Positions 1 through 37,821 of a stretch of DNA of 37,821 nt are shown piece after piece. The translations under genes were made by a program, and so were the position numbers. The stretch covers positions 1-37,821 of the IMG/VR virus record IMGVR_UViG_3300025881_000038; one strand, written 5' to 3'. The notes below the pieces were generated by a model, which saw only the letters and a list, made by a program, of their open reading frames with translations, made no database searches and had not been told where the DNA came from. The DNA comes from a virus. The first letter of the stretch is position 1. Each line of letters opens with the position of its first letter.

Positions 1-477
1 TGTAAGATAGATGGAGAAGTTGTAGATATTAAGTCAGCTTCTAACTTTGCCTTTAGAAAATTTAAAGATGGTACACTACCTAACAAAGATTCTTTTGGTT
101 ATCTTGCACAGCTTGCAGGCTACGAAGAAGCAGAACAATCTACAGGTGGAGGCTTCTTAGCTATTAACAAAGAGTCAGGGGAACTAAGTTTATTTAAACC
201 TCAGAGTTTAGATAAGCCTAACATTAAACAAAAGATTGATACCCTTAATAAACAATTAAAAAAGAAAACACCTCCTGCTAGATGCCATGATACTGTACCT
301 AATGGATCTTATGGTAACATGCAGTTACCTACAGAATGTAAATGGTGTCCACATAAATTTGTATGTCATGCAGATGCTAATGAAGGTAAAGGTTTAAGAA
401 CTTTTAAATACTCTACAGGCTTTACATATCTAACTAAAGTTGTACGTTTACCTAAAGTAGAAGAAGTGCATGCCTAG
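1..477 (+). CDS. Cas4/RecB-like PD-(D/E)XK exonuclease, C-terminal part
   Basis: The reading frame is open from the first base of the window to a TAG at 475-477, so the gene is cut at its 5' end and 158 codons are visible. The fragment starts with a nuclease core: GEVVDIKS supplies the D...(D/E)xK acids and lysine, and YLAQLAGYEEA looks like the Q-containing motif that follows in RecB/Cas4 nucleases. Near the C-terminus ECKWCPHKFVC gives a CxxC-x5-C cluster, as in Cas4-type nucleases that bind an iron-sulfur cluster. In phages such enzymes usually serve as 5'-3' exonucleases in replication, recombination and host DNA breakdown. The stop overlaps the next start at 470 by 8 bases, so this nuclease and the resolvase are probably translated together. 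The family call is firm; the exact polarity is not. Confidence 0.8.
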   Translation, partial: CKIDGEVVDIKSASNFAFRKFKDGTLPNKDSFGYLAQLAGYEEAEQSTGGGFLAINKESGELSLFKPQSLDKPNIKQKIDTLNKQLKKKTPPARCHDTVPNGSYGNMQLPTECKWCPHKFVCHADANEGKGLRTFKYSTGFTYLTKVVRLPKVEEVHA

Positions 478-883
478 AAGATTTCCACGCAAGGTAAGGC
501 CTAGAGAAAAGAATGTTCCTAAAGGATATGATAGTAAATGGGAATATACTTTACATCAAACTTTACTTAAGTCTTGGAATCATCATACAGATAAAGTACC
601 TTACATTGTAGAACATAAGTATGAGCCTGACTTTATAAAAGATAAAATACTTATTGAAGCTAAAGGTAGATTCTGGGATCACGCAGAATATAGTAAGTAC
701 ATCTGGATCAGAAAGTCTTTACCTGCTACAATGGAACTTATATTTTTATTTCAAAAACCTTATGCCCCTATGCCAGGAGCTAAGAAAAGAAAAGACGGTA
801 CTAAAAGAACTCACGCTGAATGGGCAGAAGCAAATAATTTTAAATGGTATAGTGAAGAAACTTTACCAAAGGAGTTTAAATAA
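470..883 (+). CDS. T7 endonuclease I-like Holliday-junction resolvase
   Basis: At 137 aa the protein is close in length to T7 gp3 (149 aa). The catalytic pattern of that family is present: E25 in DSKWEY, then YEPDF with D54, followed by LIEAKG with E63 and K65. This matches the E...D...ExK arrangement of T7 endonuclease I (E20, D55, E65, K67). The enzyme resolves branched DNA before packaging and helps degrade host DNA. The ATG at 470 lies inside the end of the Cas4-like gene. The last codons AAG GAG TTT AAA TAA encode KEFK and also provide the ribosome-binding site for the next gene, whose ATG shares the final A of the stop. An adjoining exonuclease and endonuclease I are typical of a T7-like DNA-metabolism module. 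Confidence 0.88.
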   Translation: MPRRFPRKVRPREKNVPKGYDSKWEYTLHQTLLKSWNHHTDKVPYIVEHKYEPDFIKDKILIEAKGRFWDHAEYSKYIWIRKSLPATMELIFLFQKPYAPMPGAKKRKDGTKRTHAEWAEANNFKWYSEETLPKEFK

Positions 884-1155
884 TGATTGAAAAAACAGGA
901 CTTGATGAAGAAGCATATAATGAATTATTAGAAGCAAGAAAAATTAATGAAAGATATAGACCAAGTGAATCTATTAAAAGAAATCCAACTCCTATAGACA
1001 AGCTTGAATATATAACAGAGTTACTATGTATTTATTGTGACAATAACTTTGAACCAGAAACTATTTCTTTTGATCCAAATGAAGGAAATCCTAGTTGGAA
1101 AGATTGTGAAGTAGCTTGTGCATATATTAGTGATATTAGAAAGGAGTTAAAATAA
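883..1155 (+). CDS. hypothetical protein, 90 aa
   Basis: I do not recognise this protein. It is acidic and probably soluble, with a charged helical N-terminal half (EEAYNELLEARKINERYR) and two or three cysteines in the middle (LLCIYC, KDCEVAC). There is no signal peptide or membrane segment. The start is fixed by the TAATG overlap with the resolvase and by GGAG eight bases upstream. Its own end repeats the same device: AAG GAG TTA AAA TAA encodes KELK and carries the ribosome-binding site of the DUF3310 gene. Its place between the resolvase and DUF3310 genes suggests a role in early or middle phage DNA metabolism, but this is only positional inference. Confidence 0.75.
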   Translation: MIEKTGLDEEAYNELLEARKINERYRPSESIKRNPTPIDKLEYITELLCIYCDNNFEPETISFDPNEGNPSWKDCEVACAYISDIRKELK

Positions 1156-1397
1156 TGACAGATGTAGTTAATAATCCAGACCATTATAATCAAGGAAAGA
1201 TTGAATGTATTGATGCTATTAAAGCTATGCTAAGTACAGAAGAATATATTGGATATTTGCGCGGTAACTCACAGAAATATAGATGGAGATACAGATACAA
1301 AAACGGAGTAGAAGATTTAAAGAAAGCAGAATGGTATGAAGCTAGACTCTTAGCAACAATAGAAGATACAGAAGTGGAGTATTACAATGCTAAGTAG
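1155..1397 (+). CDS. DUF3310 family protein
   Basis: The 80 aa protein has the signature of DUF3310 (SaV-like) small phage proteins: NPDHYNQGKIECID near the N-terminus, then GNSQKYRWRYRYKNG and EDLKKAEWYEARLL, matching the family pattern NPxHY-x-G-x-IE...GN..KY..R...KG..DLxKA..Y. Members occur in the DNA-metabolism regions of many phages and are often annotated as nucleotide kinases, although the biochemical evidence I know of is thin. The start overlaps the previous stop (TAATG) with GGAG at good spacing. The 3' end overlaps the next gene by 11 bases. Confidence 0.85.
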   Translation: MTDVVNNPDHYNQGKIECIDAIKAMLSTEEYIGYLRGNSQKYRWRYRYKNGVEDLKKAEWYEARLLATIEDTEVEYYNAK

Positions 1398-1677
1398 ATT
1401 ATTATACATGATACCTTTCTTTGGTATGGTAATAGGATCATACTTTATATGGAGTGCAGATATAAGAGCAGCATTAATTATGTCAGGTCTTGCATTAACA
1501 CAAAGTTTAATATGTTTTGCTTATCTTACATTTCAAATTACAGTAAACGGAACAGAAGGAACATTAGAAGTAGAAGTAAAACTATGGGATGCTCTTATGC
1601 CTGTTATATTTTTAATGTTATCTTCTACAATATTTTTATTATTAACTTATCAAATAGCACAGGCATTTAGCTTATGA
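1387..1677 (+). CDS. small membrane protein, three predicted helices
   Basis: The 96 aa protein appears to cross the inner membrane three times: roughly residues 4-24 (LLYMIPFFGMVIGSYFIW), 27-50 (IRAALIMSGLALTQSLICFAY) and 68-92 (LWDALMPVIFLMLSSTIFLLL). A short polar stretch around residues 51-66 (QITVNGTEGTLEVEVK) lies between helices two and three. I know no family for it. GGAG is seven to eight bases before the ATG. The gene overlaps the DUF3310 gene upstream and the SecB-like gene downstream by 4 bases (ATGA), so it is probably co-translated with SecB. That pairing makes a role at the membrane or Sec translocon conceivable, but nothing in the sequence proves it. Confidence 0.75.
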   Translation: MLSRLLYMIPFFGMVIGSYFIWSADIRAALIMSGLALTQSLICFAYLTFQITVNGTEGTLEVEVKLWDALMPVIFLMLSSTIFLLLTYQIAQAFSL

Positions 1678-2117
1678 GTAATGAGATAAATATAAAAGCA
1701 ATTTTTTTAAAAGAAAGCAGTCTTGAAATACCAGAGAGTCCTGACATTTTTTTTAATACTTCTAATGAAGTAGTTACTGAATTGAATTGTACATCTTCTT
1801 TTTCTTCTTTTGAAATTAACAATGAAGATAACTATGAAATAACTTTAGCTTTAGAACTTATAGCTAAAGATAAAACATACAATAAAATTTTATACATATT
1901 AAACTTTATTTACTCAGGATTTTTTAGTCTTAAAAATTATACAAAGCAAGAAGAAATAGATGAAGCATTGGCTGTAGATTGTCCTAACATAATATTTCCT
2001 TATGCAAGACAATATGTTTCTACAATCACAGGGTTAACTTCTTTACCTGTTTCTTTAATACAAGATATTAACTTTAAAAAATTATATTACAATGAAATTG
2101 GAAAGGAATACAAATGA
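1674..2117 (+). CDS. secB: SecB-like protein-export chaperone
   Basis: The 147 aa protein is close to E. coli SecB (155 aa) in length and aligns by eye over nearly all of it. The N-terminal FLKESSLEIPESPDIFF corresponds to the SecB stretch of form YTKDxSFExPxxPxxF. The hallmark follows at residues ~106-138: CPNIIFPYARQYVSTIT, then LPVSLIQDINFKKLY, matching CPNxLFPYAR...FPxLxLxPxNFxxLF. SecB tetramers hold precursors unfolded and hand them to SecA for export. Acidic residues are kept at the two N-terminal SecA-contact positions (E14 and E18), but the acidic residue after strand three (E77 in E. coli) seems to be N. The flexible C-terminal tail is missing. The gene overlaps the small membrane protein gene before it and the ribonucleotide reductase gene after it. 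SecB is rare in phages; the exported curli-type proteins encoded at 4952-7876 are candidate clients. Confidence 0.88.
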   Translation: MSNEINIKAIFLKESSLEIPESPDIFFNTSNEVVTELNCTSSFSSFEINNEDNYEITLALELIAKDKTYNKILYILNFIYSGFFSLKNYTKQEEIDEALAVDCPNIIFPYARQYVSTITGLTSLPVSLIQDINFKKLYYNEIGKEYK

Positions 2118-4033
2118 ACACTACTGAACTACCTACTAACTATCAACAGTTTATACATCTAAGCAGATATGCTAGATGGAATGAAGAACATCAACGTAGA
2201 GAAACTTGGGAAGAAACTGTAACAAGATACTTTGATTTTTTTGGAAAACAAATAGTACAAAATACTAAATTAAATAAAGTTGACTATGCTGTAATTAGAT
2301 CTACATTACAAAAAGCTGTGTTGTCATTAGATGTTATGCCAAGTATGAGAGCATTGATGTCAGCAGGTAATGCTTTAGAAAAAGATAACGTAGCAGGATT
2401 TAACTGTAGCTATGTAGCTGTTGATACACCTAGAGCTTTTGATGAAACATTATACATACTTATGTGTGGTACAGGGGTAGGGTTTAGCGTTGAACGTCAA
2501 TACATAAATCAATTACCAGATTTACCAGAGGATTTATTTCCTACAGATACTGTTATTAAAGTAGCTGATTCTAAGATTGGATGGGCAAAGTCCTACAAAG
2601 AACTTATGTCTTTACTATATGCAGGACAGATTCCTACATGGGATGTTTCAAACATTAGACCTTATGGTGCTAGACTTAAAACTTTTGGAGGCAGAGCAAG
2701 TGGCCCAGATCCTCTTGAAGAGTTGTTTGATTTTACTATTAATATTTTTAAAGATGCAATGGAGAAACAACAAAGAAAACTTCATTCATTAAACTGTCAT
2801 GATTTGATGTGTAAGATTGCAGAAGTTGTAGTGGTAGGTGGAGTAAGGCGAAGTGCTTTAATCTCTCTTAGCAATCTCTCAGACAGTCGCATGCGTAATG
2901 CTAAGTCAGGTGCTTGGTGGGAAGATAATCAGCAAAGAGCATTAGCTAATAACTCTGTAGCCTATACAGAAAAACCAGACGTAGGTACTTTTATGCGTGA
3001 ATGGTTATCTTTGTATGAATCTAAAAGTGGTGAGCGTGGTATCTTTAATCGTCAAGCTGCAGAGAAACAAGCATCAAAGAATGGTAGGCGAGAAGACTAT
3101 AAAGACTTTGGTTGTAATCCTTGTAGTGAAATTATTCTACGCAATAAACAATTCTGTAATCTTACTGAGGTTGTAGTTAGAGAAGATGATGATATTAATA
3201 CTTTAAAAACTAAAACAGAAGCAGCGACTATACTTGGTACATTCCAGGCTACGCTAACAAATTTTAGATACCTGACAAGTAAATGGAAACACAATACTTT
3301 AGAAGAGTCATTGCTTGGTGTATCACTTACAGGTATAATGGACAATGTTAATATGATAAATGGCAAGATAGATTTACAAGAGTTAAAAGATCTGTCAATA
3401 TCCGTTAATAAAGTATGGGCTAAGAAACTAGGTATCCCCCAATCCGCAGCAATTACCTGCGTTAAACCTAGCGGAACAGTAAGTCAACTGGTCAATAGTG
3501 CTTCTGGTATTCACACTAGACATAGCCCATACTACCTTCGCACCGTCAGAGCAGATAAGAAAGATCCTTTAGCAAAATTAATGGTAGATGCAGGAGTCTA
3601 TCATGAAGATGATCTTACTAAACCAGAACACACTTATGTCTTTTACTTTCCTATGAAGAGTCCTAAAGGTGCGCTGACTAGAAAAGATATATCAGCTATT
3701 GAACACTTAAATATCTGGAAGGACTATCAAGATAAATGGTGTGAGCATAAACCTTCTGTAACAATCTCAGTTAAAGAAGAAGAACAATTAGATGTAGGAG
3801 CTTGGGTTTATAAAAATCTAGATGAAACATCTGGTATCTCTTTCTTACCTTACTCAGATCATTCATATAAACAAGCTCCTTATCAAGAGATAACTTATAA
3901 TGAATATAGAAAATGGTTAAAGAAAACTACAGACATAGTAGATTGGTCTAAGATAACAGAGTATGAGACAGAAGATAATACTGAAAATACTAAAGAGCTT
4001 GCATGTAGTGCAGGAACTTGTGAGATAATTTAA
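2114..4033 (+). CDS. nrdJ: Adenosylcobalamin-dependent (class II) ribonucleotide reductase
   Basis: The enzyme reduces ribonucleotides to deoxyribonucleotides using a B12-generated thiyl radical, feeding phage DNA synthesis. All catalytic residues of the monomeric Lactobacillus leichmannii type are visible: C98 in GFNCSY, the N-P-C-S-E motif with N335, C337 (radical cysteine) and E339, and C348 in FCNLTE. The C337-C348 spacing of 11 equals C408-C419 of the reference enzyme. The C-terminal shuttle pair is C631 and C636 in ACSAGTCEII. At 639 aa it is about 100 residues shorter than the L. leichmannii enzyme; about 50 of these are lost between the first cysteine and the radical cysteine, where the reference has its allosteric insertion. 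AGGA precedes the ATG, which overlaps the SecB stop. No separate cobalamin gene is seen, so B12 must come from the host. Confidence 0.95.
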   Translation: MNTTELPTNYQQFIHLSRYARWNEEHQRRETWEETVTRYFDFFGKQIVQNTKLNKVDYAVIRSTLQKAVLSLDVMPSMRALMSAGNALEKDNVAGFNCSYVAVDTPRAFDETLYILMCGTGVGFSVERQYINQLPDLPEDLFPTDTVIKVADSKIGWAKSYKELMSLLYAGQIPTWDVSNIRPYGARLKTFGGRASGPDPLEELFDFTINIFKDAMEKQQRKLHSLNCHDLMCKIAEVVVVGGVRRSALISLSNLSDSRMRNAKSGAWWEDNQQRALANNSVAYTEKPDVGTFMREWLSLYESKSGERGIFNRQAAEKQASKNGRREDYKDFGCNPCSEIILRNKQFCNLTEVVVREDDDINTLKTKTEAATILGTFQATLTNFRYLTSKWKHNTLEESLLGVSLTGIMDNVNMINGKIDLQELKDLSISVNKVWAKKLGIPQSAAITCVKPSGTVSQLVNSASGIHTRHSPYYLRTVRADKKDPLAKLMVDAGVYHEDDLTKPEHTYVFYFPMKSPKGALTRKDISAIEHLNIWKDYQDKWCEHKPSVTISVKEEEQLDVGAWVYKNLDETSGISFLPYSDHSYKQAPYQEITYNEYRKWLKKTTDIVDWSKITEYETEDNTENTKELACSAGTCEII

Positions 4034-4260
4034 TGGCAAGAATAAAAAGGGAAGAAGCAAAGTTGTTAGCGTATGCAATTTTGTTTAATAAACAAGGACA
4101 GTTAATTACTGAACGTACAAGTACAGACATTACACAATTAAAAAAACATTTAACTAAAGAAGATTTTAACCTGTTACAGTCCACAATGCGAAGCGCGACC
4201 AGAGAATTAGATAATGTACATAATAAAATAGAAGCGGATTTAAATGGGCGAAAAGCATAG
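4033..4260 (+). CDS. hypothetical protein, 75 aa
   Basis: I do not recognise this protein. It is mostly helical and charged with no membrane segment: residues 1-20 (ARIKREEAKLLAYAILFNKQ) and 36-70 (ITQLKKHLTKEDFNLLQSTM onwards) look like amphipathic helices. The ATG shares the last A of the ribonucleotide reductase stop (TAATG), and its TAG overlaps the GTG start of the next gene (TAGTG), so it belongs to the same translationally coupled chain. The function is unknown; a small accessory or DNA-binding role would fit its size but is not shown. Confidence 0.7.
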   Translation: MARIKREEAKLLAYAILFNKQGQLITERTSTDITQLKKHLTKEDFNLLQSTMRSATRELDNVHNKIEADLNGRKA

Positions 4261-4955
4261 TGATAGACTTTAAAAGTTTAATTGATCCTATGTCTGTTGA
4301 GGAATTTAAAACAGAATATAAAGATAAAAAATTCTGTGTTATTAAAGGAAATAGATTTAGAAGATTTATGTACAGTAATATTATTTCTTGGCATAGACTT
4401 TCTGATTACATTAATAATGATAGAGCAGTAGCAGGCATACAAGCTATACTACCCAATGGTAAAAAACTTTGTATGGAAAAAAATAATCTTTATCAAGGAT
4501 CTAAAACTTCATGGGCTAAAAAAGATTACTTTGATAAAAAATATTTACATACTCTTTGGAATAACAATGGATCTATTATACTAACTAAAGCATCTATGCT
4601 TACTCAAAGTATTTCAGATATAGCAGAAGCTATAGAGACAGAGTTTAAAGGCGCATGTGATGCTCATTTTTATTGTAGTAGAAACTCTAAAGGAAAATCT
4701 TTTCGCCCACATATAGATCATGATGATAATTTTCTTGTACATTGCATTGGCTCAGTACAATGGACAGTCTGTAATAGTTTTGAAAACAATACAAAAGATG
4801 TAGAAACTTTTAAATTAACTGCAGGAGATATGCTTTACATTCCAAAAGGAATAGGCCATTCTGCTATACCCTTATCTAAAAGAATATCTATATCTGTTCC
4901 TTTATTAGAAGAAAAAAATATAGTGCCTATAAATAGAAACTTTTATAATTTTTAA
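4260..4955 (+). CDS. JmjC/cupin-type putative 2-oxoglutarate-Fe(II) oxygenase
   Basis: The C-terminal half carries the metal-binding pattern of JmjC/Cupin_4 oxygenases. PHIDHDDNFLVHCIGSVQWT gives the H-x-D pair in the setting HxDxxDxFxxxxxGxxxW, and GDMLYIPKGIGHSAIPL gives the third histidine after the usual GD-x-LYIP-x-G turn. This is the layout of ribosomal-protein hydroxylases such as YcfD, which modify ribosomal proteins using Fe(II), 2-oxoglutarate and oxygen. At 231 aa it is much shorter than YcfD and lacks room for the C-terminal winged-helix region. The start is GTG overlapping the previous stop; no strong ribosome-binding site is seen, and ATG at 4291 is an alternative. Its stop overlaps by 3 bases the stop of the convergent FecR-like gene. 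Fold class is likely; substrate unknown. Confidence 0.7.
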   Translation: MIDFKSLIDPMSVEEFKTEYKDKKFCVIKGNRFRRFMYSNIISWHRLSDYINNDRAVAGIQAILPNGKKLCMEKNNLYQGSKTSWAKKDYFDKKYLHTLWNNNGSIILTKASMLTQSISDIAEAIETEFKGACDAHFYCSRNSKGKSFRPHIDHDDNFLVHCIGSVQWTVCNSFENNTKDVETFKLTAGDMLYIPKGIGHSAIPLSKRISISVPLLEEKNIVPINRNFYNF

Positions 4956-6148
4956 CTTCCTTGTTTAATAGTAATAGTAGAACTACTCCCTCCGTTGGTA
5001 GTTATTTGATTTACTTTTCCTTCTTGTTCTATTCTTATATTGTAAGAACCTGATTTGTCTACGCTCATCTCTAGTGTATCTTCTATAGCTCTTAAGAACT
5101 TTAAGTTTGTGTCAGTAACAAAGGTACTGATCTGCGTATCCTTATCATAACCTACTGCTGTTCCTTTAACTCCGTCTGCTGACAAAGCTTTCTCAGCTTT
5201 ACCTAACTCATCTACTTCTTGAATAATGTCTAAGAGATCTTCTAGAAAGTTACCTGCCAAATAATCTACATCAAGCTCTGTATATTCTAAATCATCTTTA
5301 GCTAAAGCATCTTCTTCAAGTCCATCAAACTCTAAAAAGTCTACATCTAATAGATTATCTACAGCAGTAACTGATTCATCTGTTTGAATCTCTTTAGTCT
5401 CTGGAGGATTTACAATAAGCATATTGTCAATCATATCTAGTGTTAGGTCTAATACTACAGCAGGAGTAGGTGCTGTTTCAAAATTATAGACTGTAGTAGC
5501 CTCATAAGCTTTGTTAAGTATTACCTGACCTAAGGCCGTATCAACAGTTATCTCCCCACTTGCATTACCAAACTCATCAGGCAAAAGTATTACCAAAGCT
5601 TCACCAGTTTCTTTTACAGTTATTGTGAAGTCTGTCCCCCTTATTCCAATGGTTGCCGCGTGTGTCCTGATTGTAATATTATCTTTAGGTATGCGTGGCT
5701 TCTTACTGGATATAAATCTCCCGGTTCCTTTTACAAAATTAAGAGCCATACTTGACTTGCTAGGATTGACATCAAATACAAACTCATCAATAATCACATT
5801 GCTGTGTTCTGTTAAACGTATTGTTGTATCATCTCTAAACGTAACACCCATTCTACCTTGTGCAGTTTCTAGTTTGTCCATAGAGTTAAGCGAGAAATCA
5901 ATCTCGCTCTTATAAGGTTTATCTCTTACTACTCTGGTATTTCCGTTTAATTGTGTAATGTTTCCAATATTAACATCCAACGCTTGTGCCTTGATCGTCT
6001 TGGTTAATGCAAACTGTACCGTTAGAACCAGTAGAAGTAACTTTAACCCAATCTGAATCTTGTGTGCTTTGTTGATCCACATCAAAGGCTCTTGAACTTC
6101 CTGTGTGTGTAAGGTGAAAATATCCCTGGGCATAACCATCTCCATCAT
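4952..6148 (-). CDS. FecR-domain exported protein with curlin-like C-terminal repeat
   Basis: After a signal peptide (hydrophobic GLKLLLLVLTVQFAL, likely cleavage at KAQA|LDV) comes a FecR-type domain, roughly residues 57-190. It contains LDVNIGNITQLNGNTRV, LETAQGRMGVTFRDDTTIRL and LNFVKGTGRFISS, followed by the usual IRTHAATIGIRGTDF. An acidic linker (about 230-310) follows. The last 30 residues contain NIRIEQEGKVNQIT and STITIKQGS, resembling a curlin QxGxxN repeat. FecR domains are best known as periplasmic signal sensors, but many are parts of secreted or surface proteins. The start is uncertain: ATGs lie at 6148, 6133 (GGAG six bases before) and 6082. All lie inside the curlin-like gene in another frame, and the whole signal peptide is encoded there. 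It ends the - strand unit, tail to tail with the oxygenase gene. Confidence 0.78.
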   Translation of the reverse strand: MMEMVMPRDIFTLHTQEVQEPLMWINKAHKIQIGLKLLLLVLTVQFALTKTIKAQALDVNIGNITQLNGNTRVVRDKPYKSEIDFSLNSMDKLETAQGRMGVTFRDDTTIRLTEHSNVIIDEFVFDVNPSKSSMALNFVKGTGRFISSKKPRIPKDNITIRTHAATIGIRGTDFTITVKETGEALVILLPDEFGNASGEITVDTALGQVILNKAYEATTVYNFETAPTPAVVLDLTLDMIDNMLIVNPPETKEIQTDESVTAVDNLLDVDFLEFDGLEEDALAKDDLEYTELDVDYLAGNFLEDLLDIIQEVDELGKAEKALSADGVKGTAVGYDKDTQISTFVTDTNLKFLRAIEDTLEMSVDKSGSYNIRIEQEGKVNQITTNGGSSSTITIKQGS

Positions 6149-6677
6149 AATTTACTGTATTACTATCGCCATCTATATTCATATAATTAGTAGCTGAATC
6201 CACATCAATGTCAGCATTAATAGTATTACTAGAACCTTGCACAGTCCAATCTATATCTGCGCTACTTGCTAAAGCACTAGTAGCTAGATCAAGTGTAAAG
6301 GTGTTGGTACTACCTGTCACTTGGACATTAACGTTTGAACCATCTGCACCAAACGAATTGGTTGAATCCATTTTAGATGTGAACGTGTTAGTATCGCCAT
6401 CAAAATTAAAGTAACCTGTGTATGAATCTGCATACATATCTCCTAGAAATTTGTTAGCATCACCAATCTGATTTATGTCTAACGTCATGGATGTTCCGTC
6501 AAGATCCAAGGCTGTCATTGAACCTGCTACTGCAGTAAGACCACCTATAATGTTACCACTACCTAACTGTTCAAGATCTATATTAGCTGTAGCTCCTACT
6601 TGATCTACAAAGATTTCGTTGTCTGAAGCTGTTGCGGAAATGCTAACAAGCATTAACAAGCTAATTAATTTCTTCAT
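5970..6677 (-). CDS. Curlin-like secreted beta-repeat protein
   Basis: A clear Sec signal peptide (MKKLISLLMLVSISATAS, cleavage before DNE) is followed by about 215 residues rich in N, D, S, T and G. Early repeats carry curlin-type Q-x-G-x-x-N cores (VDQVGATANIDLEQLGSGN, INQIGDANK). Later units keep G-x-x-N-T every 22-28 residues: GDTNTF, GSTNTF, GSSNTI, GDSNTV. Such spacing fits stacked beta-hairpins as in CsgA/CsgB fibres. Two cysteines occur only at the end (GTVCINQDDQGTSVGC), which E. coli CsgA lacks. Its place beside csgG and csgF makes it the likely cargo. It overlaps the csgG 3' end by 17 bases, and its last 113-179 bases also encode the FecR-like signal peptide. The curlin call rests on repeats and context, so it could be a different beta-solenoid surface protein. 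Confidence 0.7.
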   Translation of the reverse strand: MKKLISLLMLVSISATASDNEIFVDQVGATANIDLEQLGSGNIIGGLTAVAGSMTALDLDGTSMTLDINQIGDANKFLGDMYADSYTGYFNFDGDTNTFTSKMDSTNSFGADGSNVNVQVTGSTNTFTLDLATSALASSADIDWTVQGSSNTINADIDVDSATNYMNIDGDSNTVNYDGDGYAQGYFHLTHTGSSRAFDVDQQSTQDSDWVKVTSTGSNGTVCINQDDQGTSVGC

Positions 6678-7470
6678 ATTCCCAATACCCCCTGGTTATT
6701 CCTATTTTAATTATTTGTAAAACACCTTCTTCTATTGCCTGTTGTAGAGCTATAGAGGTACTTTCGTTCTCTGCAACTCCTCCTTCTACTTCAATAAGTC
6801 TTCTGCCTTCATCTAAAAATCTAAACACATCCTGCGAAAGACCTGCTGATGTAACTGTTTTAGATACTAATACTTCTATTAATATTTCTCCTGTTGAGAC
6901 AGAAACTAATCTCAAAGATATGGTAATTAAATCTTCTCTATACTGTTTAGAACTTCCTAGACCTAACAGTCTTGCTCCTGCGCCTCCAGATTTTATATTA
7001 GAATCATACGATAACACTCCTCCCTGAATCAAGAGTCCTGCTAGTAAAAGAGGTTTGACGCTGCTGTCCTCTTCAAATGTTTCTCTTGTTGAACGTATAA
7101 GTTGTCTTTCTTTAGTAAGTGAATCTAATCCTACGCGCTCTGCAACTTGAAAAAACTTTCCCTTTGCAGCTTGTTTTAAAGCTCTGATAAGAAATGCTTC
7201 AGGGGCCTGCGTAATTGCAGTACTGAACAAGGCAAACTGCCCATTACTTCTGCGCTGTCCTGTGTGATCTCTAAAGCTATTAGGGTATATAGCTATTACT
7301 GGTTTTCGTATTGCTGCAGGAAGTTGTTTTAATTCTTCAGACTGTAGTTCTAATACAGAAGAACTTTTTATTACAACATTAGGTATACCGCTTCCGTTTA
7401 ATAAATCTTTAGATGCACAACTAGAAAGTAAAAGTACCAATAGGCACAGTAATACTGGTCTGCCCCCCAT
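6661..7470 (-). CDS. csgG: CsgG curli-type outer-membrane secretion pore lipoprotein
   Basis: CsgG forms a nonameric outer-membrane channel for curli subunits. The lipoprotein signal is GGRPVLLCLLVLLLSSC-AS, a proper lipobox with one acylated cysteine. Many family stretches can be read against E. coli CsgG: QFALFSTAITQAPEAFLIRA, LDSLTKERQLIRSTRE, AGLLIQGGVLSYDSNIKSGG followed by AGARLLGLGS, ISLRLVSVSTGEIL, SKTVTSAGLSQDVFRFLDEG and GVLQIIKIGITRGYWE. The phenylalanine of the channel constriction (NFST in E. coli) is kept as LFST, while its neighbouring asparagine appears to be leucine. The C-terminal tail after RGxW is about 30 residues shorter than in E. coli. Start choice is open: ATG 7470 gives a compact signal, whereas TTG 7521 has AAGGA at good spacing and adds 17 residues. 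Either start overlaps csgF by 50-101 bases. Confidence 0.92.
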   Translation of the reverse strand: MGGRPVLLCLLVLLLSSCASKDLLNGSGIPNVVIKSSSVLELQSEELKQLPAAIRKPVIAIYPNSFRDHTGQRRSNGQFALFSTAITQAPEAFLIRALKQAAKGKFFQVAERVGLDSLTKERQLIRSTRETFEEDSSVKPLLLAGLLIQGGVLSYDSNIKSGGAGARLLGLGSSKQYREDLITISLRLVSVSTGEILIEVLVSKTVTSAGLSQDVFRFLDEGRRLIEVEGGVAENESTSIALQQAIEEGVLQIIKIGITRGYWEYEEIN

Positions 7471-7876
7471 TTTCGTCTGTAATAGTAAGCGTGATAAGTT
7501 CATTTTCAACTTTGTATTCAATAGTATTTCCTTCTAGCTCAAGTGATCCTGATGTTTGTGGTGTCTCACCAAATAATTGTTCTACCATTTGCCTAGATAA
7601 TTGTGCGTAGATTCTGCTTTCTAAATTTCTTATAAACCTTGCAAGTGTAGTGTTATCTGCTTCTCTAGCTAACTGATCTTGATATGCTTCTATCTCTTCT
7701 TTAATAGCTTGCTTTCTTGTAGCTTCTTGGTTCTCTATTGTAAGATAGTGACTGCTAGTATTTACTCCAGAAAAGCTAGGACTTTTAAATTTAAATAACA
7801 ATTCGTCTGCAAAGATATCTCCTTGCCAAATAAAAAAAGCTATTAGGTTAATTTTAATCTTTTCTTTGATCTTCAC
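7421..7876 (-). CDS. csgF: CsgF curli assembly factor
   Basis: CsgF is a small secreted protein that docks in the CsgG pore and couples secretion to fibre nucleation at the cell surface. The 151 aa product has a signal peptide (residues 1-23, ending IFA|DE). The mature N-terminus ELLFKFKSPSFSGVNTSS matches the CsgF start, where F-x-F-x-(N/S)P-x-F-x-G is the segment that inserts into CsgG. The C-terminal half ends with ELITLTITDENGGQTSITVP, like the E. coli LQLNVTDRKTGQTSTIQV region. A helical middle (residues 50-110) matches the family layout. It lies immediately before csgG, overlapping it out of frame, and overlaps the holin-like gene before it by 23 bases, so it should be expressed late with the lysis genes. 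I find no CsgE homologue in the window. Confidence 0.88.
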   Translation of the reverse strand: MKIKEKIKINLIAFFIWQGDIFADELLFKFKSPSFSGVNTSSHYLTIENQEATRKQAIKEEIEAYQDQLAREADNTTLARFIRNLESRIYAQLSRQMVEQLFGETPQTSGSLELEGNTIEYKVENELITLTITDENGGQTSITVPIGTFTF

Positions 7877-8204
7877 GGTCTGCTTTTGCCACCTTATCTA
7901 TTTCAATTAAATTAGGAATACCAAGTAATGTTTTTAGTAAAACATCTTGACGTATAGTTTGATTATCAAGTGCGCGTACCCTATCAATTAAAGCTACAAT
8001 TATTCCGTATTGAGCATCAAGTTTAGTGCTTAGTCTTTCTTCCATTGCGTTAAGACTAGCATCTACTTTTTCATCAACTACATCTATCTTAGCTTCCATA
8101 CCATCAATAATGCGGTTAATAAGTTTCCATATAAAGAAACCTAAACCTAATGCAGATGCAACTGGAAAGCCTACCTGATTAATCAGATTTATAATGTCTT
8201 CCAT
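7854..8204 (-). CDS. small membrane protein with coiled coil, holin-accessory candidate
   Basis: The 116 aa protein has one predicted membrane helix near the N-terminus (GFPVASALGLGFFIWKLINR, about residues 12-31). A long charged heptad-like segment follows (EAKIDVVDEKVDASLNAMEE through about residue 85). Single-helix proteins with a cytoplasmic coiled coil are common next to phage holins and can act as holins, antiholins or tethering factors. I cannot assign a named family. The ATG shares a base with the stop of the three-helix holin gene, so the two are translated together. A spanin role is less likely because it lacks a proline-rich or lipoprotein periplasmic part. Its overlap with csgF puts lysis and curli-type genes in one transcription unit. 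Confidence 0.6.
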   Translation of the reverse strand: MEDIINLINQVGFPVASALGLGFFIWKLINRIIDGMEAKIDVVDEKVDASLNAMEERLSTKLDAQYGIIVALIDRVRALDNQTIRQDVLLKTLLGIPNLIEIDKVAKADREDQRKD

Positions 8205-8689
8205 TACTTATCGTCTTTACTTCCAGTATTAGACGCTCCAAAATAAAAAGATATAATAGCACTTGCAAGACCACCAAGATAACCTAGCACTAAGTTGATC
8301 AACGCTTCGCTGTTCTGCTCTGGAGGCTGCAGAGTAATTAGAAAAATGTAACCCATAAAGCCACCAACAACAACTAATCCCATGATTCTAGATGTCCAAT
8401 CTTTAGAAAATTTCCCTCTTGCATCTTGTATGTCTTTAGTTTGAAGATCATATAGATCTACATCTAACTCTTTCATTTTTACTTCAAAGTCTGCATCAAT
8501 CTTTTTAATCTCTGCAAGTTGTTCTGGTGTGGCTGCTTGTACTGCTTGCTCTATTTTCTTAGGTGTAGGCTCACATCCTAAAGTTTCAGCAATCATATTA
8601 GCTGCCATATTGCCCATAGGCCCACCCAGGGCTGTACCGATTGTTGGAGCTACTGCGCCTATTAAGTTTTTTATCATTCCAAATTTCAT
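8204..8689 (-). CDS. Holin of the three-helix (GTA/3TM) type
   Basis: The 161 aa protein has the layout of the Holin_3TM family: a hydrophobic N-terminal segment (KNLIGAVAPTIGTALGGPMG), a charged central helix (EQLAEIKKIDADFEVKMKEL, then AR-x-KFSKDWTSR), and two C-terminal membrane helices (GLVVVGGFMGYIFLITLQ and LINLVLGYLGGLASAIISFY), ending FGASNTGSKDDK. Holins of this type are known from gene-transfer agents and many phages of alphaproteobacteria and other Gram-negatives. They open the inner membrane so that peptidoglycan hydrolases can act. The gene lies one base beyond the stop of the 89 aa protein and is coupled to the next membrane protein. The only muralytic domain I see nearby is at the C-terminus of the 1647 aa virion protein, so a separate endolysin may be elsewhere. 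Confidence 0.8.
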   Translation of the reverse strand: MKFGMIKNLIGAVAPTIGTALGGPMGNMAANMIAETLGCEPTPKKIEQAVQAATPEQLAEIKKIDADFEVKMKELDVDLYDLQTKDIQDARGKFSKDWTSRIMGLVVVGGFMGYIFLITLQPPEQNSEALINLVLGYLGGLASAIISFYFGASNTGSKDDK

Positions 8690-8690
8690 T

Positions 8691-8960
8691 CTACTTGCCT
8701 CTAGTTAGTTCATCAGGACTAAAACGTATATTACTTTCTAGTATTCTATCTACAGAATCCATAATTATTTCTAATGGTAATTCTGGCATCCCCTTTAAAT
8801 GAGCTTCTAAAAGCTCTTCATAAACTTTTCTAAACTCTTCTCTTTTTAACCAAGCTAAATCTTGTTTAGTTCGCATCTTGCAATCTATGCGATACGCTCT
8901 ATCTAAGTCATCTTCATGGTACATAATAAGTATATCTTCTGAATACATATCTTTACTCAA
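8691..8960 (-). CDS. hypothetical protein, 89 aa
   Basis: I do not recognise this protein. It is charged and soluble, with an acidic start (SEDILIMYHEDDLDRAYR) and helix-forming middle (REEFRKVYEELLEAHLKG), and no membrane segment or signal peptide. It starts 8 bases inside the end of the large internal virion protein gene and stops one base before the holin start, so it sits exactly between virion and lysis genes. A role as a small virion accessory or lysis regulator is possible from position only. Confidence 0.7.
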   Translation of the reverse strand: MSKDMYSEDILIMYHEDDLDRAYRIDCKMRTKQDLAWLKREEFRKVYEELLEAHLKGMPELPLEIIMDSVDRILESNIRFSPDELTRGK

Positions 8961-11900
8961 ATCTAGTATTTTTAAATTTATCTAGATAATCAGAAAGTTT
9001 AGTACCATAAGCATCTTGCTTATCTCCTTCTCCTAAATTTCTAATAAACTGTTTCATACCTGTAAAGCCTCCTAAATGAGCAACACCAACCATTCCTGGT
9101 TCTGTAATAGCTACTCCATTAATTTTTTGACCAATATATTGATCCAGTTTATTTCTTTTAATTCCTTTTCTAATATCACTAACATGCCAATCAAATACTT
9201 CATCTTGTAATTTTTTATCTGCTAAAAATTCTTCATTAGTAAAAGATGTATTATATCTATCTTTGTAATCTTTTAATCTACTCTTACCAAATTGATACGC
9301 ACCCATATATCCTAGACTATTTACAGCTTCATAATTTCCAGAGCTTTCACTATCTCTTAACTTATCTTTAAATAGTTTAGGTAATATTATTTCATCAGTT
9401 ACTAAAGTTCTAGGAACAGCTTGTGCAGCTCCTCCTATTAATACAGCGTCTTGTGTTTGAAATTGTATATCTTCCATTTTTGTTTCAGCCCTGTTTGCTG
9501 CACCTTTAGCTCTTCTTAAAAGTGCGCCTAAAAATCCTCTAGCTCTTTTTAATAAACCACCTAAGAATACTTGTTGTCTTCTATCTAGTATTTCTGTAGC
9601 TAAAAACTGGTTCTCTCTAAGTAATGTATAGCCCTCTTTAGTCTTTATAGCATCATAGCCTAGTTTAAGTATTTCATTCTTTATTAAAAAACTTTTACTT
9701 TTAGTAATTAATTTTTCTTTATTAGCAGTCCTATCAGGATCATCATTAAGAACATCATCTCTAAGAGTAAGTTGATAGTTTGTTTCTTTAATAATTTCAT
9801 TAGCAATAAAATCATCTGTATATATTATATCATCTTTATTTTTGTTAATACTTTCTTGTACAGTTTCTAGTTCTGTATTATCAATATCTAATTCTAATAA
9901 CTTATGAAATTTAATTTTACCTGCTACGTTTCCTCTGCCTTTAGCTTTGTATACAGGAACTCCAATAGTATCTGACTTGCGGTATGCTTCTAGTTTATCT
10001 GCAACTGTAAAGCCTTTTAAGTCTATGTAGAATGTATCTTTAATATCTAATGTAGGTAACGTATCTTCTGTATGCAAAGCAATAGGAGTTGTGTCTGTAG
10101 TTCCATATTCATTTTGATCTCTAGTTAAAAACTTATAAACATCTGTTATATTATTGTTGTTTTGTGTAACTTCTCCACCTTCTGCAAAAGACTCTACAGA
10201 ATCTTTATCATATACAACTCCTTGTCCTAAATTCCTAGTAAATTTTTTAATATCATTTCTAGAAGGAATTACTCCAAAAATTTTCTCATTCTTTTTAAGA
10301 GCAGAATAAAAAGGAATATTAGTTCCAAGAATTTCAGGAATACTTTTATCTGTAACTACAGAATCTATAAGGTCTGCAGGAAGAGGCCCTAATGGAGCTT
10401 TAATTGCTGCAGCTGTTTCTCTACCGCCATACTTAGCCCCTTCAAGATATTTATGTATATATTCATAAGGCCCAAATCCACCCCATCTTCTTATAGCTTC
10501 TCCCATAACTTTACTATCTTCTTCTTGTAAACTTCTGCCTTCACTTCTAATAGCATTAGTCATAACAGCTACCCCTGTCATCATAGTTGTTGCTCCCATA
10601 ATTTTAGGAACATTAGCAACAGGATCTCTTACCATATTTCTTGCCATACCTTTAAGTACTGTATTATTAAATGCTGTAGGATAACCTGCAAACTGTACAA
10701 ATAGTTGCGCCCAGTAGCCACTCATCCATAAAGGTTTACTTCCTTCTGCAGCTGTAGGATTAAGAATAATTTCTCTAGCAAATAAAGCAGAAGCAGGAGA
10801 AACTTGCTCTTCAAAAAAAGTACTATCTCTAAAAGCTTGTTCATTAAAAATACCATCAGCATCTACATTACTTTTATAAGCTATTAAAGCTTGATTACTG
10901 TCAATACCTATTTCAGCTAATTGATCTACTCTTCTTTGTTTCATTTTAGGAGACAAAGTTACTCCATAGAAATTGGTATTATCGTTTAATTCGTTAAGTA
11001 TTCTAAGTACTTTTTGTTGTCCAAATTTATATGCTCCCATTTGAACAGCTTGTGTCCAGGGAGTTAGTCCGTTTAAATTAAAAAACCAATTAGAAATTTT
11101 CTTTGCTGTACCGCTTTGCAAACCTTCTCCATACATACCTTCAATTCTATCCATTACAGAATTTTCTAAAGACAACCCTGCTTGATAAGTATCATATAAA
11201 TCTTCATCATCTAATTGTTTAAAGAGTCTTGTTCTTTTACCTGTTAGATTAGCAATGCGATCTCCTGCAGTAACAAAAGCTTTCTTTGCAAATTTTGATC
11301 CTGCTACAGCAAACGATTTACTTAAATTAATAGCGTCTGGTAAATCTGCTCTAGATAAAGCAATCAAAGGTTCAGTAAGACTAGACACCGTAGCAAAACC
11401 TAAGTGAGCTAGTTGCTGTGAAACCTTTAAAGCATCTACTGCGTTTCTACCAAACTTACCTACATAAGCAGGAACAGTATCCTCTACTCCTGCAGTTACT
11501 TTATACAGTTTAGTTAAGTTATCTACTAACTCTTCTCTGTTATATTTTTGTCCAAATTCATCAAGCTCATCTATAATAGGTTCAATAAATCTTTTATTAA
11601 ATTCTCTTTCGCTTCTTCCAAAATATCTAGCTTTTTCTATAGTTTTACCCATACTTAAAGCATAGTCAGTAACTACAGATTGAACATCTGTATTTACAAA
11701 ACCATATTTTTGTAAGTCTGTATCTGCAATATCATCAAAAGCTCTTTCTTTCATAAAAGTATTACTGCCAAGTTTAGGCATACTACCTTTTAAATTTTTG
11801 TATTTAGGATCAGCTTTATTAATTAAATCTTGCACTATAACTTGAGCTTTAAATTTTCTAGCTGCAAGATTAAACTCATCTGCTAACTCTGGTCTAAGAG

Positions 11901-13896
11901 CTAATAAATTTTTCTTAGTACTTACATTTACTTGTAGATCAGTTAGATTATATTTTTTCTTTAAAGACTCTAAAGCCATATCTTCAAAACCATTGTATCT
12001 TTCTAGATAAGGCTTGTTAGTTTTAGGATTAATTACATCACCAAAAACTTTTTGATCTATAGTAAGTTCATTTACATTAACAAATTTTCTAGCTTCATCA
12101 TCTAATCTAGCAACACTATCAGGTATCATTTTACCATCAGCATCAAAGTCTATAGTATATCTAGTAACACCGTCATCTAAATTTAATTCTTCAATTCCTT
12201 CATCAGTCATTCTTTCTAAACGCATATCTGTGTGTCTAGAGTTTATTAATAAATTTTCTAATACATCTCTTTGTTCTTTAATAGCATCTATACTCCAATG
12301 TCTAGGAAAATAATTAGCTACTCTTTGAGATATATTTTTAAATAAATCAAATTTAGATACTGTACCGCCTACTGTTTCTATACCAAAACCGTCTTCAAAG
12401 ATTTTATTAAAACTTTCATCTAAACCTTTAGCAGCTTTCATAACTTCATCTGACATTCTTCTTCCGTCTATTATGACAGGCTCAATAACTTCATAGGTAT
12501 TAAGACCTTTCTTATTAAACTTTACAAGTTTTACATGGTTGTTTAAATTTATATCTCTACTTAATAAATACAAAATATCTGCTTCATCTACAGGATCAAT
12601 CTTTCCGTTTAAACCAGTAAGATTACCCATTGCTTTCTGCATAAGTAAAGTATACTCTGCTTGTCTTTTAGATACTGCAGCACCAAAAGTTGTTTTAGCT
12701 ATTTCTTCAGGGCCTTTATCCATTAGCCTACGCATAGCATCATATCTAATATTAGTTAAAAATTCTTGTATTGTCGGAGAACCTTTAGCAAATTCTTTAA
12801 AAGGAGTTGTTGCTTTACCTGTAATAGCACCTATAATTTTATCTGTTTTTCTTAAATCTTCTCGCCATTTTTTAATTTGTTCTGGTTTAGCGTCAGCTAT
12901 ATCTTCTGTTCTTAATCCTGTTTCTTCTGCAAATTTATTTAATTGCCTTTTAGCTATAACATCTCCTAATTTTACTAAGCCTGCAGCAGCACCGCCTCCA
13001 ATTACAGCACCTACTGCAGTCATTCCTATAGCCTCTGGAGTACTAAATTTTTCTCTAATTCCAGTTTGAACATCACTAATTTGATTAGAGACACCAATAA
13101 CTCCTGCATCATAAGCACCTTCTGTTAAACCAATACTTGCTGTTCTTAAAGGTTTATTTTTATTGTATTGTAGAGCCATCTTCTTAGCACTTTGTCTAAA
13201 GGCTTGTGTTGCTCCTAGTCTAGAAGCAGCAGATAAAGCTATGCCTCCTACTCCTCCAGTAGATACAATAAACGGAACAGCTAATAAATTAGGAAGATCA
13301 AAAACAAGATCTATAGCAATATCTTTAGTAGCTTGAAGAATATGTTTTGCACCTGTTGTATTAGAATTATCAAAAACAGTTTTTAAATATTTATAATCTG
13401 CTTTAACTTGATCACTCCAGTTATCAGATTTCATTGCTAAAGCAACAGCATCTCCTATACTATATTTAGCATCTCTTAAATTTTCATATAAGTTTTCATC
13501 ACTACCTATAGCTCTTAGATATCTTTCTCCTACTTCTTGATATACTTGATCTTGATCTAGATCATTCATACTATATTCAGTATCAGAATAAAAAGAAGCA
13601 GACTGTTTTCTTTCCCTATCTAAATTAGAAGATGTATTATCATCTAAAATTCTTTGAATAAAAGGATCATCATAAACATTTTTTTTCTGATTTATTTCTT
13701 GATTTACAGTATTGCTAAAATCATTATATCCAGATACAGCAGTATAGTCAGGTCTGTTATTTGAAATTTTTATAGCAGAAAAAGTTTTTTCTTGATTTTC
13801 TAAAGTTTGTCTTCTTTCTTTTTCTTCTTGAGTTTCACCTAGATTTTTAAACATACTAGGATTGTTTTGCTGAAATTGCTGCCAAGTCATTGACAT
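8953..13896 (-). CDS. Giant internal virion protein with C-terminal lytic transglycosylase domain
   Basis: At 1647 aa this is the largest gene and fits the role of T7 gp16: an ejected internal core protein that crosses the cell wall and forms a DNA conduit. The clearest domain is C-terminal: ESSGNYEAVN with catalytic E1517, then GYMGAYQFGKSRL, is the active-site pattern of SLT-type lytic transglycosylases, which cleave peptidoglycan glycan strands. In T7 gp16 this domain is N-terminal, so the order is reversed. Hydrophobic stretches near residues 190-230 (DLPNLLAVPFIVSTGG) and 290-315 (AIGMTAVGAVIGGGAAAGLV) could insert in membrane. The middle is long, helical and charged. Residues ~1260-1440, after AEGGEV, form a distinct segment ending KLGYDAIKTKEGYTLLREN that may be an extra enzyme-like domain. 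It follows the 821 aa gene with no gap. Confidence 0.82.
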   Translation of the reverse strand: MSMTWQQFQQNNPSMFKNLGETQEEKERRQTLENQEKTFSAIKISNNRPDYTAVSGYNDFSNTVNQEINQKKNVYDDPFIQRILDDNTSSNLDRERKQSASFYSDTEYSMNDLDQDQVYQEVGERYLRAIGSDENLYENLRDAKYSIGDAVALAMKSDNWSDQVKADYKYLKTVFDNSNTTGAKHILQATKDIAIDLVFDLPNLLAVPFIVSTGGVGGIALSAASRLGATQAFRQSAKKMALQYNKNKPLRTASIGLTEGAYDAGVIGVSNQISDVQTGIREKFSTPEAIGMTAVGAVIGGGAAAGLVKLGDVIAKRQLNKFAEETGLRTEDIADAKPEQIKKWREDLRKTDKIIGAITGKATTPFKEFAKGSPTIQEFLTNIRYDAMRRLMDKGPEEIAKTTFGAAVSKRQAEYTLLMQKAMGNLTGLNGKIDPVDEADILYLLSRDINLNNHVKLVKFNKKGLNTYEVIEPVIIDGRRMSDEVMKAAKGLDESFNKIFEDGFGIETVGGTVSKFDLFKNISQRVANYFPRHWSIDAIKEQRDVLENLLINSRHTDMRLERMTDEGIEELNLDDGVTRYTIDFDADGKMIPDSVARLDDEARKFVNVNELTIDQKVFGDVINPKTNKPYLERYNGFEDMALESLKKKYNLTDLQVNVSTKKNLLALRPELADEFNLAARKFKAQVIVQDLINKADPKYKNLKGSMPKLGSNTFMKERAFDDIADTDLQKYGFVNTDVQSVVTDYALSMGKTIEKARYFGRSEREFNKRFIEPIIDELDEFGQKYNREELVDNLTKLYKVTAGVEDTVPAYVGKFGRNAVDALKVSQQLAHLGFATVSSLTEPLIALSRADLPDAINLSKSFAVAGSKFAKKAFVTAGDRIANLTGKRTRLFKQLDDEDLYDTYQAGLSLENSVMDRIEGMYGEGLQSGTAKKISNWFFNLNGLTPWTQAVQMGAYKFGQQKVLRILNELNDNTNFYGVTLSPKMKQRRVDQLAEIGIDSNQALIAYKSNVDADGIFNEQAFRDSTFFEEQVSPASALFAREIILNPTAAEGSKPLWMSGYWAQLFVQFAGYPTAFNNTVLKGMARNMVRDPVANVPKIMGATTMMTGVAVMTNAIRSEGRSLQEEDSKVMGEAIRRWGGFGPYEYIHKYLEGAKYGGRETAAAIKAPLGPLPADLIDSVVTDKSIPEILGTNIPFYSALKKNEKIFGVIPSRNDIKKFTRNLGQGVVYDKDSVESFAEGGEVTQNNNNITDVYKFLTRDQNEYGTTDTTPIALHTEDTLPTLDIKDTFYIDLKGFTVADKLEAYRKSDTIGVPVYKAKGRGNVAGKIKFHKLLELDIDNTELETVQESINKNKDDIIYTDDFIANEIIKETNYQLTLRDDVLNDDPDRTANKEKLITKSKSFLIKNEILKLGYDAIKTKEGYTLLRENQFLATEILDRRQQVFLGGLLKRARGFLGALLRRAKGAANRAETKMEDIQFQTQDAVLIGGAAQAVPRTLVTDEIILPKLFKDKLRDSESSGNYEAVNSLGYMGAYQFGKSRLKDYKDRYNTSFTNEEFLADKKLQDEVFDWHVSDIRKGIKRNKLDQYIGQKINGVAITEPGMVGVAHLGGFTGMKQFIRNLGEGDKQDAYGTKLSDYLDKFKNTRFE

Positions 13897-16362
13897 TTAG
13901 TTCTCCTCGCTATCTTCTCTTCTAGCTAGTAATCCTATGTTTTTTGAACTGTCTTTAGTAAAACCTACAATATCTTGAGCTACATCTTGTTTCATATTAA
14001 ACAAGTCAATTTTTCTTTGAGCTGCATCTTGTTTCATTTTAAACTTTTGTCTTTGCAAACTTATTTGAGCTGCAGTTCTACCAGATATAGGCATAGTATC
14101 TTCAATCATTTTAGCTAACCAAACTGCTGTTCCTTTTTGTACAGCTTTAGTTATATCTATATTGTTTTCATTAGCAAACTGTATGTATGAATCTGCTATA
14201 TCTTGTTTAACTACATTCCAATTAGTTGAAGTAAAATCATCATAGAATGTCATTAGTTTTGCTTGATCTTTAATATCTTTTCTAGCATCTTCTGTAGCAT
14301 CATAAAATTCTTTTACTTTTTCAGAAGCATTTTGACCAAGAGTTATCCAATCTTGAGCAAACTGTCTTGCTCCTTCAACAGCTTCATCTTTTGCAAATCC
14401 TAAATCTATACCTAACTCTCCTGATGTAATATACTTATCTGTTTTAGCAACAGAAGTAAGAGCATCATTAGCTTCATCAGAAACTACTTTAGCTGCTTTT
14501 TTAATTTTTGCAGGAGCATCATCAATAAATTGTTTTGCTGCTTTCTTAACTACAGGTATAGTTTCTTTTACATATTCTTGAACATCTGTTATGTTTACTG
14601 GGCCAAAATATTTTAAATCTTGTTTAACTGTATCTTTAAGTGTTTTCATTATTCCTGGAATATTTATTTGTTTTTTGCCTAAAAGAACGTCATCTATAGA
14701 ATTGTATCCTGATTGTTTTATTTTAGTATAATTACCTTTGCCTAATGTAGGATCTATATCAGGCATAGTATCTAAACCTAATCCTGTTGGAGGGCCTGCT
14801 TCCGTCAAACCTTCTTTAATTTTGTTAGACATTGACGCTTCCATACTTTTAAAACTATTTAACTCTTTACTTCTACTTGCTAATAGTTCCATTACGCTAT
14901 CCCTAACAGGGCTTGGAGGTTGTAATAATATTACTTGTTCTATTGAGTCTACATTGTCTTTTGTAAAAACACTATTTGGATCACTTAAAAAGTTTTGCAG
15001 TTTCATAAGCTCTGAAGAACCGTCACTGGTTGCTTGTCCTGTACTAGAATTTGTAGTAACAGCATTAGTCATAGCTCTAGAAACTTGTGTCAGATTCTGA
15101 TCAAATTTTCTTTGTTCATCTGAAGAAGTAACTTTATAAATACCTCCTGAATTTATTTGACCTACAGTTAATTGCCTTCTTCTTTCAGCAGTTAAAGGTG
15201 TATAAGTTATGTTTATTCCTCCATATTGAGGGCCTAAGCCTAAACCTGCAAGACTACTTGGTGTAATTGAAAGATTAGGAATTCCTTCTGTTGTTTCTTT
15301 AGATACTATATCTATAGCTTGTTGCATAAAATGGAACTTATCATAGATACCTCCTGCTCCTTTTGTTTTTTCATATTGATCTTGCAAAGCAGAAGAAATC
15401 ATTGTTACATCAGTCCAATAATCTTCTTTAGTAATTTTATCTTCAGGATTTCCTCCCATTGCTCCTGTTAAAACATAAGGAGATATTTCTTGATCTTTTC
15501 CGCCAAGGTTATATTTTATTTTAAGTCTCTCTCCTGATACATAACTTTTCTTTTGATCATTACTAATAAAGCTACTTCTTTCATTTTCATGTTTAGTAAT
15601 AACCCCAGGAAAATTAAGATCTTCTCCAGTATTAGAAAATATACTTTGCAATTCATTGTTACCTATTGCTGTCTCATACTTACCTTGTTGTTCATCCCAA
15701 GCAAGTGAAGAAGCAAAGACTTGATCTTTAAAAGCTTGTATTGCAGCATCTTCAGGAGTTCCTGTAGTCCATTTCTTTTTACCCATAATAAAATTAATAG
15801 CTCCAGGAAGAAGACCGCCATCTTTTACCATCTCTTTCATGTGTTTAGCTGTAGCTGTATTGAAAGGTTCAAAGTATCTAGCTTTCTTTTGTTCTACTGT
15901 TTGATCTCCTGAGAGTTTAAAGTCTGCAGATAGATCTAATAATCTTTTATATTCTGTTAAATCATCATTCATGTCTTTTGCAGCTATTACATTTAATTGT
16001 TCTTGAGTATAACCTGAACCAATTCCTTGATTTAATAATTTATCCTCTATCCATTGTTTGCGATAGTCAGATTTGTATTGTGTTTCCCAATCCGCTCTAT
16101 TATTAAATCTTGCAGTATGATCTTTTTGAAATTGAAAACTAGTATTAAAGTAATCTTCCATTCTTTGTAACTCAGGTTGTTGTCCTGTCCAAAAATCTTT
16201 AGCGCGTTGTTGTGCTTTTACTTTTAAAACTTGATCTGCGCCTATTACTAAAGGAGCTATTAAAGCAGCTTTCTTTCCTTTTTTTCTAGCTTTGGCTACT
16301 CTTTGTTGAGAATCTGTAACAATTCTATTAACTTGAGCATCACCCATTATACTTTTTGCCAT
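13897..16362 (-). CDS. Internal virion protein, 821 aa
   Basis: I cannot assign a named family. Size, position directly before the transglycosylase-bearing giant protein and helical, charged composition match the T7 gp15-like internal core protein slot. The N-terminus is basic (SQQRVAKARKKGKKAALIAP) with a short hydrophobic stretch. Much of the C-terminal half (residues ~560-790) is lysine- and alanine-rich helix with heptad-like periodicity (KAAKQFIDDAPAKIKKAAKV). No catalytic motif is evident. ATG and stop nearly abut the neighbours on both sides. The protein is probably packaged in the capsid and ejected with the DNA; this is inferred from gene order only. Confidence 0.65.
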   Translation of the reverse strand: MAKSIMGDAQVNRIVTDSQQRVAKARKKGKKAALIAPLVIGADQVLKVKAQQRAKDFWTGQQPELQRMEDYFNTSFQFQKDHTARFNNRADWETQYKSDYRKQWIEDKLLNQGIGSGYTQEQLNVIAAKDMNDDLTEYKRLLDLSADFKLSGDQTVEQKKARYFEPFNTATAKHMKEMVKDGGLLPGAINFIMGKKKWTTGTPEDAAIQAFKDQVFASSLAWDEQQGKYETAIGNNELQSIFSNTGEDLNFPGVITKHENERSSFISNDQKKSYVSGERLKIKYNLGGKDQEISPYVLTGAMGGNPEDKITKEDYWTDVTMISSALQDQYEKTKGAGGIYDKFHFMQQAIDIVSKETTEGIPNLSITPSSLAGLGLGPQYGGINITYTPLTAERRRQLTVGQINSGGIYKVTSSDEQRKFDQNLTQVSRAMTNAVTTNSSTGQATSDGSSELMKLQNFLSDPNSVFTKDNVDSIEQVILLQPPSPVRDSVMELLASRSKELNSFKSMEASMSNKIKEGLTEAGPPTGLGLDTMPDIDPTLGKGNYTKIKQSGYNSIDDVLLGKKQINIPGIMKTLKDTVKQDLKYFGPVNITDVQEYVKETIPVVKKAAKQFIDDAPAKIKKAAKVVSDEANDALTSVAKTDKYITSGELGIDLGFAKDEAVEGARQFAQDWITLGQNASEKVKEFYDATEDARKDIKDQAKLMTFYDDFTSTNWNVVKQDIADSYIQFANENNIDITKAVQKGTAVWLAKMIEDTMPISGRTAAQISLQRQKFKMKQDAAQRKIDLFNMKQDVAQDIVGFTKDSSKNIGLLARREDSEEN

Positions 16363-16928
16363 TATGCTTGCTCCTCTCTACTCAATAAACTTGAAGGTTC
16401 TGTAGGTCTTTCAGGTATTTCAAGTGTATCTACACGTTGTTGTATTTCTCTAGGTATTCCTTTTAATTTTAATTCAGGAACAATTTTTTCTTTAGCCATC
16501 TCTATAGCTTTTTGTACTTCTGTTAGTTGTTCATCTGCTTCCATAGTATCTGGCTCATCATCTAAAACTGGTTCATCTATGCCTGCATGTGTAGCTAAAG
16601 CAATTAACAAATACATCATAGGCTCTAAAAGTAACATAGCTAAATCAGGATTCCAAAGACCAGAAGTAAAACCTTTATAGATTATAATATCTGTAAGTTG
16701 GCCAATAGGAACACCTTGTCTCATTAATTTAACTAGTTCATGATAAGCATCAGGTTCAGTTAGTTCTAAAAAAGTTGCATCTAAAGCAGGTTGTACAGAA
16801 GTAAACTGTGGAGCTTGTTCCCAAGCGTATGCTTGATCTGGACTGTTTGTTAAAGATTCTCCGGGAACAGGTGCGCCTTGTGTTGCTAAAAATTCTAAAC
16901 CTGCTCTATCTAAAGTTGGTTCTGCCAT
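16362..16928 (-). CDS. conserved marine-phage virion protein, 188 aa
   Basis: The N-terminal stretch GAPVPGESLTNSPDQAYAWE, followed by PQFTSVQPALD, recalls a structural protein family I know from marine T4-like and T7-like phages, which starts with a PGxSLT...W...PPxFT pattern and has no assigned function. The core (residues 55-120) is helical and partly hydrophobic (DLAMLLLEPMMYLLIALATH). The C-terminal third is acidic, then basic (EADEQLTEVQKAIEMAKEKI). The gene lies in the internal-virion-protein block, so a packaged or core protein is likely. The family resemblance is from memory of the motif and was not searched. Confidence 0.6.
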   Translation of the reverse strand: MAEPTLDRAGLEFLATQGAPVPGESLTNSPDQAYAWEQAPQFTSVQPALDATFLELTEPDAYHELVKLMRQGVPIGQLTDIIIYKGFTSGLWNPDLAMLLLEPMMYLLIALATHAGIDEPVLDDEPDTMEADEQLTEVQKAIEMAKEKIVPELKLKGIPREIQQRVDTLEIPERPTEPSSLLSREEQA

Positions 16929-16939
16929 TGGTATCTCCG

Positions 16940-17767
16940 TTACGTTTGTCCAAGTTGTTGATTAGTTCTCATAAAAGCACTAGGATCTATAGGTGTTGCT
17001 AGGCGATTAAAGTCTATTAAAGGATAAGCTGATTGCATTTGCGCCATAGGAGCAGGAGTAAACACAGGATCTCCTACAAAACCTTCTGGATCAAATCCTG
17101 CAAAAGGACTTCCTTCTGCTCCTTCTGGTGAGCCTGCTAATAAACTTCCTGCTGCTTGAACACCAGTAACTACATTCTTTGTTGTCTTTAATTTTTCAAC
17201 AGTAGTTTGTTCTGAAAAAGGTTTACCTCCTAAAAATCCTCTTTTACTTTCTTCTTTAGCTCCTGCCTTTATAGTTTCTCCTGCTGAAAAATCTGCTAGT
17301 TGATCTTGAGTCATAAGCATAGGATCTGTAACAGTAGTATCTATTGCTGTATTTTTAACAGATTCTTTACCTGCTTCTCCTGTTATTTTATTAAAGCCTT
17401 CGTTTAAAAAAGCAGTAGTAGATTGTCCTGCTGAATAAGCAGTATTAGCTACAGATTTACCTGCGTTTACAAATAATGCTGCTGTATTAGATAAAATGTT
17501 ACCTGAAGCGGCTGCTGTACCTCCAGTTCCTACTGCAGCTGTACCTCCTGTTGCGGTAATTCCAGGCAGCGTTGCCCCCATCATACCTCCAACAAAATAA
17601 ACTCCAGTAGCTATAAGAGCTGCGGCTGCAATTATTTTAAATGCTTTGCTCTTTGTTACTTTTTTTAATTTCTTTTTTACTTTTTTAGCAAAGCGACCTA
17701 TTTCTTTTCTTACTTTTTTAGAAGAAGCTAGTAAAGCTCCTACGGCTGCAAAGGGTAAAAATGCCAT
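16940..17767 (-). CDS. internal virion protein with basic amphipathic N-terminus, 275 aa
   Basis: The N-terminus is striking: a short hydrophobic start (MAFLPFAAVGALLASS), a very basic helix (residues 17-42, KKVRKEIGRFAKKVKKKLKK) and a hydrophobic stretch (AFKIIAAAALIATGVYFVGG). Glycine/threonine/alanine-rich sequence (residues ~65-90) and a low-complexity remainder follow. This resembles a membrane-active or membrane-inserting ejection protein, the role T7 gp14 plays in the outer membrane. I know no family match. It lies between the repetitive 989 aa protein and the 188 aa protein with short gaps. The membrane role is inference from composition. Confidence 0.6.
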   Translation of the reverse strand: MAFLPFAAVGALLASSKKVRKEIGRFAKKVKKKLKKVTKSKAFKIIAAAALIATGVYFVGGMMGATLPGITATGGTAAVGTGGTAAASGNILSNTAALFVNAGKSVANTAYSAGQSTTAFLNEGFNKITGEAGKESVKNTAIDTTVTDPMLMTQDQLADFSAGETIKAGAKEESKRGFLGGKPFSEQTTVEKLKTTKNVVTGVQAAGSLLAGSPEGAEGSPFAGFDPEGFVGDPVFTPAPMAQMQSAYPLIDFNRLATPIDPSAFMRTNQQLGQT

Positions 17768-17770
17768 TTA

Positions 17771-20740
17771 TTATTCTCCTACTGATGCTATATTAACTAA
17801 TGAATCAAATACTTTTGAAATATTAGATGTTGTTAAACTATCCCAATACTGTGCGCTAGTAGCTTCATTGCCTAGTGATTGAGCGATAAGGTGTGTCTTT
17901 CTATCTTCAAACTTTTCAGCTGCTTGAAACTCATAAGCTGCTCTGTCTCTTAATTCTTGCCATAAAAACGATTGAGCCTGTGAAGACATGCCAAATAAAT
18001 TCTGTGAGTTCTGCATAGCTATCTGATTAGCGGCTGCTGTATTAATAGTATTAGCTTGTCTTCTCCATGCAATATTAGATTGCTCTACAGCTTGTGCATT
18101 AGTAGCGTTCCACTTAGCTCTATCATAAGCTAGCTGTGTATTGTACTGACTAATCTGTGTAGACATCTGAGCATTGAATTTATTTTCATCTACAGTTAAT
18201 CCTCTAACTTGTTGATCTACTTGATTCTGCGCTGTAGCATTAAACTGTTCCATAGCGTTTAGCTGTGCTGTATTATTAAGTTCAATCTGCTGTGCAAGGT
18301 TTGCCATAAACTGATTAGTTTGGTTTTCGCTAGTAGCGTTAAACTGTCTTGATGCATTTTCAGCTGCCTGATTAGATAACAAAGACTGTTGTTTTTGTTG
18401 TGCTGTAAGCATAGAAGCTTGTTGATCATTACTAAGATTAGCCATATTCATAGTTAAGAAAGACTGTGCGTTTTGTGCAGCTAGCTTAGTTCTTTGATCT
18501 AATGTAGCCATATCAAGTGCGGCCATTTGAGTTGCATTTTGTAAAATTGCTTGTTGGCTATTGTTTAAATTAGTAAGAGTAGATGTTTGCATAAACTTAC
18601 TATTAGCTAACTCTACTTGTTGTGCTGTAGTAAACTTAGTCATATCCATATTTGCAGTAACAGTTGCGTTCTGCATAGCTCTTTGTTGATCTACATTAAG
18701 CTGTGCTAATCCCATTTGTTGTGCAAGTTTAGAATTATTTAAGTTAACCTGCATTTGTTTATTTAAATTTGCTAGTTCCGTTTGTTGAGCTGCACTTAGA
18801 TTCTGTGCGCTTGCTGTATTCAAAGAACTTAGATTAGCTAAACGAACTTGTTGATCTGCAGTTAAGTTTGCTTTTTGCATGTCTTGTGCAAAGGCTGCAT
18901 TTTGACTAAGGAACTTAGCTGCGTTTTGATACTCTGATAATCTTTCTTGTTGAACAGCAGACATGTTATCTCTAGCAGTTGCATCCTGTAACTGAAGATT
19001 AGCTAAGTCTATCTGTGTACCTACATTAAGATTCTGTAGATTCATAGCTTGTTCATTCTGTGCATTTAAAACTGCAGCTTGTTGTTGATTTTGTAGATTA
19101 GCAAGCGCAGTTTGTTGCTGTTGCTGTGCAGTAGTCATTACTGCTGCTTGATCAAACTGACTTTGCATAACTGCCATTTGTTGTGCGTTTTGTGCTGTTT
19201 GACTTTCTGCTTGTTGACGATTAGCAAGATTAGTCATTCTCCTAGTCATATCTAATCTAGAACTTTCTAAGTTAGCTTGTTGTTCATTAGATAAATTTTG
19301 AGCTGCTCTAGCCTGTAAAGCTTGTGCATTACTTTGTGCCATTGGGAAAGCACTTTGTATAATAGAGTTAAACATAGCATCTCTACCTACAGTAGAAACT
19401 TCCATGCCTCTTTCTGCCATGCTTTGATTTACTGCATCTACTGCAGGCCTAGCCCATAAAGGAATGTTACCACTTTCAAGACCTCCTAAGAGACCTTCCA
19501 TTTGTGAGCTTACTAAAGCTTCTGTAGGTAAAGCTGCAATAGCTGCTTGAACTTGTACAGGCTCTGAGTCTATTTGAGCTTCTACAGTTGCAGGATTTTC
19601 TACTATAGCTGCAGTAATTGCTTGCGGTATATCAGCAACTTGAGCTACCATAGAAGCGGCAGCGCCTGCTCTAGCTATACCTTGTACTGAACTTCTTTGT
19701 GCAGCTTCAAAGCCTACTGTGTTTATAACTTGTGCAGCTACTCCTGAAGCAGAAGTTCCTGTAATAGCTTCTCTAGTTTGCACCTCTGCATCTGAGGTTG
19801 CAGAAACTTGTGCGCCTACTCCTGTTACTGCAGGTACAAAAGCTCCTGCAGAAATAATACCATCTACATTAGTAGCTTTAGCTGCATTAACTAATGAATC
19901 AGAAACTTGTGCAGCTACTGCTTCACCAGATAGATTTCTAATTTCTGTTACTTGTGCAACTGCTTCTGGAGAAAGTTGTCCTGTTGCTCCATCTACTGCA
20001 GAAGGAGTAGTGTTTTGCATTGCTGTCATTGTTGAAGCTGCAATAGGAGTTTGTTGAGCAGAAGTAGTTGCTGTTCCTGTAGTAGCATCTTGTTTTAAAG
20101 TAGAGGCGGATACATCTGCTGTAGCTCCAGTTTGTACTCCTATTTCTTCTATATCATCCTTTGGAGTTTTAATAGTAGTATCAAGTTTAGTTCCTGCTTC
20201 TGTACTAATCTCTGGAATTGAAGGTAACTGTGTCTCTCCTTTTCTTGTAGCTTCTGCAGTTGTTCTAGCTGTAGTAATTTTACCTTCTGTTGCATCAGTA
20301 TAAATATTTCTTGTATCTTTATTTTTAGGAGCAGTCACAGCAGGAGGAATATAAGGTTTACCTCCTCTTCCTTTTCCACCCATACCTTTTTTACCTTGTC
20401 CACGCTCTATAGTAGTTCTAGTTCTAGTAGGAGTAGCCATTAAATTATTATCTTCTGGAGGAATAGATGTTCCTACATTATATTCATCAATAGACTTGAC
20501 ACCTGTAGGAGAAGGAACTCCTGGCATTGAAGATATTTCTGCCATTCTTTCTGGAGTAGTTCTTTGTGGAGATGTTTGTGCAGAACTATGAGCAGGATCG
20601 CTGGCCCAATTATCTAAAGCATTTCTGTACTCATCTGCATTATCAAAGTTATTACGTTGAGGTCTTCCTCCATGTTTTAAAGAAACTCTACCACCCTTAC
20701 GGTAGTCTATTCTTTTCTTTTTATATCTTTTTCTTGCCAT
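17771..20740 (-). CDS. Ala/Gln-rich repeat virion protein with hendecad coiled coil, 989 aa
   Basis: Three parts can be seen. Residues 1-150 are basic and rich in K, R, P and T (ARKRYKKKRIDYRKGGRVSL). Residues ~150-460 are alanine/threonine/valine-rich low complexity. Residues ~470-900 are an A/Q/N-rich helical region with a 22-residue repeat of type L-T-x-x-Q-Q-x-x-L-A-N: LTADQQVRLANLSS, LSAAQQTELANLNK, FTTAQQVELANSKF, LNNSQQAILQNATQ. A 22-residue period equals two hendecads, typical of a straight or slightly right-handed coiled coil. There are no cysteines that I noticed and no catalytic motif. Its length and its location between fibre-associated genes and ejection proteins suggest a long rod or internal core component. 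It could be part of the tail or the ejected conduit. Confidence 0.65.
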   Translation of the reverse strand: MARKRYKKKRIDYRKGGRVSLKHGGRPQRNNFDNADEYRNALDNWASDPAHSSAQTSPQRTTPERMAEISSMPGVPSPTGVKSIDEYNVGTSIPPEDNNLMATPTRTRTTIERGQGKKGMGGKGRGGKPYIPPAVTAPKNKDTRNIYTDATEGKITTARTTAEATRKGETQLPSIPEISTEAGTKLDTTIKTPKDDIEEIGVQTGATADVSASTLKQDATTGTATTSAQQTPIAASTMTAMQNTTPSAVDGATGQLSPEAVAQVTEIRNLSGEAVAAQVSDSLVNAAKATNVDGIISAGAFVPAVTGVGAQVSATSDAEVQTREAITGTSASGVAAQVINTVGFEAAQRSSVQGIARAGAAASMVAQVADIPQAITAAIVENPATVEAQIDSEPVQVQAAIAALPTEALVSSQMEGLLGGLESGNIPLWARPAVDAVNQSMAERGMEVSTVGRDAMFNSIIQSAFPMAQSNAQALQARAAQNLSNEQQANLESSRLDMTRRMTNLANRQQAESQTAQNAQQMAVMQSQFDQAAVMTTAQQQQQTALANLQNQQQAAVLNAQNEQAMNLQNLNVGTQIDLANLQLQDATARDNMSAVQQERLSEYQNAAKFLSQNAAFAQDMQKANLTADQQVRLANLSSLNTASAQNLSAAQQTELANLNKQMQVNLNNSKLAQQMGLAQLNVDQQRAMQNATVTANMDMTKFTTAQQVELANSKFMQTSTLTNLNNSQQAILQNATQMAALDMATLDQRTKLAAQNAQSFLTMNMANLSNDQQASMLTAQQKQQSLLSNQAAENASRQFNATSENQTNQFMANLAQQIELNNTAQLNAMEQFNATAQNQVDQQVRGLTVDENKFNAQMSTQISQYNTQLAYDRAKWNATNAQAVEQSNIAWRRQANTINTAAANQIAMQNSQNLFGMSSQAQSFLWQELRDRAAYEFQAAEKFEDRKTHLIAQSLGNEATSAQYWDSLTTSNISKVFDSLVNIASVGE
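18250..19330 (-). repeat. Coding region for 22-residue Ala/Gln hendecad repeats
   Basis: Within the 989 aa gene the helical part is built of roughly 22-residue units (66 bases) with Q-Q at positions 5-6 and A-N near positions 10-11. At least four consecutive-type units of exactly 22 residues can be counted between about 18360 and 18900, with looser ones on either side. The DNA copies are diverged. Confidence 0.6.
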
Positions 20741-20748
20741 AGTAATTC

Positions 20749-20988
20749 CTAATTAGTTTTAACTTCAAAAAGTTTATCAAGTTTTGTTTCAAGTTTACTG
20801 AGCATACGCATAACTCTATCCATACTGCTTTCCATTTCGTCTTTAGTTACATAAGTTCTAGCTACTTCTTCTCTGGTTTTGTTTAACAATACGTCAATCC
20901 TTTTAAGCTCTACAAAGTTTTGACGAATACTATAAACTACAGGGGCTATGACTAAAGTTATAAGTATATTCCAAGTTTCCATATCCAT
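20749..20988 (-). CDS. small membrane-anchored coiled-coil protein, 79 aa
   Basis: An N-terminal membrane helix (TWNILITLVIAPVVYSIRQN, about residues 5-24) is followed by a charged coiled coil (FVELKRIDVLLNKTREEVAR, then VTKDEMESSMDRVMRMLSKL). The layout resembles phage haemolysin/holin-accessory proteins of XhlA type and is similar in design, though not obviously in sequence, to the 116 aa protein at 7854-8204. It shares one base with the start of the upstream-coded gene's stop (20988). The function is unknown; a second holin or a membrane anchor for a virion component are options. Confidence 0.6.
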   Translation of the reverse strand: MDMETWNILITLVIAPVVYSIRQNFVELKRIDVLLNKTREEVARTYVTKDEMESSMDRVMRMLSKLETKLDKLFEVKTN

Positions 20989-21728
20989 TATGTTATTCCT
21001 ATATTTAAACGGTGCATCTTTTCTCTAGTATTTTTAATTTTAATATTTGTTTTGTTAGCTAAAAATTTAATTCTTTCTTTTTCTTTTTTAGGTATTCCTT
21101 TTAAATAAGGAAGTAATTTATCAAAACAATAACCATAAGTTTCTAACATGTTTATAGTATCTGCTTCAATACAATCTATATAATTAAACACACTTGCTTG
21201 CTCTCCAAGAACTCCATAGTTAAAAGCATCTATTGTTGCTGTTGCTTCTTCTTGTAATAAAATATCATTTTTGTGATGCATGTATCTAGGTATAAATAAT
21301 TTTTTAACATCGTTTAATATTCCAGTATCTGTTTCTGGAACATCTTTCCATCTTTTAGGATTAATAATAAAAATATTTAAATCAACAACTCCGTTTGTCA
21401 ATGTAGTATCTACATAACGATAATGCTCTGATAATCTATTGTGATCTATAAAAACTGCTTTTCTGCTTACACATATATCAACAGCTTCTAATTGTTCTAT
21501 AGAAGGTATGTCTCCTTCTTTTAATTCTAAAACTATACCGCTTTTAACTACTAAAGTTATTCCTTTAGTATTTAGTAATGCTGTACCTATCCTACTGTTT
21601 GTTTGTTCTTTTTTAGTTATTACTTTATAAGATACTTGTGGAGTATTTTTTTCTAAAGAGTTAACTGTAAGATTAGTTAAGTTATTACTTTCTAGTATTA
21701 AGACTTTTAGGTCTGTTAGGTTTAACAT
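20988..21728 (-). CDS. putative GT-A-like glycosyltransferase, divergent
   Basis: The start of the protein (TDLKVLILESNNLTNLTVNS, then YKVI about 30 residues on) has the beta-alpha-beta rhythm of a family-2 GT-A nucleotide-binding half. IGTALLNTKGITLVVKSGIV resembles the stretch that precedes the usual metal-binding acidic motif. I cannot find a clear DxD, although DICVSRKAVFIDHNRLSEHY could lie in that place, so the enzyme may be divergent or inactive. Proteins of this kind occur beside fibre genes in marine phages, where they may glycosylate virion proteins or alter host surface sugars. The gene overlaps the preceding GT-B-like gene by 44 bases in another frame and shares a base with the next gene. 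Functional call is weak. Confidence 0.4.
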   Translation of the reverse strand: MLNLTDLKVLILESNNLTNLTVNSLEKNTPQVSYKVITKKEQTNSRIGTALLNTKGITLVVKSGIVLELKEGDIPSIEQLEAVDICVSRKAVFIDHNRLSEHYRYVDTTLTNGVVDLNIFIINPKRWKDVPETDTGILNDVKKLFIPRYMHHKNDILLQEEATATIDAFNYGVLGEQASVFNYIDCIEADTINMLETYGYCFDKLLPYLKGIPKKEKERIKFLANKTNIKIKNTREKMHRLNIGIT

Positions 21729-22581
21729 GTTCTACTTTATTAAAATAATGAAAAAAGTTTTTTATATTTTCTTTAGGTTGTTCTGATGCATGATAGATTA
21801 ATCCAGAGTTAGTTGCTGATAACAATCTTTTAAAATCATTTATTACTGGATATCCTTGTTCAAATAAAACTTTATAGATATGTGTATAAGTTTTACAAGC
21901 TATCTTAGGTCTATCAAATAAATTAACACGCTTACCTTGTGCTAAAGCTATCAATCCCATTTCAGAATTAGTAGTACATCCTACAACTTTTGCTCTATTT
22001 AAAATCTCATGTCCTGATAGATTTTTATTTACTAAAGAATCTTTACCATACTTTGCTTTTAAAAAAGACATTGTAAAAGGAGATGTTAAAGGATGAGGTT
22101 TTAATTTAGCACCTTCTTCTTTTATAGCTTTTAAAAGTTTAACATCATCTGTAATTTCTTTTAAAATATTTGTACCTGCTAAAAAAACTACATAAGGATA
22201 ATCTATATCTGTAGTTTGTAAATTATACTTATCTGCATTTTTATTAGCAATAGCGTCAAAGATTTTTTCTCCTTCCTGTGTAATTTTTCCTCTTACACAT
22301 TCTCTTAAAAGCTTTAAAGAATATAAAGAAGAAGCAGGTTTAATATAAACAAACTTCGTCATAATGTCTGTATAGACATATCCTCTTATTTTCTTTTCAT
22401 TTTTAAAATCATACCAAATATCGTATTCTAAATTTGTTCCATGATTACCTTTCGTTGGTAACAAATGGTGTATCTTATCTAGTTGTTTATTTACTTCTGA
22501 TCTTCTGATATTTCCTGATTTAAAAAAATGAGCTATATCATTATTCAGTACATCATTAAAAGCTAATGTTTCAAGAGGCAT
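21685..22581 (-). CDS. putative GT-B-fold glycosyltransferase, capsule-synthesis-like
   Basis: Residues 157-225 look like the C-terminal half of a GT-B enzyme of the capsule-synthesis or sialyltransferase-like kind: KPHP at 161-164, then ILNRAKVVGCTTNSEMGLIA followed by LAQGKRVNLFDRP. The pattern KPHP...(S/T)xx(S/T)xxxEAxxxGKxV binds the nucleotide-sugar phosphate in such families. The N-terminal 130 residues are less clear (YVYTDIMTKFVYIKP, DIDYPYVVFLAG). At 298 aa it is compact. Lying between fibre genes and a second glycosyltransferase-like gene, it could decorate the Thr-rich or fibre proteins, or modify the host surface. Its start lies 11 bases inside the preceding mini-gene. No signal peptide is seen. 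Confidence 0.5.
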   Translation of the reverse strand: MPLETLAFNDVLNNDIAHFFKSGNIRRSEVNKQLDKIHHLLPTKGNHGTNLEYDIWYDFKNEKKIRGYVYTDIMTKFVYIKPASSLYSLKLLRECVRGKITQEGEKIFDAIANKNADKYNLQTTDIDYPYVVFLAGTNILKEITDDVKLLKAIKEEGAKLKPHPLTSPFTMSFLKAKYGKDSLVNKNLSGHEILNRAKVVGCTTNSEMGLIALAQGKRVNLFDRPKIACKTYTHIYKVLFEQGYPVINDFKRLLSATNSGLIYHASEQPKENIKNFFHYFNKVEHVKPNRPKSLNTRK

Positions 22582-22711
22582 TTTTTTCTAAAACGTCTAT
22601 TTTTTCTTCTATTGCTTTTAGACGTTTTGAAATAATATCCCAAAAATCTGCAAGTCTTCTGTTAAGTTTTTGTATTTCATCTGGATCTGTATGTAGTTCA
22701 TTCTCTGCCAT
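22571..22711 (-). CDS. coiled-coil mini-protein, 46 aa
   Basis: A short reading frame starts at ATG 22711 with GGAG eight bases upstream and ends at TGA 22571-22573, overlapping the next gene by 11 bases. The product begins MAENELHTDPDEIQKLNRRL and continues as a charged helix containing RLKAIEEKIDVLEK, a likely coiled coil. It resembles the next mini-gene (22715-22861) in length, in an NRR motif near the N-terminal third and in an xLExK ending, so the two could be diverged copies. Function unknown; small trimerising or chaperone-like helices often lie beside fibre genes. Confidence 0.6.
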   Translation of the reverse strand: MAENELHTDPDEIQKLNRRLADFWDIISKRLKAIEEKIDVLEKNAS

Positions 22712-22714
22712 CTT

Positions 22715-22861
22715 TTAAACTCCGTTATTATTACACTTACACATTTTCTTTCTTTCTAAAGCATCCATTCTTTCTTCCATTTCTTTAAAATGCTCTAATA
22801 AAATTGCTAATGTTTCTTCTGTTCTTCTGTTTATTATTTTTATTTCTTCTTTTACTGTCAT
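22715..22861 (-). CDS. coiled-coil mini-protein, 48 aa, Cys pair at the end
   Basis: A reading frame runs from ATG 22861 (AGGA eight bases upstream) to TAA 22715-22717, between the Thr-rich gene and the 46 aa mini-gene. The product starts MTVKEEIKIINRRTEETLAI and continues with a heptad-like helix, HFKEMEERMDALERKK. It ends with a CKC pair and an asparagine run (MCKCNNNGV). The spacing and good ribosome-binding site support a real gene. I know no family. Confidence 0.6.
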   Translation of the reverse strand: MTVKEEIKIINRRTEETLAILLEHFKEMEERMDALERKKMCKCNNNGV

Positions 22862-22866
22862 TTAAT

Positions 22867-23715
22867 TTATCCTGTCCAAGAACTTCCATCCCAATATCTA
22901 GCACTATGCGCTCCTGCTGAAGCTACTTCAGTATCAAAAACTGATCCTGTATTTCCTGTAGCAGTTACTCTAACAAAAATAGTAGTTGCAGTATTAAAAG
23001 TAGTTGTAGTATTTCCTGTAGCAGTAGTTTCTGTAGTTCTAGTTGTGTTAAATGTTGTAGTTGTGCTTCTTGTTGTACTAAAAGTTGTAGTAGTATTAAA
23101 AGTTGTAGTAGTTGACTTAGAAGTACTAAAGGTTGTAGTAGTATTAAAAGTTGTAGTTGTAGATCTCGTTGTATTTCTACTGACAGTTGCGCCTTCAGAA
23201 GTAGTTCTACTTTCAGTGGTTGCTCTTGTAGTGTTTCTACCGGTATTTGCAGAAACATTACCTTGAGTATTTTCATCTGCTGTAAAAAAAGTTGTAACAA
23301 AACTTGTGAAAAAAGTTGTGCCTGTCAAATATGATGTAGTAGTATTATGATATGAAGTATAGTTTGTAGAAAAAGTAGTTGTAGTAGATTTACTTGTAGC
23401 AGTTGCTCTAGTTGTATTAAAAGTAGTTGTTGTTGACTTTGAGGTAGCAGTAGATCTTGTTGTGTTAAAAGTTGTAGTAGTACTATTTGATGTAGAAAAA
23501 GTTGTTGTTGTATTAGCAGTAACAGAAGTTGCTGTAGTTTTAGTTGTTGCTGTATTTTTAGTAGTTTGTCTAATAGCATTAAATACTGTAGTTAAAGAAC
23601 CGTCTGTCTCTAACACAACAGCATAGTTTACAAAACGTAAATTTCCGTTTGTTACTTTTACTAGTATTGGATTAGGAGTTTCAATAGAATCTCCATCCCA
23701 TATATTAATAGCCAT
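22867..23715 (-). CDS. Thr-rich repeat surface or fibre-tip protein, 282 aa
   Basis: The N-terminal 45 residues look like an ordinary beta-rich virion domain (MAINIWDGDSIETPNPILVK). Residues ~50-245 are an extreme low-complexity region made of TTTTFNTT, STSKSTTTTF and ATSKSTTTT units, with threonine as by far the commonest residue. A 35-residue C-terminal piece ends ARYWDGSSWTG. A WDG motif opens and closes the protein. The middle should be extended and beta-prone, with phenylalanine at regular intervals; in mucin-like proteins such Thr tracts are glycosylated. It follows the large fibre gene by 15 bases and precedes two glycosyltransferase-like genes. A role as fibre, adhesin or decoy is possible. 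No known family is recognised. Confidence 0.65.
   Translation of the reverse strand: MAINIWDGDSIETPNPILVKVTNGNLRFVNYAVVLETDGSLTTVFNAIRQTTKNTATTKTTATSVTANTTTTFSTSNSTTTTFNTTRSTATSKSTTTTFNTTRATATSKSTTTTFSTNYTSYHNTTTSYLTGTTFFTSFVTTFFTADENTQGNVSANTGRNTTRATTESRTTSEGATVSRNTTRSTTTTFNTTTTFSTSKSTTTTFNTTTTFSTTRSTTTTFNTTRTTETTATGNTTTTFNTATTIFVRVTATGNTGSVFDTEVASAGAHSARYWDGSSWTG
22950..23580 (-). repeat. Short tandem coding repeats for Thr-rich tracts
   Basis: Most of the Thr-rich gene is made of imperfect 15-36-base units encoding TTTTFNTT, STSKSTTTTF and similar. On the + strand they read as GTAGTAGTATTAAAAGTTG-type words. Unit order is scrambled rather than strictly tandem, which suggests slippage and unequal exchange. 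Confidence 0.7.
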
Positions 23716-23730
23716 TAATTAATCCTTCTA

Positions 23731-26703
23731 TTATACAACGTACCAAACAAAACCAGTTTTCTTACCAGTTCCATCAGTAGGTGCAGATGTTACAATATCA
23801 AAATCTCTTGCGTCTAAATCTGTAAGAGCTACTTGAACCATAGTTCCGTTATCGTTTACAACTACTCTATCTGCATCTGCAAGAGTTGTAGAAGTTGCAC
23901 TTGTATTGCCATCTATAATATTTAACTCTGCTGCAGTACTTGTCACACCATCTAGAATATTTAACTCTGCAGCTGTAGAGGTAACTCCGTCTAGTATGTT
24001 TAATTCTGCCGCAGTTGATGTAACTCCGTCAAGTATGTTTAACTCTGCAGCTGTAGAAGTTACTCCGTCTAATATGTTTAACTCTGCTGCAGTACTTGTC
24101 ACACCATCAAGAATGTTTAGCTCTGCAGTAGTTGATGTAACTCCATCTAGTATATTTAACTCTGCACCAGTTGAGGTAACAGCAGTTGCGTTAAGAACTA
24201 ATTTACCATCACCTATAGTAACTTTATCATTAAAAGAAGCTGAACCTGCGTCTGAACCGTCAAGTGTAAGCATTGTTATGTCTGAACTGTTATCTGTTCC
24301 TTTAAATATTATATCACTATCATTAGCAGCTGCATCTATTGTAATGTCTCCTGAACTTGTTGTTATGTTTACTGCAGCATCCCCTGCTGATATATCATCT
24401 GCTGCACTTGATAAGCCTGCTTGAAAATATGTTTTAAATGTAGCAGCACTTGTAACTTTCATAGTACCTGCATCATTATGAAGAATACCATCACCGTCTG
24501 CTACAGCAGTTGTTCCTACTGTTGCTCCGCCATCAATAAGATTTAATTCAGCCGCTGTAGATGTAATTGCAGTACCATTAATAGACAAGGCATCTGTTTC
24601 TAATGTACCGTCTATATCAGCATCTCCTGATACATCTAAACTTCCTGCATCTAATTCACCTGACAATGTAAAGTTTCTGACACCTGTATAGTCTTTGTTA
24701 GAATCTAATATAACTGCTTTAGAAGCAATAGCTGTACCAACTGCAGTAGAACCTAAATCTAATGCGTTAATTTCTCCAACAACTACAGTAGCTCCATCAA
24801 GTATATTAAGCTCTTCAGGTGTAGAACTAATCTGTGTAGTTGATGCGGCAGCTAGAACTGGGAGAGTACCAGATACATTTGGTAATCCTATTGTTCTATC
24901 TCCTGTTGGATCAACTACAGTTAACGTAGTTTCATGTGCATCACTTGTTGCTCCCTCAAAAATAATTGCATTACTGGCTTCCATTGTTACAGTATCCACC
25001 TGAGTAGTAGTACCTGCAACATTAAGATTAGGCACTAATAATGTTCCTGTGCTTGGATTATATCTTAATGCTCCTGTATCATCTAGTAAAGCATTAGATT
25101 CATCATGAAATATTACAGGAAAGTTAGTATTAGCTGTGCTATCTGTAACTGTTGTTGTAGCGGCCAATGTAGCATTTGCTACTGTAGTTCCTGCAATAAC
25201 GCTTGCTAAAGCTGTACCGTTAACTGTGATTGCATCAGCTTCTAAAGTTCCGTCTATGTCTGCGTCACCACTAATATCTAATGTAGCAGCATCAAGTTCA
25301 CCACTAATAGTTATGTTTCTACCGCCACTAATGTCTTTATTTGAATCTGTTATAATAGCTTTACTGGCTATTACTGTACCATTAGTTATACCGTCTATAA
25401 GGTTGAGGTCTGTAGCACTTGCTGTAACACCATCTAGAATATTTAATTCTGCGGCAGTACTTGTTACACCATCAAGGATATTAAGTTCTGCGGCAGTACT
25501 TGTCACACCGTCAAGGATATTAAGTTCTGCTGCGGTACTTGTTACACCATCAAGGATATTAAGTTCTGCTGCTGTAGATGTAACGGTTGTTCCGCCTATA
25601 GATAATGCGTCTGTTTCAAGCGTACCATCAAAGTCTCCGTCTACAGCATCTATATTACCTACAAATTCTGTAGCAGTTAATTTACCTGAACTTGGGTTAT
25701 AAGTAAGTCCTGTGTCAGTTTCTAATCCTTGAGTTCCTGTAGCTCCATCAACAAATACTGGGAAGATAGTTTCGTCTGTACTGTTGTTTGCAGATACTGT
25801 TACTGATGTAGCTAATGCTGCTGTTCCAGTTGTATCTTGATTAAGCGTACCAATTACAAAGTCTAATGTGTTATCGCTATCCTCATAAGTAACAGTTATA
25901 TTTGTTTCAGTATTTGAGCTAACCATAGCTCCTACAGTATCACTAATTGTTTCTGCTAAAGTTACACCGCCTATAGTAATTGCATCAGCTTCAAGAGTAC
26001 CATCAATATCTGCATCACCACTAATGTCTAGTGTAGCTGCATCTAGTTCTCCAGAGATTGTAATATTTCTGCCGCCAGTAATATCTTTATTAGAGTCAGT
26101 AATAATTGCTTTACTTGCAATAACTGTACCGTTTGTAATACCATCTATAAGATTTAAATCTGTTGCGCTAGCAGTAACACCATCAAGGATATTAAGCTCT
26201 GCAGCGGTAGACGTAACACCATCCATAATGTTCAGTTCTGCTGTAGTAGCAGTAACTCCATCCATGATATTGAGTTCTGCTGCAGTAGCAGAGATTGCAG
26301 TACCATTGAAGTTTATAGCATCTGCATAGACTGTACCATCAAAGTAGCCATCTTTAAATTCTAATGAGCTTGTACCTAAATCTATATCATTATCTGTAAC
26401 AGGTACAATAGCTCCGTCTTGTATTCTTATTTGTTCTACTGCTGATCCACTAACTTCTACAAAAACTCCCCAACGATTGTTAGTGCTGTCTGCAACAATT
26501 TTATTTAGGAAATCTAAGTCTCCAATAGTATGAATATTACCGCCTTGTCCTGCAGTACCATCATGTCTGTGTCCTGTAGAACTTGCGCTACTAGAAGAGT
26601 AACTAAAAGCATTAAGTAGTTGATTGTATTCATTGTTAAAAAGAGCAGCAGTTATAGTATCCCCATCTGCTATGGAACTCTGTCTAGTATATGTTTGAGC
26701 CAT
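23731..26703 (-). CDS. Long tail fibre/tail spike-like protein with ELNILDGVT repeats
   Basis: The N-terminus (QTYTRQSSIADGDTITAALF, then NEYNQLLNAF and GHRHDG) is the virion-attachment type seen in many marine phage fibres. The rest is built from 13-residue units STAAELNILDGVT in three clusters (about 3, 4 and 7 copies) separated by longer beta-rich modules. One of these, about 67 residues from ASATDLNLIDGIT to GTLEADAIT, occurs twice almost unchanged and a third time in looser form. Such arrays form stacked trimeric beta-helical shafts. The end (TDGTGKKTGFVWYVV) has no peptidase S74 chaperone or obvious receptor-binding domain, so the tip may come from another protein, perhaps the Thr-rich product encoded next. 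It lies 3 bases after the nozzle gene. Confidence 0.85.
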   Translation of the reverse strand: MAQTYTRQSSIADGDTITAALFNNEYNQLLNAFSYSSSSASSTGHRHDGTAGQGGNIHTIGDLDFLNKIVADSTNNRWGVFVEVSGSAVEQIRIQDGAIVPVTDNDIDLGTSSLEFKDGYFDGTVYADAINFNGTAISATAAELNIMDGVTATTAELNIMDGVTSTAAELNILDGVTASATDLNLIDGITNGTVIASKAIITDSNKDITGGRNITISGELDAATLDISGDADIDGTLEADAITIGGVTLAETISDTVGAMVSSNTETNITVTYEDSDNTLDFVIGTLNQDTTGTAALATSVTVSANNSTDETIFPVFVDGATGTQGLETDTGLTYNPSSGKLTATEFVGNIDAVDGDFDGTLETDALSIGGTTVTSTAAELNILDGVTSTAAELNILDGVTSTAAELNILDGVTSTAAELNILDGVTASATDLNLIDGITNGTVIASKAIITDSNKDISGGRNITISGELDAATLDISGDADIDGTLEADAITVNGTALASVIAGTTVANATLAATTTVTDSTANTNFPVIFHDESNALLDDTGALRYNPSTGTLLVPNLNVAGTTTQVDTVTMEASNAIIFEGATSDAHETTLTVVDPTGDRTIGLPNVSGTLPVLAAASTTQISSTPEELNILDGATVVVGEINALDLGSTAVGTAIASKAVILDSNKDYTGVRNFTLSGELDAGSLDVSGDADIDGTLETDALSINGTAITSTAAELNLIDGGATVGTTAVADGDGILHNDAGTMKVTSAATFKTYFQAGLSSAADDISAGDAAVNITTSSGDITIDAAANDSDIIFKGTDNSSDITMLTLDGSDAGSASFNDKVTIGDGKLVLNATAVTSTGAELNILDGVTSTTAELNILDGVTSTAAELNILDGVTSTAAELNILDGVTSTAAELNILDGVTSTAAELNILDGVTSTAAELNIIDGNTSATSTTLADADRVVVNDNGTMVQVALTDLDARDFDIVTSAPTDGTGKKTGFVWYVV
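23905..24180 (-). repeat. Seven 39-base repeats encoding ELNILDGVT units
   Basis: Seven consecutive 13-codon units encode STAAELNILDGVT with few changes near the fibre C-terminus. At DNA level the units differ at many third positions although the peptide is nearly constant. Confidence 0.85.
25417..25585 (-). repeat. Four 39-base repeats encoding ELNILDGVT units, mid-fibre
   Basis: Four consecutive units encode STAAELNILDGVT next to one looser unit (ASATDLNLIDGIT). Three of the units share the DNA word AAGGATATTAAGTTCTGC, so this block is more uniform than the C-terminal one and has probably been expanded or homogenised more recently. Confidence 0.8.
26170..26295 (-). repeat. Three 39-base repeats encoding ELNI(L/M)DGVT units, N-terminal fibre
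   Basis: Three units of the 13-codon type (TTAELNIMDGVT, STAAELNILDGVT forms) occur near the fibre N-terminus. Two of the three carry M in place of L, so this block is the most diverged in peptide sequence. Confidence 0.75.
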
Positions 26704-26706
26704 TTT

Positions 26707-28314
26707 CTATAATCTCCCAGAAGGTCTGTAGTTTACATATAAACCGTTAATAGTGTACGGTGCGTTAGTGTCTTCACTAAATATTTTAAAGAAGTTACTG
26801 TGGCCACTTCCTTGAATGTGTTGTCTTATAAGAGGAGCTTCAGGCGCACCAAAAGTAGCAGCATTAAAAGTAGATGTTCCAAAAATAGCAGGTTCTGCAA
26901 CTTCTAAAGAAACATCACCTGGTTGTATTTTTTCTGTAGTATCAAAATCAAATCTAACTCTTAATGTAGGATCTGCAGCTCCTTCTGGTTTTAAAGATAC
27001 TTTAACATGATCTAAAGTTTTTAAAGTTCCAAAATCTCCATAATCAAAATCAGGAGATTGGTACTCAGCTAGAATACTTGTTGAAGTTCCTTCAGGATTA
27101 AAAGCACTTCCTGTATCATGATTATAAACATATCCTGCTCTATCTCCATGATAAACTTTTTCTCTACCATCCGAATTAAATCCAGAAGTTACAGCAGGAG
27201 CTTGTATGCCTTTTACCTCTGTCCACTCAAAACCTCTTGCAGTAAGAGTACCTGTTATTCCTTTTGAATTAGCTGTTGATTCTCCAGTTCCGCTATAATA
27301 CATTCTATATTGAGACTTATCTCTAAGAACTACGCTACTATATTCAAAGTTTGTAGAGCTTGTTAGTATGTCATTTATAAGAGGTTGAATAGGTTTACTA
27401 ACAGTTCCTAATTCAACATCACCAATTCTTGCTGTACCTGCAATAGTTCTAAATCCATCAGGAGCTAGAAATATCAAGTCACCTGCAAATTCTTGAATAG
27501 TTTTACCATCTACACATCCTACATTTTGTGTTACTGGTACAATAGCTATAGTACTAGAATTATTTATATTCTGTAATTTATAGATTGAGTTTCTACAAAA
27601 TACAAAGAGTTCATTACGGAAAGATTTAAGTCCTACTACTTGATCATCTAATACAATACTGCCAGATCCTGTAGAAGTAAAATCATTTATATCACTTGTA
27701 CCGCTATAAAAGATTGTGTTCTTTGCTGTAGCTGCACCTGCAACTACTAAGTGTTTATCATGTATCACACAGTATTTAGGATAATGTGTACCGCTTACTG
27801 TTATTTCTTCTGCAAAAAAAGTTCTGCTAGTTAATGAACCTGTTCCTGTCATTTTAAATAAGAAAGGTTTGTTATTGGAACTATCATCTACTATAACTAT
27901 TTCGCCATAGTCTGTATTGCCTTCAAAGATTGCAAAGCTTGCTTTATTTTGAGAACTCCTAGTAAGTGAGCTTCTCCCTGTAAAAGTGCTGTAGTTATCT
28001 CCTCCGCCTGCAACACTTGCTCTATTTAGTTGTAACCAACTGTTACCGTCTTGGCTAAAAAATATATCAGTAGCTGAACAAGCTATAACTCCGTCTGCAT
28101 AAACTTCAAGACCTAATATTTGATTAGAACTACTTGGTCTTGTGCCATCACCAAATATAGTGTATCCGTTTATACGTCTATATCCACCTTTATTAGATAC
28201 TTCAAAGTTAGATAATCTAGTAGCAACTCCAGGTTTCCCCAAAAGTTCCATTGTATTACTGGACTTATCTAGCCCTCCTTGTAATGCTACTGAAAAGGGT
28301 TGTGAAGCTGCCAT
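26707..28314 (-). CDS. Tail nozzle protein, T7 gp12/P22 gp10-like
   Basis: The 535 aa protein is beta-rich. It opens with a typical nozzle N-terminus: VALQGGLDKSSNTMELLGKP, then LSNFEVSNKGGYRRINGY, the pattern in which these proteins list a small gain of G-x-D and RxNGY/RPG turns. Repeated strand-turn units such as DGVIACSATDIFFSQDGNSW, LKSFRNELFVFCRNSIYKLQ and GDLIFLAPDGFRTI suggest a beta-propeller, as in T7 gp12. The product would close the short tail and form the DNA exit channel. The gene shares one base with the adaptor gene before it and is followed at once by the fibre. The family call rests on motif and gene order. Confidence 0.72.
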   Translation of the reverse strand: MAASQPFSVALQGGLDKSSNTMELLGKPGVATRLSNFEVSNKGGYRRINGYTIFGDGTRPSSSNQILGLEVYADGVIACSATDIFFSQDGNSWLQLNRASVAGGGDNYSTFTGRSSLTRSSQNKASFAIFEGNTDYGEIVIVDDSSNNKPFLFKMTGTGSLTSRTFFAEEITVSGTHYPKYCVIHDKHLVVAGAATAKNTIFYSGTSDINDFTSTGSGSIVLDDQVVGLKSFRNELFVFCRNSIYKLQNINNSSTIAIVPVTQNVGCVDGKTIQEFAGDLIFLAPDGFRTIAGTARIGDVELGTVSKPIQPLINDILTSSTNFEYSSVVLRDKSQYRMYYSGTGESTANSKGITGTLTARGFEWTEVKGIQAPAVTSGFNSDGREKVYHGDRAGYVYNHDTGSAFNPEGTSTSILAEYQSPDFDYGDFGTLKTLDHVKVSLKPEGAADPTLRVRFDFDTTEKIQPGDVSLEVAEPAIFGTSTFNAATFGAPEAPLIRQHIQGSGHSNFFKIFSEDTNAPYTINGLYVNYRPSGRL

Positions 28315-29081
28315 TAGAAATAAATCCTGTCATCTGTCATACTTTTAGGTTGAGGATTAATCAAATTAGATTTCATACGTTTCATACCTTTCTTATAATC
28401 ATCTAATGCAAAAGCTGCTTGTTGTAAGTTTTCTTTAAACTGATGAACGTAGTATCTTGTTCTAGCCATGATTACAGAAGCATATTGATCTGGAAAGACT
28501 ATAGTATCTCCATGAGCAGAAAGTTCTGTAGGTGCAGAGTAAGCATAGAAATGAACATTGTATACTTTGTCTGGGATAGGACTAAGACCAAATTTTCTAT
28601 GGTCTGGACTACGAATAACAAACTGAGGCTCTCCATGATTCTGAGTATCTGCATCATCTGCGTTTTCTTGATCTCTTAAATATCTTCTCCAATCTGTTAA
28701 AGATATAAATCTTAAACCTTTAGATACATAGGGTGCGGATTCTCCTGATACACTAATTGTTGTAATATAAAAATCATCCCAATCTATAGAAGAATAATCA
28801 GTAGTTATACTAGAGCTTCCTGCTTTAAGTGTGTACCATCTTGTTCCTGCTACGGTTGCTACAGTTACATTACCGTAAAAAGGATCTGTTTCTCCGCTAG
28901 CTGCGGCAGCAAAGAAAGGTAATTGAGGTTCTTCATTAGCTATGTCATTTAACGCTCTATTAATTGCTTCTCTTACAAAAGCTTGTATTCCTACAGAACT
29001 TGAAAAATTTGCAGAAGTTAATTGTACTTCATTTAATTCTCTAAGAACTTCGTTAGTAAGTGTTAAATATGTTGTAGCCAT
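28314..29081 (-). CDS. Tail adaptor (head-tail connector), T7 gp11/P22 gp4-like
   Basis: The 255 aa protein begins TYLTLTNEVLRELNEVQLTS, then QAFVREAINRALNDI, the helical start typical of gp11-like adaptors that dock a dodecameric ring under the portal. The middle is beta-rich (ITTISVSGESAPYVSKGLRF, followed by LTDWRR and a FGLSPIPDKVYNVHFYAY strand) and the C-terminus returns to helix with a YASVIMARTRYYVHQFKEN stretch. This helix-beta-helix layout, and the position before the nozzle gene, support the call. Its ATG uses the last base of the preceding stop (TAATG). Confidence 0.78.
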   Translation of the reverse strand: MATTYLTLTNEVLRELNEVQLTSANFSSSVGIQAFVREAINRALNDIANEEPQLPFFAAAASGETDPFYGNVTVATVAGTRWYTLKAGSSSITTDYSSIDWDDFYITTISVSGESAPYVSKGLRFISLTDWRRYLRDQENADDADTQNHGEPQFVIRSPDHRKFGLSPIPDKVYNVHFYAYSAPTELSAHGDTIVFPDQYASVIMARTRYYVHQFKENLQQAAFALDDYKKGMKRMKSNLINPQPKSMTDDRIYF

Positions 29082-29248
29082 TAGTTACCCTTTTTCTTTT
29101 TACCAAATATGCGATCATAGTTATCTGCATATTTTTTCTTTGCTTCACCAGAATATGCGCTACCTAACAATCCTAAGACTCTAGTGCTTTTGGGCTTACT
29201 AGAGCCATTTAGGATCATAGGATTTTTGTCATTACCTAACTGTGGCAT
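29081..29248 (-). CDS. small basic protein, 55 aa
   Basis: A short frame starts at ATG 29248, two bases after the stop of the 195 aa gene, and ends with TAA overlapping the adaptor start (TAATG). The product, MPQLGNDKNPMILNGSSKPK and onward, ends in a basic tail (YDRIFGKKKKGN). No strong ribosome-binding site is visible, so it is probably translated by coupling to the gene before it. It fills an otherwise empty 170-base gap, which supports it as real. The function is unknown; location suggests a head or neck accessory. Confidence 0.6.
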   Translation of the reverse strand: MPQLGNDKNPMILNGSSKPKSTRVLGLLGSAYSGEAKKKYADNYDRIFGKKKKGN

Positions 29249-29250
29249 TT

Positions 29251-29838
29251 TTAATCTGGGGTTGAGCCAAGATGTAAAAACTCTACTAAATAAGTAACAG
29301 TTGTAGCGGCTGTTGCTAAGTTGTTTGCTAGAGGCTTAAGGCGAGCATGAAGTGTTCTAGCTGCGGCACTATACAACGTAGAGGCTATAACAATAGCTTC
29401 TGAAGTTGCAGGGCCTCCAACAACACCTGCTGTTACTCCTGTACCTACAAAAGCGTTAGCGGCATGTCCATGTGAGTTTTGAATAATATACAAGGGTGCG
29501 TTTGCTGTCCAAGTTACTGCTGATCCACCATCATCTAAGATAGCTTTTTCATCAATAATTTGACCACCACCTGCTGCAGTACCTAAATCAAAATCAACAT
29601 CATCACCTGAAGCTCCTGCTGTAACAATGTTACCTGCAGGTATGGCAATAAGATTTCTTATAATAGTGTCAGCAGGCTGAGTAAATGAAACATCATAAGT
29701 AGCATTAGCAGTAACTGCAATAGTTCCTGTTGTAGCTGAAGTCCATGAAGTACAGATATTGTCAGCAATTTTCCCAACATCAACTGTTCTAGCTGAGTTG
29801 CGCCCTGTATCTCTTACTTTAAATACTGGGTTTGACAT
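29251..29838 (-). CDS. putative head decoration/structural protein, 195 aa
   Basis: The protein is rich in A, T, G and V, has almost no charged patches and is probably all beta (GTIAVTANATYDVSFTQPAD; TIIRNLIAIPAGNIVTAG), ending with LVEFLHLGSTPD. No enzyme motif, signal peptide or membrane segment is seen. It follows the major capsid gene across the only strong terminator in the window and has an excellent ribosome-binding site (AAGGAG seven bases before the ATG), so high expression is likely. Position and composition suggest a capsid decoration or head-completion protein; the family is not recognised. Confidence 0.6.
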   Translation of the reverse strand: MSNPVFKVRDTGRNSARTVDVGKIADNICTSWTSATTGTIAVTANATYDVSFTQPADTIIRNLIAIPAGNIVTAGASGDDVDFDLGTAAGGGQIIDEKAILDDGGSAVTWTANAPLYIIQNSHGHAANAFVGTGVTAGVVGGPATSEAIVIASTLYSAAARTLHARLKPLANNLATAATTVTYLVEFLHLGSTPD

Positions 29839-29850
29839 TTTGTGTCTCCT

Positions 29851-29867
29851 TTATCTTTAAAAGATAA
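29851..29867. repeat. 17-base AT-rich perfect inverted repeat
   Basis: TTATCTTTAAAAGATAA is a perfect palindrome-like repeat with 7-base arms around a 3-base centre. It lies between the capsid terminator and the ribosome-binding site of the 195 aa gene. It could be an RNA hairpin shielding the 5' end of a processed transcript, an operator, or chance in AT-rich DNA. An AT-rich tract with TATAAA-like sequence lies just upstream on the - strand, so a promoter here is conceivable but not demonstrated. Confidence 0.45.
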
Positions 29868-29893
29868 GTTAATATTAATAAAATTTATACTCT

Positions 29894-29926
29894 AAAAAGT
29901 AGAAAAGGGAGGCTTTTACACCTCCC
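29894..29926 (-). terminator. Rho-independent terminator after the major capsid gene
   Basis: On the - strand GGGAGG pairs with CCTCCC around an 8-base loop (29907-29926). The stem is followed by TTTTCTACTTTTT, a T-rich tract. It starts about 9 bases after the capsid stop codon. It is the only classical intrinsic terminator I found, and it sits inside the structural operon, so it should partly stop transcription and set capsid expression above that of the tail and internal protein genes. Confidence 0.85.
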
Positions 29927-29934
29927 AGATCTGT

Positions 29935-30924
29935 TTAGTCAATACCGTAGAAAGCAGAAACTAATGCTTCACCGCGTAGTACTTTAGCTCCATATACATG
30001 AAGACCTCGCACTATATCGCCAAAGCTATCAGGATCACGCAATACTTCAGTACTTGTAATCGTCTGAGCAGTAGCTGTAGATGACATGTGGCCTGCGATA
30101 CATTTTCCTGCAGCGTTAGTTGTATCTGCAATGTTGTTAGACTTGTACATGCTGAATCCACGCAACTTACCAGAAGTTACTAGACCATTTCTTATAGAAC
30201 CTTGTCCTGCATTATAATCAACAGACAAAAGTTTTGAAGATGAACTTGCAAGAACTTCATAGAAGTCAGGTGATGCTAAGAACCATCTTCCTTCTTCTGG
30301 TATGTTCTGCTCATCCATTAAACGTGCCATGTGTGATAGTACGTCAATAGGATCATGTTCACTTGATGCAAAACCTATGTCAAGATTACCAGTTCCATCA
30401 AATGTACCTGCCGCTAAATCAGTAGCGTTGTCAGAACCAAGAATATGGTTAGGACTTGAGGCAGAAACACCTGCGAACATAGTAGCAATAACACCTTCAT
30501 CATAAGCATCTCTAAGAGCGTATGCTGCAGATGAGCTAGCTACTTCTTTAAAATTCACATGAGACATAGCTGTTTCAATGTCATCAACTTTGAATTTAAA
30601 AGCGTTAGCTGTATCAACTACAAGCGTTAACTCTTGATCAGTTAGTTTAGTGTCTGTAACATCTGCACCACGTTCATACTGGTATACAGTGATTTCAGGT
30701 TCTTTTATAATCTTTACAGAATCTCCATAAGCGGACAACTCACCTGCATAATCTGTGTTGGTGATCGCTTCTACAACCGAAGCCTTTCTAAAGAAGTTAA
30801 GAACCTTTTTAGAGTAGACTGAAGGAAGGAAAAACGAATTAGTCTGACCACTTACGGAGTTTGCAAAGTTAGCGTTAGTATCAGTACTTGGTTCAAAGAA
30901 CTGATCTGATTGGTTATAAGCCAT
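29935..30924 (-). CDS. Major capsid protein
   Basis: The 329 aa protein has the features of a HK97-fold coat protein of T7-like marine phages: a flexible N-terminal arm (QSDQFFEPSTDTNANFANSV), then a helix-rich spine (SVYSKKVLNFFRKASVVEAI), a strand region (GDSVKIIKEPEITVYQYERG) and DQELTLVVDTANAFKFKVDD, a common MCP stretch leading into the long helix. The C-terminal half includes WFLASPDFYEVLASSSSKLL, MSSTATAQTITSTEVLRDPD and a final GAKVLRGEALVSAFYGID. It follows the scaffold gene (GGAG upstream) and precedes a strong terminator, as expected for the most abundant virion protein. The family-level call is strong; no catalytic site is expected. Confidence 0.88.
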   Translation of the reverse strand: MAYNQSDQFFEPSTDTNANFANSVSGQTNSFFLPSVYSKKVLNFFRKASVVEAITNTDYAGELSAYGDSVKIIKEPEITVYQYERGADVTDTKLTDQELTLVVDTANAFKFKVDDIETAMSHVNFKEVASSSAAYALRDAYDEGVIATMFAGVSASSPNHILGSDNATDLAAGTFDGTGNLDIGFASSEHDPIDVLSHMARLMDEQNIPEEGRWFLASPDFYEVLASSSSKLLSVDYNAGQGSIRNGLVTSGKLRGFSMYKSNNIADTTNAAGKCIAGHMSSTATAQTITSTEVLRDPDSFGDIVRGLHVYGAKVLRGEALVSAFYGID

Positions 30925-30958
30925 TTTACTTCTCCGTTATTTATCAAATTAAAAGTTA

Positions 30959-31804
30959 TTATTTTACTACTCTGCCCTCATGAATTGCTTTTCCGATTTC
31001 TTCTTCATACTTGTCAAATTCAATAATAGACATTGCAGCGATTTCCCTTTCTGTCCAAATTTTATCTTGCTTTGGTTCAACTGCTGTTGTTTTAGTTGAA
31101 ACCATATCAGCGGCAGATTTATTGGACTTCTTAGAAGAAGGCTTCTCAACTCTAGCAGAACTTTCTATTCCTACATCTCGCTTATATAAATCTAAAGCGC
31201 GACTTGCAAGATCTCCATCACTATTATTTTTATATATCCAATCTTGAATTGATTGAGGTTGTGACTTAGCCCATTGATGGAAATCATCACTTTCTCTAAT
31301 ATCTTCAAAATCAGGATGATTATTCATCAACCTTTCATGTGCTTGTTTAGTAACTAACTCTGTTTCGCGTTCTTGCAAAGCTTTTAATTTTTCTTCTAAG
31401 ACTTTCATCTGTTCAGAACTTTGCATGTGCGCTACAGTTTCAACTACACCCATCACATCTGGATACTCTTCTCTAAATTTAGCTAAGTCATCTGGAGACT
31501 TTGGAGCTACATATTCAGGCACATTTTTAGCTGCTTGCTCTAGTAGTTCTTGCTCTCTAGTTTTAAACTCATTAAGTTTAGAGTCATAGTGTTTTTTTAA
31601 AGAATCATATCTTTGTTTATAGTTATCAGTATTCTCTTCAGAAGACTTCTTACTACTCTTTCTAGTTTCTTTCTTTTTAGTCTCAACTTGAGGCTTTTCA
31701 AAAAAGGCACTATCCGCAGATACAAAATCTTGGGAGTCTCCTTTATGCCATTCTTTATTAGCGTTATAAGGATTAGCTTGTTCTTCTTTTTGTTGTGTTG
31801 CCAT
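30959..31804 (-). CDS. Capsid scaffolding protein
   Basis: The 281 aa product is highly charged and mostly helical. It has an acidic/basic low-complexity N-terminus (ETKKKETRKSSKKSSEENTD) and a coiled-coil core at residues ~60-160 (YDSLKKHYDSKLNEFKTREQ; LEEKLKALQERETELVTKQA). A short domain with HPDFEDIRESDDFHQWAKSQ, seen in other phage scaffolds, leads to a basic C-terminal piece that would bind the coat protein. It sits directly before the major capsid gene, the standard scaffold place. AGGAG precedes the ATG. The 131-base spacer upstream carries possible structured repeats. Confidence 0.82.
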   Translation of the reverse strand: MATQQKEEQANPYNANKEWHKGDSQDFVSADSAFFEKPQVETKKKETRKSSKKSSEENTDNYKQRYDSLKKHYDSKLNEFKTREQELLEQAAKNVPEYVAPKSPDDLAKFREEYPDVMGVVETVAHMQSSEQMKVLEEKLKALQERETELVTKQAHERLMNNHPDFEDIRESDDFHQWAKSQPQSIQDWIYKNNSDGDLASRALDLYKRDVGIESSARVEKPSSKKSNKSAADMVSTKTTAVEPKQDKIWTEREIAAMSIIEFDKYEEEIGKAIHEGRVVK

Positions 31805-31819
31805 TTCTTCTCTCCTACT

Positions 31820-31928
31820 CAGGGCTTTCTAAACAAAGTAGCTGTAATGCGCATAACAGGGTTTGTTTTTGTAAAGGTAGCCTTTCGGTTTATGTTGTGA
31901 CAGAGGGCTTAGTAACTAAGGTAGCTCT
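31820..31928. repeat. Three imperfect repeats with hairpin potential in the portal-scaffold spacer
   Basis: This is the longest non-coding stretch in the window (31805-31935). Read on the + strand, three units start with CAGGG or CAGAGGG and run to GTAGC, 20 or so bases later: 31820-31844, 31857-31883 and 31901-31928. Units one and three can fold alike: an outer stem (CAG/CTG; AGAG/CTCT), an internal loop (GG opposite TAG or GTAG) and an inner stem (CTTT/AAAG; CTTA/TAAG). Stem bases differ but pair in both. Unit two fits this less well and has a competing AAAGG-TAG-CCTTT hairpin. There is no T-run after them on the - strand, so they are not intrinsic terminators. Regulation or processing ahead of the scaffold and capsid genes is possible. 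Confidence 0.4.
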
Positions 31929-31935
31929 ATCGTTT

Positions 31936-32595
31936 TTACTGCATGCGTGGATTAACAGATAACATACCTTTCCGAATTTCATCTTTAGCTATGTCTTGAT
32001 CAACAGGTTTACCAAATTGGTCTACTTGTTGTTCTTCTACTTCACCACCTTCTTGCATATCTTGTCTCATAGCATCAGCTTCTTTTTCAGCATCTTCCAT
32101 CATACTTTGTAATCTGTCCGCGCCTATTTGTTCTGTTGCTTTTGCTGTAAAGACAAACTCACCGTCAGATAACCTTGCAGGTATACTGTCGGAAACACCT
32201 GATCCTGGGCCGTTAACTGGCCCTGATCCTGCGAATTCTGTTGCTGTATCTAGAACTCTATCAAATAACATGCTGAGTTCTGGATCAGCTTCTAATTTAG
32301 TCATTAATGTTTTTTCTTGTTCAGGATTTAAAGATTGCTCTATTATAAAGTCTAAGTAGTTATCTTCCATTTGTTCATCAGGCATCATTCCACCTTCTTG
32401 ATATCCCATTCTAGCTACAACTTCTGGAGCTTCTTTTCTCAATGCTTCAATACCTTTGCCTCCTTCTTTCATCTGCTTACGCTCATCTTTTTCTTTAGTA
32501 GAAATTTCTTTCTCTAATTTAACAGGAGCTATAGATATTGCTATGCCTTCCATTTGTTCTTTCATTGAGCCATTCTGTTTCTTTTTTTTCTGCAT
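31936..32595 (-). CDS. portal-associated virion/assembly protein, 219 aa
   Basis: The N-terminal third is basic and charged (MQKKKKQNGSMKEQMEGIAI). The middle contains GYQEGGMMPDEQMEDNYLDF, and the core holds GPGSGVSDSIPARLSDGEFV, a motif widely shared among phage proteins, including the C-termini of some tape measures. The end is acidic and methionine/glutamine-rich. I know the protein as a conserved neighbour of the portal in marine phages, with no defined role. It starts about 25 bases after the portal stop. It lies between portal and scaffold, so head assembly is the likely setting. Confidence 0.65.
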   Translation of the reverse strand: MQKKKKQNGSMKEQMEGIAISIAPVKLEKEISTKEKDERKQMKEGGKGIEALRKEAPEVVARMGYQEGGMMPDEQMEDNYLDFIIEQSLNPEQEKTLMTKLEADPELSMLFDRVLDTATEFAGSGPVNGPGSGVSDSIPARLSDGEFVFTAKATEQIGADRLQSMMEDAEKEADAMRQDMQEGGEVEEQQVDQFGKPVDQDIAKDEIRKGMLSVNPRMQ

Positions 32596-32619
32596 TAGTT
32601 ATTCTCTTTCATATTTTGA

Positions 32620-34830
32620 TTAACTGATTGGGGCAGTTGGAGTAACCGTTCCAGTAAATTGATCCTCCCCTGACTGCGGAACATTTCCAATTCCAATGTT
32701 CCCACCGCCAGTACCTGTAACTCCAATGTCTTGAGGTTGTTGAGGTACTCCTCCACTACCTGCCATTGTTTGCTGTTGACTATTGGGTTGAGCCTCTGCG
32801 CTTGCTTCTTGTCCATTATTTTGCATACCTATTATTTGAGCCATGATAGCTGCTTCTTCAGGATCATTGAGTATTTCATCAGGATCTAAATCTAAGCTAT
32901 AGGCTAGTTCACTTATTAACTTAGAAATTTTAACAAAAGGAGCAATAGCAGGACTTTGTGCAGTTTGTAAGAACATAGTCAATCTCTGACTTCTTACTTC
33001 TTTTTGCATCAAGCTATTTGTTCCAGAGGCTCTAATTTCTAAATCGCCTTTAACATCCATTTGACCTTCAAAGAACTGCATGTTCCATTGAAAGTAAGCT
33101 TCCCCCAAAGGCTTCAATAAAAAATCATCTAGGTTTTTTACAACAGTTTTAATATTTAAACTTGCTGCACCTAATAGCATTGACATTCCAGAAGCTGTTC
33201 TTGTCATACTCTGAACACCTGTTTGTCCATGTGAGTAACTAGGTATTCCTGTTTGCTCATCTGCAAGCTGTCTAAACTTGTCAAACATCATCATGTTTTC
33301 ATTAGATGTGTTAGGAAACTTCATACCATGTACTGCTTGTCCAGGCATCCCTGCTTGTCTACGGAATATTTTTCCTGGATATATTTCCATAGATTGTCCA
33401 CCTACAAGGGCAGACTCATCAATATCAAAGACTACAGAGCCTGATAGAGCTAAGTTATCTACAGCCATTCTAGCGTGACCATTCATAACTTGTTGAGAAT
33501 CATCCATGTTCTCTGCAACTCCTATACCAAAGAAATTGTATGGGTTTCTTTCATAAGGAAAAGCATGATAAGGAATACGCGCAGGAGTAAAAGGATTTAC
33601 AACTGCTCTAAGAAGTTTTCCACCAGTTACCCAAGCATTGATCTGTACTTCATCTAAATCATCTACTGTGTCAGGTAGTTCTATTCCTACTTCTCTAGCA
33701 TACTCCGCATCCATGATACCCCAATATTCTAGAACTTCATAGTTCCCTTGATAGTCTTCGCTACCTCTGGCATCATCTTTTAACTGACTTTCAAAATCTT
33801 TTTCTTCGTAGTTAGGCCCCATTTGTAGACACTCTCTAATAGCATCTTCATCAAAGTAAGGCATGTTACGCAGTTGTCTAAACTGACTACGATTCATTTT
33901 ATGGCGGTGTATTGCATACTCACACTCATCCATATTAGTTGCTGCAGGATCAGGATAGAAATCCCAACAACTTACAAATTCTATTCTAGGAACTCTAACT
34001 TCTAAAGGACTATAAGATCTTTCACCTTCTTCATCTGTATCCCATTTATGTAGTTTCTTATTAAAGTTGAAAGGCCCTTTAACAAGTCCTGTACCTAACA
34101 TAGCTGCTTCTAGTAAAGCATTTCTAATTTCAGAAGATCCATTAGATTCTTCTATCTGATCATGAATAAGCTTTTCCATTCTTCTTGCAGCTTTCTGTGC
34201 AGGATTAATATCAAAGTCTGCAGGATTTGCGCTGTTACCTTCAACTAGCATATCATCTGCTAAGTCTTCTATGGTATCTGAAAATAGTCCTCTACCAAAA
34301 GTAGCTCCAGGCTTTAAAGTTCTACCATCACCTTCATAGCCTACTTCATAAGGATTATCTTTTTCATCTTGAGGAGGATCTTCTAGTCTATTGCCTATGT
34401 TATCAGGCATAGAAGATTCAATATCAGGAGTAGGGTTGTTAATATCTAAATGGGCTGTACCGTATTCACCTTCAGGTATTTTAGTTTCTGTAACTCCTAT
34501 AGGAAACTTACCAGTACCAAACATAACATCCACTAACTGCCCAAAGGCTGCTAGTACTTTTGTTTTAGTAACTTTTACAAAGATGCGAGATTTTTCAGAC
34601 TCTCTAAACTTAACACCTTTACTATACATACCTCTATAGTTTTCATAAGCTTTTAACCATCTGTTTTCATCCATAGATCTTTTATCTTCTGCTTGATAAA
34701 AGCGACCTTCAATGATCCCAACTAAATTAGATTTCTGTTGTTCTTCTAGTTTTAAAACACTACCTGTTTCGCCCTCAACTTCTTCATAGATGTCATTAGC
34801 TGTTAAAAAACTGTTTTCTTTTTCTGCCAT
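32620..34830 (-). CDS. Portal protein
   Basis: The 736 aa protein forms the dodecameric DNA gate at one capsid vertex. Portal traits include a helical N-terminal region (EGRFYQAEDKRSMDENRWLK), LEAAMLGTGLVKGPFNFNKK, then FVSCWDFYPDPAATNMDECE, the common portal turn with DFYPDP, and NPYNFFGIGVAENMDDSQQV, the PY-x-GxGxxE-x-x-xDxQ motif seen in many portals. The C-terminal ~90 residues are Q/P/G-rich low complexity (QPNSQQQTMAGSGG), perhaps a barrel or disordered tail. It is larger than T7 gp8 (536 aa), closer to the P22 portal. It starts 3 bases after the terminase stop with GGA upstream. Confidence 0.88.
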   Translation of the reverse strand: MAEKENSFLTANDIYEEVEGETGSVLKLEEQQKSNLVGIIEGRFYQAEDKRSMDENRWLKAYENYRGMYSKGVKFRESEKSRIFVKVTKTKVLAAFGQLVDVMFGTGKFPIGVTETKIPEGEYGTAHLDINNPTPDIESSMPDNIGNRLEDPPQDEKDNPYEVGYEGDGRTLKPGATFGRGLFSDTIEDLADDMLVEGNSANPADFDINPAQKAARRMEKLIHDQIEESNGSSEIRNALLEAAMLGTGLVKGPFNFNKKLHKWDTDEEGERSYSPLEVRVPRIEFVSCWDFYPDPAATNMDECEYAIHRHKMNRSQFRQLRNMPYFDEDAIRECLQMGPNYEEKDFESQLKDDARGSEDYQGNYEVLEYWGIMDAEYAREVGIELPDTVDDLDEVQINAWVTGGKLLRAVVNPFTPARIPYHAFPYERNPYNFFGIGVAENMDDSQQVMNGHARMAVDNLALSGSVVFDIDESALVGGQSMEIYPGKIFRRQAGMPGQAVHGMKFPNTSNENMMMFDKFRQLADEQTGIPSYSHGQTGVQSMTRTASGMSMLLGAASLNIKTVVKNLDDFLLKPLGEAYFQWNMQFFEGQMDVKGDLEIRASGTNSLMQKEVRSQRLTMFLQTAQSPAIAPFVKISKLISELAYSLDLDPDEILNDPEEAAIMAQIIGMQNNGQEASAEAQPNSQQQTMAGSGGVPQQPQDIGVTGTGGGNIGIGNVPQSGEDQFTGTVTPTAPIS

Positions 34831-34833
34831 GTA

Positions 34834-36480
34834 TTAATATCCAAAGGTTGAGTCTGATGGTATATAGGTATCAGATCTTATTCTTAATCTTCTATCATAA
34901 GGATGATCTACTCTTGGTCTAGACATTAACAAATAACGCAAAGCATCATAAGCGTGGTCTGAAGCATTTGTATCCACATCTTCTGAATTCTTTTTAGATA
35001 AAGGAATACCTTGCACTTCTCTTATCAAGTTAACGCAAGTGTTCACTATCTGTAACTTAGGCCTTCCACTTTGAAGTCTTTTCCGTAAATGTTCATGTAT
35101 TAGAACTTTACCTGCTACTCTGTTTTTATCAGCCCTTCTTAATTTATGACCTCTATTGACAAGTGTTTCTCCAATAGTAGGCCCTGAGTATCCTGTTCTT
35201 GCCCACGCTGCTGTATCTAATACACCAGGAATAGACTTAACTTCATTCTCTTCCATCAATGTTATTTTGTCAGCTAGCGCGTTTCCTGTCAGACCTTTTT
35301 GGTAGAGTTCTCTATATATTATGATGGTCTGATCTTCAGGATCAACGGCAGCCCACAAACAACAACTTTCCGCGGCATAGCCATAATCTACACCTTTTAT
35401 TCTTTCCCACCAAGACGGTATATCAAAAGGAGCTATAACATGTGTTTCTGTTTCAAACTCTGCAAATGCTGCTCCTTCTGCTATATCCCAATTACCATCT
35501 AGTAATTGTTTACGTTGTACAGCAGGAAGCGAGTTAAGCATCCTTTCATATTCACCATCTTCTGCTAGATAAGGATTGTCCTGTAATCTAGCAGGAATAA
35601 ACTTTCTTGTAAGTCCATCATGTCCTACAAATGCTTCGTTAGATTCTGATGGCAGTACATATCTTTTCTTTACCCAATGCGCACCAACTCCACCTGGGTT
35701 TGCTGTGCATCTTAAATAAGTTTGAAGTTTAGGATCAGTAGTTCTTAAACGTGATGCTAAATAGTTCCAACCAAACTCTGTTGGAAGGTGAGTTATTTCA
35801 TCAAATCCTATCCAACTGTATGCTTGACCTTGATAACGGTAGACATCTGAATCTCTTTCTAAAAATCCAAACTCTATCTTTGCTCCGCTAGGAAAGTTCC
35901 AAAGTTTTTCTACTTCTTTAAACCTCGCACCTTTAAAAGCTTTAGGATAAAGTTCTCTTGACTTATCTATCAATTCTCTTAATTCAGGCATTGACCTTCT
36001 AAGTATCAATGCTCTGTGTACAGGATTGTGGCAAGCGCGCAATGGATCTATTAACATTGCATAACTCTTACCACCACCTGCAGCCCCACCATATAAGACA
36101 TCCTTTTCTGGTGCGGCTAAAAAATTTTTCTGTGGCCCTTCGTTGGGCATAAACTCAACGTAAGAACCTGTTTCATCTAAATGTTGCTGTATAGCATCTG
36201 GTAATTCTTTGCTTTCTTCTTCAGTAATAACATTAGATGTTAACACTTTGCTAGTCTTTGCTAGCTTTTCTTCTTCTTTGCGTAAATTTCTGCGCAACTT
36301 TTTTACTTTAGAGTTTTTCTTTTTTAAAGCTTTTTGTGCATGTAGTGCTGCTTTAACATCAGATAACTCTGTATTCTTCGGTCTACCCCTTCGTTTCTGC
36401 GGAGTTCCGTCTTTCTTTAGTATATAGGCCCCTTGAGCATCTGTCAAGTATTTTTCAGGATTTCTTTCCCAATCTTCCAT
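34834..36480 (-). CDS. terL: Terminase large subunit with N-terminal AT-hook-like extension
   Basis: TerL is the ATPase-nuclease that pumps DNA into the prohead and cuts concatemers. Counting from ATG 36495, Walker A is YGGAAGGGKS (136-144), Walker B is SWIGFDE (D232, E233), and the nuclease half begins RIKGVDYGYA (D370) with a later acidic cluster in NASDHAYDALRYLL. About 110 residues precede the ATPase core; they contain QKRRGRPKN, an AT-hook-like RGRP motif, and a lysine-rich coiled coil (AQKALKKKNSKVKKLRRNLR). ATG 36480 has GGA eight bases upstream and is preferred; ATG 36495 has no ribosome-binding site. Both lie inside the end of the preceding gene. Confidence 0.93.
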   Translation of the reverse strand: MEDWERNPEKYLTDAQGAYILKKDGTPQKRRGRPKNTELSDVKAALHAQKALKKKNSKVKKLRRNLRKEEEKLAKTSKVLTSNVITEEESKELPDAIQQHLDETGSYVEFMPNEGPQKNFLAAPEKDVLYGGAAGGGKSYAMLIDPLRACHNPVHRALILRRSMPELRELIDKSRELYPKAFKGARFKEVEKLWNFPSGAKIEFGFLERDSDVYRYQGQAYSWIGFDEITHLPTEFGWNYLASRLRTTDPKLQTYLRCTANPGGVGAHWVKKRYVLPSESNEAFVGHDGLTRKFIPARLQDNPYLAEDGEYERMLNSLPAVQRKQLLDGNWDIAEGAAFAEFETETHVIAPFDIPSWWERIKGVDYGYAAESCCLWAAVDPEDQTIIIYRELYQKGLTGNALADKITLMEENEVKSIPGVLDTAAWARTGYSGPTIGETLVNRGHKLRRADKNRVAGKVLIHEHLRKRLQSGRPKLQIVNTCVNLIREVQGIPLSKKNSEDVDTNASDHAYDALRYLLMSRPRVDHPYDRRLRIRSDTYIPSDSTFGY

Positions 36481-36769
36481 ATACTTTATCCACATGTTTT
36501 TTTAAGCCTACTCTAGAAATAGATCTGCCTGTTTCAGCCTCTAACCAATCTACTCCTATGCCTAAACTAATTTCTCCAGAATACACAGACTCTGAAACTT
36601 CTTTTAATATTTTTAACTCTTCTGTTATTGGTTCTAAATAGCCTTCAACATTTGAAATCCTATAGCCAAAAGGTATTGTAGAAGAAGATCTTCTTACATA
36701 AGAATCAGGAATCATTAACATATCATATTCTTTTAGCTGTACAAATAAACCGCCTAATGATGTCACCAC
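36455..36769 (-). CDS. putative terminase small subunit or DNA-binding protein, 104 aa
   Basis: The 3' part, ISLGIGVDWLEAETGRSISR followed by VGLKKHVDKVYGR, looks like a helix-turn-helix with basic recognition helix, and the protein directly precedes TerL, the usual place of the small subunit that recognises packaging sites. The N-terminal half (IPDSYVRRSSSTIPFGYRIS and LEPITEELKILKEV) is helical and unassigned. Start is GTG at 36769 with AAGG four to five bases upstream; it overlaps the preceding basic protein by 7 bases. It could equally be a small transcriptional regulator. No catalytic motif is present. Confidence 0.5.
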   Translation of the reverse strand: MVTSLGGLFVQLKEYDMLMIPDSYVRRSSSTIPFGYRISNVEGYLEPITEELKILKEVSESVYSGEISLGIGVDWLEAETGRSISRVGLKKHVDKVYGRLGKKS

Positions 36770-37050
36770 TTAACCTTATGCGACCAATATCTTGCACTTA
36801 GTTTGCTAGGACTTGAATCCTGTGCGTTATGTCTAGCATAGTAAGATTTCTTTCTAGCTTTATCTTTTGCAGACTTAGGATTCTTTCCTGCTCCTCTAAC
36901 TCCTTGCTGACCAAATCTTATGGTCTTTACTTTATCGCCTACTTTTGCAACAACTACATGAGACTTTGTTTTATGACTAGGAGTTCGTTTAGGCTTGTTA
37001 TATCCAGACACACCTGCTCTTGCAAGTCTTGGATCTTTTTTCTTAGCCAT
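36763..37050 (-). CDS. very basic small protein, 95 aa
   Basis: Lysine, arginine and histidine dominate (MAKKKDPRLARAGVSGYNKP; KRTPSHKTKSHVVVAKVGDK). A probable beta-turn core (VKTIRFGQQGVRGAGKNPKS) is followed by a helix (AKDKARKKSYYARHNAQ), then the C-terminal SARYWSHKVKW. This resembles small proteins encoded near the packaging genes of many marine phages, but I know of no assigned role. The charge suggests binding DNA. It overlaps the preceding stop (TAATG) and the next gene by 7 bases. Confidence 0.7.
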   Translation of the reverse strand: MAKKKDPRLARAGVSGYNKPKRTPSHKTKSHVVVAKVGDKVKTIRFGQQGVRGAGKNPKSAKDKARKKSYYARHNAQDSSPSKLSARYWSHKVKW

Positions 37051-37298
37051 TACTTCTTCTTCCTTTTCTTTTTATGAAGACCATGTTTAGCGTGTTGTTT
37101 TCCTGCAGCTGTTGCTGCGCGTTTCTTTTTGTTAGCTGCTGCAAGTTTTTTTCTACCTGCAGGACTAGACTTAAGCTTTTTAATTTTTGCAGATGGAGCA
37201 TACACTTCACCAGTTTCAGAAGACTTCTTACCACTAGCGGTACGCCACTTTTGTTTTGTCCACTTCTTCAGAGACTTCTGAGACTTCTTAAGTGCCAT
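37050..37298 (-). CDS. DUF5872-type very basic protein, 82 aa
   Basis: The start SLKKWTKQKWRTASGKKSSE, then GEVYAPSAKIKKLKSSPAGR and KKLAAANKKKRAATAAGKQH, fits the small DUF5872 family of phage and algal-virus proteins, which have a KKWTxxKWRTxSGK...G.RYLP...I..L pattern and no known function. The last nine residues are nearly all lysine/arginine (HKKKRKKK). The extreme charge fits DNA binding or condensation. Both ends overlap neighbours in TAATG junctions, so translation is coupled along the chain. Confidence 0.75.
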   Translation of the reverse strand: MALKKSQKSLKKWTKQKWRTASGKKSSETGEVYAPSAKIKKLKSSPAGRKKLAAANKKKRAATAAGKQHAKHGLHKKKRKKK

Positions 37299-37471
37299 TA
37301 CTTATTTTTTGCTTTTTTCTTTGCAGTTGCACTTAGCTTGCTAAAGTGAAAAAGTTTTTTACTTGTTTTAGTATGAGTCTTATTAGAATGAAGATCACCA
37401 TTAGGCATTTTGTGACTTGCACCTTTAAACTCAGTGCCATCTCTAAAGTAATGTTTAACTCCTTTAGCCAC
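37298..37471 (-). CDS. small basic KHYFRDG protein, 57 aa, GTG start
   Basis: The frame opens at GTG 37471, which overlaps the preceding TAG (TAGTG) and has GGAG six bases upstream, and ends at TAA overlapping the next ATG. The product begins VAKGVKHYFRDGTEFKGASH and continues KMPNGDLHSNKTHTKTSKKL, ending KKKAKNK. I recall the pattern KHYFRDG...HKMPxGxLHxxKTHxKTSKxL in small proteins of other marine phages, without a known function. It is strongly basic. Confidence 0.7.
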   Translation of the reverse strand: MAKGVKHYFRDGTEFKGASHKMPNGDLHSNKTHTKTSKKLFHFSKLSATAKKKAKNK

Positions 37472-37623
37472 TACATCTTCTCCATATCTTGAACAGAGTT
37501 AAACTTAGCAATTCCACCCATCATCATCTTCTTGCGCTTAGAACCGTACATTCCACCGCCCATCATCTTCTTGCGTTTAGAATCATACATTCCGCCACCC
37601 ATCATTTTTTTTCTGTCTTTCAT
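37471..37623 (-). CDS. Met/Gly/Lys repeat mini-protein, 50 aa
   Basis: The frame runs from ATG 37623 (overlapping the preceding TGA) to TAG at 37471. It contains a 13-residue tandem unit MMGGGMY(D/G)SKRKK twice, with a third partial copy (MMMGG), then AKFNSVQDMEKM. Thirteen of 50 residues are methionine. Similar M/G/K-rich mini-proteins occur near structural genes in marine phages, but I know no role. GGAGG lies six to seven bases before the ATG, a very strong ribosome-binding site. Confidence 0.65.
   Translation of the reverse strand: MKDRKKMMGGGMYDSKRKKMMGGGMYGSKRKKMMMGGIAKFNSVQDMEKM
37505..37605 (-). repeat. 39-base tandem repeat inside the Met/Gly/Lys mini-gene
   Basis: Two near-identical 39-base units and a partial third encode MMGGGMY(D/G)SKRKK. 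The units differ by only a few substitutions (for example GTATGATTCTAAACGC against GTACGGTTCTAAGCGC), so the duplication looks fairly recent or is kept homogeneous. Confidence 0.7.
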
Positions 37624-37817
37624 TTGTATCCTCCACCTTTTGCTTTATATTGTTTAGCTAACATCTGTGCTTTCCTGGCACTCCATTGACCTGCTCTTCC
37701 ACCTTTACTACCTGCTTTAATTCTATTAAAAAGATTCTTACGCATTGTAGGCTTAGTATAGTTACCTGCTTTATTAACAGTTGACTTTTTCTTTGTCTTA
37801 CCTTTGTTGACGGCCAT
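37620..37817 (-). CDS. small basic protein, 65 aa, marine-phage type
   Basis: The product contains STVNKAGNYTKPTMRKNLFN, then IKAGSKGGRAGQWSARKAQM and LAKQYKAKGGGYK. I recall the pattern VNKAGNYTKPxMRKxLFxxIKAxxKGGxxGQWSARKAQLLAxxYKxxGGGY in many phages next to DUF5872-type proteins. Its function is unknown. It is short, basic and probably nucleic-acid binding. Its ATG is 4 bases from the window end, so upstream control cannot be judged. The ATGA overlap links it to the Met/Gly/Lys mini-gene. Confidence 0.72.
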   Translation of the reverse strand: MAVNKGKTKKKSTVNKAGNYTKPTMRKNLFNRIKAGSKGGRAGQWSARKAQMLAKQYKAKGGGYK

Positions 37818-37821
37818 AGTT

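Follow-up and report, generated by a model that had tools for sequence, protein, structure and literature searches.

What does a 131-base spacer do when it stands directly ahead of a putative scaffold gene in a phage structural operon? The DNA studied is the viral contig IMGVR_UViG_3300025881_000038, positions 1-37,821 (hereafter 'the window', meaning this whole stretch at its full length of 37,821 nucleotides). Its relatives are the Pelagibacter phages HTVC103P, 104P and 115P, and the gene that follows the spacer ties it to the HMO-2011-type phages. On the minus strand, the terminase and portal genes are followed by a gene for a protein of 219 aa; after it come the 131-base spacer (31805-31935), a gene for a protein of 281 aa and the gene for the major capsid protein. 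The original prediction called this gap the only real spacer of the operon, which is nearly so: a 55-aa ORF lies in another gap, of 169 bases, but gaps of 34 and 96 bases remain.

The upstream neighbour of the spacer (31936-32595, minus strand, 219 aa) gave weak low-complexity matches to tape-measure families, while the second gene downstream (29935-30924, minus strand) encodes the major capsid protein (phrog_267, 2.9e-68). Between spacer and capsid gene lies the 281-aa gene (30959-31804, minus strand), with its start codon at 31804-31802 and an AGGAG ribosome-binding site at 31812-31816; its product matches phrog_13678, which PHROGs lists as of unknown function. Pfam searches with this protein gave no convincing family and comparison with the PDB no significant fold match. 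Its predicted model has long helices and disordered ends (mean pLDDT 73.5, pTM 0.33), with weak structural matches to several named scaffold or capsid assembly proteins (best named E 1e-3). From its position between the portal and major capsid genes, the helical model with disordered ends and these weak matches, we infer that it is the scaffold protein, and we refer to it as the putative scaffold. Elsewhere in the window, a 639-aa protein (2114-4033, plus strand) weakly matched domains of B12-dependent ribonucleotide reductase, and a 398-aa protein (4952-6148, minus strand) carries a FecR domain within the phage structural region.

Read on the plus strand, the spacer does hold the three units first noticed there, at 31820-31842, 31857-31881 and 31903-31925, and these units occur nowhere else in the window. 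Units one and two run from CAGGG to GTAGC as described, while the third begins GAGGG; the start-to-start distances are 37 and 46 bases, the former within and the latter beyond the 37-44 bases given originally. The structural genes around the spacer are all on the minus strand, and the RNA is therefore the reverse complement of the stretch that had been described, with every unit reading GCUAC ... CCCUG or CCCUC. The reported absence of T-runs was borne out, as no intrinsic terminator (a GC stem followed by a T-run) occurs at 31700-32100. A promoter was looked for in the spacer and none was found, and with both searches empty the earlier suggestion of a free small regulatory RNA is unsupported.

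Homologous spacers were gathered from 14 loci, from 80 found via the scaffold protein and 80 via a profile, from one found via Vibrio phage CHOED and from 23 named phage records. When aligned, they show that the anatomy is not that of three like units: the minus-strand element, a putative scaffold leader (31821-31931), comprises one lone hairpin (A) and one double-loop hairpin (B). Hairpin A (31899-31931, minus strand; R1 match 49.9 bits), the unit farther from the scaffold gene, reads GAUAGAG [CUAC] CUUAG-UUA-CUAAG [CC] CUCUGUC, with the CUAC strand of its loop at 31921-31924 and the partner CC at 31906-31907. Among 32 distinct sequences 97.3% of its cells are paired and eight of the 12 pairs show two-sided change, a pairing score that was reached by none of 500 shuffles; in slid versions pairing falls to 29-44%. 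The loop strand in these 32 relatives is CUAC (21) or CCAC (11), and its partner CA (19) or CC (13).

Hairpin B (31821-31882, minus strand) is formed by units one and two, which pair with each other and not separately as had been proposed; only unit three folds alone into the stem, internal loop and stem envisaged. It reads GG[CUAC]CUUU..AAACAAA[CC]CUGU-loop-ACAG[CUAC]UUUGUUU..AAAG[CC]CU, and thus contains one internal loop twice, in opposite directions (head to head). The outer loop has its CUAC strand at 31877-31880 and its CC at 31823-31824, the inner, reversed loop its CUAC strand at 31838-31841 and its CC at 31860-31861; an inner helix, AAACAAA (31862-31868) with UUUGUUU (31831-31837), encloses the inner loop and apical stem (31831-31868). 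Among 38 distinct sequences 99.3% of cells are paired, with two-sided change in five of 16 pairs, and the inner loop is closed by a GC pair in 24 of them and by an AU pair in 14. For the two hairpins together, 97-99% of cells are paired and 13 of 28 pairs change on both sides. We rejected a model with two separate hairpins for the proximal units, which showed no two-sided changes and was broken at one pair in 14 of the 38. Directly before hairpin B (31883-31888) relatives have CCGAAA-GG or CCUUGA-GG, and the closing GG of the hairpin could therefore pair with the upstream CC, an alternative state that this sequence makes possible.

Fold energy gives no support when the spacer is taken whole: the minus strand (z -0.08) and the plus strand (z +1.62) do not lie below their shuffles, and the energy test originally proposed fails for it. 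Taken singly, hairpin A scores z -2.5 and hairpin B z -1.5; for hairpin B alone, energy minimization gives a fold other than that of the covariation model. It is covariation that decides. Hairpins A and B and the HMO-type leaders described below all passed this test clearly, which confirms the selection on RNA structure that the three units had hinted at, and the presence of a conserved RNA element at 31821-31931 of the minus strand is practically certain.

At the core of the element is an internal loop, 4x2 and of the form G[CUAC]C / G[CC]C, found once in hairpin A and twice in hairpin B, and its distribution reaches well beyond the window. Elements with one to three such loops stand before the putative scaffold gene in 122 of 125 distinct leaders (those <60 bases left out) of HMO-2011-type phages and their relatives. 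The same descriptor, whose loop variants (CGAC, ACAC, AUAC/AC and five-base forms) were picked after the sequences had been viewed, matched three of 625 dinucleotide shuffles; it also matched 17 of 2970 genome windows, some of which may be true leader copies. The misses kept among the 125 are L182 (whose chosen start lies inside the coding region), L135 and L136; further rows, L056, L074 and L077 as well as L013 and L015 from A2, were left out, and L001 and other leaders <150 bases are absent from the unit lists. The window leader fits the family definition (two stems flanking a G[CUAC]C / G[CC or CA]C internal loop, before the phrog_13678 gene) with three loops. Among named records, 21 of 23 carry the element by descriptor; phiM6 falls narrowly outside, and Slicky01 has the scaffold-family protein and lacks the element.

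The leader of HMO-2011, GUUGG[CUAC]UCACU[CC]CCAUAC-CCGACA-GUGUGG[CUAC]GGUGG[CC]CCAAC, has a double loop with five pairs between, and in HMO-type phages this inner helix occurs as TCATC/GGTGG, TTATC/GATAA, CTATG/CATAG, CAATC/GATTG, CTAACC/GGTTAG, CTATCC/GGATAG and more. Single-loop leaders are found in CRP-2 (GG[CUAC]CCAGC-UACG-GCUGG[CC]CC), in HTVC033P and, with AUAC/AC, in CRP-738, and the CHOED leader reads UUAG[AUAC]CGUAC-UCCUU-GUACG[AC]CUAA (its pairing judged by eye). Compensatory stem changes were seen in pelagiphage-type and HMO-type leaders alike. One parse of HMO-type leaders demanded near-full pairing (55 distinct leaders parsed, 30 of 100 failed), and its pairing counts therefore lean towards the model, a bias of which the pattern-scan counts given below are free. 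A register-shifted pairing, GGCUACU/GGUGGCC, which is preferred by energy in HMO-2011, was set aside as a candidate for the conserved fold, since the four pairs that it adds are formed in 31 of 59 and four of 45 distinct cores, versus 47 and 27 for the covarying register. It is possibly an alternative state.

Other features of these phages deserve mention. In HMO-2011 and CRP phages there is a second long spacer of 220-330 bases between the scaffold and coat genes (L096:1579-1819), with TTGACA..TATAAC-like promoter elements (by eye) in HMO-2011 and GGCGGCCACC-like stretches in some. In CRP-345 (L140:397-430) the annotated start of the scaffold gene falls within the RNA element, and the likelier start is an ATG in the same frame, 33 bases farther downstream and preceded by AAGGA.

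To what gene does the element belong? We scanned with a pattern that is blind to context and pairing (GGCTAC-N5-CCCC-N4..20-GGCTAC-N5-CCCC, and its N6 form), which gave at least 120 loci in viral contigs for each form. Among the matches listed, the N-stretches were fully paired in 105 of 121 (N5) and 88 of 120 (N6), and a scaffold-family ORF lay just downstream of 112 of 121 and 117 of 120, respectively; the fully paired matches listed that had no scaffold hit all ended about 100 bases or less from the end of their contig. Counting distinct elements among the matches listed, the inter-loop helix was fully paired in 67 of 80 for N5 (mean 39.0, maximum 46 in 1000 reshufflings of partners) and in 44 of 69 for N6 (mean 18.2, maximum 26). 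Kinship inflates such counts, while relatedness alone cannot yield independent two-sided changes in several pairs. The bacterial genomes gave 121 pattern matches at 115 loci, with three fully paired and three followed by a scaffold-family ORF; the paired or scaffold-adjacent matches in these bacterial contigs (L468-L582) are possibly phage sequence within assemblies.

Searches within genomes point the same way. R1, built on hairpin A only, found one place per genome, always the scaffold leader, in 11 of 19 records (eight viral records and three of 11 named phages, the other eight named phages being missed), and across the window it found no second copy (next best E 1.3). A stricter descriptor applied to the window and nine named phages gave eight leader matches and one elsewhere (CRP-207 at 16303, taken as chance), and missed the leaders of HTVC115P, CRP-2, CRP-207 and CRP-1. 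In essence there is thus one copy per genome, placed before the putative scaffold gene. The distance from the last CC to the start codon is 16-20 bases in 40 pelagiphage-type elements and 12-21 bases in 54 HMO-type elements (CRP-345 left out).

It is because the CC lies 12-21 bases before the start codon that we read the element as a translational operator. Some protein would recognize the loop, bind the leader and block or tune entry of the 30S subunit at the adjacent AGGAG; cis-acting translational control of this general kind seems likely to us. Our first candidate for the reader is the scaffold itself, since the element follows its gene from phages of Pelagibacter to those of Vibrio and Aeromonas hosts, and since autoregulation is known in P22. 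The scaffold might bind hairpin B, which is two-fold symmetric, in dimeric form, while the range of one to three loops means that two-fold symmetry is not universal. Free, unused scaffold would turn down its own synthesis, and scaffold output would thereby follow capsid assembly. We give the scaffold protein roughly even odds of being the reader, and we put the probability of the main reading, in which the element is a translational operator and its most likely ligand the product of the putative scaffold's own gene, at about 0.55. Of the three functions originally offered, a protein-binding element is the best fit, one that would control the scaffold gene, with its single locus per genome, always before this gene, and its fixed distance from the start codon.

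The main alternative is that the element is a translational operator or a stability element with another reader, which would be the phage's capsid protein, portal protein or an early regulator, or else a host factor that is conserved. The conserved loop would imply a specific partner in this case too, and the portal and capsid genes share the operon with the element; on the other hand, the element is tied to the scaffold gene and not to the operon's other genes. As the hosts of the related phages span alpha- and gammaproteobacteria, a lineage-specific host factor is disfavoured and a phage-encoded partner favoured. In a descriptor search the exact loop was absent from E. coli 16S, 23S and 5S rRNA, so that simple mimicry of a ribosomal-protein site is disfavoured as well. 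We regard another reader as unlikely, if by no means far-fetched.

Could the hairpins instead be processing sites of RNase III type, comparable to the late sites of T7, at which the scaffold-capsid mRNA acquires its 5' end? Such sites consist of a long, near-continuous double helix of about two turns, for which 7-9 pairs are short, and T7 has about ten of them. Internal-loop hairpins ahead of a highly expressed structural gene, in a spacer that lacks promoter and terminator, would suit this explanation, which the original prediction had also raised. Many copies, however, are single hairpins of 7-9 pairs, and single units have no more than 7-12 pairs, well short of a long helix; the element occurs once per genome; and, to our knowledge, a fixed CUAC/CC loop is not required by RNase III. 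Transcript processing is therefore improbable as the function.

A small-molecule riboswitch in the scaffold leader is less probable still. The conserved loop within a 5' leader would be in keeping with one, as would the glutamine riboswitch that one related contig has in its structural operon. However, none of the 4227 families of Rfam release 15 matched the element at the gathering threshold in the window and 15 related loci, there is no terminator to act as an expression platform, and the element accompanies one structural gene family and no metabolic genes. Around the spacer, Rfam gave two weak, chance-level matches only, up to E 10. The sole gathering-level match over the window and the 15 loci is that separate glutamine riboswitch (RF01739, 48.6 bits, L015:7445-7497, plus strand), which has the major capsid gene directly upstream and small structural genes downstream, where a glnA leader would hardly be expected. 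Finally, that these are DNA-level repeats (protein-binding sites or promoter repeats) which merely resemble RNA stems has very little to recommend it: the imperfect direct repeats and the palindromic octamer at 31847-31854 would fit, but stems that change with compensation, and mRNA-strand G-U pairs that outnumber A-C mismatches by 69 to five in window-clade elements and by 141 to 13 in HMO-type elements (among the matches listed), are not what a DNA site would show. The excess of G-U pairs also shows that the structure is read on the mRNA strand.

Returning to the operator reading, the apical loop of hairpin B adds a further possibility. It contains a self-complementary octamer, AUGCGCAU (31847-31854, minus strand), a candidate kissing-loop site whose hexamer is kept in relatives. 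A self-complementary hexamer is present in the apical loop of 35 of 38 window-clade elements, versus 4.9 expected from shuffled loops (in one of the 35, L032, it sits at another site, leaving 34 in place), and it is kept despite sequence change, with cores GUCGAC, GUGCAC, UGCGCA and UGGCCA. In HMO-type elements it was found in one of 80 and three of 69 (among the matches listed). Perhaps, then, the loop of the window clade serves to form RNA dimers by kissing. More speculatively, the element might be an assembly-coupled switch, with a scaffold dimer on the two-fold symmetric operator and, in the pelagiphage clade, mRNAs joined by their palindromic loops; repression would then depend on the concentrations of both free scaffold and mRNA. 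We consider this doubtful; if true, it would be a case of a DNA-phage mRNA leader working as a homodimer.

We rate the element as a new RNA family, a cis-acting and probably autogenous leader. Our literature search, which lay outside most subscription journals, found no description of such an element and nothing on late-gene control in HMO-2011-type phages; the text of an HMO-2011-type paper contains none of the words intergenic, hairpin, promoter or terminator, and its single 'scaffold' refers to a different gene. These phages, dominant and widespread in the sea according to one account (PMC9038755), thus gain a defined RNA element whose loop is conserved, which occurs in many natural variants and which has one gene only as its target. 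The element is also a marker that can name the scaffold gene and correct start codons, as in CRP-345.

How does the element compare with known systems? Ribosomal-protein operon leaders are autogenous, with structured RNA beside the ribosome-binding site. The element resembles them in its structured RNA by a ribosome-binding site, its one gene family and the probable binding of its own product, and differs from them in that the CUAC/CC loop has no rRNA counterpart (in E. coli, with the descriptor used) and its partner is putative. With the dimerization initiation site of HIV-1, for which GUGCAC is the palindrome (PMC7357161), it shares a six-base self-complementary apical loop, with GUGCAC itself in some relatives of the window; unlike that site, the palindrome is confined to the window's clade, the RNA is the mRNA of a DNA phage and dimerization is only predicted.

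A further parallel is phage P22, in which the window's order of portal, scaffold and coat genes is shared. Wyckoff and Casjens reportedly described in 1985 the autoregulation of the P22 scaffolding gene, acting after transcription, and post-transcriptional control of a scaffold gene would be common to both (in the window it is only proposed). Scaffold autoregulation in P22 is cited in PMC5744158. P22 differs in having 13 bases between its portal and scaffold genes, without such an element, and alignment of the putative scaffold with P22 gp8 by hhalign gave a probability of 0.3% over one aligned column. Questions from the P22 era can now be put directly to the test, namely how a phage keeps scaffold output in step with the assembly of its capsids, and what RNA is read by the scaffold. 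Since P22 lacks the element and its scaffold is unrelated, the control proposed here is P22-like, while the system is not the same.
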